From: Pseudomonas sp. HOU2
Lineage (GTDB): Bacteria; Pseudomonadota; Gammaproteobacteria; Pseudomonadales; Pseudomonadaceae
Direction of reading: 5' to 3'
Assembly: GCF_040729435.1 (NCBI RefSeq)
Contig: NZ_CP160398.1
Location: forward strand, 1,488,001-1,552,000
DNA: 64,000 nt
The position numbers and the translations under genes are program-made. Positions 1 through 64,000 of this stretch are shown here, in pieces. Numbering within the stretch: the stretch's first letter is position 1; each line of letters starts with the position of its first letter. Below the pieces are notes generated by a model. That model was given only the letters and a program-made list of their open reading frames with translations, was not told the DNA's origin and did no database searches.

Positions 1-1160
1 GTCGCCCCCATCCCGCCCCCCACGCACATGGTCACGATGCCGTAACGCAAATTGCGCCGCTGCAACTCCCGCACCAGATGCCCGACCTGCCGCGACCCGG
101 TCATGCCGAACGGGTGGCCGATGGAGATCGAGCCGCCGTTGACGTTGTATTTGTCGTTGTCGATCTCCAGCCGATCGCGGGCATACAGGCACTGCGAAGC
201 AAACGCCTCGTTGAGCTCCCACAGATCGATATCCGCCACTTGCAAGCCCTTGGCCTTGAGCAGTTTCGGCACCGAGAACACCGGGCCGATGCCCATTTCG
301 TCCGGCTCGCAACCGGCCACGGTGAAACCACGGAAAAACGCTTTGGGCTTGAGCCCCAGTTGCAGGGCTTTTTCCAGGCTCATCACCAGCGTCATCGAGG
401 CGCCGTCAGACAGCTGTGACGAGTTGCCGGCTGTCACGGAGCCGTCCTCGGCAAATACCGGTTTCAGTCCGGCGAGACTTTCGTAAGTGGTGTCCGGGCG
501 GTTGCAGTCGTCGTGATCGACAATGCCGTCGAGGATCTGCACTTCGCCACTGCTCTTGTCTTCGACACGGTACTTGACCGCCATCGGCACAATTTCATCA
601 TTGAACAGCCCGGCCGCCTGCGCCTGGGCAGTGCGCAGCTGGCTTTGCAGCGCGTAACGATCCTGGGCCTCGCGGCTCACGTCATAACGGCGCGCGACCA
701 CTTCGGCGGTCTGGCCCATGGTGTAGTAGATGCCCGGCACCTGCTGCTTGAGCAACGGGTTGATCAGGTGATCGGTGTTGACGCTTTTCAGGGTCAGGCT
801 GATCGACTCGACGCCACCGGCAACAATGATGTCGCTGCAACCAGAGGCGATCTGGTTGGCGGCAATCGCAATCGCCTGCAACCCCGACGAGCAGAAACGG
901 TTGAGGGTCATGCCGGCCACACCGGTGCCCAGCCGCGACAGCACCGCCACGTTGCGGCCGATGTTGTAACCCTGCGCGCCCTCGTTGGAGCCGGCGCCGA
1001 CAATGCAGTCCTCGACGCTGGCCGGGTCGATGTCGTTGCGCGACAGCAGCGCGTTGACGCAATGGGCCGCCATGTCGTCGGGACGGGTCTGGTTGAACTT
1101 GCCGCGAAAGGACTTGGCCAGGCCGGTCCGCACGCTGTCGACGATCACCACTTCACGCAT
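1..1160 (-). CDS. thiolase (acetyl-CoA C-acyltransferase), 3' end cut by window edge
   Basis: Thiolase superfamily enzyme that condenses or cleaves acyl-CoA (beta-oxidation or acetoacetyl-CoA metabolism). The reading frame starts at the ATG at 1160 (MREVVIVDSVRTGL) and is open to base 1. The nucleophilic Cys90 sits in NRFCSSGLQA. NEAFASQ and GHPFGMTGSR, carrying the other active-site elements, lie near the C-terminus, and the frame is cut inside the CVGGGMG motif that holds the second catalytic Cys, so only about ten residues are missing. It looks like a degradative-type thiolase of about 395 residues. The exact substrate cannot be told from this gene alone, and no fadB partner is visible inside the window. 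Confidence 0.93.
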   Translation of the reverse strand, partial: MREVVIVDSVRTGLAKSFRGKFNQTRPDDMAAHCVNALLSRNDIDPASVEDCIVGAGSNEGAQGYNIGRNVAVLSRLGTGVAGMTLNRFCSSGLQAIAIAANQIASGCSDIIVAGGVESISLTLKSVNTDHLINPLLKQQVPGIYYTMGQTAEVVARRYDVSREAQDRYALQSQLRTAQAQAAGLFNDEIVPMAVKYRVEDKSSGEVQILDGIVDHDDCNRPDTTYESLAGLKPVFAEDGSVTAGNSSQLSDGASMTLVMSLEKALQLGLKPKAFFRGFTVAGCEPDEMGIGPVFSVPKLLKAKGLQVADIDLWELNEAFASQCLYARDRLEIDNDKYNVNGGSISIGHPFGMTGSRQVGHLVRELQRRNLRYGIVTMCVGGGMGA

Positions 1161-1263
1161 GGCATACCTCAATTGTTGTTGTCGGAGGAGAGTGAACCGA
1201 GGATAAGTCCAGCCCGCCGCCGACCGCGACAATCATTCACCTCGCGTATGCGTGTCCATCGGC

Positions 1264-2778
1264 TCAGTGCTTGTGTTTTTTCGCGTGCTTGTCGGATTTC
1301 TCGAAGGCTTCCTCGAGCGCGCGGTTGATCGTGCGCAGCACCTTGACCCGCGCCCAGCGCTTGTCATTGGCCTCGACCAGGGTCCAGGGCGAAATCTCGG
1401 TGCTGGTACGGTCGACCATGTCGCCCACAGCGGCGCGGTAGGCGTCCCACTTGTCGCGGTTGCGCCAGTCGTCCTCGGTGATCTTGAAGCGCTTGAACGG
1501 AATCTGCTCGCGGGCCTGGAAGCGCTCCATCTGCGTGTCCTTGTCGATCGCCAGCCAGAACTTGACGACGATCACCCCGGCGTCGGCGATCTGCTCTTCG
1601 AAATCGTTGATCTCGCTGTAGGCCCGCAGCCAGTCGGCCGGGCTGCAAAAGCCCTCGATCCGCTCGACCAGCACCCGGCCATACCAGGAACGATCGAACA
1701 CGGTGAACTTGCCCCGCGCCGGCAGGTGTCGCCAGAAGCGCCACAGATACGGTTGCGCACGTTCCTCCTCGGTCGGCGCGGCAATCGGCACGATATTGTA
1801 TTGACGCGGATCGAGCGCCGCCGCCACCCGGCGAATCGCCCCGCCCTTGCCCGCCGCATCGTTGCCTTCGAACACCGCCACCAGTGCATGGCGACGCATG
1901 CGTTTGTCGCGCATCAGCCCGGACAACCGTGCCTGCTCGGTAATCAGTTGTTCTTCGTAGTCTTTCTTTTCCAGCCGCTGATTGAGGTCGAGGCTGTCGA
2001 GCAGATTGAGTTGATCGACCGCCGTGCCCAGCGGTGCGGCGTTGACCTCCTCAGTCTCTACCTGCGCACGCTTGAGCGCATTCTGCAGGCCTTCGAGCAG
2101 GATCTTGCCCACCGCCAGGCTGCGGTAGTTGGCGTCCATGCCTTCGATGATGTGCCACGGCGCGTAGTCGCGGCTGGTGCGGCGCAGCACGCGCTCGCCG
2201 TATTTGACGAACTTGTCGTAGGTCTGCGATTGCTGCCAGTCCAGCGGGCTGATGCGCCAGCTGTGCAGCGGGTCGTCGGCCAGCGCCTTGAGGCGAGCCT
2301 TCATCTGTTTCTTGGACAGGTGAAACCAGAACTTGAAGATCAGCGCGCCTTCATCGCAGAGCATCTTTTCCAGACGCTCGGCGGCGTTGATTGCCTGATC
2401 CAGACGCGGATCCTTGAATAGACCGTGAACTCGCCCCTGGAGCATCTGGCTGTACCAGTTGCCAAAGAAAATCCCCATCCGCCCCTTGGCCGGGAGCATC
2501 CGCCAGTAACGCCAGGCCGGTGGCCGCGCCAGTTCTTCATCGGTCTGCTGATCGAAGGTGCGCACCTCGATCAGGCGCGGGTCCATCCACTCGTTGAGCA
2601 ACTTGACGGTCTCGCCCTTGCCCGCGCCTTCGATGCCGTTGATCAGGACGATCACCGGAAAACGCTTCTGCTGCTGCAACTCGAACTGCGCTTCCAGCAA
2701 CGCTTCGCGCAGTGCAGGCACCGCCGCGTCGTAAGTCTCTTTGTCGATGGCATGGCCGATTTCGGCGGATTCAAACAT
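1264..2778 (-). CDS. pap: polyphosphate:AMP phosphotransferase (tandem PPK2 domains)
   Basis: Cytosolic enzyme that uses polyphosphate to phosphorylate AMP to ADP. The 504-aa protein has two PPK2 kinase domains. The first carries a Walker A (NGIEGAGKGETVK) near residues 47-59; the second carries EGNDAAGKGGAIRR near residue 300. This tandem architecture is the class II PPK2 (PAP) type. I start it at the ATG at 2778, because GGAG lies 8 nt upstream; the GTG six bases earlier would sit almost on the ribosome-binding site. The C-terminus is Lys/His-rich. It is transcribed alone, with a REP-bearing gap behind it. Confidence 0.93.
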   Translation of the reverse strand: MFESAEIGHAIDKETYDAAVPALREALLEAQFELQQQKRFPVIVLINGIEGAGKGETVKLLNEWMDPRLIEVRTFDQQTDEELARPPAWRYWRMLPAKGRMGIFFGNWYSQMLQGRVHGLFKDPRLDQAINAAERLEKMLCDEGALIFKFWFHLSKKQMKARLKALADDPLHSWRISPLDWQQSQTYDKFVKYGERVLRRTSRDYAPWHIIEGMDANYRSLAVGKILLEGLQNALKRAQVETEEVNAAPLGTAVDQLNLLDSLDLNQRLEKKDYEEQLITEQARLSGLMRDKRMRRHALVAVFEGNDAAGKGGAIRRVAAALDPRQYNIVPIAAPTEEERAQPYLWRFWRHLPARGKFTVFDRSWYGRVLVERIEGFCSPADWLRAYSEINDFEEQIADAGVIVVKFWLAIDKDTQMERFQAREQIPFKRFKITEDDWRNRDKWDAYRAAVGDMVDRTSTEISPWTLVEANDKRWARVKVLRTINRALEEAFEKSDKHAKKHKH

Positions 2779-2874
2779 GGGCACGGCTCCTTCCAGGATT
2801 CAGCAAGACTAGCGGATTGGGCACAGATGCAGGGCAGAAATTCCCCACCACAACAAGCAGAAGGAACGAACCCC

Positions 2875-3008
2875 TGTGGCGAGGGAGCTTGCTCCCGCTG
2901 GGTTGCGCAGCAACCCGAAAACCTTTCACCCCGGTTACTCCAGTTAAACCGCGTGCGCCGGCTTTACGACTGCTGCGCAGCCGAGCGGGAGCAAGCTCCC
3001 TCGCCACA
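2875..3008. repeat. REP pair, family A (GTGGCGAGGGAGCTTGCTCCC)
   Basis: Two inverted copies of a roughly 25-bp palindromic unit, TGTGGCGAGGGAGCTTGCTC and its complement, bracket a variable middle. It fills the 355-bp gap between pap and mnmC, where I see no other gene. The same unit recurs at 37627, 39551, 43313 and 49014. Confidence 0.9.
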
Positions 3009-3133
3009 GAAAAGCTCACTTTCAGCCACAAACAGTGAATTTTCCTTGAACCCCCTCAACCCAGCCTTGCCATGGATCAAGCACCCCGCGCCCGATCGGC
3101 TAGAATGGCCGCCTTGTCGTTGCCGAGCCTGCC

Positions 3134-5113
3134 ATGAAACCTGTATTGCCCCACGCCCAACTCGACTGGGATGACCACGGACGCCCGCGCTCGCGGGTGT
3201 TCGATGACGTGTATTTTTCCGACCAGTCGGGGCTGGATGAAACCCGTTACGTGTTCCTCGAACAGAACCGTCTGGCCGAGCGTTTTGCCGCGTTGCCGGC
3301 GCACGGGCGGCTGGTGATCGGCGAAACCGGCTTCGGCACCGGGCTGAATTTCCTTTGCGCCTGGCAGTTGTTCGAACAGCACGCGGTGGCCGGTGCGCGA
3401 CTGCATTTCGTCAGCGTCGAAAAATACCCGTTGAGCCCGACGGATCTGCAACAGGCCCTGGCCCTGTGGCCGGAACTCAAGCCTCTGGCCGATCAGTTGC
3501 TCAAGCATTACGTGGCGATCCATCAGGGCTTTCAGCGGATCGTCCTCGGTAACGGTCGGGTCACGCTGACCCTGCTGATCGGCGATGCGCTGGAGCAACT
3601 GCCGCAACTCGATGCGCAGATCGACGCGTGGTTTCTCGACGGTTTCGCCCCGGCGAAAAACCCCGACATGTGGACCGCCGAACTGTTCGCCGAACTGGCG
3701 CGACTGGCCGCGCCCGGCTCGACCATCAGCACCTTCACCAGCACCGGCTGGGTGCGGCGTCTGCTCAACGCGGCCGGGTTCAAGATGAAACGCACCCCGG
3801 GCATCGGCCACAAGTGGGAGATCCTGCGCGGCGAGTTTCTCGGCTGGCCGCAGGACGTCGCGCCACCGCTGCCGGACAAACCGTGGTTCGCCCGCCCTGC
3901 CCCGTTGACCGGCGAGCGTCGCGCACTGGTGATCGGCGCCGGGCTGGCCGGTTGCGCTACGGCTGCCAGCCTCGCGGCGCGCGGCTGGCAAGTCAGTCTG
4001 CTGGAGCGTCACGAGGCGGTGGCGCAGGAAGCGTCGGGCAATCCGCAGGGCGTGCTGTACCTGAAGCTGTCGGCCCACGGCACTGCGTTGTCGCAACTGA
4101 TCGTCAGCGGCTTCGGCTACACCCGTCGCCTGCTGGAAACCCTGCAACGCGGCACCGACTGGGACGATTGCGGCGTGCTGCAATTGGCTTTCAATGCCAA
4201 GGAAGCCGAGCGTCAGGCGCAACTGGCCGCGGCATTCCCGGAAGATCTGGTGCACTGGCTTGATCAGCCGCAAGCCGAAGCGCAGGCCGGCATCGGTTTG
4301 GCCCACGGCGGTTTGTACTACCCCGAAGGGGGCTGGGTGCATCCACCCGCGCTGTGCCAGGCGCAAGCGGCGCAAGCAAACATCGAACTGCTCAAGCATC
4401 ACGATGCGCTGGAACTGCGCAAGGTCGACGGGCAATGGCAAGCCCTCGACGGTGACCGCGTGCTCGCCAGCGCGCCGGTGGTGGTATTGGCGGGCGCGGC
4501 GGAGATCAAACGCTTCGCGCAAAGTGCCGAGCTGCCGCTCAAGCGCATTCGCGGGCAGATCACGCGCCTGCCACAAACCGCCGAGAGTCAGGCGCTGCGC
4601 ACCGTGGTCTGCGCCGAAGGGTATGTCGCCCCGGCGCGCCTGGGCGAACACACCCTCGGCGCCAGCTTCGACTTCAACAGCGACGACCTGACCCCGACCA
4701 CCGCCGAACACCAGGGCAATCTGGCGATGCTCGAAGAGATCTCCAGCGATCTGGTGGCGCGCCTGCACATCAATCAGCTGACCCCGGAAACACTGGAAGG
4801 ACGCGCCGCGTTCCGCTGCACCAGCCCCGACTATCTGCCGATTGTCGGCCCGCTGGCCGACCGCGAAGCCTTCGCTCAGGCCTTTGCCGTGTTGAGCAAG
4901 GATGCGCGACAAGTGCCGGACATCGCATGCCCATGGCTCGACGGCCTGTACGTCAACAGCGGCCACGGTTCACGCGGGCTGATCACCGCGCCGCTGTCTG
5001 GCGAACTGCTCGCGGCGTGGCTGAACAACGAGCCACTGCCACTGCCCCGAAGCGTCGCCGAGGCCTGCCATCCCAACCGTTTCGCCTTGCGCACGTTGAT
5101 TCGCGGCAAATGA
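3134..5113 (+). CDS. mnmC: bifunctional tRNA mnm5s2U34 methyltransferase / FAD oxidoreductase
   Basis: MnmC performs the last two steps of wobble-uridine modification. Its C-terminal FAD domain removes the carboxymethyl group from cmnm5s2U, and its N-terminal SAM domain methylates the resulting nm5s2U. The 659-aa protein shows the methyltransferase motif VIGETGFGTGLNFL at residues 61-74, a PDMWT segment typical of the MnmD domain, and a dinucleotide motif VIGAGLAGCATAAS near residue 265 that opens the oxidase half. This is full length for the fused form. The start at 3134 has only a weak ribosome-binding site. It is monocistronic, with a TAGAAT -10-like hexamer at 3101. Confidence 0.96.
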   Translation: MKPVLPHAQLDWDDHGRPRSRVFDDVYFSDQSGLDETRYVFLEQNRLAERFAALPAHGRLVIGETGFGTGLNFLCAWQLFEQHAVAGARLHFVSVEKYPLSPTDLQQALALWPELKPLADQLLKHYVAIHQGFQRIVLGNGRVTLTLLIGDALEQLPQLDAQIDAWFLDGFAPAKNPDMWTAELFAELARLAAPGSTISTFTSTGWVRRLLNAAGFKMKRTPGIGHKWEILRGEFLGWPQDVAPPLPDKPWFARPAPLTGERRALVIGAGLAGCATAASLAARGWQVSLLERHEAVAQEASGNPQGVLYLKLSAHGTALSQLIVSGFGYTRRLLETLQRGTDWDDCGVLQLAFNAKEAERQAQLAAAFPEDLVHWLDQPQAEAQAGIGLAHGGLYYPEGGWVHPPALCQAQAAQANIELLKHHDALELRKVDGQWQALDGDRVLASAPVVVLAGAAEIKRFAQSAELPLKRIRGQITRLPQTAESQALRTVVCAEGYVAPARLGEHTLGASFDFNSDDLTPTTAEHQGNLAMLEEISSDLVARLHINQLTPETLEGRAAFRCTSPDYLPIVGPLADREAFAQAFAVLSKDARQVPDIACPWLDGLYVNSGHGSRGLITAPLSGELLAAWLNNEPLPLPRSVAEACHPNRFALRTLIRGK

Positions 5114-5262
5114 AAAATCGCGACTGGCCGCTGGTCAGTCGCCCCCGCTTATAACTCATCGTTCTAAAACTCCCACATCTGCAGCGGGTCAGTTTCTGAG
5201 TACCGGCCATTTTGGCCAGACTTGAATGACCCCTCCCCAACGGAAAAACCGGTAAGGACTTT

Positions 5263-7035
5263 ATGTGCGGATTAGCTGGCGAGTTACGTTTTGATCATCA
5301 ACCTGCAGACCTTGCAGCGGTTGAGCGAATCACCCATCACCTGGCCCCTCGCGGCCCCGACGCGTGGGGCTTCCATGCCCAAGGGCCGATTGCCCTGGGC
5401 CATCGTCGCCTGAAAATCATGGACCTGTCGGACGGCTCGGCGCAGCCGATGATCGACAGTCAACTGGGCTTGTCCCTGGCCTTCAACGGCGCGATCTACA
5501 ACTTCCCGGAACTGCGCGCCGAACTCGAAGCGCTCGGCTACGCCTTCTATTCCGGTGGCGACACCGAAGTGCTCCTCAAGGGCTACCACGCCTGGGGCGA
5601 AGCGCTGCTGCCGAAACTCAACGGCATGTTCGCGTTCGCCATCTGGGAGCGCGATGCCCAGCGTCTGTTCATCGCCCGTGACCGTCTCGGCGTCAAGCCG
5701 CTGTACCTGTCGCGTACCGGTCAGCGTTTGCGCTTTGCCTCGGCCCTGCCGGCGCTGCTCAAGGGCGGCGACATCAACCCGATCCTCGATCCGGTGGCGC
5801 TCAATCATTATCTGAATTTCCACGCGGTGGTGCCCGCTCCACGCACCTTGCTCGCCGGCATCGAAAAGCTGCCGCCAGCGACCTGGATGCGCGTCGAAGC
5901 CGATGGCCGCACCGAGCAGAAAACCTGGTGGACCCTGCCCTACGGCCCGCACGACGACGAGAAAAACCTGACCCTCGAAGACTGGCGCGACCGCGTGCTC
6001 GACAGCACCCGTGAAGCGGTGGCAATCCGTCAGCGTGCGGCCGTGGATGTCGGCGTGCTGCTCTCCGGCGGTGTCGATTCGAGCATGCTCGTCGGCCTGT
6101 TGCGTGAAGTCGGCGTTGAGAACCTGTCGACCTTTTCCATCGGTTTCCAGGATGCCGGCGGCGAGCGCGGTGATGAATTTCAGTATTCCGATCTGATCGC
6201 CAAACACTACGGCACGCAACACCATCAATTGCGCATCGACGAAAAAGAGATCATCGAGCAACTGCCCGCCGCGTTCCGCGCGATGAGCGAGCCGATGGTC
6301 AGCCACGACTGCATCGCCTTCTACCTGCTGTCCCGCGAAGTGGCCAAGCACTGCAAAGTGGTGCAAAGCGGCCAGGGCGCGGACGAGTTGTTCGCCGGGT
6401 ATCACTGGTATCCGCAAGTTGATGGCGCAGCGGATCCATACGCGGCCTATCGCGCAGCGTTTTTCGACCGCAGCTACGACGACTACGCGGCCACCGTGCA
6501 ACCGAAATGGCTGACCGCGAATGACGCCGCTGGCGACTTCGTCAAGGAACATTTCGCCCAACCCGGCGCCGAGGCTGCGGTCGATAAAGCGCTGCGTCTG
6601 GACAGCACGGTGATGCTGGTGGATGACCCGGTCAAGCGTGTCGACAACATGACCATGGCCTGGGGCCTGGAGGCGCGCACGCCGTTCCTCGACTATCGAC
6701 TGGTTGAACTGTCGGCGCGAATTCCCGGCCAGTTCAAGCTGCCCGATGGCGGCAAACAGGTGTTGAAAGAAGCGGCGCGGCTGGTGATCCCGAGTGAAGT
6801 GATTGACCGCAAGAAAGGCTATTTCCCTGTACCGGGCCTCAAGCATTTGCAGGGCGACACCCTGAGCTGGGTGCGTGAGCTGCTGCTGGATCCGAGTCAG
6901 GATCGCGGCCTGTTCAACCCGGCCATGCTCGACAAACTGCTGACTGATCCGCAAGGCCAACTGACGCCATTGCGCGGCTCGAAACTGTGGCAACTGGCGG
7001 CCCTGAACCTGTGGCTCAGTGAACAAGGAATCTGA
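5263..7035 (+). CDS. N-acetylglutaminylglutamine amidotransferase (asparagine-synthase family)
   Basis: Predicted to amidate N-acetylglutaminylglutamine to the osmolyte NAGGN. The 590-aa protein begins MCGLAGE, so Cys2 is the N-terminal nucleophile of the class II glutaminase domain. The synthetase domain has the PP-loop LLSGGVDSSM near residue 268. A TAAGGA ribosome-binding site precedes the ATG at 5263. The next gene, an acetyltransferase/ATP-grasp fusion, starts 3 bases after the stop, and an M42 peptidase follows. That trio defines the NAGGN locus and separates this protein from AsnB. The 149-bp upstream gap contains an inverted repeat (GGCCATTTTGGCC) near 5204 that could be an operator. 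Confidence 0.9.
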   Translation: MCGLAGELRFDHQPADLAAVERITHHLAPRGPDAWGFHAQGPIALGHRRLKIMDLSDGSAQPMIDSQLGLSLAFNGAIYNFPELRAELEALGYAFYSGGDTEVLLKGYHAWGEALLPKLNGMFAFAIWERDAQRLFIARDRLGVKPLYLSRTGQRLRFASALPALLKGGDINPILDPVALNHYLNFHAVVPAPRTLLAGIEKLPPATWMRVEADGRTEQKTWWTLPYGPHDDEKNLTLEDWRDRVLDSTREAVAIRQRAAVDVGVLLSGGVDSSMLVGLLREVGVENLSTFSIGFQDAGGERGDEFQYSDLIAKHYGTQHHQLRIDEKEIIEQLPAAFRAMSEPMVSHDCIAFYLLSREVAKHCKVVQSGQGADELFAGYHWYPQVDGAADPYAAYRAAFFDRSYDDYAATVQPKWLTANDAAGDFVKEHFAQPGAEAAVDKALRLDSTVMLVDDPVKRVDNMTMAWGLEARTPFLDYRLVELSARIPGQFKLPDGGKQVLKEAARLVIPSEVIDRKKGYFPVPGLKHLQGDTLSWVRELLLDPSQDRGLFNPAMLDKLLTDPQGQLTPLRGSKLWQLAALNLWLSEQGI

Positions 7036-7038
7036 TTG

Positions 7039-8787
7039 ATGAAACCTCACGCCACGGCGATCAACCAACGCCTGTTACGCGGTCAGACACCGTCGTATGA
7101 ACGCTTGCAGGCGCGTCTGGCCGAAGACGGCAGCACACTGGGCGCCGACCCCATTGCCGTGCATTGCGGTTGGGGCCGGTTGCTGATCGGTCACACCTTT
7201 CCTGATCCGGCGACCCTGGCGCAGGAACTGCTCAACGAACAGCCCGGCGAACGTGATATCGCTCTGTACGTTGCCGCACCGCAGCAGATTCTCGGTCTGG
7301 AACCGACGCAACTGTTTCTCGACCCATCCGACACTCTGCGCCTGTGGTTCAGCGATTACCGCCAGGCGACGCGGGTGTTTCGCGGCTTCCGTATCCGCCG
7401 GGCGCAAAGCGAAGCGGACTGGCAGGCGATCAACCTGCTGTACCAGGCACGCGGCATGCTGCCGATCGATGCCACACGACTGACCCCGCATCATCAGGGC
7501 GGTCCGGTGTACTGGTTGGCTGAAGATGAAGACAGCGGCGCGGTGATCGGCAGCGTCATGGGCCTCAATCACCAGAAAGCCTTCAACGACCCGGAACACG
7601 GCAGCAGCCTGTGGTGCCTGGCAGTTGACCCGCAATGCTCGCGGCCGGGCGTCGGCGAAGTGCTGGTGCGGCATTTGATCGAGCACTTCATGAGTCGCGG
7701 CTTGAGCTATCTGGATCTGTCGGTGCTGCATGACAACCGTCAGGCCAAGAACCTCTACGCCAAACTCGGTTTTCGCAACCTCTCGACCTTCGCCATCAAG
7801 CGCAAGAACGGCATCAATCAGACGCTGTTCCTCGGGCCCGGGCCGGAAGCCAACTTCAACCCTTACGCGCGGATCATCGTCGAGGAAGCGCATCGGCGCG
7901 GCATCGACGTGCAAGTGGATGATGCCGAAGCCGGGCTGTTCACCCTTAGCCATGGCGGGCGTCGGGTACGTTGCCGCGAATCACTGAGCGACCTGACCAG
8001 CGCAATCAGCATGAGTCTGTGCCAAGACAAGAGCCTGACCCACAAAGTGTTGAAAGCCGCCGGCCTGAAGCTGCCCTCGCAGCAACTGGCGGGCAATGCC
8101 GACGACAATCTGGCGTTTCTCGATGAGCATCAGCGGGTGGTGGTCAAGCCGCTCGACGGTGAACAGGGTCAGGGGGTCGCGGTGGATCTGCAGAGCATCG
8201 AAGAGGTGCAGCAGGCCATCGAAGCCGCCAAACATTTTGACAGCCGCGTACTGCTGGAAAGCTTCCACGAAGGTCTCGACCTGCGGATTCTGGTGATCGG
8301 TTTTGAAGTGGTGGCGGCAGCCATTCGCCGTCCCGCCGAAGTAGTCGGCGACGGGCACCATTCGATCGGTGCATTGATCGAAGCTCAAAGTCGCCGTCGG
8401 CAAGCGGCCACCAGCGGCGAGAGCAAGATCCCGCTGGACCACGAAACCCAGCGCACCTTGCACGCCGCCGGTTATGACTACAGCAGCATTCTGCCGGCCG
8501 GCGAGCATCTGTTTGTGCGCCGCACCGCTAACCTGCACACCGGTGGCACGCTGGAAGACGTCACCGCGATTCTGCACCCCACCCTTGTTGATGCAGCAGT
8601 GCGCGCGGCGCGGGCGCTGGACATTCCAATGGTTGGCCTCGACCTGATGGTGCCGGCGGCGGATCAGCCGGAGTACGTGTTTATCGAAGCCAACGAACGC
8701 GCGGGATTGGCCAATCATGAGCCGCAGCCGACGGCGGAGCGGTTTGTCGATCTGTTGTTTCCGCACAGTCAGCCGGCTGTTTCTTGA
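7039..8787 (+). CDS. ngg: N-acetylglutaminylglutamine synthetase (GNAT plus ATP-grasp fusion)
   Basis: Predicted to acetylate glutamine and ligate a second glutamine, giving N-acetylglutaminylglutamine. A GNAT domain lies at about residues 120-270, with the acetyl-CoA segment SLWCLAVDPQCSRPGVGEVL. An ATP-grasp domain at about 310-575 has VVVKPLDGEQGQGV and ends in FIEANERAGLANH. The ATG at 7039 is preferred over the TTG at 7036 because AAGGAA lies upstream and the ATG is better spaced. Length is 582 aa. It is co-transcribed with the amidotransferase. The domain fusion is diagnostic of the family. Confidence 0.92.
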   Translation: MKPHATAINQRLLRGQTPSYERLQARLAEDGSTLGADPIAVHCGWGRLLIGHTFPDPATLAQELLNEQPGERDIALYVAAPQQILGLEPTQLFLDPSDTLRLWFSDYRQATRVFRGFRIRRAQSEADWQAINLLYQARGMLPIDATRLTPHHQGGPVYWLAEDEDSGAVIGSVMGLNHQKAFNDPEHGSSLWCLAVDPQCSRPGVGEVLVRHLIEHFMSRGLSYLDLSVLHDNRQAKNLYAKLGFRNLSTFAIKRKNGINQTLFLGPGPEANFNPYARIIVEEAHRRGIDVQVDDAEAGLFTLSHGGRRVRCRESLSDLTSAISMSLCQDKSLTHKVLKAAGLKLPSQQLAGNADDNLAFLDEHQRVVVKPLDGEQGQGVAVDLQSIEEVQQAIEAAKHFDSRVLLESFHEGLDLRILVIGFEVVAAAIRRPAEVVGDGHHSIGALIEAQSRRRQAATSGESKIPLDHETQRTLHAAGYDYSSILPAGEHLFVRRTANLHTGGTLEDVTAILHPTLVDAAVRAARALDIPMVGLDLMVPAADQPEYVFIEANERAGLANHEPQPTAERFVDLLFPHSQPAVS

Positions 8788-8805
8788 TCATGTAGAGCCT
8801 GAACC

Positions 8806-8888
8806 GGCCCCATCGCTGGCAAGCCAGCTCCCACAGGTTTACCGGTGTACCCAATCACTGTGGGAGCTGGCTTGCCAGCGATGAGGCC
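8806..8888. repeat. REP pair, family B (TGTGGGAGCTGGCTTGCCAGCGATG)
   Basis: Inverted pair of the unit CATCGCTGGCAAGCCAGCTC and its complement, between ngg and the M42 peptidase gene. It could form a long hairpin in the transcript and tune downstream expression. Sister copies lie at 10169, 28829 and 35072. Confidence 0.9.
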
Positions 8889-8952
8889 CTGACAGGCAAC
8901 ACAAATTCCCTCATCGAAACCATCGATGCGCCTCAACTCATCAGGAGTTTCC

Positions 8953-10143
8953 ATGACCACACAAATCCCCGAACCAGATCTCAACTACCTGCAGAAAGTC
9001 CTGCTGGAAATGCTCGCCATTCCCAGCCCTACCGGGTTCACCGACACCATCGTGCGTTACGTCGCCGAGCGTCTGGAAGAACTTGGCATCCCTTTCGAAA
9101 TGACCCGGCGCGGCACCATTCGCGCCACGCTCAAGGGCAAGAAAAACAGCCCTGACCGCGCTGTCTCCGCGCACCTGGATACCATCGGCGCCGCCGTGCG
9201 TGCAGTGAAAGACAACGGCCGACTGACCCTGGCGCCGGTCGGTTGCTGGTCGAGCCGTTTTGCCGAAGGCAGCCGGGTCAGCCTGTTCACCGACAATGGC
9301 GTGATTCGCGGCAGCGTGTTGCCACTGATGGCCTCCGGGCACGCGTTCAACACGGCGGTGGACGAGATGCCGATCAGTTGGGATCACGTCGAACTGCGTC
9401 TGGATGCCTACTGCGCAACCAAGGCCGACTGCGACTCGCTGGGCATCAGCGTCGGTGACGTGGTGGCGTTCGACCCGCTGCCGGAATTCACCGAGAGCGG
9501 CCACATCAGTGCCCGTCACCTCGATGACAAGGCTGGCGTCGCCGCGCTGCTGGCCTCGCTCAAAGCCATCGTCGACAGCGGTCAGGAGTTGATGATCGAC
9601 TGTCACCCGCTGTTCACCATCACCGAAGAAACCGGCAGCGGCGCGGCGGCAGCCTTGCCGTGGGATGTCAGCGAATTCGTCGGCATCGACATCGCGCCGG
9701 TCGCGCCCGGCCAGCATTCCAGCGAACACGCGGTGAGCGTGGCGATGCAGGATTCCGGTGGCCCTTACGACTATCACCTGTCGCGGCATTTGCTGCGTCT
9801 GGCCAGTGAAAACGAACTGCCGGTAAGGCGCGACCTGTTCCGCTATTACTTCAGCGACGCGCACTCGGCGGTGACCGCCGGACATGACATCCGCACGGCG
9901 CTGCTGGCCTTCGGCTGTGATGCGACGCATGGTTATGAGCGTACGCACATCGACAGTCTGGCGGCGCTCAGTCGCTTGCTCGGGGCGTATATTCTGAGTC
10001 CGCCGGTGTTCGCCAGCGATGCGGCGCCGGCCAATGCTTCGCTGGATCGCTTCAGTCATCAGATCGAGCATGACACGCAGATGGAAAGCGATACCCGGGT
10101 GCCGTCGGTGGACAGTCTTGTGGGGCAGCGTTCCGACAGTTGA
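8953..10143 (+). CDS. osmoprotectant NAGGN system M42-family peptidase
   Basis: Zinc-dependent aminopeptidase-fold protein of family M42 that always-on context links to NAGGN metabolism; its exact role (turnover of the dipeptide or related compounds) is not established from sequence. The 396-aa protein keeps the metal-binding pattern: SAHLDTIG, then HLDDKAGVAALL, then the catalytic ITEETGSGAA, and a late DAHSAV. I start it at the ATG at 8953, where AGGAG at 8943-8947 is well placed; an upstream in-frame ATG at 8926 has no such site. It is the third gene of the osmolyte cluster, separated from ngg by a REP pair. Confidence 0.88.
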   Translation: MTTQIPEPDLNYLQKVLLEMLAIPSPTGFTDTIVRYVAERLEELGIPFEMTRRGTIRATLKGKKNSPDRAVSAHLDTIGAAVRAVKDNGRLTLAPVGCWSSRFAEGSRVSLFTDNGVIRGSVLPLMASGHAFNTAVDEMPISWDHVELRLDAYCATKADCDSLGISVGDVVAFDPLPEFTESGHISARHLDDKAGVAALLASLKAIVDSGQELMIDCHPLFTITEETGSGAAAALPWDVSEFVGIDIAPVAPGQHSSEHAVSVAMQDSGGPYDYHLSRHLLRLASENELPVRRDLFRYYFSDAHSAVTAGHDIRTALLAFGCDATHGYERTHIDSLAALSRLLGAYILSPPVFASDAAPANASLDRFSHQIEHDTQMESDTRVPSVDSLVGQRSDS

Positions 10144-10168
10144 TCCGGGGTTCTGTGGTGGCTGGCCT

Positions 10169-10270
10169 GGCCCCATCGCTGGCAAGCCAGTTCCCACAGT
10201 TTTCGGGGTGGATCACTTGTCTGTGTACACCATCAAACCCTGTGGGAGCTGGCTTGTCAGCGATGAGGCC
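10169..10270. repeat. REP pair, family B
   Basis: Inverted family B units after the M42 peptidase gene. The right unit has one change (CTTGTCAGC in place of CTTGCCAGC). Confidence 0.88.
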
Positions 10271-10345
10271 GATACAGCCCACACAAAACTGGCAGCCAAC
10301 CACCAATCGCCGTAGCATCCCGCCATTGATATAGCCGAGGTGCCC

Positions 10346-10573
10346 ATGCTGATTCCCTACGACGCTCTTGAAGTCGATACCCTCACCCGCCTGATCGAGG
10401 ATTTCGTCACCCGCGACGGCACTGACAACGGTGACGACACGCCGCTGGAGACCCGCGTGTTGCGCGTGCGCCAGGCGCTGACCAAAGGTCAGGCACTGAT
10501 CGTGTTCGATCCGGAAAGCGAGCAATGCCAGTTGATGCTCAAACACGATGTGCCCAAGCATCTGTTCGACTGA
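10346..10573 (+). CDS. YheU family protein (UPF0270)
   Basis: Small 75-aa protein of the YheU/UPF0270 family, starting MLIPYDALEVDTLTRLIEDF, which is the family signature. Function unknown. The ATG at 10346 has GAGG five bases upstream; a GTG six bases earlier overlaps that ribosome-binding site and is less likely. The acidic N-terminal half and the LIVFDPESEQC strand are typical. It ends four bases before the convergent csrA-family gene, and no terminator hairpin is obvious between them. Confidence 0.85.
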   Translation: MLIPYDALEVDTLTRLIEDFVTRDGTDNGDDTPLETRVLRVRQALTKGQALIVFDPESEQCQLMLKHDVPKHLFD

Positions 10574-10577
10574 AACC

Positions 10578-10763
10578 TCAGCGAACCTTTTCAGTGATCT
10601 GTTTGCGCTGGATCCGCTCGTAGACTTCAGAGCGATGCACATTGACCTTCTGCGGCGCCTCGACACCAAAGCGCACACTGGAACCGTTGACTGACAACAC
10701 GCGCACGGATATGTCGTCACCGATGGAAATCAACTCGCCCACAACACGGCTGAGTACAAGCAT
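10578..10763 (-). CDS. csrA: CsrA/RsmA-family post-transcriptional regulator (paralogue)
   Basis: RNA-binding translational regulator of 61 aa. CsrA dimers bind GGA motifs in 5' leaders and are titrated by the RsmX/Y/Z sRNAs. The first strand [10 protein letters not shown] keeps Leu4 and Arg6, and [10 protein letters not shown] keeps the RNA-contacting Arg. The middle VRFGVEAP differs from the VRIGVNAP of the main pseudomonad RsmA and is closer to the minor RsmI/CsrA4-type paralogues, so I would not call it the principal RsmA. It is monocistronic, facing yheU. The start at 10763 is the only plausible one. Confidence 0.88.
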
Positions 10764-10909
10764 GGAGTTCGTCCTTCAGGGTTAGCCAGCCCTGAAGATG
10801 CGCGGTGGGCACGCGCTCTACAATGGGTCGCGCGCAATTCAGTCTTGCCCTACATCCTGAGTCGCTGCGCCCTTCAGACGTTTCCTGCAAATGGCTAAAC
10901 AGTCTCGCC

Positions 10910-11242
10910 TCAAGCGGCAGTAAATCGCGGTCCGAACAGGATCACGCTGGCGCCGATCACGCACAGCGCCACGCCGATCCAGTCCGAACCCAGCGGGCGC
11001 ACCCGCTCGACCACCGCCAGCCAGCCGATCGACGCGACGATGTAGATCCCGCCATACGCGGCATAGGCGCGCCCGGCGTAAGCCGCTTCCACGCGAGTCA
11101 GCAACAGGGCGAACAGGGTCAGGCTGAGCAGCGCCGGGATCACCCACAAGGCACTTTTGCCCTGACGCAGCCACATGAAAAAGGCGAAACAGCCGGCGAT
11201 TTCAAACAGCGCCGCGAGGAAAAACCACAGGTAATTGAGCAT
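10910..11242 (-). CDS. YnfA/UPF0060 family inner-membrane protein
   Basis: A 110-aa protein made of four hydrophobic helices (roughly residues 4-25, 32-50, 61-78 and 87-105), starting [20 protein letters not shown]. This is the YnfA/UPF0060 family, related in fold to small multidrug-resistance transporters. The acidic residue in LFEIAG of helix 1 is conserved in the family. The substrate is unknown. It stands alone between csrA and an SDR gene. Confidence 0.85.
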
Positions 11243-11305
11243 TGATGTGTCTCGACAGGGTGACCATTGCGGCCACCCTAACGACGCGACACCCTTCGGG
11301 CAAGT

Positions 11306-12121
11306 TCAGCCGTTGGTTTGTCTGGCCTTGGCGCGCATTTTATCGGCCATGCTGGTCATTTCGTTGTAGATCAGTTGCGGGTTCTTCTGTTTGATCGCCC
11401 AGGCCATGCGCCCCTGCTCGTGCGGCAGGATCATGAACTCGCCGGCGGCCACTTGCTGGTAGATATAGTCAGCGATGTCGGCAGCCGTGATCGGCGAACT
11501 TTCCAGCAACTTGCCGACCTGGGCTTTCATGGCCGGCGTCGGGCCACGGAACGAGTCGAGCAAGTTGGTCTGGAAGAACGACGGGCAGACCACATGTACG
11601 CTGACTTCCTGCTGCGCCAGTTCAATCAGCAAACTTTCCGAAAGCGCCACTACACCGGCCTTGGCCACGTTGTAGTTGCTCATCGCCGGGCCTTGCATCA
11701 GTGCAGCCATCGAAGCGATGTTGATGATCTTGCCTTTGCTCTGTTCGAGCAGCGGCAGGAACGCCTTGCAGCCCTTGACCACCCCCATCAGGTTGATCGC
11801 GATCTGCCAGTCCCAATCCTCCAGCGACAGTTCGCTGAAGAATCCGCCGGACGCCACACCGGCGTTATTGACGATGACATCAATGCCGCCGAGCTTCACC
11901 TCGCAAGCCTGGGCAAACGCGGTGAGCTGGCTGTAATCACGCACATCGCAACGTTGGGTGAAACCGTCACCACCGGCCTCGCGCACCAACTTCAGGGTTT
12001 CCTGCAGGCCAGATTCGCTGACGTCGGACAAGGCCAGTTGCCAGCCTTCACGTGCCCAGCGCAGCGCGATTTCGCGACCTAGACCTGAGCCCGCACCGGT
12101 GATCATCATGCGATTTTGCAT
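11306..12121 (-). CDS. SDR family oxidoreductase
   Basis: Classical short-chain dehydrogenase of 271 aa. It has the cofactor motif TGAGSGLG near residues 8-15, NNAGVASG, and a catalytic Ser (NIASMAAL) followed by YNVAK with the Tyr/Lys pair. The C-terminal 40 residues are basic and extended. The Asp in LSDVS after strand 2 suggests an NAD preference, but the substrate cannot be read. I take the ATG at 12121 (MQNRMMITGAG), because the longer frame adds a non-homologous Arg-rich leader. It is monocistronic. Confidence 0.88.
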   Translation of the reverse strand: MQNRMMITGAGSGLGREIALRWAREGWQLALSDVSESGLQETLKLVREAGGDGFTQRCDVRDYSQLTAFAQACEVKLGGIDVIVNNAGVASGGFFSELSLEDWDWQIAINLMGVVKGCKAFLPLLEQSKGKIINIASMAALMQGPAMSNYNVAKAGVVALSESLLIELAQQEVSVHVVCPSFFQTNLLDSFRGPTPAMKAQVGKLLESSPITAADIADYIYQQVAAGEFMILPHEQGRMAWAIKQKNPQLIYNEMTSMADKMRAKARQTNG

Positions 12122-12210
12122 AGCAGACAGCCTTGTTGTTCTGTAGGAGTTGCGCGAAGTGTAGCGAAGGTTGTGCGTGCGCCCACTCTCCATCAAGTTG
12201 CTGAATGGAG

Positions 12211-12286
12211 GATCAAAAGATCGCAGCCTTCGGCAGCTCCTACACCGATTCCTGTAGGAGCTGCCGAAGGCTGCGATCTTTTGATC
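12211..12286. repeat. REP pair, family C (TGTAGGAGCTGCCGAAGGCTGCGATCTTTTGAT)
   Basis: Two long inverted arms separated by a short loop, in the 327-bp gap between the SDR gene and the DUF3309 gene. I see no gene in the gap. Other family C copies: 24360, 34564, 51277 and 62236. Confidence 0.9.
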
Positions 12287-12448
12287 TTGCGCTTAAAGGA
12301 AATAAGCCTGCGGACCAAATACATTAAAAAAACATTGAATTTTCTTTCACGCGCACCGGTCGGAATTGGTAAGCCGTCTGGAATTAGTTAGCCTCCAGTC
12401 GCCCTTGAACACCAAGACTTCTCGAATACTTTCAACAAGGAAATCGAC

Positions 12449-12601
12449 ATGGGCACAATTCTTATCATTATCCTGATCCTGTTGCTGATCGGTGGTCTGC
12501 CGGTCTTCCCGCACTCCAGAAGTTGGGGTTACGGTCCTTCGGGCATTATCGGCGTGGTGTTGGTGGTGCTGTTGGTCTTGCTGTTACTTGGCAGGATATA
12601 A
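12449..12601 (+). CDS. DUF3309 small membrane protein
   Basis: A 50-aa, almost entirely hydrophobic protein: MGTILIIILILLLIGGLPVF, then HSRSWGYGPSG, then a second Leu/Val-rich helix ending LLLLGRI. This two-helix pattern with a central SWGYGPSG turn is the DUF3309 family. Function unknown; similar genes in Gram-negative bacteria are often stress associated, but nothing here proves it. An AAGGA ribosome-binding site lies about 8 bases upstream of the ATG. A strong bidirectional terminator follows. It is too short for usual ORF cut-offs and easily missed. Confidence 0.85.
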   Translation: MGTILIIILILLLIGGLPVFPHSRSWGYGPSGIIGVVLVVLLVLLLLGRI

Positions 12602-12610
12602 AACCCCAAG

Positions 12611-12646
12611 ACAAAAAAAAGAGGCCCTCAGGGGCCTCTTTTTTTA
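12611..12646. terminator. bidirectional intrinsic terminator
   Basis: GAGGCCC / GGGGCCTC hairpin with A-tract on the left and T-tract on the right, between the convergent DUF3309 and LTA-synthase-like genes; it can serve both. Confidence 0.9.
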
Positions 12647-12659
12647 TGCAGCGGTTTTA

Positions 12660-14753
12660 TCAGTCCGGCTTGCCGTTGATCACACCGGCGGTGTTGTCCA
12701 TCAGGCTCTTGGTTGCCGTTTGCAGGAACGCTTCAAGCTTGAGTTTCAGTTCGGCGGTACGCGGTGCGTCCGGAATGATCTCGGCAGAAGGGTTCGCGCC
12801 CAGTTGGTACTGGTAGATCTTCGGCGCCATTTCCTTCTCTTTCGGCAGCACCAGGATCTGATCGGCAGTGACGATGGCAGTGGTCTGCTCGCTGCCCGAC
12901 GGCTTGATCACACCGAAACCGGTATCGCCTTCCGGCAGGTTCAGCAGGTCACGGCCCCAGCACTGGTGACGCACTTCGCCGCCCAGACGACCCATGATGG
13001 TCGGCACGATGTCGATCTGCGTACCCACGGTGTGGTCACGGGTACCGAACTTCTCCTGAATGCCCGGGGCGATCATCAGCATCGGCACGTTGAAGCGGCC
13101 CAGGTCCATTTCGGTGATCTGGCGCTCGTTGCCGAAACCGTGGTCACCGACGATCACGAACAGGGTTTCCTTGAAGTACGGCTCTTTGCGCGCCTTCTCG
13201 AAGAACTGACCCAGTGCCCAGTCGGCGTAACGCATGGCGGTCAGGTGTTCGTTGAGGCTGCCGCGATCAGTCACGCGCTCCACCGGCAATGGTGTCGGCA
13301 ACGCATACGGCGTGTGGTTGGACAGGGTCTGCAGCAGCGCATAGAACGGCTTGCCGTTTTCCCGCGCCTTCAATTCCACCAGACCACGGTCGAACATGTC
13401 CTGGTCGGACACGCCCCAGGTCGGATCGGAGAACACCGGGTTGACGAAGTCGTTACGACCCACGAAGTTGGTCATGCCCTGGTTGCTGAAGAAGCCCGAC
13501 TGGTTGTCCCAGGCGAAGTCGCCATTGTAGACATACACGTCATCATACTTGCGCGCGCTGAGCAGCTGCGGCAGGCCGGAGAGCTTGTGGCTGCCTTCCG
13601 GGGTCTGCATCAGGTATTCGAAACCCGGCAGGTTCGGGAAGCACGCCATGGTCGCAAACATGCCCTGGTGGGTGTGGGTGCCGTTGGAGAAGAAGCGGTC
13701 GAACAGCAGGCCTTCCTTCGACAGTTTGTCGAGGTAAGGCGTGATGTTGCCCGGTGCGCCCAGGGCGCCGACCGAGTGACCGGCCATGCTTTCCATCAGG
13801 ATCACGACCACGTTCTTGATCGGCAGGGTCTTGTCGGCCGGTGGCGTGTAGTCACGACGCACGGCAGCGATGTCGGCATCGACCAGTTTGTCGTCCGGCA
13901 TCACCAGCATCTCGCGCACCACTTTCTGCGCCTGTTCCTGCGGCAGGGTGGCTTTCCAGATGTTGTTGCGATCCTCGCCCATGCGGTCTTTGGCAGCGGC
14001 GATCAGCGACAGCGTGCCGTTGAGGCCGAGCTGGTTGGCGAAGTTCGATTCGGTGGTGTACACGTCACCCCAGCGCAGCGGCGGGCCCTGGCGCAGGGTG
14101 CCACGAGCGGCCACGACGCAGATCAGCAGGCAGACCACGAACACCGCCAGGCGGGTGTACCACGGCGCCACCTGACGGGTGCCGACGTTGCCGCCGCTGA
14201 ACGGGCCACGTGGCCGGGTCGCGCGGTCGGCGCCCTTGAACGCCAGGGTCAGGATCACGGTGCCGATGACCCACGCCAGCAGGTAGCGCACCACCGGGAA
14301 ACCGTACCAGAGCATGCTCATCACGGTTTTCGGGTCTTCTTTTACGTACTGGAACACCAGGCCATTGAGGCGCTGGTGGAACTCACGGTAGAAGTCCATT
14401 TCCATCAGACCGAGGAACAGCGCGATGCTGGACGCCACGGTCAGCCACAGACGGAAGAAGCCCCGCGCAGCCATCGCCCGCGCACTGAACAGTGCCAGCA
14501 GCAGCGGAACGCAGACGTAGACCACCAGGCGCAGGTCGAAACGCAGGCCGTTGGCGAAGGCTTCGAGGAAGGTCGAAGCCGGGGTATCGAGGATCATCTC
14601 GCGGTTGTAGACCAGCAGCGCGAGGCGCAGCACGGAAAACATCACCATCATGACCAGGGCACACAACAGTGTGTAGGCCAGATGCGATTTGACGGTCGGT
14701 TGCAGCAGGCGAGTGGAAGATCGCTGCTGATTCAGGGCGTCCGGGTTTGCCAT
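12660..14753 (-). CDS. LTA synthase family (sulfatase-fold) membrane phosphotransferase
   Basis: A 697-aa inner-membrane enzyme of the lipoteichoic-acid-synthase / phosphoglycerol-transferase family. The N-terminal ~230 residues hold about five transmembrane helices. The periplasmic sulfatase-fold domain shows VVILMESMAG (metal Glu), NGTHTHQGMFAT (nucleophilic Thr region) and IVGDHGFG. Gram-negative members transfer phosphoglycerol or phosphoethanolamine head groups to periplasmic glycans or lipids; which one is used here cannot be read. It is monocistronic, with the terminator at 12611-12646 behind it. The start is at 14753 (MANPDALNQQ). Confidence 0.87.
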   Translation of the reverse strand: MANPDALNQQRSSTRLLQPTVKSHLAYTLLCALVMMVMFSVLRLALLVYNREMILDTPASTFLEAFANGLRFDLRLVVYVCVPLLLALFSARAMAARGFFRLWLTVASSIALFLGLMEMDFYREFHQRLNGLVFQYVKEDPKTVMSMLWYGFPVVRYLLAWVIGTVILTLAFKGADRATRPRGPFSGGNVGTRQVAPWYTRLAVFVVCLLICVVAARGTLRQGPPLRWGDVYTTESNFANQLGLNGTLSLIAAAKDRMGEDRNNIWKATLPQEQAQKVVREMLVMPDDKLVDADIAAVRRDYTPPADKTLPIKNVVVILMESMAGHSVGALGAPGNITPYLDKLSKEGLLFDRFFSNGTHTHQGMFATMACFPNLPGFEYLMQTPEGSHKLSGLPQLLSARKYDDVYVYNGDFAWDNQSGFFSNQGMTNFVGRNDFVNPVFSDPTWGVSDQDMFDRGLVELKARENGKPFYALLQTLSNHTPYALPTPLPVERVTDRGSLNEHLTAMRYADWALGQFFEKARKEPYFKETLFVIVGDHGFGNERQITEMDLGRFNVPMLMIAPGIQEKFGTRDHTVGTQIDIVPTIMGRLGGEVRHQCWGRDLLNLPEGDTGFGVIKPSGSEQTTAIVTADQILVLPKEKEMAPKIYQYQLGANPSAEIIPDAPRTAELKLKLEAFLQTATKSLMDNTAGVINGKPD

Positions 14754-15015
14754 GTCGTTTTAGGACCCATTGGAAGTTGAAGTTGCAAAATACAGCGGCG
14801 CCATGCCCTCTATTGGCCATTCCAGGCCCCGGGGCGTGCGCGGTGCGCAAATGTTGCACGATCAACGGCAGCATTGCCATTGATTACTGCCGCCCTGCCC
14901 GACTCTTTCATGCAAGCATTCGGATACGGACAAGCGGGGCTGCGCGGGCGAATTGTCTGGAACACTTTGTGAAAATTTCGTCCAACGCATATCTGGAAAC
15001 ACAATATAACGACAA
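14754..15015. other. intergenic region without a recognisable gene
   Basis: About 260 bp upstream of the LTA-synthase-like gene. It must contain that gene's promoter on the minus strand, but I could not single out convincing -35/-10 elements. No REP and no coding frame worth reporting. Confidence 0.5.
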
Positions 15016-15048
15016 AACAAAAACGCCCCGAATCGGTCGGGGCGTTTT
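15016..15048 (-). terminator. intrinsic terminator of the START-domain gene
   Basis: Perfect 12-bp stem (AAAACGCCCCGA / TCGGGGCGTTTT, 15020-15048) 17 bases after the START gene's stop, with T-rich sequence after it on the minus strand. Confidence 0.9.
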
Positions 15049-15064
15049 GCTGTGAGCGCGAAGA

Positions 15065-15670
15065 TTACTTCTCAGCGCGTTCTTTCAGGGCTTTAAGGGT
15101 GTTGAAGGGAGCATCGACCACGAACTTGTTGGCAATCATGCTTGGCACGCTGCCGCCTGGTTCAGTGTGCACCTGATAGGTCACTTCAACCTGATCACCT
15201 TTGGGCACGAACTTCCAGAAGCCTTTGACCTGAGCGACACGGACAAAGCCTTTCTCTTCGGGAATGTACTTCGGCACGCCTTCGAGGTTGCGGGTCAGGC
15301 TGCCATCGGCACCTTCAACGGTGGTGACGTGCAGCACCGAATCGCGTGGGGTGACTGGCCACGGCGTATTGAACTGGGTGTAGGTCCAGCTCTGATCGCC
15401 TTCGTGTTTGAGCAGTTTCTGGGTTTTGCACTCGTGAATCCAGGCGCAGGCTCCGGACACGTCTTCCTGCAAGGCACGCAGTTTGGCAACGGTGGTCTTC
15501 ATCAAGGCAACACCCTGATAGGACTTGTAATCGGAACCCGGCACTTCGGCCAGCGAGACCTTGATCCCGTCCTGCTCCTTGGCGACTTTCCAGTCCTCAG
15601 CCTGAGCAACCGAAGTAACCAGCACAGCCGTCAAACCACACAACACAGCGATACGATGCAGCGAACCCAT
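15065..15670 (-). CDS. START domain-containing secreted protein
   Basis: A 201-aa protein with a signal peptide (hydrophobic core LCGLTAVLVTSV, cleavage after AQA near residue 24) followed by a START/SRPBCC lipid-binding fold. DWKVAKEQDGIKVSLAEVPG and the C-terminal VTYQVHTEPGGSVPS resemble StAR-related domains. It probably binds a hydrophobic ligand in the periplasm; the ligand is unknown. The ATG at 15670 has AAGGA about 9 bases upstream; the longer open frame upstream is a different context. It is monocistronic with its own terminator. Confidence 0.85.
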   Translation of the reverse strand: MGSLHRIAVLCGLTAVLVTSVAQAEDWKVAKEQDGIKVSLAEVPGSDYKSYQGVALMKTTVAKLRALQEDVSGACAWIHECKTQKLLKHEGDQSWTYTQFNTPWPVTPRDSVLHVTTVEGADGSLTRNLEGVPKYIPEEKGFVRVAQVKGFWKFVPKGDQVEVTYQVHTEPGGSVPSMIANKFVVDAPFNTLKALKERAEK

Positions 15671-15711
15671 AGTCTTATTCCTTATTGTTGAAGTTCCGTT
15701 CGTTTGACACA

Positions 15712-15966
15712 TCACGCCGCCGTCATCTGCTCCCACCAGCCGATCAGTTTGATCGCCTCTTCCGAGCTGCTGCCACAGACTTCGACATCGGCGGCAAATC
15801 CTGAACAGACCGCCGGGCGCTCCGGCTGGCCGAAAATGTTGCACAGGTTTTCGACCGACAGCTGCACGCAACGTTCGCCGGCAGGTTTGCCGTCGGGCAT
15901 GCCCGGAATGGCAGAACTGATGGAAGGGGCAATACAGCAAGCGCCACAGCCTTCACGGCATTTCAT
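15712..15966 (-). CDS. YkgJ family cysteine-cluster protein
   Basis: An 84-aa protein with the CREGCGACC N-terminal cluster and further Cys residues in GERCVQL, LCNIF, AVCSGF and EVCGSS. This is the YkgJ (Fe-S/zinc cluster) family pattern; function unknown. The ATG at 15966 is chosen because AGGA lies about 10 bases upstream, whereas the TTG at 15975 would lie on top of it. It is separated by 41 bases from the START gene on the same strand, so they may be co-transcribed. Confidence 0.82.
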   Translation of the reverse strand: MKCREGCGACCIAPSISSAIPGMPDGKPAGERCVQLSVENLCNIFGQPERPAVCSGFAADVEVCGSSSEEAIKLIGWWEQMTAA

Positions 15967-16131
15967 GACGAGCAAGTCCTCGCGACGGGCAATGTGTTAA
16001 AGAGACACGGACAGAGTAACCGCTAAAACGGTTGTTTCAAATTCCCTGAACCGGGGTTTTTACCGATAACTGAATGTGACTGACCAGTCTCCGACAAAGC
16101 GTCTGGTTCGCGGGTCACGGATCGATTGAAT

Positions 16132-16623
16132 TTATTGCTTGAACTCGAAATCCAGCGCAGCGCCTTCGACTTCGCGGCGCTCTTCGTTGCGCAGCTGCAA
16201 CTGCATTTCGTTGCTGAGCAGGCGGCCGTTGAGCTGGAAACCGCTGTTCTTCTCGCCGAACATCTGCGGCAGGATCGCCTCGTGCTTGGGCAGCGACACG
16301 GTGCCGGCGGGTTTGAGTTGCTGAACCATGTCCTTGGGCAGACTCAGATCGAGCTTGGCCGGCGGCAGTTTGGTTTTCACCACCTCACTGGCCGGTTTTG
16401 ACTTAGAGGCAATCGGGGGCCGCTTCTTCAGCGGAGCAGCTTTCTTCTGCGGGGCTTTTTTATCCTGAGCCTTCTTGTCCGCAACGGCTTTGCTGCTGGC
16501 GGTTTTACTCGCCGGAGCTGACGCCGCAGGCTTTTCCTGAACGGCGGCTGCCATGACACCGGGCGCATCGCCCATCGTCAACACACCAAGCAAAATCCAG
16601 GCAGCAGGCAAAATCGCTTTCAT
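16132..16623 (-). CDS. conserved hypothetical secreted Ala/Lys-rich protein
   Basis: A 163-aa protein with a signal peptide (MKAILPAAWILLGVLTMGDA). A Lys/Ala-rich low-complexity linker at about residues 30-80 (KKAQDKKAPQKKAAPLKKR) follows, then a more ordered tail with LPKDMVQQLKP and EIM-like segments ending FEFKQ. Pseudomonad homologues are sometimes labelled translation initiation factor 2, but there is no GTPase domain; that label is only a low-complexity match. Function unknown. It is transcribed 78 bases downstream of the MocR gene, on the same strand. Confidence 0.7.
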   Translation of the reverse strand: MKAILPAAWILLGVLTMGDAPGVMAAAVQEKPAASAPASKTASSKAVADKKAQDKKAPQKKAAPLKKRPPIASKSKPASEVVKTKLPPAKLDLSLPKDMVQQLKPAGTVSLPKHEAILPQMFGEKNSGFQLNGRLLSNEMQLQLRNEERREVEGAALDFEFKQ

Positions 16624-16701
16624 GAGCCCCACAACACTAACGGCAGAGGGCCATATGCTCGCTTGTTGAGCGTCACAAGACAAGCGTGACGCACCACTCG
16701 T

Positions 16702-18141
16702 TCAGAAACCGCCAGCGGTTTCCTGACACAGTTGGGTCGCCAGCAAACCGAGGGTCATCAGCGCCCTTTCCGCCTCGCGATTCCACGGCGTGCCGCAGTT
16801 CAGGCGAATGCAGTGATTGAACTGCTCGGTATTACTGAAGATCAGCCCCGGTGCAATGCTGATGCCCTGCTGCAAGGCGCGCACGTGCAATTCCTGGGTA
16901 TTGACCCTGCCCGGCAGACTCACCCAGAGGATGAAACCGCCCGTAGGCCGGGTCATTTGCGTGCCTTCGGGGAAGTACTGCTGCACCGCCAGCTGGAACG
17001 CACTGAGGTTTTTTCGGTATTCCTGGCGGATGTACCGTAAATGCCGGTCATAACCGCCATTTTCCAGATAAGCGGCAATCGCCATCTGCGTGACACTGCA
17101 CGCCGAATGCGTGGTGAAAGTCTGCAGACGCTGGATTTCCTGCTGATACTTGCCGGCAATCATCCAGCCGACGCGCACACCCGGCGACAACGTCTTGGAG
17201 AAACTCGAGCAGTAGATCACCCGATCCAGTCGATCGTAGGCCTTGAGGGCTTTGGTGCGGCCCTGTTCGAACATCAACTCGCCATAGATGTCGTCTTCGA
17301 CGATCTGGATATCAAAATCCGAGGCCAGCCGCAGCAGTTGCTTCTGCCGCTCTTCGGGCATGGTGCCGCCCAGTGGATTGCTTAGTCGGGTGGTCAGAAC
17401 CAACGCTTTGATCGACCATTGGTTGGCCGCCAGTTGCAGGGCTTCGAGGCTCATGCCAGTGGCCGGATCGCTGGGGATCTCGATCACTTTCAAGCCGAGC
17501 AGGTCGGCCAGTTGCAGCAAGCCGTAATAGGTTGGCGATTCGGCCGCGATCAGATCACCTGGACGGGTCAGCACCCGCAGCGACATCTGCAGCGCATCGA
17601 CACAACCGTGGGTGATCACCACTTCTGACGGATCGACCACGACCCCGGCGTCGCGCATGCGGATCGCCACTTGCCGGCGCAGCGGTTCGAACCCGGGGCT
17701 GAACATGTAGCTGAATGCCCGAGGACTATGGAAACGAGTGACCTTGGCCAGTTGCTGATGCAATGCGCGCACCGGCAAGTAGTCAACGCTCGGCACTGCC
17801 GCGCCCAATGGGAAAACCCCCTCGCGCCGGGATTCGACCAACACTTGCTGAATGATACTGGCGCGGGTGACCAGGCCTGGCCGTTCGACCCGGGCGATGT
17901 CCGGCGTCGGCGCCGTTAGTGCCGGGGTCTGGTGTACGTAGTAACCGGACTGCGGCCGCGCACGGATCAGGCCCTGATCTTCGAGATTGGCGTAAGCCTG
18001 CAACACCGTTGCATGGCTGACATTGAGCTGCGAACTCATCTTGCGCACCGACGGCACGCGTTCTCCGGGCTGATAGACACCACGCCGGATGTCTTCCGCC
18101 AGTTGTTGAGCAATACGTTGGTAGAGCAAGAGGTTGGTCAT
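16702..18141 (-). CDS. MocR-type regulator (GntR HTH fused to aminotransferase domain)
   Basis: PLP-dependent transcription factor of 479 aa. A winged-helix GntR domain occupies residues 1-75 (GERVPSVRKMSSQLNVSHAT), then a linker, then a fold-type I aminotransferase domain with the PLP-binding Lys in SSFSKTLSPGVRVG near residue 315. Such regulators sense PLP adducts with amino compounds. No obvious target enzyme gene lies next to it. Its own upstream region carries a set of ACAGT repeats (see 18192-18268), so autoregulation is likely. Family members include PdxR, GabR, TauR and EnuR; I cannot assign it to one. Confidence 0.92.
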   Translation of the reverse strand: MTNLLLYQRIAQQLAEDIRRGVYQPGERVPSVRKMSSQLNVSHATVLQAYANLEDQGLIRARPQSGYYVHQTPALTAPTPDIARVERPGLVTRASIIQQVLVESRREGVFPLGAAVPSVDYLPVRALHQQLAKVTRFHSPRAFSYMFSPGFEPLRRQVAIRMRDAGVVVDPSEVVITHGCVDALQMSLRVLTRPGDLIAAESPTYYGLLQLADLLGLKVIEIPSDPATGMSLEALQLAANQWSIKALVLTTRLSNPLGGTMPEERQKQLLRLASDFDIQIVEDDIYGELMFEQGRTKALKAYDRLDRVIYCSSFSKTLSPGVRVGWMIAGKYQQEIQRLQTFTTHSACSVTQMAIAAYLENGGYDRHLRYIRQEYRKNLSAFQLAVQQYFPEGTQMTRPTGGFILWVSLPGRVNTQELHVRALQQGISIAPGLIFSNTEQFNHCIRLNCGTPWNREAERALMTLGLLATQLCQETAGGF

Positions 18142-18191
18142 GACGCAGCACTCGATTTCACGGGCATTTTATTCTTGTGTGAAACAATACC

Positions 18192-18268
18192 GGAACAGTT
18201 TAGAAGTGTACTGGGACAGTTGCCACCATAGTCGACCGTACAGTGCAGTGTCAGCTACAACTGTACGG
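18192..18268. promoter_or_regulatory. putative MocR operator: ACAGT repeats
   Basis: GGAACAGTT (18192-18200) and GGGACAGTT (18213-18221) are direct repeats exactly 21 bp apart. A third ACAGT is part of CCGTACAGT (18236-18244), which is perfectly inverted as ACTGTACGG at 18260-18268. MocR regulators typically bind direct repeats spaced by two helical turns. The array lies 51 bp upstream of the MocR start. Confidence 0.6.
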
Positions 18269-18292
18269 ATTTGCGTGCTATTCGACAGACGT

Positions 18293-18325
18293 AAAAAAGC
18301 CCGGCGCTGCATGACAGGCCGGGCT
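18293..18325 (-). terminator. intrinsic terminator of the DUF4398/OmpA operon
   Basis: AGCCCGGC / GCCGGGCT stem followed on the minus strand by TTTTTT, 17 bases after the OmpA-like gene. Confidence 0.9.
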
Positions 18326-18342
18326 TTCCAGAGACGCAGCCC

Positions 18343-19155
18343 TCAGCGGGCGGCGCCGAGCTGGCCTTTTTCGTCGGAGAACACAATTTCCACCCGACGG
18401 TTCTGTGCCCGCCCGCGCTCGGAAGCGTTGGCGTCCACTGGGTACTCGTCGCCGTAACCTTCGACCTGAATGCGCTTGTCCTCAATCCCGAGGTCCATCA
18501 GCACATCGGCCACCGCTTGCGCGCGATCACGCGACAGCTTGAGGTTTTCCTGTTTGCCGCCGGTGCTGTCGGTGTAGCCCTCGATGCGCACCACGCGTTT
18601 CGGGTTGAGCTGCAGGAACTGCACGATCTTCAACACCACGCGATTGGCCGAGTTCTTCAGCTCCGCTTCGCCGGTGTCGAACAGCACGTCGCCCAAGGTC
18701 ATGACCAGACCGCGATCGGTTTGCGTGGTGGCCAGCGCGACGATTTGTTCTTCGAGCCACTTGCCCTGCTGCTGCACGCTCAGCAGTTTGGACTCGCGCA
18801 GGGCCAGCTGCAGTCGCTGGCGCTCCAGCTCCAGCTTCGCCGCGCGCTCTTCGTTGAGCACCAGATTGGTGTGTTCGCGGGCGATTTCGCTGTAACGCTG
18901 ACTCAGGTAGGCGTAATGCGCGACGTCCCAACCGCTGCCCCAATAGGTCGACAGGCGATCGGCACGGGCCAGCGATTCACCGGCGCGGATCACGTCCTTG
19001 GGCGCGATACGCAGCACGTTGGAATCTTCCTTGACCTTCTGGAAGTCGCTGCTGGCCTGTTGCAAGGCGGCTTCGCTGTGTTGACCGGCGCAACCGTAGA
19101 GGCTTGCGCAACCGGCCAGAATCAACCCGCCGAGGGCTTTGGACTTGAGGCTCAT
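18343..19155 (-). CDS. OmpA-family peptidoglycan-binding lipoprotein
   Basis: A 270-aa outer-membrane lipoprotein. The signal peptide has lipobox-like LAGC and LYGC segments near residues 13-22. A long coiled-coil region at about 90-130 (NEERAAKLELERQRLQ) follows, then a C-terminal OmpA domain with GYTDSTGGKQENLKLSRDRA and the GYGDEYPVDANASERGRAQN segment that binds diaminopimelate. The start ATG overlaps the stop of the preceding DUF4398 gene by four bases, implying translational coupling. It probably anchors the outer membrane to the wall. Confidence 0.9.
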   Translation of the reverse strand: MSLKSKALGGLILAGCASLYGCAGQHSEAALQQASSDFQKVKEDSNVLRIAPKDVIRAGESLARADRLSTYWGSGWDVAHYAYLSQRYSEIAREHTNLVLNEERAAKLELERQRLQLALRESKLLSVQQQGKWLEEQIVALATTQTDRGLVMTLGDVLFDTGEAELKNSANRVVLKIVQFLQLNPKRVVRIEGYTDSTGGKQENLKLSRDRAQAVADVLMDLGIEDKRIQVEGYGDEYPVDANASERGRAQNRRVEIVFSDEKGQLGAAR

Positions 19156-19508
19156 TGGGCATCTCCCAGTTGCTTGCGCAGACGGATGATGCGGGTGTTG
19201 AGCACGTTCAGTTGCTCTTCGCTCTTTTGCGTCAGCACCTTGGCTTCGGCCAGACGTGCATCCAGCTCGGCCTGTTCGGAACGCATGCGCGCGTTCTTGT
19301 AAGACTCGTCGGTCATGTTGCCCTTGGCCCGGTTGAACTTGTCTTCGGCCAGTTTCATTTCCGGCATTTCATCGGCGGTCGCACCGACAGCCTTGGCCTG
19401 GGTGATGGCCTGCTCGGTCAGGCGCATTTGCTCAATGGGCGCAGGATCGTTGGCGCAGCCGGCCAGGGCCAGAACGGCCATGGCCGCGAAAAGAGGTCGA
19501 ATACTCAC
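19152..19508 (-). CDS. DUF4398 domain lipoprotein
   Basis: A 118-aa protein with a lipoprotein signal (ALAGCANDP, Cys at about residue 18) and an Ala/Glu-rich helical body characteristic of DUF4398. It overlaps the OmpA-like gene by the sequence ATGA and is clearly in the same operon. DUF4398 plus OmpA pairs recur in proteobacteria, suggesting a periplasmic partnership. Function unknown. The start at 19508 is followed by a typical Arg-containing n-region (MSIRPLFAAM). Confidence 0.85.
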   Translation of the reverse strand: MSIRPLFAAMAVLALAGCANDPAPIEQMRLTEQAITQAKAVGATADEMPEMKLAEDKFNRAKGNMTDESYKNARMRSEQAELDARLAEAKVLTQKSEEQLNVLNTRIIRLRKQLGDAQ

Positions 19509-19517
19509 TAAGAATCC

Positions 19518-20339
19518 CTACTGTTTTGGGGCACTGACAGGTGGCTGCGGCTGTTGCTGCTGAGCCTTCCAGCGCTCGATGTTGCGTTGCAGCGCGGCTT
19601 CGGTCAGTCCGGACGCGGGCAATTCTGTCATCTTTTTAGCGAGCTGTCCGCGCAACCACGGATCGTTGCAGGCCGAGTTGTGCGAAACCGCGAGGAACAG
19701 ACCTGGCCGGTCAATCGGTTGCTCGAAGGCCAGCAGATCATTGGCCATGCCCAATGCCTGCGCGGCGGCCATGCCCGAGTAGCGACCGGCGAGTACATAT
19801 TCCACTTCACCCAGCAGAAGTTTCTGAAAGGCCTGGGTGATGTTTGCCGTCCGCGTCAGGGTCAGATTCTGCTCGGCGAAAGTGCCGAATGCCTGGGTCA
19901 TTCGAGACTTTTCCGACATCCCGCCCGTGTGCCCGTGCAGGTCTTTGGCTTCGCTGTAGACCAGCGTCGAGCCTTTGCGCGTCCATACCAGGTAATCGTT
20001 TTCCAGCAACGGCGGATAAATGTAGTCGAGGTTTTCCAGTTCATTGAACATCAGCGGTGTGTCGGCCAGCATGTCCATGCGCCCGCTGCGCACTTCATCG
20101 AGGGCCTGCGAGCGTTTGCCGGCGTAGAGCAGCTCGACCTTGATCCCCAGATCCTTGGCCACTTGCTGCAACAGGTCGGCACTGGCGCCAATCAACTGCT
20201 TGGGATTCTGCGGATCCTGCCACAGGTACGGCGGCGCATCCGGGCTGCCGGTGACGACGAGGCGCTCGCATTTGCCGGCGGCCGCAGCCATGCCCGGCAA
20301 GAGGATCAATCCCGATAACAGCCAGCGGCGCAGATCCAT
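19518..20339 (-). CDS. periplasmic transporter substrate-binding-domain protein
   Basis: A 273-aa protein with a signal peptide (LLSGLILLPGMAAAA) and an SBP_bac_3 type fold. VVTGSPDAPPYLWQD opens the domain and GASADLLQQVAKDLG follows, as in polar amino-acid binding proteins. The C-terminus is Gln/Pro-rich. No ABC permease or ATPase is nearby. It sits nine bases upstream of the DUF4398 gene on the same strand, so it is probably the first gene of that operon and may act as a sensor or orphan binding protein rather than a transporter subunit. Confidence 0.82.
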   Translation of the reverse strand: MDLRRWLLSGLILLPGMAAAAGKCERLVVTGSPDAPPYLWQDPQNPKQLIGASADLLQQVAKDLGIKVELLYAGKRSQALDEVRSGRMDMLADTPLMFNELENLDYIYPPLLENDYLVWTRKGSTLVYSEAKDLHGHTGGMSEKSRMTQAFGTFAEQNLTLTRTANITQAFQKLLLGEVEYVLAGRYSGMAAAQALGMANDLLAFEQPIDRPGLFLAVSHNSACNDPWLRGQLAKKMTELPASGLTEAALQRNIERWKAQQQQPQPPVSAPKQ

Positions 20340-20366
20340 GGCAAAACACTCCCACTCAAATTCGAG

Positions 20367-20397
20367 ACAAAAAAAAGCCCGACCACAAGGCCGGGCT
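20367..20397 (-). terminator. intrinsic terminator of etfBA
   Basis: AGCCCG / CGGGCT stem with an eight-T run on the minus strand, 22 bases past the etfA stop. Confidence 0.9.
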
Positions 20398-20419
20398 CTT
20401 TATAAGTGAAGCCGCCGGA

Positions 20420-21349
20420 TTAGACCAGCTTCTCCAGCTCAGGTACCGCTTCGAACAGATCCGCCACCAGACCGTAATCGGCCACCTGGAAGATTGGCGC
20501 TTCTTCATCCTTGTTGATCGCGACGATCACTTTGGAGTCTTTCATGCCGGCCAGGTGCTGGATCGCGCCGGAGATACCGACGGCGATGTACAGCTGTGGC
20601 GCAACGATCTTGCCGGTCTGACCGACCTGCATGTCGTTCGGGACGAAACCTGCGTCGACCGCGGCGCGCGAAGCACCGACAGCAGCGCCCAGCTTGTCGG
20701 CCAGGGCGTACAGGTGTTTGAAGTTGTCACCGTTCTGCATGCCGCGGCCGCCGGAAACGACGATCTTGGCAGCGGTCAGCTCAGGACGATCGGACTTGGC
20801 CAGTTCTTCGCTGACGAAGCTGGAAGTGCCGGCGTCGTGCGCAGCAGCAACCGCTTCAACAGCCGCCGAACCACCTTCAGCGGCAACCGGGTCGAAACCG
20901 GTGGCGCGCACGGTGATCACTTTGACCGGGGCGGTCGACTGCACGGTAGCGATGGCGTTACCGGCGTAGATCGGGCGCTTGAAGGTGTCGGCGCTTTCTA
21001 CCGAGATGATCTCGGAGATCTGGTCAACGTTCAGTGCAGCGGCAACGCGCGGCAGGATGTTTTTGCCGTTGGACGTGGCGGCAGCCAGGATGTGGCTGTA
21101 GTCCTTGCCCAGCTCTGCAACCAGCGGCGCAACATTTTCCGGCAGCTGATGCGCGTAAGCGGCATTGTCAGCGTTCAGGACTTTGCTCACGCCAGCGATT
21201 TTCGCAGCGGCTTCAGCCACGGCGCCAGCGCCCTGGCCTGCAACCAGAACGTGGATGTCGCCGCCGATTTTGGCAGCAGCAGCCACGGTATTCAGTGTGG
21301 CCGGGGCCAGCACTTTGTTGTCGTGTTCAGCGATTACCAAGATAGTCAT
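20420..21349 (-). CDS. etfA: electron transfer flavoprotein alpha subunit
   Basis: FAD-carrying alpha subunit of ETF, which collects electrons from acyl-CoA and other flavin dehydrogenases in the cytosol. The 309-aa protein begins [20 protein letters not shown]. Its C-terminal FAD-binding domain shows [20 protein letters not shown] and [17 protein letters not shown], the family signature. The gene begins two bases after the etfB stop, so the pair is co-transcribed and probably coupled. Electrons pass to the ETF-QO encoded divergently at 22627. Confidence 0.96.
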
Positions 21350-21351
21350 TT

Positions 21352-22101
21352 TTAGATTACCTTCGCTTCGTTTTTCAGTTTCTCGACCAGTTCAGCCACC
21401 GACTTGACCTTGATGCCCGCGCTGCGTGCAGCCGGCGCTTCGACTTTCAGGGTCTTGTTGGTGGAGGCGGTGGAAACGCCCAAAGCGTCCGGAGTCAGCA
21501 CTTCGAGAGGCTTCTTCTTGGCTTTCATGATGTTTGGCAGGGACGCGTAGCGCGGCTCGTTCAAACGCAGGTCGGTGGTGACGATGGCCGGCAGTTTCAG
21601 CGAAACGGTCTGCGCGCCGCCGTCGATTTCGCGGGTCACGGCAACGCTGTCGCCGGACACTTCGACTTTCGAAGCGAATGTGCCCTGACCGTAGCCGCTC
21701 AGTGCAGCGAGCATCTGGCCGGTCTGGTTGTTGTCGCTGTCGATGGCCTGTTTGCCCAGGATCACCAGTTGAGGCTGTTCCTTGTCGACCACAGCCTTGA
21801 GCAGCTTGGCCACGGCCAGCGAAGTCAGGTCTTCAGCGGATTCGACGAGGATGGCGCGGTCGGCACCCAGAGCCAGTGCGGTACGCAGCTGTTCCTGAGC
21901 GGTGGACGGGCCGATGGAGACGACGACGATTTCAGTCGCAACACCTTTCTCTTTCAGGCGTACGGCTTCTTCCACTGCGATTTCGCAGAACGGGTTCATC
22001 GACATCTTGACGTTGGCGAGGTCTACGCCGGAATTGTCCGCTTTGACGCGAACCTTGACGTTGTAATCCACAACGCGTTTGACAGCTACAAGAACCTTCA
22101 T
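21352..22101 (-). CDS. etfB: electron transfer flavoprotein beta subunit
   Basis: AMP-binding beta subunit of ETF, 249 aa, starting [20 protein letters not shown]. The family motif appears in [20 protein letters not shown], and [21 protein letters not shown] is typical. GAGGAA sits 5 bases ahead of the ATG. It is the first gene of the etfBA operon; its promoter must lie in the 525-bp divergent region shared with ETF-QO. Confidence 0.96.
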
Positions 22102-22172
22102 GGATTCCTCGTTACTCTCCGGTGAAAAGAAAGTCGCCTAGGCGAACCTGGCGGATGATGCTCATCGGGCAC

Positions 22173-22322
22173 AAGGGCACCTCTAAAAACGCCGGCTGGG
22201 GCCGATGACCGTTCGTCAGTGGTGACCAACGGGTCATTGATTCGCACGGTGTGTAAACTGCGCGCCGGACTTGCGCTGCGCATCACCTTGTACTGCCTGT
22301 GCCCTGTCTTTAGAGGTGCTCT
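22173..22322. repeat. 150-bp segment bounded by 18-bp imperfect inverted repeats
   Basis: AAGGGCACCTCTAAAAAC (22173-22190) is repeated inverted at 22305-22322, 16 of 18 bases matching, around 114 bp of non-coding DNA in the etfB/ETF-QO divergent region. It could be a MITE-like element or a large cruciform; I do not recognise the family. Confidence 0.5.
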
Positions 22323-22453
22323 TGAAACCGCCAGTCTGCCTACGGCGAGCGCAAAACCGCCCGTATCTTGACCGGAACGCCTATTCCGGTCAATACGGCA
22401 AAATGGCCGTTCATAAGCCGTGCTTCTTTGATTTCTCTGGGCTGGAGCCGATT

Positions 22454-22498
22454 CAAACAAACGTTTGTATTGGACGCTCGGAGTGGTGTAGATATAAT
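22454..22498 (+). promoter_or_regulatory. ETF-QO promoter with PsrA-like box
   Basis: TTGGAC (22470-22475), a 17-base spacer and TATAAT (22493-22498) form a strong sigma-70 promoter. Immediately upstream, CAAAC-AAAC-GTTTG (22454-22467) matches the published PsrA consensus G/C-AAAC-N2-4-GTTT-G/C. PsrA is the long-chain-fatty-acid-responsive TetR regulator of pseudomonads. Confidence 0.7.
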
Positions 22499-22626
22499 GC
22501 GCCGCCTAGAGAGAAAGGTGGTTTGCCCATTATTACCCTTGACGTTAACGTAAAGGCAATAACGGATACGACACCGAACCTCCAAATTAGAAAAAAAACT
22601 GTTGAGCCTTGAGTAGGAGATAGCCT

Positions 22627-24291
22627 GTGGAACGCGAATACATGGAATTCGACGTGGTCATCGTCGGTGCCGGCCCCGCTGGCCTGTCCGCCGCCTGCCG
22701 TCTGAAGCAGAAGGCCGCCGAAGCCGGTAAGGAAATCAGCGTCTGCGTGGTCGAAAAAGGCTCCGAAGTCGGCGCGCACATCCTTTCCGGTGCCGTGTTC
22801 GAACCACGCGCTCTGAATGAACTGTTCCCGGACTGGAAAGAACTCGGCGCCCCGCTGAACACCCCGGTCACCCGCGACGATATTTTCGTGCTGAAAAACG
22901 CCGACAGCGCGCAGAAGATTCCTGACTTCTTTGTGCCCAAGACCATGCACAACGAAGGCAACTACATTATTTCCCTGGGCAACCTGTGCCGCTGGCTGGC
23001 CCAGCAGGCCGAGAACCTGGGTGTGGAAATCTACCCGGGCTTCGCCGCTCAGGAGGCGCTGATCGACGAAAACGGCATCGTGCGCGGGATCATCACCGGT
23101 GACCTGGGCGTCGATCGCGAAGGCAATCCGAAAGAAGGCCTGTACACCCCGGGTATGGAACTGCGTGGCAAGTACACGCTGTTCGCCGAAGGCTGCCGTG
23201 GGCACATCGGCAAGCAACTGATCAAGCGCTACAACCTCGACAGCGATGCCGACGCCCAGCACTACGGCATCGGCCTCAAAGAAATCTGGGAAATCGACCC
23301 GGCCAAACACCAGCCGGGCCTCGTGGTGCACACCGCCGGCTGGCCGCTGGACATCATGGGCACCGAAAACACCGGCGGCTCGTTCCTCTATCACCTGGAA
23401 AACAACCAGGTAGTGGTCGGTCTGATCGTGGACCTGTCCTACAGCAACACTTACCTGTCGCCGTTCGACGAGTTCCAGCGTCTCAAGCATCACCCGGTGC
23501 TCAAGCAATACCTGGAAGGCGGCAAACGCGTCAGCTACGGCGCGCGCGCCATCTGCAAGGGCGGCCTGAACTCGCTGCCGAAAATGGTCTTCAAGGGTGG
23601 CGCGCTGATCGGTTGCGACCTCGGCACCCTGAACTTCGCCAAGATCAAAGGCAGCCACACCGCGATGAAGTCCGGCATGCTCGCCGCGGAATCGGTGGCC
23701 GATGCACTGTTCGCCGAGAAGGATGGCACCGAAGAGCTGACCTCCTACGTCGACGCGTTCAAGAAGAGCTGGCTCTACGACGAACTGTTCGCCAGCCGTA
23801 ACTTCGGCCCGGCGATCCACAAGTTCGGCGCGATTGTCGGCGGTGGTTTCAACTGGCTGGACCAGAACATCTTCGGCGGCAAACTGCCGTTCACCCTGCA
23901 CGACACCAAACCGGACTACGCCTGCCTCAAGCTCGCGGCCGACTGCAAGAAGATCGACTATCCGAAGCCGGACGGCAAACTCAGCTTCGACAAACTGAGC
24001 TCGGTGTTCATCTCCGGTACCAACCACGAAGAAGAACAGCCTTGCCATCTGAAGCTGACCGACCCGAGCATTCCGCTGAGTCGCAACCTGCCGATGTACG
24101 ACGAACCGGCGCAGCGCTACTGCCCGGCCGGTGTGTACGAAGTGATCACCAAGGAAGACGGCGAAAAACGCTTCCAGATCAACGCCCAGAACTGCGTGCA
24201 CTGCAAGACCTGTGACATCAAGGACCCTTCGCAGAACATCACCTGGGTCACGCCGGAAGGCGCTGGCGGCCCGACTTACCCGAACATGTAG
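22627..24291 (+). CDS. electron transfer flavoprotein-ubiquinone oxidoreductase
   Basis: Membrane-associated ETF:ubiquinone oxidoreductase, which moves electrons from reduced ETF to the quinone pool. The 554-aa protein has the FAD motif VIVGAGPAGLSAACRL at residues 9-24 and a C-terminal 4Fe-4S domain with RYCPAGVYEV and NCVHCKTCDIKDPSQNI. I keep the GTG at 22627, because AGGAGA lies 6 bases upstream and the leading MEREYMEFD is what pseudomonad homologues carry; the ATG at 22642 is internal. It is divergent from etfBA and followed by its own terminator. Confidence 0.96.
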   Translation: MEREYMEFDVVIVGAGPAGLSAACRLKQKAAEAGKEISVCVVEKGSEVGAHILSGAVFEPRALNELFPDWKELGAPLNTPVTRDDIFVLKNADSAQKIPDFFVPKTMHNEGNYIISLGNLCRWLAQQAENLGVEIYPGFAAQEALIDENGIVRGIITGDLGVDREGNPKEGLYTPGMELRGKYTLFAEGCRGHIGKQLIKRYNLDSDADAQHYGIGLKEIWEIDPAKHQPGLVVHTAGWPLDIMGTENTGGSFLYHLENNQVVVGLIVDLSYSNTYLSPFDEFQRLKHHPVLKQYLEGGKRVSYGARAICKGGLNSLPKMVFKGGALIGCDLGTLNFAKIKGSHTAMKSGMLAAESVADALFAEKDGTEELTSYVDAFKKSWLYDELFASRNFGPAIHKFGAIVGGGFNWLDQNIFGGKLPFTLHDTKPDYACLKLAADCKKIDYPKPDGKLSFDKLSSVFISGTNHEEEQPCHLKLTDPSIPLSRNLPMYDEPAQRYCPAGVYEVITKEDGEKRFQINAQNCVHCKTCDIKDPSQNITWVTPEGAGGPTYPNM

Positions 24292-24311
24292 GTCGAATCG
24301 CTGAACAACGA

Positions 24312-24335
24312 GGCTCCCGAAATGGGGGCCTTTTT
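24312..24335 (+). terminator. intrinsic terminator of ETF-QO
   Basis: GGCTCCC / GGGGGCC hairpin (one wobble pair) followed by TTTTT, 20 bases after the stop. Confidence 0.88.
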
Positions 24336-24359
24336 GTTGCCCAAAATTCCTGCATTCCC

Positions 24360-24439
24360 CTGTAGGAGCTGCGGCACGCTGCGATCTCTTGACGCTGATC
24401 TGAAAATCAAAAGATCGCAGCGTGCCGCAGCTCCTACAG
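24360..24439. repeat. REP pair, family C variant
   Basis: Inverted arms TGTAGGAGCTGCGGCACGCT and complement; the core CGGCACGC differs from the usual CCGAAGGC, with matching change in both arms. Confidence 0.88.
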
Positions 24440-24473
24440 GGATCGCGGGTCCAACAGGAACGTTGCCACTGAC

Positions 24474-25364
24474 TCAGGCAACGCGCTCATCACCAGGGCT
24501 GCGCTCAAAGTAGCGCTTGTACTCACGACTGAACTGCGACGTACTCTGATACCCCACCCGATGCGCCACCTGCGCCACGCCCAGACCTTCGGCGACCAGC
24601 AAGGTCTGCGCCTTGAGCAGGCGCAGGCGCTTCAGATACTGCACCGGCGACAGCAGCGTGCTGCGCTTGAAGTGCTCGTGGAAGGACGACACGCTCATGT
24701 TCGCGCAACTAGCCAGAGTCTCGACATTCAGCGGCTCGGTGTAGTGCGCATGCAGATGGCTGATCGACGCTGCGACCCGGGCGAACTGCCCCTGCTGCTC
24801 CACCAGCGCGCGCAACACATCGGCCTGCGGCCCGCGCAGCGCGGTGAACAACAATTCACGCACCCGCGCCGGCCCGAGAATCTGCCGCTCCAGCGGATCG
24901 TGCAGGCAGCGCAGCAAACGTTCGACACAGCCACGCATGTCATCGTCGAGCACCACCGAGGTCATCGACTCCGGCGTCTGCGCCGGGATATGCCGCCCCG
25001 GTGCCAGTCCCATGGCCAGCACCAGTTCGCCGAGCAGCACCCGGTCGATGGCCACCGATACGCCCAGCAACGGCGCGTCCGGCAAGGCAAAGGTTTCGCA
25101 CTCGAACGGCACCGGCAGCGCCTGAATCAGATAGTGCCCGGCGCCGTACTCCATGGTGCGCGGGCCGAGGAACGCCAGTTTGCTGCCCTGAGCGATGATC
25201 ATCAGGCTCGGCTCGTAAATGTGCGGGCCACGCGCCACGTCACAACTGGCGCGCAACACCTGCACGCCGGGCAACCCGGTCTGGCTGTAACCATCGCAGA
25301 GCGCCAGCGGCTCGATCAGCGAAACCAGCGTGGCATTGGCATCAAGGTGACGGGTCAACTGCAT
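24474..25364 (-). CDS. AraC family transcriptional regulator
   Basis: Regulator of about 296 aa. The N-terminal AraC_N domain runs to about residue 190 (LDANATLVSLIEPL, then GPHIYEPSLMIIAQGSK). The C-terminal double helix-turn-helix includes LASCANMSVSSFHEHFKR and GVAQVAHRVGYQSTSQFSRE. An in-frame ATG at 25400 would add 12 residues, but homologues begin near MQLTRHLDANA. Neither start has a good ribosome-binding site. The gene is divergent from a zinc alcohol dehydrogenase 190 bp away, the classical arrangement for an aldehyde-responsive activator of that gene; this link is inference. Confidence 0.9.
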   Translation of the reverse strand: MQLTRHLDANATLVSLIEPLALCDGYSQTGLPGVQVLRASCDVARGPHIYEPSLMIIAQGSKLAFLGPRTMEYGAGHYLIQALPVPFECETFALPDAPLLGVSVAIDRVLLGELVLAMGLAPGRHIPAQTPESMTSVVLDDDMRGCVERLLRCLHDPLERQILGPARVRELLFTALRGPQADVLRALVEQQGQFARVAASISHLHAHYTEPLNVETLASCANMSVSSFHEHFKRSTLLSPVQYLKRLRLLKAQTLLVAEGLGVAQVAHRVGYQSTSQFSREYKRYFERSPGDERVA

Positions 25365-25554
25365 CGGAGGGGTCTTCAAAAAAGTCACGGAAAAAGGCAT
25401 GCAAGCATCATCGCAGATCCTTTTGCCAATGCGCTTGCCCAGACCCGCATGCCGGAGGATTAGGCATGAGACCCGGAGGAATCGTCATGGCCGCAGCGGC
25501 AGACGGCGCCCAGAATGCGCCACCTCACTTGTCACTGCTTCTGCGAGGTTTCTC

Positions 25555-26607
25555 ATGTACACCGCTATCGGTTATGCCGCCCAATCGGCCACCACTCCCC
25601 TCGCCCCGATGAAATTCGAACGCCGCAGCCCACGCGCTGACGACGTGGCGATCGAGATCCTGTACTGCGGCGTCTGCCACTCCGACATCCACCAGGCGCG
25701 CAACGAATGGGGCATCGCGGTTTATCCGTTGATGCCCGGCCACGAGATCGTCGGTAAAGTCACCGCCGTTGGTGCGAACGTCACCCAACATAAAGTAGGC
25801 GATCTGGTCGGCGTTGGCTGCATGGTCGACTCCTGCCGCACCTGCGCCGCCTGCCAGCAGAACCTTGAGCAATACTGCCTCGAAGGCCCGACCATGACCT
25901 ACGCCACCCCGGACCGGGTCGATGGCAGCAACACCATGGGCGGCTACTCGGACAGCATCGTGGTCAGCGAGCACTTCGTCGTGCGCATCCCGGAAAAGCT
26001 GGATCTGGCCAGCGCCGCGCCGATCCTCTGCGCCGGCATCACCACCTACTCGCCGCTCAAGCATTACGGGGTCAAGGCCGGCGACAAGGTCGGGATTCTC
26101 GGTATGGGCGGCCTCGGCCACATGGGCATCAAGTTTGCCAAGGCACTGGGCGCGGAAGTCACGCTGTTCACCCGCTCGGCGAGCAAGGCCGAAGAAGGTC
26201 GTCGTCAGGGCGCCGATCACGTGATCGTCTCCACCGATGCCGAGCAGATGGCCGCCGCCGCAGGCCAATTCGACTTCCTGCTCGACACCATCCCGGTGCA
26301 GCATGATCTCAATCCGTACCTACAAACCCTGCGCTTTGATGGCGTGCACATTCTGGTCGGCCTGATCGAACCGATCGATCCGCCCGTGCACGCCGCCAAC
26401 CTGGTGCTGGGCCGTCGCGTGCTGGCCGGTTCGTTGATCGGCGGCATTGCCGAAACCCAGGAAGTGCTGGATTTCTGCGCCGAGCACAACATCACCTGCG
26501 ACATCGAAATGCTCGACATCCGCCAGATCAACGAAGCTTATGCGCGGATGATTGCCGGTGACGTGAAGTATCGCTTCGTGATCGACATGGCGACGCTGAA
26601 GCTTTAA
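25555..26607 (+). CDS. NAD(P)-dependent zinc alcohol dehydrogenase (YahK/CAD type)
   Basis: Medium-chain alcohol/aldehyde reductase of 350 aa. Catalytic zinc ligands are in YCGVCHSD and GHE; structural zinc Cys residues are in CRTCAACQQNLEQYC; the Rossmann motif is GMGGLGHMG. This belongs to the cinnamyl-alcohol-dehydrogenase branch, which reduces broad-range aldehydes, usually with NADPH. The ATG at 25555 has GAGG 6 bases upstream; the longer open frame to 25399 is not homologous. Its stop overlaps the convergent iclR stop (shared TTTAAA). Confidence 0.92.
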   Translation: MYTAIGYAAQSATTPLAPMKFERRSPRADDVAIEILYCGVCHSDIHQARNEWGIAVYPLMPGHEIVGKVTAVGANVTQHKVGDLVGVGCMVDSCRTCAACQQNLEQYCLEGPTMTYATPDRVDGSNTMGGYSDSIVVSEHFVVRIPEKLDLASAAPILCAGITTYSPLKHYGVKAGDKVGILGMGGLGHMGIKFAKALGAEVTLFTRSASKAEEGRRQGADHVIVSTDAEQMAAAAGQFDFLLDTIPVQHDLNPYLQTLRFDGVHILVGLIEPIDPPVHAANLVLGRRVLAGSLIGGIAETQEVLDFCAEHNITCDIEMLDIRQINEAYARMIAGDVKYRFVIDMATLKL

Positions 26608-27407
26608 ACCTTCAGACCGAGTTCTGCCGAGAGCCGGGCTGTGACCCCTTTGATCAGGGGGATCAGCTCGGCCATTTTTTCCAGCGGCATGTACGGCACG
26701 GTGCTGGCGATACTGATCGCCGCGACAATGCGCTTGCTCGCATCACGAATCGGCGCCGCCACGCAGCGGATCGACGGTTCGTTGTCTTCCAGATCGAAGG
26801 CGTAGCCGCCGGCCACGTACTCGGTCATGCGCTGCTCGAGCTGCTCCCACGATTGCTGCGGATGCTGCGGCCAGAACTGACTTTTCCCACCCGCCGGCAG
26901 GCTGATGTCGTACAAGCGCTGCCAATCCTGCGGCGCATCGTCGAGCATCAAGGCCTTGCCGATCCCGGTGCGTGCCAGCGGCATGCGGTGGCCGACCCGC
27001 GAGCGCATTTCCGGGCCATTGCGCCCCGGATTCTTCAGCAGGTACAACACCTCGTCGCCCTCACGAATCCCCAGGTGCACGGTGTCGCCGGTCAATGCCG
27101 ACAACTCATTCAGATAGGGCGCGGCCAGACTCACCAGCGGCAACTCTTCGCGGGCCTGAAACCCCAGCTCGATCAGTTTTGGCCCCAGCAGATAGCCGAT
27201 TTGCGGCACCACGCGCAGGTAACGTTCGTCCACCAGGCAACTGGCCAGACGATGGGTGGTGCTGCGCGTGGTGCCGATCAGCCGGGCGATCTCTTTCAGA
27301 TCACGGGCGCCACTGGCCACCGCCTGCACCACACCCAGGCCGCGAAGCAGGGTCTGGGTGCCGGTGGGTGCGGCGTCCTTGGTTTTTTCCGGGGCGTCTT
27401 CCTGCAT
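26604..27407 (-). CDS. IclR family regulator, last gene of the dgo operon
   Basis: A 267-aa IclR-type regulator. The winged helix lies at about residues 20-75 (DLKEIARLIGTTRSTTHRLA) and the effector domain beyond 90 (DEVLYLLKNPGRNGPEMRSR and GIGKALMLDD). It follows dgoT by 60 bases on the same strand, so it probably regulates the galactonate genes. IclR-family operators are short palindromes; the best candidate is TCCCATATTATGGGA upstream of dgoK, repeated almost exactly upstream of the sugar dehydrogenase at 44.6 kb. The ligand is probably galactonate or a pathway intermediate (inference). Confidence 0.9.
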   Translation of the reverse strand: MQEDAPEKTKDAAPTGTQTLLRGLGVVQAVASGARDLKEIARLIGTTRSTTHRLASCLVDERYLRVVPQIGYLLGPKLIELGFQAREELPLVSLAAPYLNELSALTGDTVHLGIREGDEVLYLLKNPGRNGPEMRSRVGHRMPLARTGIGKALMLDDAPQDWQRLYDISLPAGGKSQFWPQHPQQSWEQLEQRMTEYVAGGYAFDLEDNEPSIRCVAAPIRDASKRIVAAISIASTVPYMPLEKMAELIPLIKGVTARLSAELGLKV

Positions 27408-27467
27408 ATCCAGCCTTTACCGTTGAGCGAGGGAACGGGCGGCATTATGGTCGCCCGACGCAGACCA

Positions 27468-28772
27468 CTACAACTCGATACGCTCGACCTTGCCTACCAG
27501 AAACACGTAGGACAATGCACCGATCAGCGCCAGAACCGCGATGTAGGTGATCGCCGGGGCAAACGAATCGCCACTGGCGAGGAACCCGATGACGATCGGC
27601 GTGGCAATCGCCGACAGGTTGCCGATGAAGTTGAACACCCCACCGGTCAAGCCGAGCAAGCGCGCCGGAGCCAGGGTCGAGACCAGCGACCAGGTGATCG
27701 AGGCCAGACCGTTGCCGAAAAACGCCAGCGCGAGGAAGGCAATCACCAGCGGTGTCGATTCAACGAAATTGGCACCGATGATCGAGGTGGAAATCAACAG
27801 TCCGCCAATGATCGGCAACTTGCGCGCAAAACCCACGCTGCAGCCACGGCGAATCAGCAAGTCGGAAAAGAACCCCGAACACAGCACGCCAATGAACGCG
27901 GCCAGAAACGGCAGTGATGCCAGCAGGCCGGACTTGATGAAGTCCATGCCGCGATATTTCACCAGGTAGGTCGGGAACCACGTCAGGAAAAACCACAGCG
28001 TCGAGTTCAGGCAGAACTGGCCGAGGTAGATGCCCCACAATTTGCGCTTGCTCAGGACGATGCCGAGGTCGGTCCAGCTGAACGACGCCTTGGCCGTCTG
28101 CGCTTGAATATCCACCAGCCCGCCGCCTTCGCGGATCAGGTCGATCTCCGCGTTGTTGGCGCCCTTGAAATCCCGCGGTTCGCGATACACCGCGTACCAG
28201 ATCGCCGCCCAGACAATCCCCGCCGCACCGGTGGCGACGAACACCATGTGCCAGCCGAACTCATGTTGCAGCCAGGCCAGCACCGGCGTCAGAAACGCCA
28301 GGCCGACAAACTGCCCGGAAGTGTAGAAACCAATCGCCGTGGCCCGCTCGCGCTCGGGAAACCAGGTGGTGACCACGCGGCTGTTGATCGGATAGGCCGG
28401 TGCTTCCAGCGCGCCGACCGCCATGCGCAGCACGAACAGCGCAATGAAACTTGCGGCAAAGCCGAGCAGCACCGTGGCCAGCGACCACAGCAGCAGCGCG
28501 ACGCTATAAAGGATGCGCGGCGGCACCCGATCCACCAGCCAGCCGCCGGGGATCTGCATCGCGGCGTAGGTCCAGCCGAACGCCGAGAAAATCAGCCCGA
28601 CATGCACCGGGTCGATGCCCAGTTCGCTGGTCAGCGCGGGCGCGGCAATCGACAGGTTGCTGCGGTCGAGGTAGTTGATGACCACGGTGATGAACAACAG
28701 CACCATGATGAAAAACCGCTTGCGGCTAGGCGTGACTAAAGACGCCTGCCCGGTGAGGGTTTGCGTTGGCAT
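27468..28772 (-). CDS. dgoT: MFS transporter, D-galactonate/hexonate ACS family
   Basis: Proton-coupled inner-membrane importer of 434 aa with 12 predicted helices. The ACS-family start is seen in VVINYLDRSNLSIAAPAL, and WTYAAMQIPGGWLVDRVP carries the loop 2-3 motif. It lies between dgoD and iclR in the galactonate cluster, so D-galactonate is the likely substrate, although the family also takes glucarate and galactarate. The start at 28772 (MPTQTLTGQ) follows a run of C residues without a clear ribosome-binding site. A REP pair separates it from dgoD and may lower its expression relative to the enzymes. Confidence 0.88.
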   Translation of the reverse strand: MPTQTLTGQASLVTPSRKRFFIMVLLFITVVINYLDRSNLSIAAPALTSELGIDPVHVGLIFSAFGWTYAAMQIPGGWLVDRVPPRILYSVALLLWSLATVLLGFAASFIALFVLRMAVGALEAPAYPINSRVVTTWFPERERATAIGFYTSGQFVGLAFLTPVLAWLQHEFGWHMVFVATGAAGIVWAAIWYAVYREPRDFKGANNAEIDLIREGGGLVDIQAQTAKASFSWTDLGIVLSKRKLWGIYLGQFCLNSTLWFFLTWFPTYLVKYRGMDFIKSGLLASLPFLAAFIGVLCSGFFSDLLIRRGCSVGFARKLPIIGGLLISTSIIGANFVESTPLVIAFLALAFFGNGLASITWSLVSTLAPARLLGLTGGVFNFIGNLSAIATPIVIGFLASGDSFAPAITYIAVLALIGALSYVFLVGKVERIEL

Positions 28773-28828
28773 GGGGGGTGCCTCTTCTTATGATTATTTG
28801 AGGACAGTCGTAAAACTTGCGCCGAACC

Positions 28829-28920
28829 CTGTGGGAGCTGGCTTGCCAGCGATAGCGGTGCATCTGTCACATCAATGCCGGATGTGCCGCCGTCATCGCT
28901 GGCAAGCCAGCTCCCACAGG
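28829..28920. repeat. REP pair, family B, inside the dgo operon
   Basis: Inverted family B units between dgoD and dgoT. In the transcript they would form a stable hairpin that could protect the dgoKAD part from 3' decay. Confidence 0.9.
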
Positions 28921-28945
28921 GGAATTGTGGGGGGTCAGAAGGCAC

Positions 28946-30094
28946 TCACCACTCGGCAAAACTGCCATCGGCATGGCGCCAGATCGGGTTGCGCCAGCGG
29001 TGGCCGACCGCCGCACGTTCGATCACGTATTCCTCGTTGATCTCAATGCCCAACCCCGGCCCATTCGGGATCTTCACGAAACCCTGGTCGTAGTCGAACA
29101 CCCGCGGATCCTTCACATAGTCGAGCAGATCGTTGCTCTCGTTGTAATGGATACCCAGGCTCTGCTCCTGGATAAACGCGTTGTAACAAGCCGCATCCAG
29201 TTGCAGGCACGCCGCCAGCGCAATCGGCCCCAACGGGCAATGCAGTGCCAGCGCCACGTCGTAGGCTTCGGCCATGTTGGCGATCTTGCGAGTTTCAGTG
29301 ATACCACCAGCGTGGGAGGCATCGGGCTGGATGATGTCGACGTAGCCTTCGCTCAACACCCGCTTGAAATCCCAGCGCGAGAACAGCCGCTCACCGAGGG
29401 CAATCGGCGTGCTGGTCAACGGTGCCAGCTCTTTCAGCGCTTCATAGTTTTCGCTGAGCACCGGTTCTTCGATGAACATCAGTTTGTACGGGTCGAGTTC
29501 CTTCATCAGCACCTTGGCCATCGGCTTGTGCACCCGGCCATGGAAGTCGACGCCAATGCCGACGTTAGGCCCGACGGCATCGCGCACCGCAGCCACGTTG
29601 GCCAGGGCCAGATCGACTTTCTCGAAGGAATCGAGGAATTGCAGCTCTTCGGTGCCGTTCATTTTCACCGCAGTAAAACCCCGGCTCACCGCCTCTTTCG
29701 CGGCACGCGCGGTGTCGGCTGGGCGATCGCCACCGATCCACGAATACACGCGGATCTTGTCGCGCACCTGACCACCGAGCAGATCACTGACCGACACACC
29801 GAGGGCCTTGCCCTTGATGTCCCACAGCGCCTGATCGATACCGGCCAGCGCACTCATGTGGATCGCGCCACCACGGTAGAAGCCGCCGCGATACAGCACG
29901 GTCCAGATGTCCTCGATGTTGCGTGGGTCTTTGCCGATCAGGTAGTCGGACAATTCCTCAACGGCAGCGGCAACAGTGTGGGCGCGGCCTTCGACCACGG
30001 GTTCACCCCAACCGGTCACGCCCTCGTCGGTTTCAACCTTTAGGAAGCACCAGCGCGGCGGCACGATGAAGGTGGTGAGTTTGGTGATTTTCAT
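28946..30094 (-). CDS. dgoD: D-galactonate dehydratase
   Basis: Enolase-superfamily dehydratase that converts D-galactonate to 2-dehydro-3-deoxy-D-galactonate. Length is 382 aa, as in E. coli. Metal ligands lie in [16 protein letters not shown] and IALGERL (Asp, Glu, Glu), and LHCPLGP carries the catalytic His. The start [15 protein letters not shown] is the family start. It lies 48 bases after dgoA in the order K-A-D. The product is phosphorylated by DgoK and cleaved by DgoA. Confidence 0.96.
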
Positions 30095-30142
30095 CTGCTT
30101 GTCTCTCTTGTTAGATGCAGCGCACGCAGCGCCGGATAAATC

Positions 30143-30763
30143 TCAGCGAAGGGCCTTCCAGGCAGCGACGTAGGCCTTGGCATTGACGGCGACTTGCTCA
30201 ACGCTCATGCCCGGTTTGAACAGGCCGGAACCGAGGCCGAAACCTTTCACGCCAGCGTCGATGAACGCTTGCATGTTGTCTGGGGTGATCCCGCCGACCG
30301 GCGCCAGCACCGTCCCGGAGGGCAACACCGCGAGCCATGCCTTGACCACCGCCGGGGCCATCTGCTCGGCCGGGAACAGCTTGAGAATGTCCGCGCCCTC
30401 CTCCAGCGCCGCGAACGCTTCGGTCGGCGTGGCGACACCCGGCGACAGGTACAACCCCGCCGCTTTCGCCGCACGCAGCACTTTGGCGTCGCTGTGCGGC
30501 ATGACGATCACCTGGCCGCCGGCGGCTTTCACCAACTCGACCTGCTCCGGGGTCAACACCGTGCCGGCACCGATCAGGCAATCGGCGGGCAAGGTCTGAC
30601 GCAGGATGCGGATACTTTCGTACGGCGACGGCGAATTGAGCGGTACTTCGATGACGCGAAATCCGGCGGCGTACAGGACTTCTCCGACCGCTGCGGCTTC
30701 CTGCGGATGCAGGCCACGCAGGATCGCGATCAGACCATTTTGTGCCAGTGCTTGCTTGAGCAT
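30143..30763 (-). CDS. dgoA: 2-dehydro-3-deoxy-6-phosphogalactonate aldolase
   Basis: Class I aldolase of the KDPG/KDPGal family, 206 aa, giving pyruvate and glyceraldehyde-3-phosphate. LIAILRGLHPQEA carries the catalytic Glu/Arg strand, LIGAGTVLTPEQV is conserved, and the Schiff-base Lys is in ADILKLFPAEQ. The ATG at 30763 has GGAGG seven bases upstream; the longer open frame (to 30985) overlaps dgoK and is spurious. It starts 19 bases after the dgoK stop. Confidence 0.95.
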   Translation of the reverse strand: MLKQALAQNGLIAILRGLHPQEAAAVGEVLYAAGFRVIEVPLNSPSPYESIRILRQTLPADCLIGAGTVLTPEQVELVKAAGGQVIVMPHSDAKVLRAAKAAGLYLSPGVATPTEAFAALEEGADILKLFPAEQMAPAVVKAWLAVLPSGTVLAPVGGITPDNMQAFIDAGVKGFGLGSGLFKPGMSVEQVAVNAKAYVAAWKALR

Positions 30764-30782
30764 GTCAGGCCTCCAGTCAGGG

Positions 30783-31772
30783 TTAACGGGATGAGGAATC
30801 GAGCAGTCCGGCGGCCAGCGCCAGTTGCCACAGGCCGCGCTCGGTGGCCTGCTCGGCCAGCGCCACCCGGGCGAAACCGCAGGCGTCCAGCGCACGGCTG
30901 TAGCGGGCGCAGAGTTGTGCGTTGCCAATGAGGATGATCGAGGGCAGATGCGCACTGTTGCGTCGACGCCGCTGGGCTGCGGCAAGCGCTACCAGCTCAT
31001 GGCCAATCATCAGGCCGGAGAGGTAATCCGCTTGCGCCGTCGGCGCCAGTTCGCCGGTCAGTCCCAGGGTGCGGGCACTGAATAATGTGGAGAGCACGCC
31101 CAGCTCGCCGTCCGCCGACAGTGCCACTTGCACACCACGGTCAAATGCCACGCCGTCGAACGCCACCCCCTGTTGCTGGGTACGCCCGAGAATGCTGTGT
31201 TCACTGAGCACGGCGAACACTTCGCCGGTCATGAACGTATCGAAATGGGTGATGCAGCCCTCGAGCACTTCCACCCATTTGGAATGGCTGCCCGGCAGAC
31301 CGATCAACAGATCGCCGCCAGCATCGACCGGCAGGTTCTGCAGCACGCCAAGGACCTGGGTTTCTTCACCGCGCATCACGTTGGGCAGGCGTGAACGCTG
31401 AATCACGCCCGGCACGATGTGCACCCGTGTGCCGCGCAGACTGACCACTGTTTGTAGGGAATTTCCGAGATTGGCGACGTTCGCCGGCGTTTCGCAGTAG
31501 GCCGCTTCGCGCCAGCCCTGGGCGCTGCCGACCATGCCGCAGGCGATCACCGGCAGATCCGGCTGCGCATCGAGCCAGTCGCCACAGGCGTCTTCGAAGG
31601 CCAGTTCAAAACCATCGGCGCATTCACCACCGTTGATGACTCGCGGCGTCTTCGGTAACTGCATGATCCCGGACGACAGCGCACGCTGCTCCAGCACCAC
31701 GCCACCGGCCGCGAGTTTGTAAGCACGTAATGAGGTCGTCCCCCAATCGAGCGCGATCAATTGCGCCTGCAT
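30783..31772 (-). CDS. dgoK: 2-dehydro-3-deoxygalactonokinase
   Basis: Sugar-acid kinase that phosphorylates 2-dehydro-3-deoxygalactonate at C6. The 329-aa protein has the actin-fold N-terminus ALDWGTTSLRAY, and IGLPGSHSKWVEV is typical of DgoK. It is the first gene of the dgo operon. Its start (MQAQLIALDWG) is preceded by AGGTGAAG and by AAAAACAA, an Hfq/Crc-type motif. The promoter and operator lie at 31811-31869. The first codons resemble those of a leader ORF at 44523, see there. Confidence 0.95.
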   Translation of the reverse strand: MQAQLIALDWGTTSLRAYKLAAGGVVLEQRALSSGIMQLPKTPRVINGGECADGFELAFEDACGDWLDAQPDLPVIACGMVGSAQGWREAAYCETPANVANLGNSLQTVVSLRGTRVHIVPGVIQRSRLPNVMRGEETQVLGVLQNLPVDAGGDLLIGLPGSHSKWVEVLEGCITHFDTFMTGEVFAVLSEHSILGRTQQQGVAFDGVAFDRGVQVALSADGELGVLSTLFSARTLGLTGELAPTAQADYLSGLMIGHELVALAAAQRRRRNSAHLPSIILIGNAQLCARYSRALDACGFARVALAEQATERGLWQLALAAGLLDSSSR

Positions 31773-31785
31773 CGCTTCACCTGTT

Positions 31786-31793
31786 TTGTTTTT
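31786..31793 (-). promoter_or_regulatory. putative Hfq/Crc (CA) motif in the dgoK leader
   Basis: On the transcript AAAAACAA, matching AANAANAA, just upstream of the AGGTG ribosome-binding site of dgoK. In pseudomonads Hfq with Crc binds such motifs and blocks translation when preferred carbon sources are present. Confidence 0.5.
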
Positions 31794-31810
31794 GGCAGTG
31801 AGTGCGAGGG

Positions 31811-31869
31811 ACTATAAACCTGGGCGCAGGAAAATCTCAATATATAAATATCATTCCCATATTATGGGA
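31811..31869 (-). promoter_or_regulatory. dgo promoter and palindromic operator
   Basis: On the minus strand TTGAGA (31840-31835), 18 bases, TATAGT (31816-31811). A palindrome TCCCA-TATTA-TGGGA (31855-31869) is centred 24.5 bp upstream of the -35, a position that suits an activator. The whole block is repeated at 44578-44637. Confidence 0.7.
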
Positions 31870-31962
31870 TTTACAAGTGTAACAGCCGTTTCTTCGCCAA
31901 ATCTCTAAAATGCCGATCCCATTCACGCGACGACCGCTCTCGACAGGTTCAAGGAAGAAAAA

Positions 31963-32436
31963 ATGAAAACCGCTTTAAAGGCGTTACTGCTCTGCAGCGC
32001 ACTCTGCTTCGCGGCGATCGCCAGCGCCTTGCCCGCTATCAAGGAGGGTGATATCTGGGCTTACAACACCCGGCCGGGTGAAGAAGCCTCGACCTTGACC
32101 ATCCTCAAAATCGAAAGCTATCCGCACTACGGCACCGTCGTGCATATCCGCGTTGATGGCATTCGGATGACCAACCCGGTCACCGGAGGCGAGATCACCG
32201 CAATGCCCCACCTGCCTTTTCAGGCCGAGGCTTTGCAGCGCAGCCTGACTCGGTGCGTGGGAGAAACGGCGCAGATTCCAGATTTCAGCCAGGGCTACAC
32301 CTACTGGAAAGCGGCCTTCGATGAAGAGAAGGCCGGGGCATTCAAGATTTCCGTGCGAAAGACACTGGATGGGTTGCTGAGCGGCAATTGGGAAATGACT
32401 GATGATGAAACAGCCAAAACCACCTCGACGCCCTGA
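31963..32436 (+). CDS. hypothetical secreted protein
   Basis: A 157-aa protein with a signal peptide (LKALLLCSALCFAAIASA, cleavage near residue 22) and a mature domain beginning LPAIKEGDIWAYNTRPGEE. I do not recognise a named family. An AGGAAG ribosome-binding site lies before the ATG. It is divergent from dgoK, with about 190 bp between starts that also contain the dgo operator, so the two could share regulation. The C-terminus is Thr-rich (AKTTSTP). It converges on a GNAT gene, with three bases between the two stops. Confidence 0.72.
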   Translation: MKTALKALLLCSALCFAAIASALPAIKEGDIWAYNTRPGEEASTLTILKIESYPHYGTVVHIRVDGIRMTNPVTGGEITAMPHLPFQAEALQRSLTRCVGETAQIPDFSQGYTYWKAAFDEEKAGAFKISVRKTLDGLLSGNWEMTDDETAKTTSTP

Positions 32437-32439
32437 GAA

Positions 32440-32919
32440 TCATCCCTCGGCAAACTCGCGCAACACCTTGCCATCCATGCGATAGCGCACCCACTCTTCC
32501 TGCGGCTGCGCGCCGAGGGATTTGTAGAATTCGATGGCCGGGGTGTTCCAGTCCAGCACGCTCCATTCGAAGCGCCCACAGTCGTTGTCGCAGGCGATTT
32601 TCGCCAGATGCCGCAGTAGGGTTTTGCCGGCGCCGCCGCCGCGTTGTTCAGGGGTGATGTAGAGGTCTTCGAGGTACAGGCAGTTGCTGCCCAGCCATGT
32701 CGAATAGCTGAAGAAGAACACCGCAAAACCGATCGGCACACCGTCACGCAGGCAGATCAAGCCGTGGGCGGTCGCGCCTTCGCTGAACAGGCTGCGCTCG
32801 ATGTCGGTGACGTTGGCGATCACTTCGTGGCGAGCCTTTTCGAAATCTGCCAGTTCGGTGATAAAGGCGAGGATTTGCGGCGCATCGCTGGGGGTCGCCG
32901 GGCGGATTTCGATCGTCAT
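32440..32919 (-). CDS. GNAT family N-acetyltransferase
   Basis: A 159-aa acetyltransferase with IRPATPSDAPQILAFI, ELADFEKARHEV, LYLEDLYITPEQRGGGAGKTLL (acetyl-CoA loop) and WSVLDWNTPAIEFYKSLGA. This pattern is close to the diamine/spermidine N1-acetyltransferase (SSAT-like) subgroup, so a small amine substrate is plausible but unproven. The start is at 32919 (MTIEIRPA). It is convergent with the secreted protein gene. Confidence 0.85.
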   Translation of the reverse strand: MTIEIRPATPSDAPQILAFITELADFEKARHEVIANVTDIERSLFSEGATAHGLICLRDGVPIGFAVFFFSYSTWLGSNCLYLEDLYITPEQRGGGAGKTLLRHLAKIACDNDCGRFEWSVLDWNTPAIEFYKSLGAQPQEEWVRYRMDGKVLREFAEG

Positions 32920-33002
32920 GGACGGGCCTTGTCGGAAATGGAAAGCGCCATACTAAAGCCGTGGGCGGCGCTCGTCACATGCCAAACCTGGTAGAGAACC
33001 TT

Positions 33003-33095
33003 GTGGTGTGGGGATTCATCCCCGATGGGTTGCGCAGCAGCCCTGAAAAACCGGAGTGCATCGCACTCCATTGGGGATAAATCCCCTCACCACAG
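33003..33095. repeat. palindromic intergenic repeat, family E
   Basis: GTGGGGATTCATCCCCGATG and an imperfect inverted partner (TTGGGGATAAATCCCC) around GGAGTGCATCGCACTCC, a second perfect hairpin. A different unit from the REPs of families A-D; seen once in the window. Confidence 0.75.
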
Positions 33096-33140
33096 CAGTA
33101 TCATGCGCATCAAAATTTGGGTAAGTCTGCAAGGATGTTC

Positions 33141-33794
33141 ATGAACGCCACTGCTTTTGCGCCGCTCACCTCACTCGCCGCCGAGTTGTTGCCCCATGCT
33201 CTGGAGCCGTCCGACGACGGCGCCCATGACCTCGCGCATCTGCAACGGGTCTGGCACAACGTGCGGACCTTTCAGGTCGAGGAAGGCGGTGACCTTGAAG
33301 TGCTGCTCGCCGCGGTATTGCTGCACGATTGCGTGTCCGTCGAGAAGAACTCGCCCCTGCGCTCGCAGGCTTCGCGCCTCGCCGCAGAGAAAGCTGCCAA
33401 CGTGCTGGCGGAACTGGATTGGTCCGCCAGCAAAATCGCCGCCGTCACCCACGCTATCGAAGCCCACAGTTTCTCCGCCAACATCACCCCGCTGACCCTC
33501 GAAGCAAAAATCGTCCAGGATGCCGACCGTCTCGACTCGCTGGGCATGCTTGGCGTGGCCCGCACCTTTTACGTCGCCGGGCGCATGGGCAGTGCGCTGT
33601 ACGACCCGCTCGACCCTGAAGCCAGGGAGCGCGACTACAACGACACACGTTTCTGCCTCGACCACTTCCAGACCAAACTGCTGCACCTCGCCGACGGTTT
33701 TCAGACCGAAACCGGTCAGCGTCTGGCGCAGATCCGCCATCAGCGCCTGAAGGGTTTCATGGAGCAGTTCAAGGAAGAAATCGGCCTCGACTGA
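33141..33794 (+). CDS. HD domain phosphohydrolase
   Basis: A 217-aa HD-superfamily metal-dependent phosphohydrolase of the YedJ type. The pattern is visible as HDLAHLQRVWHN, then LLAAVLLHDCVS (HD pair), then the downstream QDADRLDSLGMLGVARTF aspartate segment. The substrate is unknown; relatives hydrolyse nucleotides. The ATG at 33141 is chosen because AAGG at 33131-33134 is 6 bases upstream; another ATG lies at 33135. Monocistronic. Confidence 0.87.
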   Translation: MNATAFAPLTSLAAELLPHALEPSDDGAHDLAHLQRVWHNVRTFQVEEGGDLEVLLAAVLLHDCVSVEKNSPLRSQASRLAAEKAANVLAELDWSASKIAAVTHAIEAHSFSANITPLTLEAKIVQDADRLDSLGMLGVARTFYVAGRMGSALYDPLDPEARERDYNDTRFCLDHFQTKLLHLADGFQTETGQRLAQIRHQRLKGFMEQFKEEIGLD

Positions 33795-33891
33795 TGACCC
33801 TGTGTCTCGACCGTTCGTCGTTCATCAGGCACCAATCCAATCCAGGGGCAGACCAACGACAGGTAAGGAATTCAATCACTGGAGAAGCCCT

Positions 33892-34236
33892 ATGATCCCG
33901 TCAAGGTTGACTGCCCTCGTCTTCGCCGCCCTGCTGAGTCCTGCGGTTTTCGCCGCGTCTACCACCGCAGCAGGCACCGGTCCTACCGATCCGGTTCCGT
34001 CGCCACGCGCTCCCGCCATTAACAGTGCCCCAGGCATGAACACCGATGGCTCCGGGGTCCCGTTGATCAACCAGCCACCTGCCACCGGCACCGATCCCCG
34101 TACCCAAGGCAGTGACCCCGGTCGCCAGGGTGGCATGAACACCCCCGACTCCCCCGCCACCCCCGATAACGCCGGCCCCGGCATCGGGTCGAAAACCACC
34201 ACCGGTGGCTCGGGCTCTGAAGGTGCCGGCCAGTAG
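33892..34236 (+). CDS. hypothetical secreted low-complexity protein
   Basis: A 114-aa protein with a signal peptide (LTALVFAALLSPAVFAAS). The rest is a Gly/Pro/Ser/Thr/Asn-rich, probably disordered stretch with repeated TGTDP, PDSPATPDN and TTTGGSGSEG. No fold or family recognised. GGAG lies 7 bases before the ATG at 33892; the longer in-frame start at 33802 gives a non-secreted leader. It is followed at short distance by two other small stress-type proteins on the same strand. Confidence 0.65.
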   Translation: MIPSRLTALVFAALLSPAVFAASTTAAGTGPTDPVPSPRAPAINSAPGMNTDGSGVPLINQPPATGTDPRTQGSDPGRQGGMNTPDSPATPDNAGPGIGSKTTTGGSGSEGAGQ

Positions 34237-34280
34237 TTCGCCGACGCGAGCGTCCTATTCACATCCATGAAGAGGTAACC

Positions 34281-34535
34281 ATGAACGTCGATAAAAACCT
34301 GGAAAAAGAAGTCCTCACCCGCCTGCTGCACGCCCATCCGAGTGGGCTTGGCAAAGAGGTGCTGGACAACTATCGCGGTGAGAAAGTGGTGGCCAGCGCC
34401 CTCGCCGCCCTGCAGGATCGCGGGCTGATCCACCATGGTCATGTGACCTGCAACGAGGCCGGCGAACACTCGTTGAATCTGCCGATCAAGCTCAGTGCGG
34501 CTGGCGTCGAAGCGGCGCGAAAGTTGGATGTCTAG
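34281..34535 (+). CDS. small conserved hypothetical protein, winged-helix-like
   Basis: An 84-aa protein: MNVDKNLEKEVLTRLLHAHP, then GKEVLDNYRGEKVVASALAA, then LQDRGLIHHGHVTC. The alternation of helices and the LAALQDRGLI stretch look like a degenerate winged helix, but no DNA-binding evidence exists. AGAGG precedes the ATG by five bases. It starts 44 bases after the secreted protein and may be co-transcribed with it. Confidence 0.68.
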   Translation: MNVDKNLEKEVLTRLLHAHPSGLGKEVLDNYRGEKVVASALAALQDRGLIHHGHVTCNEAGEHSLNLPIKLSAAGVEAARKLDV

Positions 34536-34563
34536 AAGCTGTGGTTGTGTGAACGCATGATCG

Positions 34564-34636
34564 TGCAGGAGCTGCCGCAGGCTGCGATCTTTTGATTTTC
34601 AAGATCAAAGGATCGCAGCCTGCGGCCGCTCCTACA
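34564..34636. repeat. REP pair, family C
   Basis: Inverted family C units (GCAGGAGCTGCCGCAGGCTG and complement) between two small genes. Confidence 0.88.
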
Positions 34637-34671
34637 CAAGAAACCCATCTACTGATGCAAGGAGAAATCCC

Positions 34672-35052
34672 ATGCCTCGTGGAAGCAAAGATAAATACAC
34701 CGTCGAACAGAAGCGCAAGGCCGAACACATCGAAGACAGCTACGAGCACAAAGGCCTGTCCAAGGACGAGGCCGAAGCGCGGGCTTGGGCAACGGTGAAC
34801 AAACAGTCGGGCGGCGGCGAAAAGGCTGGCGGTTCGGGGCGCAGGAAACCGGCGAGTGCCAAATCCGAAGATCGCAAGGAATCATCGCGGCGTGCGGTAG
34901 CCAGTCGTGAAGGGCATGCGCGCGACAGCAAGGCATCGCGCGAGACGCAGACCGTGGACAGTCTGAGGAAAGAGGCGCGGGCGAAGAATATCGCCGGGCG
35001 CTCTTCGATGCGCAAGGATGAGTTGATTGCGGCGTTGCGCAAGGCCGGTTGA
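34672..35052 (+). CDS. Rho_N / SAP-like domain small basic protein
   Basis: A 126-aa, very hydrophilic protein. The N-terminal part MPRGSKDKYTVEQKRKAEHI with GLSKDEAEARAWATVNKQSGG resembles small plasmid-stabilisation/ChaB-like stress proteins. The middle is Ser/Lys/Arg-rich. The last 35 residues (DSLRKEARAKNIAGRSSM then RKDELIAALRKAG) match the Rho termination factor N-terminal helix-extended-loop-helix fold, which binds nucleic acid. AAGGAG sits 8 bases before the ATG. Role unknown. Confidence 0.78.
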   Translation: MPRGSKDKYTVEQKRKAEHIEDSYEHKGLSKDEAEARAWATVNKQSGGGEKAGGSGRRKPASAKSEDRKESSRRAVASREGHARDSKASRETQTVDSLRKEARAKNIAGRSSMRKDELIAALRKAG

Positions 35053-35071
35053 TATTTGTTGTGAGGCTGAT

Positions 35072-35168
35072 GGCCTTATCGCTGGCAAGCCAGCTCCCAC
35101 AGGGATTCCGGGGTACACAAATTTGCGTTTCACCTTGTAAACCTGTGGGAGCTGGCTTGCCAGCGAAA
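35072..35168. repeat. REP pair, family B
   Basis: Inverted family B units between the Rho_N-like gene and the convergent PfkB kinase gene. Confidence 0.88.
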
Positions 35169-35176
35169 GCGTCAGA

Positions 35177-36106
35177 TCAATCGCCGCAGACTTCGCGGAT
35201 AAACCCATCCACCTCAGCCGCCCTCGGCGCAGTCGCCGGCCCCCAGCGCGTCACCGCCAAAGCCGCCGCCGCGTTCGCCCGGCGTGCCGCCTCAAGAGCG
35301 TTCAAACCCTGCGCCAATCCGGCAACGAACACCCCGGCATGAGCATCACCCGCGCCGTTGCTGTCGACCGCTTTCACGGCAAACCCCGGCACCTGCCGAC
35401 GCTCGCCAGCCTGCTGGATCCAGCACCCCTGCGGCCCGTCGCGCACCACCATCAGCACGTCTTTCGGTAGATGCTCGGCGAGGCGATCCAGGGCCGCCGC
35501 AATGTCCGCAGCCCCGGTAAACCGCAACGCCTCCACGCTGTTGCTGGTCCACACATCGATGCGTGGCAACAGCGCCTGCATCAACGCCGAGTCCGGCGAT
35601 TCCACCAACGGGCCCGGATCAAACACCACGCTGATCACCTCTGGCAGCGCCAGCGTCCAGTCCAGCAAAGCTTGCGCCTTGCCTGCATGCAGCAGGCTGT
35701 AGCCGCTGACGTAGACATAATCGCCCGCCTCGGCGGCCACGCTGTTCAAATCCTCCTCGGTCACTTCGCCTTCAGCGCCGATGTAGGAGATGAAACTGCG
35801 CTCGGCCGACGCATCGGTCAGCGCCACGCAAATTCCGGTGTCGCGTTGAGCAGGCGCCTGGATGCCGATATGAATACCTTCAGCGTTCATCGCCTGACGC
35901 GCCAGATCACCAAAACGCCCGGTGCCATGACGACCGAGATAGACCACCGGCAAACCGTTGCGCACAGCTGCGGCCATCACGTTGAAGCCGCCACCGGCCT
36001 CGAAAGCGGCAGACTGCGCCAGCACATCGCCGCCGATTTTCGGCAGCTGATCCACGGCCATGACCAGGTCGATGATGACCTGGCCGGTGTGCAGCATCTT
36101 AGGCAT
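35177..36106 (-). CDS. PfkB family carbohydrate kinase (YegV-like)
   Basis: Ribokinase-fold sugar kinase of 309 aa. It has the N-terminal glycine-rich FEAGGGFNVMAAAVRNG and the catalytic NGAGDAHAGVFVAGLAQG near the C-terminus. The start ATG at 36106 overlaps the stop of the permease gene by eight bases, so the two are coupled; an ATG at 36112 is an alternative. Together with the ADP-ribosylglycohydrolase and HutC-type regulator upstream it mirrors E. coli yegUVW, suggesting that it phosphorylates a pentose or sugar released from an N-glycoside (inference). Confidence 0.86.
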   Translation of the reverse strand: MPKMLHTGQVIIDLVMAVDQLPKIGGDVLAQSAAFEAGGGFNVMAAAVRNGLPVVYLGRHGTGRFGDLARQAMNAEGIHIGIQAPAQRDTGICVALTDASAERSFISYIGAEGEVTEEDLNSVAAEAGDYVYVSGYSLLHAGKAQALLDWTLALPEVISVVFDPGPLVESPDSALMQALLPRIDVWTSNSVEALRFTGAADIAAALDRLAEHLPKDVLMVVRDGPQGCWIQQAGERRQVPGFAVKAVDSNGAGDAHAGVFVAGLAQGLNALEAARRANAAAALAVTRWGPATAPRAAEVDGFIREVCGD

Positions 36107-37565
36107 GAGCATTCTCGACTTGCGCGGCGCGGCGATCTTTCGCCCCGCCGAGAACCAGGTAAATGCCACCGGCCACCACGAAGGTCACGATCCAGCCCAG
36201 ACCGTTGTGGCCCAGCCACGAGTCGGACAGGAAGCCCTTGAACCAGACGTTTTCGGCGGTGGTGCCGATGGTGGTGAAACTGAAGCCGAGCACGATGGCA
36301 ATCGCCCACGCGCCGAACGCGCGCCACTCGATGCCGCCGCGATACCAGTAGGCGCTGCTCGGGCTGACGTCGAGCAGGTCTTTGGGGCTGTAGTAGTGCC
36401 GGTGAATCAGATCGACCACGAAGATCCCGACCCACGCGGTGATCGGCACCGCCAACAGGGAAATGAAGGTGATGAACGGGCCATAGAAGCTGTCGGCGAT
36501 CAACATGAAATAGATCGAACCGGCGAAGATCGCCACGATATCCACCACCACCGCGTAGACGCGTTTGACCTTGAGGCCGAGGGTCAGCGTGGTCAATCCG
36601 GCGGAGTACACCGAGAGGTTGTTCGACAGCAGCAGGCCGCCGAATGCAGTGATCAGGTACGGCACGGCCATCCAAGTCGGCAGCATGTCGCGGATCGCCA
36701 CAATCGGGTCAGTCGCCGAGGCCAGGTCATTGTTGCCCACCGACAGCAGGCCGCCGAGGGTGATCAGCAGCACCAGTGGAATCCCCGCGCCGAACGCCGC
36801 CGAGGCGACCAGCCGCACAGCCTTGACGCTGCGGTGCTGATAGCGCGACATGTCGGCGCCGGCGTTTGCCCAGCCGATGCCAGTGCCGGCAGCCATGGTG
36901 CCGATGCCGATGATCATCGCGCTCATCGGCGCCGGCGTGGCGTTGAACACCGCGCTCCAGTCGATGGTCGCGCAAAGGAAGCCGCCGACCAGAATGTTCA
37001 ACGCACCGAACACGTAGGTCGCCCACTTCTGGATCACCAGCAAGGTCGCATGACCGAGGCCGGAAACCGACAGGGTCAGCAGCACGAAAATCGCGATGAA
37101 GATCAGCGTCAGCACCGGCGCACTCTTCGCCTCAACCGGCGAGCCGAACAGGATCGAACACAGCGACAGCAGCACGAACGCGGCGGTGGTGGTGTTGACG
37201 GTTTCCCAGCCCAGCCGAGACATCAGCGAGACCAGCGTCGGGCCGATATTGCCGCGTACACCGAAGATCGCTCGCGACAACGTCAGGCTCGGCGCACGGC
37301 CACGACGACCGGCAATCGAGATGATCCCGACCACGGCGAACGAACCGGCGGCGCCGACGATGGCAACGATGATCGCCTGCCAGATCGCCAGCCCGCGAAA
37401 CGCCACCAGCGTGGCGCCCAATGGCAGGCCGAGAATGGAAATGTTGGCGGCGAACCAGACCCAGAACAGTTGCAGCGGATGACCGTTGCACTCGGCTTCC
37501 GGCACCGGCTCGATGCCGCGGGTTTCCAGTTGCCCGGCGCTTGGCCCGGCGTTTGATGAACTCAT
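36099..37565 (-). CDS. NCS1 family purine-cytosine permease
   Basis: A 488-aa inner-membrane transporter with about 12 helices, of the CodB/NCS1 nucleobase:cation symporter family. Helix 1 contains FAANISILGLPLGAT and the central FGVRGNIGPTLVSLMSRLGW is a family hallmark. It sits between an ADP-ribosylglycohydrolase and a PfkB kinase, with translational overlap to the kinase, so a nucleoside or nucleobase-like substrate is likely. The E. coli counterpart locus uses an MFS nucleoside transporter (YegT) instead, so the transporter family has been swapped. Confidence 0.87.
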   Translation of the reverse strand: MSSSNAGPSAGQLETRGIEPVPEAECNGHPLQLFWVWFAANISILGLPLGATLVAFRGLAIWQAIIVAIVGAAGSFAVVGIISIAGRRGRAPSLTLSRAIFGVRGNIGPTLVSLMSRLGWETVNTTTAAFVLLSLCSILFGSPVEAKSAPVLTLIFIAIFVLLTLSVSGLGHATLLVIQKWATYVFGALNILVGGFLCATIDWSAVFNATPAPMSAMIIGIGTMAAGTGIGWANAGADMSRYQHRSVKAVRLVASAAFGAGIPLVLLITLGGLLSVGNNDLASATDPIVAIRDMLPTWMAVPYLITAFGGLLLSNNLSVYSAGLTTLTLGLKVKRVYAVVVDIVAIFAGSIYFMLIADSFYGPFITFISLLAVPITAWVGIFVVDLIHRHYYSPKDLLDVSPSSAYWYRGGIEWRAFGAWAIAIVLGFSFTTIGTTAENVWFKGFLSDSWLGHNGLGWIVTFVVAGGIYLVLGGAKDRRAAQVENAHA

Positions 37566-37626
37566 GAACAGTGCTCCTGTTTGCCTTTATTGTGGTTGTG
37601 GGCAATGACGCAAAATTTATTGCTCT

Positions 37627-37758
37627 TGTGGCGAGGGAGCTTGCTCCCGCTCGGCTGCGCAGCAGTCGTAATCCAGACAATGGGGTATGTCTGACACAGG
37701 GTGCCGGCAGGGTTTGGGGCCGCTTCGCAGCCCAGCGGGAGCAAGCTCCCTCGCCACA
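37627..37758. repeat. REP pair, family A
   Basis: Inverted family A units between the permease and ADP-ribosylglycohydrolase genes, which are otherwise in one transcription direction. Confidence 0.9.
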
Positions 37759-37767
37759 GTTATGTGG

Positions 37768-38766
37768 TCAACGCAGGCTCAACAGCCCCTGCACCAACGG
37801 TTCAAGCTCCAGATGATTGACTGCCTTGACCGTGGCAATCATCGGCGCCGGCCAGCTCTCGAGGCCCAGGCAGGCCCCGAGCATGGCGCCGAGAATCGCC
37901 GCGATGGTATCGGTGTCGCCGCCAAGGCTGGCGGCCATGCACAATGCATCGAACGCACTCATCTCGCCGACCGCCACTTGCTGCGCCAGGGCGAACGAGA
38001 CCACCACCGACTCCTGCGATGCCACCGAAGTGCCGATCACGTCGTACAGCAGATCCGCCAGCAGCGCCTTGTCGCTATCGACGCTAATCGTCCGCGCCCA
38101 ACTGATGCGCGAAGCGATGCGCCCGCCGGCCACCCAGTGCCCATGTGCCTCGGCCTGTTGCGCAATCTGCTGGCCAAGGTTCAACGCCTCGCCCAGATCC
38201 ATGCCATTGATCCCGGCCGAAACCACCGCCGCCACCGCCGCCGCGCTGGAAATCCCCAGCGTGGTGTTGTGGGTGACCTGACAGGCCTGCACCACGGCCG
38301 CGATGAAACGCTCGGGATCAGCGACGTCTGCGGCGATGCCCACCGGGGTGATGCGCATCGCTGCGCCGTTGGTGGTGCCGTAACGCCCGGCCTCCTCCGG
38401 CGAATGCCCGGCGAGGATCATTTCAATGGCGCGTTTGGTCGATGGGCCGAGCAAATCCTGCGAGCCCTTGGCCTGCATCTCGGCTTCCCACTCGATCAGC
38501 CGTTGGGCAAGCACTGCCGGCTCGATCCGGCCTTTGCCTTCGACCAGCAGCTCGCCAACCAGAATCGCCTGTTCGGTGTCGTCGGTGATCGAGCCTTTGG
38601 GCATGTTGGCGGCGATCGGTTGCAAAGGACCGGCGTCCTGCAGATCGGTGATGTGGCCGAAGCGGGTCTTGATCGTTTCGCGGTTCAGCGATTGCGTCGG
38701 CATGCCCAGCGCATCACCGAGGGCCAGGCCATAAAACGCACCGAGGGCACGGTTGAGCGCGGTCAT
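37768..38766 (-). CDS. ADP-ribosylglycohydrolase family protein (YegU-like)
   Basis: A 332-aa all-alpha hydrolase of the DraG/ARH family. The binuclear metal site is recognisable in GLALGDALGMPTQ near the start, TDDTEQAIL and GGDTDTIAAILGAMLGA near the end. Family members split N-glycosidic ADP-ribose bonds, but the metabolic branch in yeg-type loci probably acts on a small nucleoside or glycoside. The ATG at 38766 overlaps the stop of the GntR gene by four bases. The longer open frame upstream is a shadow of that gene. Confidence 0.88.
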   Translation of the reverse strand: MTALNRALGAFYGLALGDALGMPTQSLNRETIKTRFGHITDLQDAGPLQPIAANMPKGSITDDTEQAILVGELLVEGKGRIEPAVLAQRLIEWEAEMQAKGSQDLLGPSTKRAIEMILAGHSPEEAGRYGTTNGAAMRITPVGIAADVADPERFIAAVVQACQVTHNTTLGISSAAAVAAVVSAGINGMDLGEALNLGQQIAQQAEAHGHWVAGGRIASRISWARTISVDSDKALLADLLYDVIGTSVASQESVVVSFALAQQVAVGEMSAFDALCMAASLGGDTDTIAAILGAMLGACLGLESWPAPMIATVKAVNHLELEPLVQGLLSLR

Positions 38767-39476
38767 TTCTGTTCTCCAAATTGCAGGTGCAGACGGAAAT
38801 GCACCGGGTCGAGCAGGCTTTCGACCTGCTCCATGAAACGGTTTTGCCGGTCGTAAGTGGTGCGCAAGGCCTTGAGAAACACAGTGCCTTCTGCGCGACC
38901 GAGCAGCTCGGCGTCCACGGCATTCAGCGGTTCGGCGCCGATCCACTGATCGCCGCGCTCGCCGATGTAGCCGTAGGCGGCCAGGGTGATGGTCAGCGAG
39001 TTGTCTATAAGACCGACACGCGGCAGGCTTTCCAGGCCTCCGGTGGCCGGCAACAGCGAGCGTTCGAGGGAGACCAGCGTGCCGTCATTGGATCGCCGGC
39101 GGCGGTCGAGGGTGATGAACTGGTCGGTGCCGAAACGCGAAAGCAAATCCGGCCGGGTCACCGCTTCCAGACGCAGCACTTCGGTGTTGATCAGCGCTCC
39201 GCTGTCGGCCAGCGCTTGCGCCCAGCCGCTGCGCTGGTCGAGCACCACACCGTCGAAGGTGACGATCGAACCGACCCCGCTTTGCGTGGCGATGTAGTTG
39301 CGCCGCTTCAGTTCGGCCAGCGCCTCACGCAACGTGCCACGGCTGACGTTGAATTCCTGAGCCAACTGATGCTCGCCGGGCAACAGAAAGCCGTCCTCCA
39401 TGAGGCCGCTTTCGATGCGCCGGACGAGCTCGTCGACCACCCGTTGTTTCTTGTCAAATCGTACCTGTCTAATCAT
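38763..39476 (-). CDS. GntR family regulator, HutC/UTRA type (YegW-like)
   Basis: A 237-aa regulator. The N-terminal winged helix is at residues 10-75 (LLPGEHQLAQEFNVSRGTLR) and the C-terminal UTRA ligand domain contains LSRFGTDQFITLDRRRRSND and SLPRVGLIDNSLT. The ATG at 39476 fits the family; the open frame continues upstream without homology. It leads the operon GntR-hydrolase-permease-kinase and overlaps the hydrolase by ATGA. It probably represses its own operon in the absence of the substrate. Confidence 0.88.
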   Translation of the reverse strand: MIRQVRFDKKQRVVDELVRRIESGLMEDGFLLPGEHQLAQEFNVSRGTLREALAELKRRNYIATQSGVGSIVTFDGVVLDQRSGWAQALADSGALINTEVLRLEAVTRPDLLSRFGTDQFITLDRRRRSNDGTLVSLERSLLPATGGLESLPRVGLIDNSLTITLAAYGYIGERGDQWIGAEPLNAVDAELLGRAEGTVFLKALRTTYDRQNRFMEQVESLLDPVHFRLHLQFGEQK

Positions 39477-39550
39477 GTACAAAGTGATACCCGAAACGGG
39501 TGAGGGCGGGCAAGGAGTTTTTAGGGGTTCGGACAGAAGGAATGCATCAC

Positions 39551-39683
39551 TGTGGCGAGGGAGCTTGCTCCCGCAGGGCTGCGGAGCGGCCCTAAAACCG
39601 GCGACAAGGGTGAGTCTGACACACCGCACTGTCCGGATTTGCGACTGCTGCGCAGCCGAGCGGGAGCAAGCTCCCTCGCCACA
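39551..39683. repeat. REP pair, family A
   Basis: Inverted family A units between araH and the GntR gene, separating the two same-strand operons. Confidence 0.9.
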
Positions 39684-39706
39684 AAATTATGCTTCGCCAG
39701 TTAGAA

Positions 39707-40678
39707 TCAGCGCTGTTTCAGGCGGTCGATCACGACGGCCAGCAGCAAAATCGAACCGCGAATCACATACTGATAAAACGTATCAATGTTCTTCAGGTTC
39801 ATCGCATTCTCGATGATCGCCAGGATCAGCACCCCGGCAATCACGTGGCGGATCATGCCGATCCCGCCGCTCAGCGACACGCCGCCGAGCACACACGCCG
39901 AGATCACGGTCAGCTCGAAACCCTGGCCGATCATCGGCTGCCCGGAGGTCATGCGCGAAGCGAGAATCACCCCGGCCAGCGCACCGATCACACCGTGCAC
40001 GGCGAAGATGATGATCTTGGTGCGGTCAACGTTGACCCCGGCGAGCAACGCCGCTTCCTGGTTGCCACCGATGGCCATGGTGTTGCGCCCGTAGGTGGTG
40101 TAGTTCAGCAGCCAGCCGAAGAACAGGAAGCAGACGATGGTGATCAGGATCGGCACCGGCACGCCGAACAGCTGGCCGTTGCCGAAGACGAAGAACGATT
40201 CCTGCGACACGCCCACCGCTTTGCCGTTGGCAAAAATGTACGCCAGGCCGCGAACGATCTGCATGGTCGCCAGCGTGGTGATCAACGCGTTGACCCGCAA
40301 CTTGGCGATCACGATGCCGTTGATCAGCCCGACAATCAGACCCATCACCAGCGCCGCACTGACGCCGAGGAACACGCTGTTGGTGTCGCGCATCACCACC
40401 GCAGCAACGACCCCCGCGCAGGCGATCACCGAGCCCACCGACAAGTCGAAGTGACCTGACGCCAGGCAATACAGCATGGTGCACGCGGCAATGCCGGTGG
40501 TGGAAATCGCCAGACCCAGCCCGCGCATGTTCAGCGGCGAGAGGAAGTTATCGATCAGCAGCGTGCAGGCGACGAAGATACCGATCGCCGCCAGCAGCAT
40601 GACCCAGTCGTCGAGGAAGCGCCGCAAGTCCAGCGGTTTGCGGGGAGTCGGCAGCGCCTTGTTTTGGATGGTCATCAT
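39707..40678 (-). CDS. araH: L-arabinose (D-galactose) ABC transporter permease
   Basis: Inner-membrane permease of the BPD_transp_2 (RbsC/AraH) family, 323 aa, 8-10 hydrophobic helices. LASGHFDLSVGSVIACAGVV is the conserved periplasmic entry segment, and ISACVLGGVSLSGGIG is the EAA-like cytoplasmic loop. The ATG at 40678 has AGG five bases upstream; a second ATG follows directly. It starts nine bases after the araG stop, completing araFGH. Confidence 0.92.
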   Translation of the reverse strand: MMTIQNKALPTPRKPLDLRRFLDDWVMLLAAIGIFVACTLLIDNFLSPLNMRGLGLAISTTGIAACTMLYCLASGHFDLSVGSVIACAGVVAAVVMRDTNSVFLGVSAALVMGLIVGLINGIVIAKLRVNALITTLATMQIVRGLAYIFANGKAVGVSQESFFVFGNGQLFGVPVPILITIVCFLFFGWLLNYTTYGRNTMAIGGNQEAALLAGVNVDRTKIIIFAVHGVIGALAGVILASRMTSGQPMIGQGFELTVISACVLGGVSLSGGIGMIRHVIAGVLILAIIENAMNLKNIDTFYQYVIRGSILLLAVVIDRLKQR

Positions 40679-40687
40679 AGTCACCTC

Positions 40688-42232
40688 TCAGTTCGCCACG
40701 CCGTCAGCGCGATGGCGCGGCAAAGCCAGTTGCAGCAGGTTGGATTCATTGGCCTGGTCGCGGCTGACTTCGCCGCGCAGCGCGCCCTCGCAGAGCACCA
40801 GAATGCGGTCGGAAATGCCCATCACCTCCATGAGGTCGCTGGACACCACGATCACCGAAATACCGTCGGCGGCCAGGTTATGGATGATCTGGTAGATCTC
40901 GGCCTTGGCGCCGATGTCGATGCCGCGAGTCGGCTCATCGAGCAGCAAGACCTTCATCGGCATCGACAGCCAGCGACCGAGAATCGCCTTCTGTTGATTG
41001 CCGCCGGAGAGGAATTTGATCTGCTGCCCGGCGTGCGGGGTTTTGACTTTCAGCGCCTTGATCTGCTTGTCAGCGTTGCCCTTCTCCCACAGCCCGCGCA
41101 GCAGGCAGCCGAGGCTGGCATTGGCACTGCGCGCGCTGATGTTGATGTTCTCGGCAACGCTGGCCAGCGGGATGATCCCCTCCTTCTTGCGGTCCTCGGG
41201 GCACAGCAGGATCCCGGCGGCAATCGCATCACGCGGTGAGCGCAGCTTCAGTTCATGGCCGCGCAATTCGAGGCGTCCGGCGGTGTTGCGTTCAAGCCCG
41301 CTGAGCAAGCGGAACAGCTCGGTGCGCCCGGCCCCGACCAGACCAAACAGGCCGAGAATCTCGCCCTTGTGCGCCTCGAAACTCACCGGCTCACGCAGCC
41401 CCGGGCCAAGCAGACCGTCGACCTTCAATGCCACCGCGCCGCGTGGACGGCTGCGGTAATCGTAGATGTCCTGAATGTCGCGGCCGACCATGCAGGTCAC
41501 CAGTTGATCGTGGGTCAACTGGCTCATGTCATCGAAGGTGCGCACGTAACGGCCGTCCTTGAACACCGTCACCGCATCGCAGATGCGGAACACTTCTTCC
41601 ATGCGATGCGAGACGTAGAGCACCACTTTGCCCTCATCGCGCAGGCGGCTGATGATCGCCATCAAACGGTCGATTTCGCGCGCCGAGAGGCTGCTGGTCG
41701 GCTCATCGAAGGCGATCACATGCGCGCCACGGGACAGCGCCTTGGCGATTTCCACCAATTGCCGCTGACCGAGCGACAGGCGCCCGACCTTGGTCTGCGG
41801 ATCGATTTCATCGGCCAGGCCCTTGAGGCAGGCCAGGGCATTCTGGCGCAGCAGGCCGCGATTGATCAGGCCGAAACTGGCCGGCAGATGACCGAGAAAC
41901 AGGTTCTCGGCCACGCTCATTTCCGGCACCAGATGCAGCTCCTGGTGAATCACCGCGACGCCGCTGCCGATGCTGTCGGCGGTCGACTTGAACGCCATGG
42001 TCTGCTCGCCGATCTGCAACTCGCCGCTGCTCGGAATGTAGGCGCCACCGAGGATTTTCAGCAGGGTCGATTTGCCGGCGCCGTTCTCGCCCATCAAGGC
42101 GTGCACCTGCCCTGGATGGGCGACGAAGCTGATGGCGTCCAGCGCCTTGACCCCGGGGAAGGTCTTGCCGATCCCGTTGAAGCGCAGGCTGCCGCCGGCG
42201 CTGCTTGAGTGTGTCTGTACTTGCGCGTGCAT
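40688..42232 (-). CDS. araG: L-arabinose (D-galactose) ABC transporter ATP-binding protein
   Basis: Double ATPase of the CUT2 sugar ABC family, 514 aa. The first nucleotide-binding domain has GENGAGKSTLLKIL and LSLGQRQLVEIAKAL. The second has the degenerate Walker A GLVGAGRTELFRLL typical of CUT2 proteins and LSGGNQQKAILGRWL. I use the ATG at 42232, because AGAGGTG lies upstream and the GTG at 42241 would overlap it. It is 33 bases downstream of araF. Confidence 0.95.
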   Translation of the reverse strand: MHAQVQTHSSSAGGSLRFNGIGKTFPGVKALDAISFVAHPGQVHALMGENGAGKSTLLKILGGAYIPSSGELQIGEQTMAFKSTADSIGSGVAVIHQELHLVPEMSVAENLFLGHLPASFGLINRGLLRQNALACLKGLADEIDPQTKVGRLSLGQRQLVEIAKALSRGAHVIAFDEPTSSLSAREIDRLMAIISRLRDEGKVVLYVSHRMEEVFRICDAVTVFKDGRYVRTFDDMSQLTHDQLVTCMVGRDIQDIYDYRSRPRGAVALKVDGLLGPGLREPVSFEAHKGEILGLFGLVGAGRTELFRLLSGLERNTAGRLELRGHELKLRSPRDAIAAGILLCPEDRKKEGIIPLASVAENINISARSANASLGCLLRGLWEKGNADKQIKALKVKTPHAGQQIKFLSGGNQQKAILGRWLSMPMKVLLLDEPTRGIDIGAKAEIYQIIHNLAADGISVIVVSSDLMEVMGISDRILVLCEGALRGEVSRDQANESNLLQLALPRHRADGVAN

Positions 42233-42265
42233 CTGAGTCACCTCTTCACACCGATCGAGCAGCCA

Positions 42266-43270
42266 TCAATTCCACAGGCCGATTTTTTCCAGCTCTTGCT
42301 TGAAGTTCTCACGGGTGATCAGGGTGACGTCGTCCATCGCTGTGTACTTCGGCGGTTCTTTGCCGGTGGTGACCCACTCGTACATCATCTCGGCAGTCTT
42401 GTAGCCTTCGATGTGCGGGCTTGGCAGCATCGAACCGAAGAAACCGCTGTTGGGCTTTTTCAGCTCGCCGATGGCGTCGGTGCCATTGATGCCGATACCG
42501 ATCACGTTGGCCGCAGCGAACCCGGCGGCTTCGGTGGCGCGCACGCCGCCGAGTACGGTGTTGTCGTTCATGCCGCCGATGATCAGGTTCTTCGCCGCAC
42601 TGGGCAGCTTGACCAGCGCCGAGTTGGTGGCGTCCATGCTGCCTGGCACGTCGAGGGTTTTCAGTGCGGCGGTCAGGATGTGGTCTTTCGGCAGGCCGGC
42701 GTCTTCGAGCGCCTTCATCGAACCGTCGGTGCGCTTCTTGCCGGTGTCGAGCTCGTTGTAGGTGTTGACCACCGCGTAGGTGTCTTTCCAGTCCCAGTTG
42801 CGTTTCTTCGCCTCGGCGACCATCGCGTTGCCCTGCTTCTGGCCGACTTCGAACGCGGCCATGCCGAGGTACGGCACGTCCTCCATGAACTTGCCGCTGG
42901 CGTCGACGAAACGATCGTCCACGGCAATCACTTTCAGGTCATTGAGTTTGGCTTTGGCCATGATCGCCGGGCCGAGCGAGACGTCCGGCGGGCAGATCAC
43001 GAAGCCTTTGGCACCGTTGGCGGCGAGGCTGTCGATGGCCGAGAGGGTTTTCTCGCCGTCTGGCACGGCGATCTTGATCAGTTCGAAGCCTTTACCCTTG
43101 GCGGCTTTTTCAGCAAAAGCCCACTCGGTCTGGAACCACGGCTCTTCAGCCTGTTTGACCAGGAAACCGATTTTCACGGCATCGGCAGCCAGCAGCGTAC
43201 TGCTCAGACTGAACGCGGTGACCGCCAGGGCGGCACTGCACAGGGTACGAATCCCGAAACGACGTTTCAT
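42266..43270 (-). CDS. araF: L-arabinose/D-galactose-binding periplasmic protein
   Basis: Periplasmic receptor of 334 aa. Signal peptide to about residue 28 (AVTAFSLSSTLLAADA). The mature protein is close to E. coli AraF: KIGFLVKQAEEPWFQTEW, IKIAVPDGEKTLSAIDSLAA, GMNDNTVLGGVRATE and GSMLPSPHIEGYK. AraF binds both L-arabinose and D-galactose. The ribosome-binding site AAGGAG overlaps AATAACAA, an Hfq/Crc-type motif. It is the first gene of araFGH; a palindromic site at 43492-43505 lies upstream. Confidence 0.95.
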   Translation of the reverse strand: MKRRFGIRTLCSAALAVTAFSLSSTLLAADAVKIGFLVKQAEEPWFQTEWAFAEKAAKGKGFELIKIAVPDGEKTLSAIDSLAANGAKGFVICPPDVSLGPAIMAKAKLNDLKVIAVDDRFVDASGKFMEDVPYLGMAAFEVGQKQGNAMVAEAKKRNWDWKDTYAVVNTYNELDTGKKRTDGSMKALEDAGLPKDHILTAALKTLDVPGSMDATNSALVKLPSAAKNLIIGGMNDNTVLGGVRATEAAGFAAANVIGIGINGTDAIGELKKPNSGFFGSMLPSPHIEGYKTAEMMYEWVTTGKEPPKYTAMDDVTLITRENFKQELEKIGLWN

Positions 43271-43281
43271 AAGCTGACTCC

Positions 43282-43289
43282 TTGTTATT
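43282..43289 (-). promoter_or_regulatory. putative Hfq/Crc (CA) motif at the araF ribosome-binding site
   Basis: Transcript AATAACAA fits AANAANAA perfectly and runs directly into AAGGAG, so Hfq/Crc binding would block initiation of araF. Confidence 0.55.
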
Positions 43290-43312
43290 TTTTTTGAGCA
43301 AATTAAACAGTT

Positions 43313-43445
43313 TGTGGCGAGGGAGCTTGCTCCCGCTGGGCTGCGAAGCGGCCCTGAAACCGGTTACCTCGGTCAATCAAACACACCGCGCAGCCCGAAT
43401 TTACGACTGCTGCGCAGCCGAGCGGGAGCGAGCTCCCTCGCCACA
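43313..43445. repeat. REP pair, family A
   Basis: Inverted family A units in the araF 5' region, between the palindromic operator candidate and the start codon; they would be part of the 5' leader if the promoter lies near 43500. Confidence 0.88.
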
Positions 43446-43491
43446 GGTGTGGTGGCGTGACACGTACTGCTGCAAAGCCTTTTGAAAATAG

Positions 43492-43505
43492 TCATATCGT
43501 ATGAT
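43492..43505. promoter_or_regulatory. putative GntR operator upstream of araF
   Basis: TCATA-TCG-TATGA dyad (43492-43504). The segment ATCGTATGAT (43496-43505) matches ATCATATGAT upstream of the GntR gene at 46407 in nine of ten bases. Confidence 0.5.
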
Positions 43506-43548
43506 GATTAGATTTCACGCGGAGTTCACCGCCTGAAACCCGATCCAC

Positions 43549-44367
43549 TCAGTCGTGGTACATCACCGAGCGACCACCATCGATGGTGATGCACGAGGCG
43601 TTGATGAACGGCGCTTCATCGCTGGCCAGAAACACGGCGGTCATCGCCACTTCGAGCGGCTGGCCGATGCGTTTTGGCGGGTGCAGATCGAATGCGCGTT
43701 GACGCTCGGCGTGCGGATCGGCAAAGCCGTTCCAGTAATCGACGTTGAGTTGCGTCTCGATGTAGCCCGGGGCGATGGCGTTGACCCGAATGCCCTTCGC
43801 CGCGTATTCGATACCCAGCGCCCGGGTCAGCCCAAGCAGGCCGTGCTTGGCCACCGGATACGGGAAGCAGCCGGGAATGATGTGGCTGGAATGGGTCGAG
43901 GCGATGTTGATAATGCTGCCGACGCCCTGCTCGATCATCTGCGGCAACACGGCTTTGCAGCCGTACCAGGCGCCGTCCAGATCGATGGCGAAGCAGCGAC
44001 GCCAGTCTTCTTCGGTCATTTGCAGCGGATCGCGGAACACGTTGACCCCGGCGCAGTTGACCAGCACGTCGATGCGCCCGTGCAGCTCAACCGCCAGTCT
44101 GGCCATGGCGTGCAAGTCCTGCTGGCGCGAGACGTCAGCCTTGATCGCCTGCACGTCGTAGCCCTTGTCGCGCCAGTGGGCGGCAACCTTCTCGACTTTC
44201 TCTGCCTGAATGTCGCTGATCACCAGTCTGGCCTGCTGCGAGGCGAAGGCGGCAACGATCGCCTCGCCGATGCCTTGAGCGGCACCGGTCAGCAGCACGA
44301 CTTTGTTTTTCAGACGCTCACCCTTCGGCGGCGCGGGCACCGGCGGCAAGGAAAGAGGTTCAGCCAT
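43549..44367 (-). CDS. SDR sugar 1-dehydrogenase (D-galactose / L-arabinose type)
   Basis: Short-chain dehydrogenase of 272 aa. Cofactor motif TGAAQGIGEA near residue 27, NCAGVNVF, catalytic Ser in NIASTHSSH and Tyr/Lys in YPVAKHGL. The end FINASCITIDGGRSV is typical of sugar and polyol dehydrogenases. It lies between a lactonase gene and araFGH, so it probably oxidises the imported aldose at C1 to the lactone. L-arabinose and D-galactose share the relevant stereochemistry, and enzymes acting on both are known. AGGAG lies 9 bases ahead of the ATG at 44367. A terminator hairpin only 26 bases upstream separates it from its promoter. Confidence 0.82.
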   Translation of the reverse strand: MAEPLSLPPVPAPPKGERLKNKVVLLTGAAQGIGEAIVAAFASQQARLVISDIQAEKVEKVAAHWRDKGYDVQAIKADVSRQQDLHAMARLAVELHGRIDVLVNCAGVNVFRDPLQMTEEDWRRCFAIDLDGAWYGCKAVLPQMIEQGVGSIINIASTHSSHIIPGCFPYPVAKHGLLGLTRALGIEYAAKGIRVNAIAPGYIETQLNVDYWNGFADPHAERQRAFDLHPPKRIGQPLEVAMTAVFLASDEAPFINASCITIDGGRSVMYHD

Positions 44368-44370
44368 GGA

Positions 44371-44523
44371 TCAGGACTCCTGTTCGTCAGCACAAAAAAA
44401 CCGGGCATCTGTCGATGTCCGGTCTGGAAGACTGTGAAAACGAAACAGGCAGGCGCGGCGAGCGACGCCGGACCGTTGCGAGACGCTGACTCCGCTGAGG
44501 AGTGCGATAAAGATTCGCTGCAT
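44371..44523 (-). CDS. putative 50-codon leader ORF upstream of the SDR gene
   Basis: An open frame with an AGGTGAAG ribosome-binding site begins ATG at 44523 (MQRIFIALLSGV) and ends in TGA three bases before the SDR start. Its leader (AACAAAACAGGTGAAG-ATGCAG) is nearly identical to the leader and start of dgoK (MQAQLIALDWG), so it probably arose by duplication of the dgoK promoter and first codons. The last third reads through the terminator hairpin. It may be a translated regulatory leader, a start-region relic or part of a small RNA. Nothing in the peptide is recognisable. Confidence 0.4.
   Translation of the reverse strand: MQRIFIALLSGVSVSQRSGVARRACLFRFHSLPDRTSTDARFFCADEQES
44394..44422 (-). 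terminator. intrinsic terminator/attenuator before the SDR start
   Basis: On the transcript CCGG-A-CATC / GATG-C-CCGG (loop GACA, one A-C mismatch) followed by seven U, lying 150-180 nt after the predicted start of transcription and 26 nt before the SDR ATG. No other promoter fits in between, so read-through must be conditional or partial. Confidence 0.65.
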
Positions 44524-44536
44524 CACTTCACCTGTT

Positions 44537-44544
44537 TTGTTCTT
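44537..44544 (-). promoter_or_regulatory. putative Hfq/Crc (CA) motif in the SDR leader
   Basis: Transcript AAGAACAA matches AANAANAA and lies directly before the AGGTG of the leader ORF, in the same position as the motif in the dgoK leader. Confidence 0.5.
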
Positions 44545-44577
44545 TTTAAGTGTGAGTGCGTGTTACTGCTGGAGCCG

Positions 44578-44637
44578 ACTATAAACCCGACCGCCAAATA
44601 ATCTCAATATATAATTTTGCATCCCATATTTTGGGAT
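44578..44637 (-). promoter_or_regulatory. promoter/operator module copied from (or to) the dgo promoter
   Basis: Minus strand TTGAGA (44607-44602), 18 bases, TATAGT (44583-44578). A perfect dyad ATCCCA-TATTT-TGGGAT at 44621-44637 is centred 24.5 bp upstream of the -35, exactly as at dgoK. By my count 49 of 62 bases are identical to 31811-31872 without a gap. The operator abuts the stop codon of the lactonase gene. Confidence 0.7.
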
Positions 44638-45513
44638 TTAGCCAGCGAAGCGTGTGCAGAGCTTGCCCGGTACATCGATTCGCATCGACAGGACGGCGCC
44701 ATCCAGCGGATGGTTGTGCGGACTGTGGGCGCTGGTGATGTACAGGGTTTTCAGGTCTTCGCCGCCGAATACGCAACTGGTCGGGCGGCTGACAGGCAGA
44801 TCAATTTTGCGCTCGACCTTGCCGTCCGGCGTCAGGCGCAGCAGGCAGCTGCCGTCCCAACGTGCGTTCCACACATAACCCTCAGTGTCGATTGCCGATC
44901 CGTCCGGGCCGCCATTCTGGTCAGGGCCATACCAGATCTCGGCGTTATCCAGATTGCCATCGGTGTGAATGAAATAGCGATTGAGCGCCCCGTCGAGGCT
45001 GTCGCCGAACAGCAGCCTGGTGCCGTCGTCGCTCCACAACAGCGTGTTGGGAATGCCGAGACCTAGCAGCAATGGCGTAACACGCTGGTCGGGATCAATG
45101 CGAAACAAGCCACCGGAACGACGCTCAATCGGCAGGTCTTCGCCGTGGTCGCCGATGTTGTTCTGCATGGTGCCGAGCCACAGCCGACCCTGAGCGTCGC
45201 AGCGCGCTTCGTTGGGCCGATTGCCCGGTTGCGGGTCGGCGATGCAGAACAGTGTCAGGCGTGGCTCAAGGCCCGGTGAATCGAGATCCAGACGATAGAC
45301 GCCGCTGCTCAGGGTCACCAGCGCATCGCCGCTGGCACAGGGGATGAAGGCGGAAACGTGCTCGGGCATCTGCCAGATCTGCACGTTGTTGCCGATCAGC
45401 CGCAGCGCCTGCTTGCCGGCGATATCGACCCAGTACAGTGCCTGGGTCGGGGCGTCCCAGAATGGCCCCTCGCCGAGCTTGGCGCGGTGTTGAGTTACGG
45501 CGGTCCAGCTCAT
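44638..45513 (-). CDS. SMP-30/gluconolactonase family sugar lactonase
   Basis: Six-bladed beta-propeller lactonase, 291 aa. Metal-site residues fall in LGEGPFWD (Glu), RPNEARCDAQGRLW and GPDGSAIDTEGYVW (Asp). It hydrolyses an aldonolactone, here probably the galactono- or arabinonolactone made by the neighbouring SDR. It lies between the DgoR-like regulator and the SDR gene on the same strand. The start at 45513 (MSWTAVTQH) has AAGGAG about 6 bases upstream. Confidence 0.9.
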   Translation of the reverse strand: MSWTAVTQHRAKLGEGPFWDAPTQALYWVDIAGKQALRLIGNNVQIWQMPEHVSAFIPCASGDALVTLSSGVYRLDLDSPGLEPRLTLFCIADPQPGNRPNEARCDAQGRLWLGTMQNNIGDHGEDLPIERRSGGLFRIDPDQRVTPLLLGLGIPNTLLWSDDGTRLLFGDSLDGALNRYFIHTDGNLDNAEIWYGPDQNGGPDGSAIDTEGYVWNARWDGSCLLRLTPDGKVERKIDLPVSRPTSCVFGGEDLKTLYITSAHSPHNHPLDGAVLSMRIDVPGKLCTRFAG

Positions 45514-45541
45514 GGCAACTCCTTGGGTCTTGGTGTTCTAA

Positions 45542-45632
45542 ATGTGGGAGCGAGCTTGCTCGCGAAAGCGGAGTGTCAGTCGAAGGCGGTGTATCTGATT
45601 CGCCGCCTTCGCGAGCAAGCTCGCTCCCACAG
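45542..45632. repeat. REP pair, family D (TGTGGGAGCGAGCTTGCTCGCGAA)
   Basis: Intact inverted pair of family D units between the GntR and lactonase genes. It shows what the IS-interrupted copy at 46456 looked like before insertion. Confidence 0.9.
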
Positions 45633-45648
45633 GGGAATTCAGGCTTTG

Positions 45649-46365
45649 TCAGCTGGCTTTTTTGTCGGCCATCACCTGCGGGTAAAAGCGTTTGATCGCA
45701 AGGTCTGCGTTGTCGATCAAGGTCATGCAGGCCCACACCCCGCGCGCTGAATCACGGGCAGCAATGGCGTCGGCCATGTCCTTGTGGATCGGCAAGGTGC
45801 GACGCAGTTCATCGGGGTCCGCGGCGGAGACGTCAAACGACACGGCGAGCAAGGCGCCGAGGGCCGGGACCATTTGCTCGATGAACTGGTTGTGGCTGGC
45901 GGCCAGAATGCATTCGTGGAAGGCCTGATCGGCACGGTTGTAATCGATGCCGCTGTCGACCGCCCGCTCCAACGCGTTGTAGGCCAGTTGCACCGCGTGA
46001 ATCTGCTCCAGACTGGCGCGCTCGCAGGCCCAGCGCACAGCCATCGGTTCGATGGTACGGCGCAGGTCGAGCAGGTCATCAACAAAGTTTTCCGGCAGGC
46101 CGTTGCGTGAGAGCCAGCCGACGACTTGCGGATCAAACAGGTTCCAGCGCCGCACCGGCAACACGCGGGTACCGACTTTCGGCCCGACTTCGAGCATGCC
46201 TTTGGCAACCAGGGTTTTGATCGCTTCGCGGATCACGGTGCGGCTGACACCTAACTGCTCGCCCAGATCCGCCTCGACCTTGATCGCCTGTCCCGGCTTG
46301 ACCTGGCCGGCGGCAATCCAGCTGCCCAGCCAATCGACCGTTGATGCATGAAAGCTGCTGGACAT
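45649..46365 (-). CDS. GntR family regulator, FadR/FCD type (DgoR-like)
   Basis: A 238-aa regulator. Winged helix at residues 15-75 (LGEQLGVSRTVIREAIKTL) and an all-helical FCD ligand domain with RRTIEPMAVRWACERAS and a FHECILAASHNQFIEQM His-containing metal segment. NLFDPQVVGWL parallels E. coli DgoR. It heads the lactonase-SDR-araFGH cluster. The ATG at 46365 has GAGG five bases upstream; the GTG at 46371 overlaps it. A palindrome ATCATATGAT 41 bp upstream suggests autoregulation. Confidence 0.9.
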   Translation of the reverse strand: MSSSFHASTVDWLGSWIAAGQVKPGQAIKVEADLGEQLGVSRTVIREAIKTLVAKGMLEVGPKVGTRVLPVRRWNLFDPQVVGWLSRNGLPENFVDDLLDLRRTIEPMAVRWACERASLEQIHAVQLAYNALERAVDSGIDYNRADQAFHECILAASHNQFIEQMVPALGALLAVSFDVSAADPDELRRTLPIHKDMADAIAARDSARGVWACMTLIDNADLAIKRFYPQVMADKKAS

Positions 46366-46406
46366 GGACACCTCAAAGCGGATCGCGATGGGTGTCCACG
46401 CTAATG

Positions 46407-46416
46407 ATCATATGAT
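46407..46416. promoter_or_regulatory. putative GntR operator upstream of its own gene
   Basis: Perfect 10-bp palindrome ATCATATGAT, with a one-base variant upstream of araF at 43496-43505. Confidence 0.5.
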
Positions 46417-46455
46417 TAACAGTCAATCGAGATTTCAAGGTGATTCTCAAAACCA

Positions 46456-46540
46456 ATGTGGGAGCGAGCTTGCTCGCGAAAGCGGTGTATCAATCAACCT
46501 AAGTATCGACTGACTTACCGTCTTCGCGAGCAGGCTCGCT
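46456..46540. repeat. REP pair, family D, interrupted by the IS110 element
   Basis: The left part of a family D pair, ending GCAGGCTCGCT at 46540. The missing end CTCCCACAG is found at 47706-47714, immediately after the insertion sequence. Confidence 0.88.
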
Positions 46541-46700
46541 TGTATGTTTAGACTTGAAGGGGTGGGCGGGACTACAGACTCGATTCTGACTCTGACCAGT
46601 ACAGACCGTGGGAGACTTCTCGTCCCGCCCCTTCTACCCAAAGCGCCAATAAGGAATTCATCGGTAAACCGACGACAGAGACAAGCCAGCGCAACGGTAG
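46541..46700 (+). ncRNA. putative IS110 bridge RNA
   Basis: Stem 1: GGGCGGGAC (46564-46572) pairs with GTCCCGCCC (46622-46630) around a large internal loop. The loop's right strand has GTGGGAG (46608-46614), complementary to CTCCCAC of the REP target; its left strand has CTCG (46579-46582), identical to the four target bases before the core. Stem 2: GCGC (46643-46646) pairs with GCGC (46689-46692). Its loop has GAAT (46654-46657), identical to the right-end bases before the core, and ACAAG (46681-46685), complementary to CTTGT at the left end. TCGGTAAACCGA caps it. This is the two-loop plan of the IS621 bridge RNA. Ends are approximate. Confidence 0.7.
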
Positions 46701-46740
46701 ACCCCAACAAGCTCTTAAACCCTAGCTCCGAGGATTCGTC

Positions 46741-47676
46741 ATGACAATCCTTACTTCGCAGACGGTTGTTGGTATCGATATCGCCAAGGCCGAAATCGTT
46801 GTCTATCGCGCCGACCTGGAAACCATTGAAGCGGTCAAGAATGATCGTGCCGCCCTCAAACGTTGGCTCAAAACTCTGCCCGCGCAAAGCGCTATCGCTG
46901 TCGAAGCCACCAATATCTACCATTTGGAGACTGTTGATCTGGCTCATGCGATGGGACATCAGGTCTATGTGGTGGATGCTTATCGAGTCAGCCACTATCG
47001 TCGCGGTGTCGGTCAGCGAGCCAAAAATGATCCCTGCGATGCACGCGTGCTCGCACGCTATCTGACGAATGAACAAAGCAAACTGCGGCTTTGGAACCCG
47101 CCTCCTAAAGCCTACACCGTACTGAAAAGCTTGCTGCACAGACGCGCGACGCTGATTCAGAACCATACGGGTCTGATGTTGAGCTGGGCCGATGAACCCT
47201 TGCTGAAGAAAGAACGTACGGCTCAGCAAAAGGCATTCGAGCGATCCGACAAGGTCATTCAAAACCTGCTGCGCAAAGTCAGCAAAGAGGCCGGTATTGA
47301 TGACAATATTGGCCGCTGCAAAGCAATCGAGGGCGTGGGAGAGTTGACTGCGACTGGGTTGGCAACGACCTATATGCGCGGTGACTTTGCCAACAGCGAC
47401 GCGTTCATCGCGTTTTTGGGTATGGATCTGACGGTGGACGATTCGGGGAAAAAGAACGGCCCGAGGTTCCTGAGCAAAAAAGGAGATCCGGAGATCCGTC
47501 GATTAGCCTACAACGCCGCAATGGCGGCGTGTCGCTCAACCAAGTGGAAGCCTTTTTACGAGTCTTACCTGGCCAGAGGCTTCTCGAAAACACAGGCATT
47601 GGTAGCTCTTGCTCGCAAGCTCTGCCGAGTGGCATTCACCCTGATGAAGAATCAGGGCGAATACCGATCAGTTTGA
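46741..47676 (+). CDS. IS110 family transposase (DEDD recombinase)
   Basis: A 311-aa recombinase with an N-terminal RuvC-like DEDD domain and a C-terminal Transposase_20 domain. Catalytic residues read as Asp13 (GIDIAK), Glu55 (VEATNIYH), Asp97 and Asp100 (KNDPCDARVL), with the second-domain Ser245 in FLSKKGDPEIRR; spacing agrees with IS621. A helix-hairpin-helix-like CKAIEGVGELTATGLA precedes it. GAGG lies 7 bases before the ATG. The frame is intact, so the element may be active. Confidence 0.95.
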   Translation: MTILTSQTVVGIDIAKAEIVVYRADLETIEAVKNDRAALKRWLKTLPAQSAIAVEATNIYHLETVDLAHAMGHQVYVVDAYRVSHYRRGVGQRAKNDPCDARVLARYLTNEQSKLRLWNPPPKAYTVLKSLLHRRATLIQNHTGLMLSWADEPLLKKERTAQQKAFERSDKVIQNLLRKVSKEAGIDDNIGRCKAIEGVGELTATGLATTYMRGDFANSDAFIAFLGMDLTVDDSGKKNGPRFLSKKGDPEIRRLAYNAAMAACRSTKWKPFYESYLARGFSKTQALVALARKLCRVAFTLMKNQGEYRSV

Positions 47677-47706
47677 GATTCTAGGGTTGCTGAGCAACAT
47701 AGAATC
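47677..47706 (+). other. right-end hairpin of the IS110 element
   Basis: GATTCTA-gg-GTTGC-tga-GCAAC-a-TAGAATC, starting at the base after the transposase stop and ending one base before the right CT core is complete. It lacks a T-tract, so it is more likely an end-recognition structure than a terminator. Confidence 0.65.
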
Positions 47707-47724
47707 TCCCACAGTGATTTGTGT

Positions 47725-48285
47725 TTAAGGCTCGAGGCCGATGCGGAAGAACTCGCCACCGCTCCACACACCGAGCCAGCGCTGCCCGTCGATTTCACGA
47801 CTGACCGCCAGCTCCACCAGCTGGTAAAACACATTGCGGTGAATCAGCGCTTCGAGGTTGGTACGCACATGCACGTAAGGCGCAGGTTCCTGAGTGGTCG
47901 GGTCGATCTCGACGCGGATCGGATGTTCCGGCCCGGCCTCGGCGGTCTCTTCAACGTTGGTGGTGAAACGCAGGACCTGCGCCTCGCCCTCGCCTTCCAC
48001 TTCCACGGCAATCGCCACGAACGGCGCGTCGTCGACCTTGATCCCGACCTTCTCGACCGGGGTAATCAGGAAATAATCATCGCCGTCGCGGCGGATGATG
48101 GTGGAGAACAGCTTGACCATCGGCTTGCGCCCGATAGGCGTGCCCAGGTAATACCAGGTGCCGTCGCGGGCGATGCGCATGTCGATGTCGCCGCAGAAGT
48201 CCGGGTTCCACAAGTGCACCGGCGGCAGGCCTTTGGTTTTGGGGATCTGCCCCAACAGGTCATTGGCTTTTTGCGGTCCACTCAT
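47725..48285 (-). CDS. DUF1285 domain protein
   Basis: A 186-aa cytosolic protein of the DUF1285 family: [19 protein letters not shown] near the start, then [18 protein letters not shown] and [18 protein letters not shown]. The function is unknown; structures of the family show two small beta-rich domains. The start at 48285 (MSGPQKAND) has AAGGAG upstream. It follows the DUF4823 lipoprotein gene by 15 bases, so the two are probably co-transcribed. The IS110 element lies just past its stop and so does not disrupt it. Confidence 0.86.
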
Positions 48286-48300
48286 GGCGTACTCCTTGGT

Positions 48301-48906
48301 TTATTGGTCGCCGACCCCCAACAGGCTGCGCGCATATTGCGCCAGCGGCGGGCCGATCAGGTCTTCCGGCTTGTTATCGTGGAACGTCAGTAAACCGCCA
48401 CGACTCTTGATGCGCGCAGTATCAATCAAATACTGGGTGCTGGTCTCGATCAACATGATCTGAATCACCCCGCCGTCGATGCCCAGGCGATCCACGGCTT
48501 CCTGATCGAGCCATTCGTCAGAGTTGCCGATGCGGTCGTCAGCCTTGGCGAAGCGGGTGTACAGCAGGTAGTGCGCGCCGGCATCTCGAGCTTCGCCCAT
48601 CGCTTGGTCAAGACCTTCCGGGGCACGGGCGCGGCGGACCATCGGGAAGTATTCGACAAAGCCCTTGAACGCTTCTTCAGCCACCACGTTCGGCCGTGGG
48701 TAGGAGCCACCCGGCGGTGCGAATGAACCTTGGGCGATGTAGATGAACGAGTCCGGCTGAATGCGGAAATTGTTCACCCGACGGCTGTCGCTGTGATCCA
48801 GCAGCCCCGCGTCGCTCATCTGATAGCGAGTGCCTTCGGCCATATCGCTGACAGTCATACAGCCGCCAAGCGCCAAAACGGCCAGCAGCAAAACCAGGCT
48901 ACGCAT
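48301..48906 (-). CDS. DUF4823 lipoprotein
   Basis: A 201-aa outer-membrane or periplasmic lipoprotein with lipobox ALGGC near residues 14-18 (MRSLVLLLAVLALGGCM). The body fits DUF4823: FIYIAQGSFAPPGGSYPRPN and LLYTRFAKADDRIGN. Function unknown. Two in-frame ATGs are six bases apart; I choose 48906, because GGAGG sits six bases before it and directly abuts the first ATG at 48912. It is in an operon with the DUF1285 gene. Confidence 0.83.
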   Translation of the reverse strand: MRSLVLLLAVLALGGCMTVSDMAEGTRYQMSDAGLLDHSDSRRVNNFRIQPDSFIYIAQGSFAPPGGSYPRPNVVAEEAFKGFVEYFPMVRRARAPEGLDQAMGEARDAGAHYLLYTRFAKADDRIGNSDEWLDQEAVDRLGIDGGVIQIMLIETSTQYLIDTARIKSRGGLLTFHDNKPEDLIGPPLAQYARSLLGVGDQ

Positions 48907-49013
48907 CCTCATCCTCCAGAAGCCGGTGACGGAAAACCGGCGAATGGCCGTTGGATGCAGCTTTTGCGCCAGTCCTTGTAACTGCGCAGGTATCCGATTT
49001 GAAATAAGGTATT

Positions 49014-49146
49014 TGTGGCGAGGGAGCTTGCTCCCGCTCGGCGGCGCCGCGCTCGAAAATCCGGGATTTAGAGTAAGCCGGACGAGCTGACATGAATGGA
49101 TTTCGGGTTGACTGGCAACCCAGCGGGAGCAAACTCCCTCGCCACA
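49014..49146. repeat. REP pair, family A
   Basis: Inverted family A units between moaA and the DUF4823 gene; the right unit reads GAGCAAACTCCC, one change from the left. Confidence 0.88.
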
Positions 49147-49155
49147 AAAGCCAGT

Positions 49156-50124
49156 TCAGCCGCCGATGATCTTCATGACGGTCGCACCACCGGAGAACGC
49201 CACTTCCTGCTTGTCGCCCAGCGCCTTGACCAGCAAACGCTGCAATGCCGGCAATGCCTGATGACGCGGCTTGTCGAGCAGATCACCGACATAGTGGCGG
49301 TTGCTCGACGACAGGCAGCCGTGCAGCCATCCCGTCGATGACAGGCGCAGACGCGAACAGGTCCGGCAGAACGGCACGCTTTCGTTGGCGATCACGCCGA
49401 AATGGCCTACGCCCGGGATCGCATAGCGCACGGCTGTGGCATCCACCGGCGCATCAGCCTGGGCGTACTCGTAGCGCTCGCCGATCAGGCTCAGCAGTTG
49501 CTGCAGACTGACGAACTGTTGCAGAAAGGCATTCGAGTCGGTGGCGAGGTGGCCCATGCGCATCAACTCGATGAAACGCAACTCATAGCCCCGTTCCAGG
49601 CAGTAATCGAGCAGCGGCATCACCTGATCCAGGTTCTGCCCGCGCAACGGCACCATGTTGACCTTGATCTTCAGCCCCGCCGCTTTCGCCTGCTCCATGC
49701 CATCGAGCACAGTGGCCAGATCGCCGCCACGGGCAATGCTGCGGAACGCGCCGGCATCCAGGGTATCGAGGGATACGTTGATCCGGCGCAGACCGGCGTC
49801 CACCAGCAGCGGCAGTTTTTTCGCCAGGAGCTGACCGTTGGTGGTCAGGCTGATGTCTTCCAGGCCCATCTTGCCGACGGCGCTCATGAAAGATTCGAGT
49901 TTGGGGCTGACCAGTGGCTCCCCACCGGTGATGCGCAAGCGCTCGATGCCGGCGGCTTCGATCAGATACGCCACGCCGCGCGCCATGGCCTCGGCCGACA
50001 GTTCATCCTGCGCAGCCACCAGCCGCTTGCCGTTGGGCACGCAGTAGGTACAGGCATAATTGCAGGCTGAGGTCAGGCTGATGCGCAAATTGCGAAAACG
50101 CCTGCCTTGACGGTCAACGATCAT
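49156..50124 (-). CDS. moaA: GTP 3',8-cyclase, molybdenum cofactor synthesis
   Basis: Radical-SAM enzyme that starts molybdopterin synthesis by rearranging GTP. The 322-aa protein has the N-terminal cluster CNYACTYC (C-x3-C-x2-C), the C-terminal cluster FCRTC plus 13 residues plus C (ending LHGCL), and the C-terminal Gly-Gly (KIIGG) needed for activity. The ATG at 50124 (MIVDRQGRRFRN) has GGAG five bases upstream; 15 further residues upstream in frame are not homologous. No other moa gene is near. A 12-bp perfect inverted repeat lies 29 bp upstream. Confidence 0.94.
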   Translation of the reverse strand: MIVDRQGRRFRNLRISLTSACNYACTYCVPNGKRLVAAQDELSAEAMARGVAYLIEAAGIERLRITGGEPLVSPKLESFMSAVGKMGLEDISLTTNGQLLAKKLPLLVDAGLRRINVSLDTLDAGAFRSIARGGDLATVLDGMEQAKAAGLKIKVNMVPLRGQNLDQVMPLLDYCLERGYELRFIELMRMGHLATDSNAFLQQFVSLQQLLSLIGERYEYAQADAPVDATAVRYAIPGVGHFGVIANESVPFCRTCSRLRLSSTGWLHGCLSSSNRHYVGDLLDKPRHQALPALQRLLVKALGDKQEVAFSGGATVMKIIGG

Positions 50125-50152
50125 GATCACTCCGGCGATAGAATTTCGAGCC

Positions 50153-50184
50153 GCTAAAACTTGACTCACAAATCAAGTTTTAGC
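50153..50184. promoter_or_regulatory. perfect 12-bp inverted repeat upstream of moaA
   Basis: GCTAAAACTTGA (50153-50164), 8-base spacer, TCAAGTTTTAGC (50173-50184). No T-tract on either side, so an operator is more likely than a terminator. It sits where a regulator of moaA would bind. Confidence 0.45.
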
Positions 50185-50261
50185 AAGCCCTATGCCTGAG
50201 TATATTCCTGCGGTACTGCGTCATGTAGCGAAATCATGGCGCAATAAGGCCGCTGAATGAT

Positions 50262-50900
50262 TCAGCTGCTCGGGGTTTCCGGGTCGCGCTTGCGCTTGTT
50301 GCCCATGCGCACGCCAATGTCCATCAGGAACTGGAAGAAACCTTCCTGATCTTCCAGCACATTGCTCCAGAACGGCGAGTGATACAGCGCCACCGCGCCG
50401 TGCACCAGCGCCCAGGACGCGCAGTAGTGGAAGTATGGCGGCACGTCTTCGAGCTTGCCTTCGCTGATCCGGCCCTTGATGAGCAAGGTCAGGCGTTCGA
50501 AGTTCGAGGCACGGATCTTGTGCAGCTCCTCGACCATTTCCGGCACCTGATTGCCTTTTACCACCTTCTCTTCGAGACGGTCGAACAGGCGATAGCGCTG
50601 CGGGTCGCGCATGCGGAATTCGAAGTAGGCACGGGACAGCGCTTCCTTGTCCTTGTCGACATCGGCCGAATGCAGCAGCTCGTTCAAATCACGCTCGTAA
50701 TCGAGCATCAGGCGCAGATAGATCTCGGCCTTGGATTTGAAATGCTTGTAGATCGTGCCTTTGCCGATACCCACGGCATCAGCAATCATCTCGACGGTGA
50801 CACTGTCTTCACCTTGTTCGAGGAACAGCTTGAGCGCGGTATCGAGAATTTCTTGCTCGCGGCGACGAAACTCACGGACCTTACGAGGTTCTTTGTGCAT
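50262..50900 (-). CDS. TetR family transcriptional regulator
   Basis: A 212-aa regulator. N-terminal helix-turn-helix at residues 15-60 (ILDTALKLFLEQGEDSVTVE and AVGIGKGTIYKHFKSK), then a helical ligand domain. The basic C-terminus GNKRKRDPETPSS is unusual. It occupies the position of PA2957 in P. aeruginosa, between moaA-side genes and rgsA/tatD. Target unknown. A small palindrome CGGATCATCCG (50965-50975) lies 65 bp upstream and could be its operator. Confidence 0.9.
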   Translation of the reverse strand: MHKEPRKVREFRRREQEILDTALKLFLEQGEDSVTVEMIADAVGIGKGTIYKHFKSKAEIYLRLMLDYERDLNELLHSADVDKDKEALSRAYFEFRMRDPQRYRLFDRLEEKVVKGNQVPEMVEELHKIRASNFERLTLLIKGRISEGKLEDVPPYFHYCASWALVHGAVALYHSPFWSNVLEDQEGFFQFLMDIGVRMGNKRKRDPETPSS

Positions 50901-50964
50901 AAGAAAAGGTCTGAAGGGTCAAAATTCGAAGCCGCGTATTATGCCTAACTTGCGCAAAAATGCA

Positions 50965-50975
50965 CGGATCATCCG
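50965..50975. promoter_or_regulatory. possible TetR-regulator operator
   Basis: CGGAT-C-ATCCG palindrome in the region upstream of the TetR gene. Short and unsupported by a second copy. Confidence 0.25.
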
Positions 50976-51114
50976 ACCATATCTGTGTTTCTTGTTCATT
51001 TTGCGAACGCTTGGGGCTCAATGAGAACTCAACTGAAGCGCCCGTATTCCAAATTTGTTTAAAAACCCCGACCGGCTAACTGGACTGAGCGCCAGACTGA
51101 TCAATACTTGAACT

Positions 51115-51231
51115 GTCGGCCGGCATCTCCCCCAAGTGCCGCGCCGGTAAAGGTACCAAGGGACCGCGTGCCTTTGTTTTACTCCTAATGGTCTTAACCC
51201 GGATTCACCCCCCAGAACCCGGGTTTTTTTT
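51115..51231 (+). ncRNA. rgsA: small RNA RgsA (P16)
   Basis: An sRNA of about 117 nt is implied by an RpoS-type -10 (CAATACT, 51102-51108) and a strong terminator at 51196-51231. The position, between the TetR gene and tatD, is that of RgsA in P. aeruginosa and P. fluorescens, where an RpoS-dependent RNA of about 120 nt affects oxidative-stress resistance. The interior has C-rich single-stranded stretches (GGCATCTCCCCCAAG) and an AAGG/CCTT-type helix. There is no ORF. The identification rests on synteny and length, not on an alignment. Confidence 0.75.
51196..51231 (+). terminator. intrinsic terminator of rgsA
   Basis: AACCCGG (51196-51202) pairs with CCGGGTT (51219-51225), followed by an unbroken T run to 51231; plus-strand oriented, which neither flanking minus-strand gene can use. 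Confidence 0.88.
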
Positions 51232-51276
51232 GCCTGCGATTTGGCGTAAATCCCTGTCATTTACGCCCACCGCGCT

Positions 51277-51362
51277 TGTAGGAGCTGCCGCAGGCTGCGA
51301 TCTTTTGATTTTGATTCTTTAAAAACAACATCAAAAGATCGCAGCCTTCGGCAGCTCCTACA
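51277..51362. repeat. REP pair, family C, overlapping the tatD 3' end
   Basis: Inverted family C units. The right-hand arm supplies the last bases of tatD: the TAG of TGTAGGAGCTGCC is the stop codon. Confidence 0.9.
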
Positions 51363-52149
51363 TGGCGGATTTAACACTCGCCAAGGGGAACAGGCGCTTG
51401 AAGTTCTCGGTGGTCTGCTCGGCAAACCGCTCGTAGTTTTCCCCACGCAGCATCGCCAGAAACTCCGCGACTTCGCGCACGTACTGCGGCAGGTTCGGCT
51501 TGCCGCGATACGGGATCGGCGCCAGATACGGTGAGTCGGTCTCCACCAGCAGGCGATCGGCCGGCACTTTGCTCGCCACGTCGCGCAGAGCGTCGGCGTT
51601 GCGGAAGGTGACAATGCCCGACAGGGAAATGTAATAACCCATGTCCAGCGCCGCTTTGGCCATGTCCCAGTCTTCGGTGAAGCAATGCAGCACACCAGCC
51701 TGGGGCAACGCCGCTTCTCGCAACAGCTCAAGGGTATCGGCACGGGCGCCACGGGTGTGGATGATCACCGGTTTGCCGGTCTGCTGCGCCGCTTGCAGAT
51801 GCAGGCGGAAGGATGCCTGCTGCAGCTCGGCGGCTTCCGGTTCGTAGTGGTAATCCAGACCGGTCTCACCGATCGCCACCACTTTCGGGTGATTGAGCTC
51901 CTGCAGCAGCCAGTCCAGCGCAGGCGCAGCGCCCGGTTGCACATCCAGCGGATGCACACCGACCGAGCAATCGACGTCGTCATAGCGTTCGGCGAGGGCT
52001 TTGACGTCGGCGGCGTTGTCGGCACTCACGCCGATGCACAGAAAGTGCCCTACCCCGCGCTGGCGAGCTGCAACGAGCGCAGCATCCAGCGAGCCGTCAT
52101 GGGCGGCGAGGTCGAGGCGATCAAGGTGACAATGGGAATCTACGAGCAT
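51358..52149 (-). CDS. TatD family metal-dependent hydrolase (YcfH-like)
   Basis: A 263-aa amidohydrolase-fold deoxyribonuclease. Metal ligands: LVDSHCHLD at the start, GETGLDYHYE, the mid IHTRGA and late VETDSPYLAPIPYRGK. TatD proteins have 3'-5' exonuclease activity in vitro and are linked to DNA repair. The order pilZ-tatD behind holB and tmk is conserved in pseudomonads. The final codons (KSAM-TAG) are at the edge of a REP arm, so the C-terminus may have been redefined by the repeat. Confidence 0.92.
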   Translation of the reverse strand: MLVDSHCHLDRLDLAAHDGSLDAALVAARQRGVGHFLCIGVSADNAADVKALAERYDDVDCSVGVHPLDVQPGAAPALDWLLQELNHPKVVAIGETGLDYHYEPEAAELQQASFRLHLQAAQQTGKPVIIHTRGARADTLELLREAALPQAGVLHCFTEDWDMAKAALDMGYYISLSGIVTFRNADALRDVASKVPADRLLVETDSPYLAPIPYRGKPNLPQYVREVAEFLAMLRGENYERFAEQTTENFKRLFPLASVKSAM

Positions 52150-52164
52150 AAAAGAGACTGCAAC

Positions 52165-52521
52165 TTACATCGTATGAGTGGGACGGTCGGACTTCAGTGC
52201 TCCGGCCAGATGGGTTTCGATGCGACTGCGGGCGGTGTTGTCGCCATCGTTGAATTGCACGCCGACGCCAGCTGCACGGTTGCCCTGGGCGCCTTTGGGG
52301 GTAATCCAGGCGACCTTGCCGGCCACCGGAATCTTCTCCGCCTCGTCCATCAGGTTCAGCAGCATGAACACCTCGTCGCCCAACTTGTAGCTCTTGTTGG
52401 TCGGGATGAACAAGCCACCGTTCTTGATGAACGGCATGTAGGCGGCGTACAGCACCGATTTGTCCTTGATCGTCAGGGACAGGATGCCGTTGCGCGGCCC
52501 GGGGCTGATGGCTTCATTCAT
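52165..52521 (-). CDS. pilZ: type IV pilus assembly protein PilZ
   Basis: A 118-aa single-domain PilZ protein, the same length as P. aeruginosa PilZ. It begins MNEAISPGPRNGILSLTIKD. Like the founding PilZ it lacks the RxxxR c-di-GMP motif at the N-terminus and instead interacts with PilB/FimX in other species. The ATG at 52521 has GGAGG five bases upstream. It lies between holB and tatD, as in P. aeruginosa. Confidence 0.93.
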   Translation of the reverse strand: MNEAISPGPRNGILSLTIKDKSVLYAAYMPFIKNGGLFIPTNKSYKLGDEVFMLLNLMDEAEKIPVAGKVAWITPKGAQGNRAAGVGVQFNDGDNTARSRIETHLAGALKSDRPTHTM

Positions 52522-52563
52522 GTTGACCTCCACTGCTGATGTTCAGAGTCTAGGTACACATTC

Positions 52564-54181
<1,618 letters not shown>

Positions 54182-54191
54182 TTAATCAAAG

Positions 54192-55388
54192 TCATTGCGC
54201 GTTTTGCGGTGCGGTCGCGCCGGGCTCGGCGGCAGGAGCCGGTGTCGGTGCAGGTTCCTGAGCGGGAACCTGTGGCAACGCTTCAGGTGCGGTATCCGGA
54301 GAGGCGGCAGGAATCGTGTCCTCCGTCGCCGTGGCCGGAGCGGCCGGCGCATTCGCCGGGGCCGGGCTGGAGCGATAATCGGCGCGGCGCTTGAGCTGGA
54401 ACTCGCGCACCGCGCTGTTGTGCGCATCCAGGTCATCGGAAAACACATGGCTACCGTCGCCACGAGCAACAAAATACAGACTGTTGCCTTCCACCGGATT
54501 CAGCGCGGCATGAATCGCCTCGCGGCCGACCATGGCAATCGGCGTCGGCGGCAATCCGGGAATCACATAGGTGTTGTAGGGTGTCGGCTCCTTGAGATGA
54601 GCACGGGTCAACTTGCCGGTGTAGCGATCGCCCAGGCCGTAGATCACGGTCGGGTCGGTTTGCAACTGCATGCCCAGCGCCATGCGGCGCACGAACACGC
54701 CGGCAATCTGCCCCCGCTCCTGCGGCACACCGGTTTCCTTTTCCACCAGCGAGGCCATGATCAGCGCCTGATAAGGTTCAGTGTACGGTGCATCGGCCGA
54801 GCGGTTCTCCCACTCCTTGGCCAACACTTCATCGAGACGATCATAGGCTTTCTTCAGCAAATCGACGTCGGAGAAACCCCGCACGAAGCGATAAGTGTCC
54901 GGGAAGAAGCGCCCCTCGGGGAACAATCCGCGATGACCGATTTTCTCCATCACCTCACTGTCGCTCAAACCCTTGAGGGTCTGCTCGATCTTTTCATCTT
55001 TGGCCAGTGCGGCGCGGACCTGGTGAAAATTCCAGCCCTCGACCAGCGTCAGGCTGTACTGCACCACTTCACCACGTTTCCACAAGTCGATCAGACCGTT
55101 GACAGTCATGCCCGGCTGCATGCGGTATTCACCACTATGGATCGGCGTGCCGGCCAGGTTGAAGCGCCAGTAGATGCGCAGCCAGAAGGCGTCCTTGATG
55201 ACTCCATCGGTTTCGAGTTCAAGGAAGGTACGGGTCGGCGTCGAGCCTTTCGGCACATCCAGCAGTTCTTCCTGCGTGATGTTCAGGGGCTGTTCCAGCG
55301 CCGAATGAATTTTCCAGGCGCTGGCGCCCATCAGCAGCCCTGCCAGAACCAGTCCGGTTTCCAGCAGCAGCAAGAGTTTACGTCTCAC
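54192..55388 (-). CDS. mltG: endolytic murein transglycosylase
   Basis: MltG (YceG) cuts nascent peptidoglycan in the periplasm near the inner membrane. The 398-aa protein has a single N-terminal helix (LLLLLETGLVLAGLLMGAS) and the YceG domain with catalytic Glu in ASLVEKETG, then LQTDPTVIYGLGD and PTPYNTYVIPGLPPTPIAM. Compared with the ~340-aa E. coli protein it has an extra Pro/Ala/Glu-rich tail of about 55 residues after REFQLKRRADYR. It starts three bases after the pabC stop. Confidence 0.94.
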   Translation of the reverse strand: MRRKLLLLLETGLVLAGLLMGASAWKIHSALEQPLNITQEELLDVPKGSTPTRTFLELETDGVIKDAFWLRIYWRFNLAGTPIHSGEYRMQPGMTVNGLIDLWKRGEVVQYSLTLVEGWNFHQVRAALAKDEKIEQTLKGLSDSEVMEKIGHRGLFPEGRFFPDTYRFVRGFSDVDLLKKAYDRLDEVLAKEWENRSADAPYTEPYQALIMASLVEKETGVPQERGQIAGVFVRRMALGMQLQTDPTVIYGLGDRYTGKLTRAHLKEPTPYNTYVIPGLPPTPIAMVGREAIHAALNPVEGNSLYFVARGDGSHVFSDDLDAHNSAVREFQLKRRADYRSSPAPANAPAAPATATEDTIPAASPDTAPEALPQVPAQEPAPTPAPAAEPGATAPQNAQ

Positions 55389-55391
55389 GAA

Positions 55392-56207
55392 TCAGGCATC
55401 CAGTAGCGCGCGGGCAATGGTTTGCAGTTTACGGGTGAGCGGGCCAACCGGCCAGCTCAGTGCAGCGTAGGCGCGTACCGGCCAGACGCCATACACGCTG
55501 TTGCAGATAAAGACTTCATCAGCCCATTGCAGCTGTTCGAGGCTGATGTCGGTGATTTGGCTGGGGATGGCCAATGATTCGGCCTGAAACAATATTTCAG
55601 CACGCATCACACCGGCCACGCCGCAGCGTTTCAGATCCGGGGTGATCAATACGCCGTCGCGCACCACAAACAGGTTGCTGAACACGCCCTCGATGACCCG
55701 ACCGGCCTGATCGAGCATCAAGCCCTCGGCGTGTTCGCTGTCGTGCCATTCGGCGCGGGCAAGTACTTGCTCCAGACGATTGAGATGCTTGAGCCCGGCC
55801 AGCAATGGCTGATTCGACAACCGCGTGACGCAGGGAAACAGACGCACGCCCTGCTCGCCATGCACGGCAGGATAAGCCGCAGGCGGGTTGCCTTGCAGAA
55901 TGCGCCGGCCCTGCGCCGCAGGATCGGGCGCATAGCCACGCAAGCCATCACCTCGGGTGAGGATCAGCTTGAGCACGCCCTCGCCCATTGCCGCGGCATA
56001 AGCCAGCAGCTCGCTGCGAACCAGTTCGATATCGGCCGAGATGGCCAGACGCGAGCAACCTTCGGCCAAACGCGTCAAATGACGCTCCAGCAATACCGGC
56101 TGGCCGCCGTGCACGGCAATGGTCTCGAACAGACCATCGCCGTAAGCCAGGCCGCGATCTTTCAGCGACAGAGCGTCAGCCGGTTGACCGTCGACCCAGC
56201 TGTCCAT
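55392..56207 (-). CDS. pabC: aminodeoxychorismate lyase
   Basis: Fold-type IV PLP enzyme that converts 4-amino-4-deoxychorismate to p-aminobenzoate for folate, 271 aa. The PLP Lys is in GLKHLNRLEQVLA, and EGLMLDQAGRVIEGVFSNLF is the typical late motif. The ATG at 56207 shares one base with the fabF stop (TGATG), so it is coupled to fabF. The TTG three bases upstream is not needed. The fabF-pabC-mltG-tmk-holB order is common to gamma-proteobacteria. Confidence 0.94.
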   Translation of the reverse strand: MDSWVDGQPADALSLKDRGLAYGDGLFETIAVHGGQPVLLERHLTRLAEGCSRLAISADIELVRSELLAYAAAMGEGVLKLILTRGDGLRGYAPDPAAQGRRILQGNPPAAYPAVHGEQGVRLFPCVTRLSNQPLLAGLKHLNRLEQVLARAEWHDSEHAEGLMLDQAGRVIEGVFSNLFVVRDGVLITPDLKRCGVAGVMRAEILFQAESLAIPSQITDISLEQLQWADEVFICNSVYGVWPVRAYAALSWPVGPLTRKLQTIARALLDA

Positions 56208-57451
56208 CAACCGGCGAACCGGCGGAATGCCAACGTGCCGTTGGTGCCGCCAAACCCGAAGGAGTTGGACAGTACGACGTCGATATCCATGTTGCGCGCA
56301 GTGTGCGGCACGAAGTCGAGATCGCAGCCTTCATCCGGCTCGTCGAGGTTGATGGTCGGCGGGGCCACCTGGCTATTGATCGCCAGCACACTGAAGATCG
56401 CCTCGACCGCGCCCGCCGCACCCAACAGGTGACCGGTCATCGACTTGGTGGAGCTGACCGCCAGGTTGTAGGCGTGATCACCGAACACGGTCTTGATCGC
56501 GTTGGCTTCGGCAAGGTCGCCGGCCGGGGTCGAGGTACCGTGGGCGTTGATGTACTGCACCTGGTCGATATTGATCTTCGCATCGCGCAGGGCATTGGTG
56601 ATGCAGCGCGCTGCACCAGCACCATCAGCGGGTGGCGACGTCATGTGGAACGCATCGCCACTGGTGCCAAAGCCGATCAGCTCGGCATAGATCGTCGCAC
56701 CACGGGCCTTGGCGTGCTCAAGTTCTTCGAGTACCAATGCACCGGCACCGTCAGACAACACGAAGCCATCACGGCCCTTGTCCCACGGACGACTGGCACG
56801 GGTCGGTTCGTCGTTGCGGGTCGACAGCGCACGGGACGCGCCGAAGCCGCCCATGCCCAGACCGCACGCGGCCATCTCGGCACCGCCGGCGATCATTACG
56901 TCGGCCTCGTCGTACATGATGTTGCGCGCGGCCATGCCAATGCAGTGCGTACCGGTGGTACAGGCAGTGGAAATGGCGTAGTTCGGCCCCTGTGCACCCA
57001 GATGGATGGAGAGAAAACCGGAAATCATATTGATGATCGAGCCTGGCACGAAGAAAGGCGAAATTCGACGCGGGCCCGTCTCATGCAGGGTACGGCTGGT
57101 TTCTTCGATGTTGGTCAGACCGCCGATGCCCGAGCCCATGGCCACGCCAATGCGCTCACGGTTGGCGTCGGTAACTTCCAGACCGGCGTTGCGAACAGCC
57201 TGAAAACCCGCGGCCAGACCGTACTGAATGAACAGGTCGAGCTTGCGTGCTTCCTTGACCGACAGGTATTCCTCGACATTGAAGCCCTTTACCGAGCCGC
57301 CAAAACGGGTGGAATAGGCAGAAAGGTCGGTGTGTTCGATCAGACCAATGCCACTGCGGCCAGCCAGAATGCCCTGCCAACTGCTCGGCACATCCGTGCC
57401 CAGTGGCGACAACATACCCATACCGGTGACTACGACGCGTCTACGCGACAC
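56207..57451 (-). CDS. fabF: beta-ketoacyl-ACP synthase II
   Basis: Elongating condensing enzyme of type II fatty-acid synthesis, 414 aa, the standard length. Catalytic Cys in [14 protein letters not shown] near residue 164, then His residues in [11 protein letters not shown] and [14 protein letters not shown] start at the GTG at 57451 ([14 protein letters not shown]), since GGAGAG lies 4 bases upstream and this matches the family; the open frame continues to 57484 without homology. It is separated from acpP by a terminator hairpin. Confidence 0.95.
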
Positions 57452-57495
57452 AGCACTCTCCTTTTTCAAATGACGACTTTGCATCAGGCCTAAAG

Positions 57496-57531
57496 AAAAA
57501 ACCGCACGCCATGATGGCAGTGCGGTTTTTC
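57496..57531 (-). terminator. intrinsic terminator of acpP
   Basis: AAAAACCGCAC / GTGCGGTTTTT perfect 11-bp stem between acpP and fabF; T-rich on both strands. It lets acpP be made in excess over fabF. Confidence 0.9.
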
Positions 57532-57559
57532 CATGACAGCAGACAACGATTACAAACTA

Positions 57560-57796
57560 TTACGCCTGGTGGCTAGTAACGTAGTCGATTGCAGCTTGTA
57601 CAGTAGTGATCTTCTCAGCTTCTTCGTCAGGGATTTCGGTCTCGAATTCCTCTTCCAGAGCCATCACCAGCTCAACGGTGTCAAGGGAGTCGGCACCCAG
57701 GTCTTCAACGAAGGAAGCAGTGTTGACCACTTCTTCTTCTTTAACGCCCAGTTGCTCGGCAACGATTTTCTTGACGCGCTCTTCGATGGTGCTCAT
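57560..57796 (-). CDS. acpP: acyl carrier protein
   Basis: A 78-aa acidic ACP. The phosphopantetheine Ser is in [19 protein letters not shown] (Ser near residue 37). [20 protein letters not shown] is the housekeeping start. AGGAG lies about 9 bases upstream. About 200 bp of AT-richer DNA separates it from fabG and must hold its own promoter; a strong terminator follows, so it is largely monocistronic. Confidence 0.97.
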
Positions 57797-57992
57797 ACCT
57801 TGTTTTCACTCCTAATGGACAAATTCAGGCAGCTGGCCAGTGGGTAAGTGTATAGAAAGGCTTTTCAGCTTTTCAACTGAAAGCTTCACTCCTCAAACCC
57901 TGCGGCCCTCTGCCTATAAATAGATTGCAGCTTTATAACGGATTTTAGACAGCTCGTATGACATTTTTTTGAAGCAATCCGTCACATTTTAC

Positions 57993-58733
57993 TTACATGT
58001 ACATCCCACCGTTCACCGGGATTGTAGCCCCAGTGACGTATGCCGCACCGTCGGATGCAAGAAAAGCGACCACCGAAGCGATCTCTTGAGCTTGTCCCAG
58101 ACGGCCCAGCGGAATCTGCGTCTGCAAGGCTTCACGCTGTGCTTCCGGCAGTTCGCGGGTCATATCGGTGTCGATGAACCCTGGGGTTACCGAGTTGACC
58201 GTAATCGAACGCGAACCGACTTCACGCGCCATTGCACGGCTGAAACCTTCCAGACCGGCCTTGGCGGCTGCATAGTTTACTTGGCCTGCGTTGCCCATGG
58301 CACCCACCACCGAGCCAATACTGATAATTCGGCCCCAGCGCGCCTTGGTCATGCCACGCAAAACGCCCTTGGACAGGCGATAAAGACTGTTCAGGTTGGT
58401 ATCGATCACGTCGTACCATTCATCGTCTTTCATGCGCATCATCAGGTTATCGCGGGTGATGCCGGCATTATTGACCAGAATCGCCGGCGCGCCGAACTGC
58501 TCCTGAATGCTTGCGATCACGGCGGCAACGGATTCGTCGCTGGTGACGTTCAGTTCCAGACCGGTACCTTGAATGCCGTGCTCCTTGAGCGTGGCAGCAA
58601 TCGCCTCGGCACCCTTGGCGGAGGTCGCGGTGCCAACAACGATGGCGCCCTGACGACCCAGTTCCAGTGCGATAGCCTGGCCGATACCGCGGCTTGCACC
58701 GGTGACCAGTGCAACTTTACCTTGCAGACTCAT
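57993..58733 (-). CDS. fabG: 3-oxoacyl-ACP reductase
   Basis: NADPH-dependent SDR of fatty-acid synthesis, 246 aa. TGASRGIGQAIALELG near residues 12-27, NNAGITRDNLMMRM (family hallmark), catalytic Ser in IGSVVGAMGN and YAAAKAGLEG; the end is GATIPVNGGMYM. Start at 58733 (MSLQGKVALV). It follows fabD by 16 bases and precedes acpP. Confidence 0.96.
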   Translation of the reverse strand: MSLQGKVALVTGASRGIGQAIALELGRQGAIVVGTATSAKGAEAIAATLKEHGIQGTGLELNVTSDESVAAVIASIQEQFGAPAILVNNAGITRDNLMMRMKDDEWYDVIDTNLNSLYRLSKGVLRGMTKARWGRIISIGSVVGAMGNAGQVNYAAAKAGLEGFSRAMAREVGSRSITVNSVTPGFIDTDMTRELPEAQREALQTQIPLGRLGQAQEIASVVAFLASDGAAYVTGATIPVNGGMYM

Positions 58734-58749
58734 GCAAGTTTCTCCTGAT

Positions 58750-59688
58750 TCAGGCCAGCGCTGCACGGGCGGCAGCGAAAGCGTCTGGGGTATTGAGATT
58801 GGAAGTCGAAACGCCTTCGGCGCAACGTTTGTTCAGACCGGCCAGCACTTTGCCCGGGCCGCACTCGACCAGATTGGTCGCGCCTTTGGCAGCCAGGGTC
58901 TGAACCGATTCAACCCAACGAACGGGCTTGTACAGTTGTTCGAGCAGATCACGCTTGAGGGTGTCCAGATCAGCCGGCACTTGCGCGCTGACGTTCTGTA
59001 CCACCGGGATCTGCGGCGCCTGCCAGTCGATGGCGGCGATGGATTCGGCAAAGCGCTCGGCAGCCGGACGCATCAGCTCGCAGTGCGACGGCACGCTCAC
59101 CGGCAACGGCATGGCACGCTTGGCGCCACGGGCCTTGCAGCCTTCGATGGCACGCTCGACCGCAGCCTTGGCACCGGCAATCACTACCTGACCCGGCGAG
59201 TTGAAGTTCACCGCACTGACCACTTCGCCTTGCGCCGCTTCAGCGCAGGCTGCCAACACATCAGCGTCTTCCAGACCGAGGATGGCAGCCATGCCGCCCT
59301 GCCCGGCCGGAACGGCTTCCTGCATCAGCTGGCCACGGCGCTCAACGAGCTTCACCGCGTCCGCCAGGCTCAGGCTGCCGGCAGCAACCAGCGCGCTGTA
59401 TTCACCCAGGCTGTGACCGGCAACAAATGCCGGACGCGCGCCGCCTTCAGCCAGCCACAGACGCCACAGGGCGATCGAAGCGGTCAGAATGGCCGGTTGG
59501 GTTTTGTCGGTTTGATTGAGCAGCTCTTCCGGGCCCTGCTGGGTCAGTGCCCACAGGTCATAGCCCAGAGCCTCAGAGGCTTCTTTGAATGTTTCGAGGA
59601 TCAACGGATATTCCGCGCCCAGCTCGGCGAGCATGCCGAGGGACTGCGAACCCTGTCCTGGAAAGACGAATGCGAGGGAAGCAGACAT
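58750..59688 (-). CDS. fabD: malonyl-CoA:ACP transacylase
   Basis: Transfers malonyl groups to ACP; 312 aa. Oxyanion-hole motif FVFPGQGSQS at the start, catalytic Ser in VAGHSLGEYSAL, and His in SVPSHCELM. The ATG at 59688 (MSASLAFVF) has a GGGG-type ribosome-binding site; the longer frame to 59784 is upstream noise. plsX lies directly upstream: fabH, which sits between plsX and fabD in enteric bacteria, is absent. Confidence 0.96.
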   Translation of the reverse strand: MSASLAFVFPGQGSQSLGMLAELGAEYPLILETFKEASEALGYDLWALTQQGPEELLNQTDKTQPAILTASIALWRLWLAEGGARPAFVAGHSLGEYSALVAAGSLSLADAVKLVERRGQLMQEAVPAGQGGMAAILGLEDADVLAACAEAAQGEVVSAVNFNSPGQVVIAGAKAAVERAIEGCKARGAKRAMPLPVSVPSHCELMRPAAERFAESIAAIDWQAPQIPVVQNVSAQVPADLDTLKRDLLEQLYKPVRWVESVQTLAAKGATNLVECGPGKVLAGLNKRCAEGVSTSNLNTPDAFAAARAALA

Positions 59689-59810
59689 GTAACAAGCCCC
59701 TAATGATCTTGTCGTCGAAAATGACGTCCCGCTGGGGGACGCAAGAAACTGACAGTTGGATGGCCCTTTGAACCGGGCGGTCACATTTAAGCATTGTCCG
59801 ACGAAAACGC

Positions 59811-60821
59811 CTAAGACAACAGATCCTCCAGACGACCGTGGAGGCGCTCGGGCAAGTTCTCCTGAATCTCGATCAGCGCGCGCTGAATCGCGCTCTGAAA
59901 GCCCTGAACCCCGGCCGAACCGTGACTTTTCACCACGATACCCTGCAAGCCGAGGAAGCTTGCGCCGTTATGTCGCGCCGGCGCCAGATCAGCCTGCAGG
60001 CGCTTCATCAATGGCAGGGCCAAAGCACCTACCACGCGCGAAGCAAGGTTTTTCCTGAACAAGGCTTCGATGCGCGCGGCGATCATCGTCGCCAGCCCTT
60101 CGCTGGACTTGAGCAGGATATTGCCGACAAAACCGTCACAGACCACCACATCCGCCTCGCCGCGATACAGACCATCACCCTCGACAAAGCCGATGTAATT
60201 GATGCCACGCGCAGCCTGCAGCAAGGTCGCCGCCAGCTTGACCTGCTGATTGCCCTTGATGTCTTCGGTGCCGATATTCAGCAACGCGACGCGCGGCCGG
60301 GCGATGCCCAGCGTCTGCGCCGCCACCGACCCCATCACCGCGAACTGCAACAGATGCTCGGCGCTGCAATCGACGTTGGCGCCCAGGTCGAGCAACTGGC
60401 AATAGCCCTTCTGCGTCGGGATCGCCGCGACCATCGCCGGCCGATCAATCCCCGGCAAAGTCTTGAGCACGAAACGCGACAACGCCATCAACGCACCGGT
60501 ATTGCCGGCACTGACACAGGCCTGAGCCTTGCCGTCACGCACCAGTTCCAGGGCGACACGCATCGACGAGTCCGGCTTGCCACGCAAGGCCTGGGTCGGC
60601 TTTTCGTCCATGGTGATGACTTCAGACGCCGGGACAATCGTCAGGCGCGCGCGATCGGCAGCCGATTGGCCGTTGATCAGTTCTTCAAGTAGGGAGGGTT
60701 GACCGACGAGGGTCAGGTGCAGCGAGGGCGTAGCAGAAAGGCAAGCAAGGCTGGCCTGAACAATGCTGCGGGGACCGAAGTCCCCGCCCATTGCGTCAAT
60801 CGCGATGACTTGAGCAGACAA
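59811..60821 (-). CDS. plsX: phosphate acyltransferase
   Basis: Makes acyl-phosphate from acyl-ACP for phospholipid synthesis (PlsX/PlsY route), 336 aa. [20 protein letters not shown] at the start and [18 protein letters not shown] in the middle are the PlsX signatures. It starts 4 bases after the rpmF stop and precedes fabD by 122 bp. The order yceD-rpmF-plsX is conserved in gamma-proteobacteria. Confidence 0.96.
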
Positions 60822-60825
60822 GTGA

Positions 60826-61008
60826 TTACTCGTCAGCGCCCTTGTCGATCACTTTACGGCCACGGTATACGCCTTCTGGCGATACGTGGTGACGCAGGTG
60901 AACTTCACCGGTGGTTTTTTCTACAGACAGGGTGCTAGCCTCGAGAGCGTCGTGCGAACGGCGCATGTCACGGGCAGAGCGGGATTTTTTGTTCTGCTGA
61001 ACAGCCAT
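60826..61008 (-). CDS. rpmF: 50S ribosomal protein L32
   Basis: A 60-aa basic ribosomal protein, [20 protein letters not shown], with [18 protein letters not shown] at the C-terminus. It lacks the four zinc Cys residues of the C+ form, as is usual in pseudomonads. It starts 13 bases after the yceD stop; AGGAG precedes the ATG. Confidence 0.97.
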
Positions 61009-61021
61009 AATTGATTAACTC

Positions 61022-61549
61022 CTAAACGTTTGGGTCACGCTTTAACTGCGCCAATACACTGAACGGGTTGGACCGCGTTACCTCGTCCTCGCTCGGTTCG
61101 GGTTCATCTGCTCCCGCCGGCTGCTGGCATTCTTCCGGATGATGAGCAGGCACAATGGGCAAGGCGAGCAGAAGCTCCTCCTCGATCAGTGACTGCAGAT
61201 CCAATGGATCTTCGCCCAGTTCCAGCACGTCATAACCTTTCGGTAACGACTGGGTATTCGCACCCTCCTTCACTACAGCGTAACTGCATTCGCTGTGGAT
61301 CGGCAGGGTGACCAGCTCAAGACAACGCTGGCAAACCATTTTGACTTCGGTGTCGATAAAGCTGTGGATCACCACAGATTTACGTTCATCTCGTTCAAAA
61401 ACGAATTTGGCCTGCACCGTACCGACATCGTCGGAAAGCGGGTCGCAGAGTCTCTTCAAATCGGCCAGCAGCAGTTCACCTTGAAGGGTGGTGCCACGGT
61501 CAGCCAATTTGCGCGGGTCAACGTGAGGTGGAATCGGGTCATTCAACAT
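61022..61549 (-). CDS. yceD: YceD family protein (DUF177), linked to 23S rRNA accumulation
   Basis: A 175-aa acidic protein of the DUF177/YceD family. Conserved Cys pair in MVCQRCLELVTLPI, then acidic LELGEDPLDLQSLIEEELLL and PAHHPEEC. In other species it supports 23S rRNA accumulation. It is the first gene of the yceD-rpmF-plsX-fabD-fabG run, with the divergent maf gene 105 bp away sharing the promoter region. Confidence 0.93.
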   Translation of the reverse strand: MLNDPIPPHVDPRKLADRGTTLQGELLLADLKRLCDPLSDDVGTVQAKFVFERDERKSVVIHSFIDTEVKMVCQRCLELVTLPIHSECSYAVVKEGANTQSLPKGYDVLELGEDPLDLQSLIEEELLLALPIVPAHHPEECQQPAGADEPEPSEDEVTRSNPFSVLAQLKRDPNV

Positions 61550-61654
61550 AGGCGCAGCATTATAGGGATGCCCCCACCCATGTCAAAGGAAATTGTGCCC
61601 TGTCCGTCACTTGCGTGCCTCCGCTAGAATTCGCGCCTGCCTCAGGAGACGCCA

Positions 61655-62233
61655 ATGCTGCCTTTATTACTTGCTTCCAGCTCGACTTATCGCCGGGAAT
61701 TGCTCGCCCGCTTGCGCCTGCCGTTCGTCTGCAGCTCGCCGGATATCGACGAAAGCCACCAATCTGGCGAATCGGCCATCCAACTGGTCAAGCGCCTCGC
61801 CGAACAGAAAGCCCGGGCACTGGCTGCCAGCCACCCCGCTCACCTGATCATCGGCTCGGACCAGGTGGCCGTGCTTGGCGAACGGATCATCGGCAAGCCA
61901 CACACCTTCGACAAGGCTCGCGAGCAACTGCTTGCCGCCAGCGGCGCCAGCGTGACCTTCCTCACCGGCCTGGCCTTGCTCAACAGCCAGACCGGCCACT
62001 GCCAGGTCGACTACGTGCCGTTCACCGTACACATGCGCCAGCTCGACGAAGCGCGTATCGAACGCTACCTGCACCTGGAGGAACCCTACGACTGCGCCGG
62101 CAGCTTCAAGGCCGAGGGCTTGGGCGTAAGCCTGTTTCAGTCCACCGAAGGGCCTGACGCCACCAGCCTGATCGGCCTGCCGCTGATTCGCCTGATCGAC
62201 ATGTTGCTGGCCGAGGGCGTGCAAATCCCTTAA
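61655..62233 (+). CDS. Maf family nucleotide pyrophosphatase (YceF subgroup)
   Basis: House-cleaning enzyme that hydrolyses non-canonical nucleoside triphosphates, 192 aa. LLASSSTYRRELLARL at the start, LIIGSDQVAVLGERI in the middle and DCAGSFKAEGLGVSLFQS at the end correspond to the 7-methyl-GTP-type YceF subgroup. The ATG at 61655 has CAGGAG upstream. It is divergent from yceD. Confidence 0.93.
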   Translation: MLPLLLASSSTYRRELLARLRLPFVCSSPDIDESHQSGESAIQLVKRLAEQKARALAASHPAHLIIGSDQVAVLGERIIGKPHTFDKAREQLLAASGASVTFLTGLALLNSQTGHCQVDYVPFTVHMRQLDEARIERYLHLEEPYDCAGSFKAEGLGVSLFQSTEGPDATSLIGLPLIRLIDMLLAEGVQIP

Positions 62234-62235
62234 AG

Positions 62236-62341
62236 CAAAAGATCGCAGCCTGCGGCAGCGCCTACAGGTTTCATGTCACCGCAAAAAATGCGATCGGACA
62301 TGAAACCTGTAGGAGCCGCCGCAGGCTGCGATCTTTTGATC
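62236..62341. repeat. REP pair, family C
   Basis: Inverted family C units between the convergent maf and sppA genes. A second nested inverted repeat, ACAGGTTTCATGTC / GACATGAAACCTGT, lies between the arms, so the whole can fold into one long hairpin. Confidence 0.9.
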
Positions 62342-62351
62342 TACCAGCGAA

Positions 62352-63341
62352 TCAGCGCAACGATGGCCCGTGGAACCCCATCCACATCGCCAACTGCTCA
62401 GCCACACTGGCACCAAGCTTCTTCGAGAAGCGGTCGAACGGCGATTCCTGCACAGTGAAATCCACCAGCTCTTTCTCGCCGATCACCTCGCGCGCCACCG
62501 AACTGGCATTGCCCAGACCATCGATCAAGCCCAACGGCAGCGCCTGCTCGCCAGACCAGACCAGTCCGGAAAACAACTCCGGATGCTCCTTGTCTTTCAG
62601 GCGATCGCCACGACCCTGCTTGACGCTGTTGATGAACTGCTTGTGCGTTGTATCCAGCACGGTCTGCCAGAACGCAGTCTCGTCAGGCTTCTGCGGCTGG
62701 AACGGATCCAGAAACGACTTGTGCTCACCCGAGGTGTAAGTACGACGCTCGACGCCCAGCTTGTCCATGGTGCCGACAAAACCGTAACCCGCCGCCGTCA
62801 CACCGATGGAGCCGACCAGACTGGCCTTGTCGGCATAGATCTGATCCGCCGCACTGGCGATATAATAGGCACCAGATGCGCCAAGATCGGAAATCACCGC
62901 GTACACCTTGGTATCCGGGTGCAGGGCGCGCAAACGCTTGATCTCGTCGTACACGTAACCCGACTGCACCGGACTGCCGCCAGGGCTGTTGATCCGCAGG
63001 ATCACACCTTTGACTTTCTTGTCCTCAAAGGCTGCGCGCAGGCTGCCGACGATGTTGTCGGCACTGGCCGGCTCCTTGTCGGCAATCATGCCGGTGACGT
63101 CGATCAGCGCGGTGTAGTTCGGGCCACGAGTTGCGCTTTTTTCCATATCCATCAACGGCGTGAACAGGATCAGCGCAACAAACAGATAAACAAACGTCAG
63201 CAGCTTGAAGAAAATCCCCCAACGCCGTGAGCGACGCTGCTCCTGCACGCTGGCCAGCAGGGTTTTCTCCAACAGCTTCCAGCTCTTTGCGTCACCGTCG
63301 TCGGCACTTGCCTTGGCCGGTGCTTTCCATTCGTCGGTCAT
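62352..63341 (-). CDS. sppA: signal peptide peptidase SppA, short form (family S49)
   Basis: Inner-membrane serine protease of 329 aa that degrades cleaved signal peptides. One transmembrane helix near residues 45-65 (LLTFVYLFVALILFTPL). The periplasmic S49 domain has VILRINSPGGSPVQS, the nucleophile Ser in LGASGAYYIAS, GSIGV and the general-base Lys in GEHKSFLDPF. The ATG at 63341 is preferred to the GTG at 63350. It follows the HAD gene by 21 bases; these two probably form an operon with upstream genes beyond the window. Confidence 0.93.
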   Translation of the reverse strand: MTDEWKAPAKASADDGDAKSWKLLEKTLLASVQEQRRSRRWGIFFKLLTFVYLFVALILFTPLMDMEKSATRGPNYTALIDVTGMIADKEPASADNIVGSLRAAFEDKKVKGVILRINSPGGSPVQSGYVYDEIKRLRALHPDTKVYAVISDLGASGAYYIASAADQIYADKASLVGSIGVTAAGYGFVGTMDKLGVERRTYTSGEHKSFLDPFQPQKPDETAFWQTVLDTTHKQFINSVKQGRGDRLKDKEHPELFSGLVWSGEQALPLGLIDGLGNASSVAREVIGEKELVDFTVQESPFDRFSKKLGASVAEQLAMWMGFHGPSLR

Positions 63342-63362
63342 CCAGTCCACCCCAGAAAAAAC

Positions 63363-64000
63363 TTATTTGGCCTGCTGCCCCAGCCAGGCATGCAACTCAC
63401 TAAAATGGTCGATCGACAGGCACGGCTCAAACTGCTGCAGCGATTCAATCGACTGCGCACCGTAACTGACCGCCACCGAAGCCATGCCCGCATTGCGCGC
63501 CATCAGCAGATCGAAGGACGAATCCCCGACCATCAGCGCCTGCTCAGGACGTACGCCGCAATGCGCGAGAATCTGCTCGAGCATCAACGGGTGCGGCTTG
63601 CTTGCGGTTTCGTCCGCAGCGCGGGTGATATCGAAATAATCTTCCCAGCCATTGGCCTTGAGCACCCGATCCAGTCCGCGACGATTCTTCCCGGTCGCCA
63701 CCGCCAGGTGATAACCCTGCTCGCGAAACGACGCCATCGACTCGACTACGCCGTCGAACAGCGGCGAAGGCACGGCTTCTGCCGCAATGTAGTGATCAGC
63801 GTAGTACTCGCGAAACAAAGTCAGCTCGGCATCGCTGATGTCCGGGTACAAGGTGCGAATGGCCTCGGGCAAGCCCAGACCGATGATGCCCTTGACAGCA
63901 AAGTCATCGCGCAACTCGAAACCCGAGCGCCCGGATGCCGAGTGCATTGCCTCGACAATCCGATGAATGGAATCGGCCAGCGTGCCGTCCCAATCGAAAA
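63363..64000 (-). CDS. HAD family phosphatase, 5' end beyond the window
   Basis: Phosphoglycolate-phosphatase-like HAD hydrolase. The frame is open through base 64000 and contains the nucleophile motif FDWDGTLADS at 63970-64000, motif II in AVATGKNRRGLDR and the metal motif VGDSSFDLLMARNAG; only about 5-10 N-terminal residues are missing. Specificity is unknown; the position before sppA matches a conserved pseudomonad gene next to rluC. An internal Met at 63947 is not the real start, because it would remove the catalytic Asp. Confidence 0.9.
   Translation of the reverse strand, partial: FDWDGTLADSIHRIVEAMHSASGRSGFELRDDFAVKGIIGLGLPEAIRTLYPDISDAELTLFREYYADHYIAAEAVPSPLFDGVVESMASFREQGYHLAVATGKNRRGLDRVLKANGWEDYFDITRAADETASKPHPLMLEQILAHCGVRPEQALMVGDSSFDLLMARNAGMASVAVSYGAQSIESLQQFEPCLSIDHFSELHAWLGQQAK

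Follow-up and report, generated by a model that had tools for sequence, protein, structure and literature searches.

An IS110-group element of Pseudomonas with a predicted REP-directed bridge RNA and relatives whose guides match other REP classes

REP-inserting elements and the locus

Bridge RNAs are under development as programmable recombination tools. The bridge RNA described for IS621 has two loops, and covariation of guides with targets is reported over 5,511 pairs, some orthologues having longer right guides (Durrant et al. 2024, PMC11208160). Extended Data Fig. 10c of the same paper gives a predicted bridge RNA for ISPpu10, with target and donor guides (LTG, RTG, LDG and RDG). ISPpu9, ISPpu10 and ISPa11 are reported to insert in REPs (Tobes and Pareja 2006, PMC1525189), and natural redirection is described for one IS1111 pair, ISEc11/ISXne4 (PMC11187229). 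In the literature searched, the evidence on natural target change consists mainly of covariation across the family and of single pairs, and no study of guides that track REPs within Pseudomonas was found, subscription papers and preprints being outside the scope of the search.

The host genome (6.05 Mb, one contig) contains the window, which is the whole 64,000-nucleotide stretch of DNA analyzed here. As read directly from the sequence, an IS110-group insertion sequence occupies 46541-47705 and is flanked by two copies of CT. Its ends are CTTGT on the left (46539-46543, with the CT core at 46539-46540) and GAAT on the right (47702-47705). The element interrupts a REP: the left half, consisting of the left target AGGCTCG and the CT core, lies at 46532-46540 (+), and the right half, the CT core followed by the right target CCCAC, at 47706-47712 (+). 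An intact partner REP (GCAAGCTCGCTCCCAC), located by pattern search at 46458-46473 (-), adjoins the interrupted one in inverted orientation. The orthologous place was compared in the loci of 19 relatives, and seven alignments span the junction. In three of these (L229, L230 and L231), the REP is uninterrupted, as GCGAGCAGGCTCG-CTCCCAC containing one CT; the sequence is ..CCCG-CTCCCAC in L233 and L236 and ..CCCG-CCCCCAC in L234, and L235 is arranged differently. Because excision yields the REP seen in relatives, the ends of the element are fixed between the two CT copies.

The window holds nine exact REP matches, the one at 46458 among them, against 0.03 expected. Inverted, REPIN-like pairs of the CCAG and CTCG classes occur at 8819-8875, 28831-28917, 35085-35160 and 45544-45630, and Rfam places an RgsA small RNA at 51030-51222 (177 bits).

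Profile searches identified the gene at 46741-47676 (+) as an IS110 transposase of 311 aa with a DEDD set (D13, E55, D97 and D100) and S235-G236. It matches Pfam PF01548 (DEDD_Tnp_IS110) and PF02371 (Transposase_20) above cut-off and NCBIfam NF033542, "IS110 family RNA-guided transposase," with 165.2 bits (threshold 140). Sequence matches in the PDB are the recombinases of ISCro4 and, remotely, IS621 (69.3 bits). All six residues are invariant in 85/85 distinct full-length relatives and are identical to their aligned counterparts in ISCro4; they probably correspond to D11, E60, D102, D105 and S241, named for IS621 in PMC11208158. The long left end (200 nt ahead of the ATG) and short right end (29 nt past the stop) are those of the IS110 group. 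By eye, the ends read ATA-GAAT-CT-TG-TAT, a short ATA/TAT subterminal repeat rather than a long IS1111-type one; such a repeat around the donor site is named as an IS110-group feature in a figure legend of Durrant et al. 2024 (PMC11208160).

The right end (47677-47705, +) is an inverted repeat, ATTCTA..GTTGC/GCAAC..TAGAAT, that ends in the left donor ATAGAAT. Relatives have counterparts of the repeat at 47680-47705, that of L024 being a 16-bp hairpin, ATTCTATG..CATAGAAT. Its sequence varies by lineage; among the right ends inspected (26 of 63 distinct ones), complementarity is retained in many and is not retained in the L027-L032/L036 group.

Left-end anatomy of the predicted bridge RNA

The predicted bridge RNA region covers 46539-46728 (+), the extent of a 189.3-bit match to a covariance model whose training set includes the element, and not the true RNA ends. 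Its target-binding loop is bounded by an outer stem with arms at 46564-46572 and 46622-46630 (+), seen in the minimum-energy fold and in 34/34 single folds. Within it lie the left target guide AGACTCG (46576-46582, +), with 6/7 letters as in the left target AGGCTCG, and the right target guide GTGGGAG (46608-46614, +), the complement of CTCCCAC; the two are separated by a hairpin (TCTGACT / AGTACAGA; 46585-46605, +) that has alignment support. The donor-binding loop (46643-46692, +) is closed in the folds by a GCGC/GCGC stem (46643-46646/46689-46692). It carries the left donor guide AAGGAAT (46651-46657, +), which shares 5/7 letters with the right end ATAGAAT, the last four among them, and the right donor guide ACAAG (46681-46685, +), the complement of CTTGT.

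The initial annotation had assigned CTCG (46579-46582) and GTGGGAG to loop 1, opposite target letters CTCG (46535-46538) and CTCCCAC (47706-47712), and GAAT (46654-46657) and ACAAG to loop 2. Re-read against the sequence, all of these letters and coordinates are exact; our refinement is a left guide of seven letters instead of CTCG alone. In loop 1, the left guide repeats, and the right guide complements, the top strand of the target, core included, with the right guide pairing with both core bases and the left guide only partly. Loop 2 matches the element's own joined ends, and GAAT with [AG]CAAG recurs in 57/58 distinct left ends; these letters offer no co-variation, since the donor ends are constant by selection. 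The four motifs, in the same order and with roughly the same spacing, appeared in 0/20,000 dinucleotide shuffles of 46541-46740, and the target-loop pair alone in 34/20,000. Given that the motifs had been picked after the site was read, the other copies and relatives weigh more than this comparison.

Both outer stems are present in the minimum-energy fold (z -1.96; 6/200 shuffles fold as well). In the window copy, the interior of loop 1 folds otherwise; among representative left ends folded singly, 33/34 form the inner hairpin and only the window-type copy does not. The fold is conserved among homologues. The covariance model, built from 34 left ends, matches all 34, as it must with the same sources searched, and finds nine full copies and one truncated remnant in the host genome. 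In the alignment fitted to the structure, 90.2% of cells are paired, compared with 44-57% for slid structures. The covariation score is 0.153 versus 0.081 in shuffles, and stem cells altered on both sides number 39 versus 15.5. By the number of pairs with two-sided change (6 versus 4.2) or of additional pair types (14 versus 14.8), the alignment is not distinct from shuffles. The donor-loop stem gives no co-variation evidence because it is unvaried in 33-34/34 rows, and the counts for the outer target-loop helix are understated because the gapped alignment used (A3) shifts that stem out of register in the second clade. The covariance support that the initial annotation had called for is thus present, as a fold kept among homologous elements with some compensatory changes.

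In an Rfam scan, no bridge-RNA family reached its gathering score, and with the limit relaxed to E 1 there were just three microRNA families, which also fell short of theirs. With TATGNT taken as the -10 element at the circle junction, the best -35-like hexamer matched 3/6 positions in 45/61 distinct junctions, four in 15 and five in 1. No convincing sigma-70 promoter was found at these 61 junctions, the match being weak and not conserved.

Guide and target in the host genome and across Pseudomonas

The host genome holds seven copies of the element (99-100% identical protein). Other copies had been expected at guide-matching sites, and in 7/7 the core is preceded by CTCG and the right end followed by CTCCCAC. 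Six copies sit in GCAGGCTCG, of which the genome has 35 intact sites, and one in GCAAGCTCG, with 141 TCG-class sites; all seven sites belong to the TCG class. Host REPs with the same right half comprise 178 of the TCG, 120 of the CCG and 517 of the CAG class. The broader expectation that CTCCCAC-bearing REPs would serve as targets in general did not hold, as the 517 CAG-class REPs with CTCCCAC contain 0/7 copies. A guide-blind element would mostly enter the CAG class, so this absence speaks for a left guide that restricts which CTCCCAC REPs serve as targets, as the host sequences indicate. A second insertion sequence of the clade is present in two copies (L008 and L009; transposase 52% identical). 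It has the same right guide and a different left guide, AAGCCAG, and both copies sit in GCAAGCCAG|CTCCCAC, a putative natural control in which another left guide matches another REP class.

A solo remnant (L224, ~1540-1640; genome ~5,723,982-5,724,110, -) runs from CT through the right guide GTGGGAG and then passes straight into an inverted REP also bearing GTGGGAG. The deletion endpoint inside the guide possibly arose by microhomology or through the recombinase.

We searched 398 genomes of the genus, the host included, and in at least 55 of them a relative reached E 1e-40; at most five candidates were scored per genome, and 100 regions from among the matches listed were added to the loci returned directly. 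The resulting 214 loci gave 218 transposase hits, 210 with both recognizable ends and 189 distinct insertions. The required ends were CTTGTATG and ATAGAAT, which fixed the donor letters by selection. Copies within one genome were counted as independent; an insertion was dropped as inherited in common only when both its flank and its left end were identical to those of another. The seven-base register was set after the first alignments had been seen. Three insertions were unusable for the agreement count (short flank or N), leaving 186.

Of these insertions, 95 have a left guide that agrees with the left target at 7/7 positions, 51 at 6/7 and 40 at ≤5/7. When collapsed to 47 lineages, 287/329 positions agree; over 5,000 shuffles, the average is 233 and the highest value 254. 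The signal peaks at -6, -3 and -2 (P 0.0005) and is less marked at -5, -4 and -1 (P 0.01-0.05). At -7, guide and target are alike in 43/47 lineages, with hardly any variation and no significant co-variation (P 0.08); at -8 and -9, there are 3/47 matches each and no signal. The match therefore spans seven bases, with co-variation at six of them. Among the 40 low matches, the guide is shifted by one base in 18 (L023, L025 and L147 groups), is the odd AGCCTAG in 5 (L024) and is CAGTTCG, at TCG/CCG REPs, in another 5 (L028 and L029); 12 are others. Core-facing guide letters are AT, CA, CT or AA, and both core bases are matched in the CT cases only.

In the L023, L025 and L147 groups, the guide is displaced one base relative to the following hairpin, yet 17/18 insertions are in GCTCG REPs; of later copies with a displaced guide, 1/2 are.

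Later covariance-model searches of the same genomes returned 39 regions, of which 38 were parsed, 2 had already been seen and 36 were new. These 36 copies, from the same genomes and with mostly the same guides as the first set, comprise 19 at 7/7, 12 at 6/7 and 5 lower (31/36 at 6-7); four of the five low-matching copies bear shifted or odd guides already known. A plasmid search gave no DNA match and only proteins of <60% identity; with no close plasmid relatives, it taught us nothing about non-REP insertions.

Agreement of this kind could be incidental if the transposase protein alone recognized the REP, for instance by binding the palindrome. Consistent with that, insertions occupy the same REP position, the right half CTCCCAC is nearly constant (176/186 insertions), and other insertion sequences have been proposed to target REPs by way of the protein (Tobes and Pareja 2006, PMC1525189). 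What protein recognition does not account for is that insertions track the guide beyond REP abundance within single genomes, and that the signal ends at -8. Of 100 insertions, 86 are in the guide's own REP class, compared with 61.1 expected if insertion were blind to the guide (Poisson-binomial P 2e-11). These 100 were drawn from the 189 after setting aside 51 without a genome handle, 12 in uncounted genomes, 5 in genomes with fewer than 20 such REPs, and 21 with guides outside the three classes. Own-class placement failed in genomes G139 (0/4, with sites ending in CCCC or CTCG), G100 (1/3) and G214 (1/4). Within the TCG class, base -6 alone follows the guide in 51/59 insertions versus at most 35.8 expected (P 2e-8), a conservative test because the background share of the G type, counted as everything not GCAAG, is an upper bound. 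In G125, 6/7 insertions are in a form that is 11% of its TCG REPs, and in the host genome, 6/7 are in a form making up at most 21%. As a counter-case, copies in G205 and G290 with the guide AGGCTCG (G at -6) lie 5/5 in A-type AAGCTCG REPs. Overall, guide-target agreement exceeds what host REP make-up allows. On the ground of guide-following beyond REP abundance within genomes, we reject recognition by the protein alone, which we consider very unlikely.

Probable retargeting in the clade and relation to known systems

On a tree of 49 transposases, made by a quick method and with 11/46 inner branches unresolved, a minimum of 15 changes is needed for guide class and of 16 for target class, guide class being the last three letters and a shifted guide its own state. 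Where independent pairs contrast TCG with all other guides, the target shifts in the direction of the guide in 5-6/7 and never against it (median p 0.06), which, with so few pairs, borders on significance. Transposases that are 90-92% identical have different guides and sit in different REPs, as in L167 (5/5) versus L033 (4/5) and L172 (1) versus L008 (2); although few copies represent each, this again argues against targeting by the protein alone. The pair L111/L108 is a counter-example that would fit it, with 99% identity, differing guides and a shared target type.

The right guide can differ as well. In L132 (genome G094), it is GTAGGAG, and the sites read CTCCTAC in 4/4 and, among later copies, 3/3, so that both guide halves changed together with the target. 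Of the 233 sites of the pattern CAAGYTCGCTCCYAC in G094, 70 of the 100 listed are of the TTCG/CTCCTAC type by hand count; because the REPs of this genome carry both changes, the right-half match is not independent evidence of choice. The right guide of the L118 group, GTGAGAG, is not matched by its four targets. Most guides differ from each other by few bases, which makes natural retargeting by guide substitution, as judged from these sequences, the simplest account.

One relative (L030 in G091, left end 2422-2551, -) has an open transposase frame and lacks the whole donor-binding loop; it is the one match in G091 among the matches listed.

Two further explanations leave out a functional guide. 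The left end could be merely a structured 5' untranslated regulator of the transposase, as in ISPpu9, for which a structured 244-nt 5'UTR and an antisense RNA are described (PMC8450116), and the left end here, ahead of the start codon, is likewise strongly paired. A regulator of this type fails to predict guide-target co-variation at loop positions, and the two roles are compatible rather than exclusive; that regulation is the sole role seems to us highly improbable. The notion that the guide letters are functionless REP pieces captured by recombination with flanking REPs, which the remnant L224 recalls by joining guide-region GTGGGAG to a neighboring REP, is rejected and has next to no likelihood, because the guide halves flank one conserved loop in opposite senses, whereas capture would presumably bring contiguous one-sense REP sequence, and because few bases separate the guides of different elements.

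Anatomy, ends, the empty site, guide-target co-variation, fold conservation and catalytic residues, each read from sequence, argue for an IS110-group element that encodes its own predicted bridge RNA in its left end, with a guide aiming at the REP; we put the probability at roughly 0.93. The initial annotation's IS621-like target-binding/donor-binding reading is supported, as we found neither a lack of covariance support nor copies at sites unrelated to the guide, the two results it had named against itself. RNA expression, the circle, pairing in the complex and the chemistry would all follow IS621 by analogy. The excised circle would join the right end, CT and the left end; the donor loop (LDG ..GAAT, RDG ACAAG) would pair with this junction; and the DEDD/Ser recombinase would exchange strands at CT, putting the element into the REP. 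Relatives, with left guides mostly a few bases apart, would be directed to different REP classes.

We also think it likely that this Pseudomonas clade radiated by tracking REP diversification, the recombinase being kept as the left guide drifts and each step opens a REP class. If so, two such elements in one genome would use a common repeat pool with no competition for sites, and the clade would offer natural, repeated, near single-base bridge-RNA retargeting with host REP make-up as the control. More than 200 insertions from one clade, among countable competing REP classes, amount to a natural specificity assay, pointing to a seven-base left guide, single-base (-6) discrimination, tolerated mismatches and one-position guide slips.

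Among described systems, ISPpu10 (IS110 family, Pseudomonas putida KT2440) resembles the element in having 7/7 copies in REPs (PMC1525189) and a predicted bridge RNA, a likeness at the level of published description. IS621 of Escherichia coli shares the left-end bridge RNA with two internal loops in the same order, the CT core, REP targets and the DEDD and Ser residues. Its right guide is described as 4 nt (G77-G80) compared with 7 nt here, and its left target guide as nine letters (A50-U58), core included, which equals our seven plus the core (PMC11208158). The E. coli REP queries printed for IS621 (PMC11208160) differ in sequence from the REPs of the element. ISPa11 and the IS1111 group (seekRNA, PMC11187229) are likewise RNA-guided, with a REP target in Pseudomonas aeruginosa, but their guide RNA is described as downstream of the gene with reversed guide order and with sub-terminal inverted repeats, whereas the RNA region of the element is upstream. 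ISEc11/ISXne4 parallel the clade in having related transposases (72% identical), different guides and matching targets (PMC11187229); they form a single IS1111 pair with a largely replaced target region, in contrast to the many small differences in this IS110 clade. The element thus appears ordinary in kind and informative as a natural experiment: its proposed mechanism is already known from these systems, to which it adds a natural retargeting series with a genome-background control.
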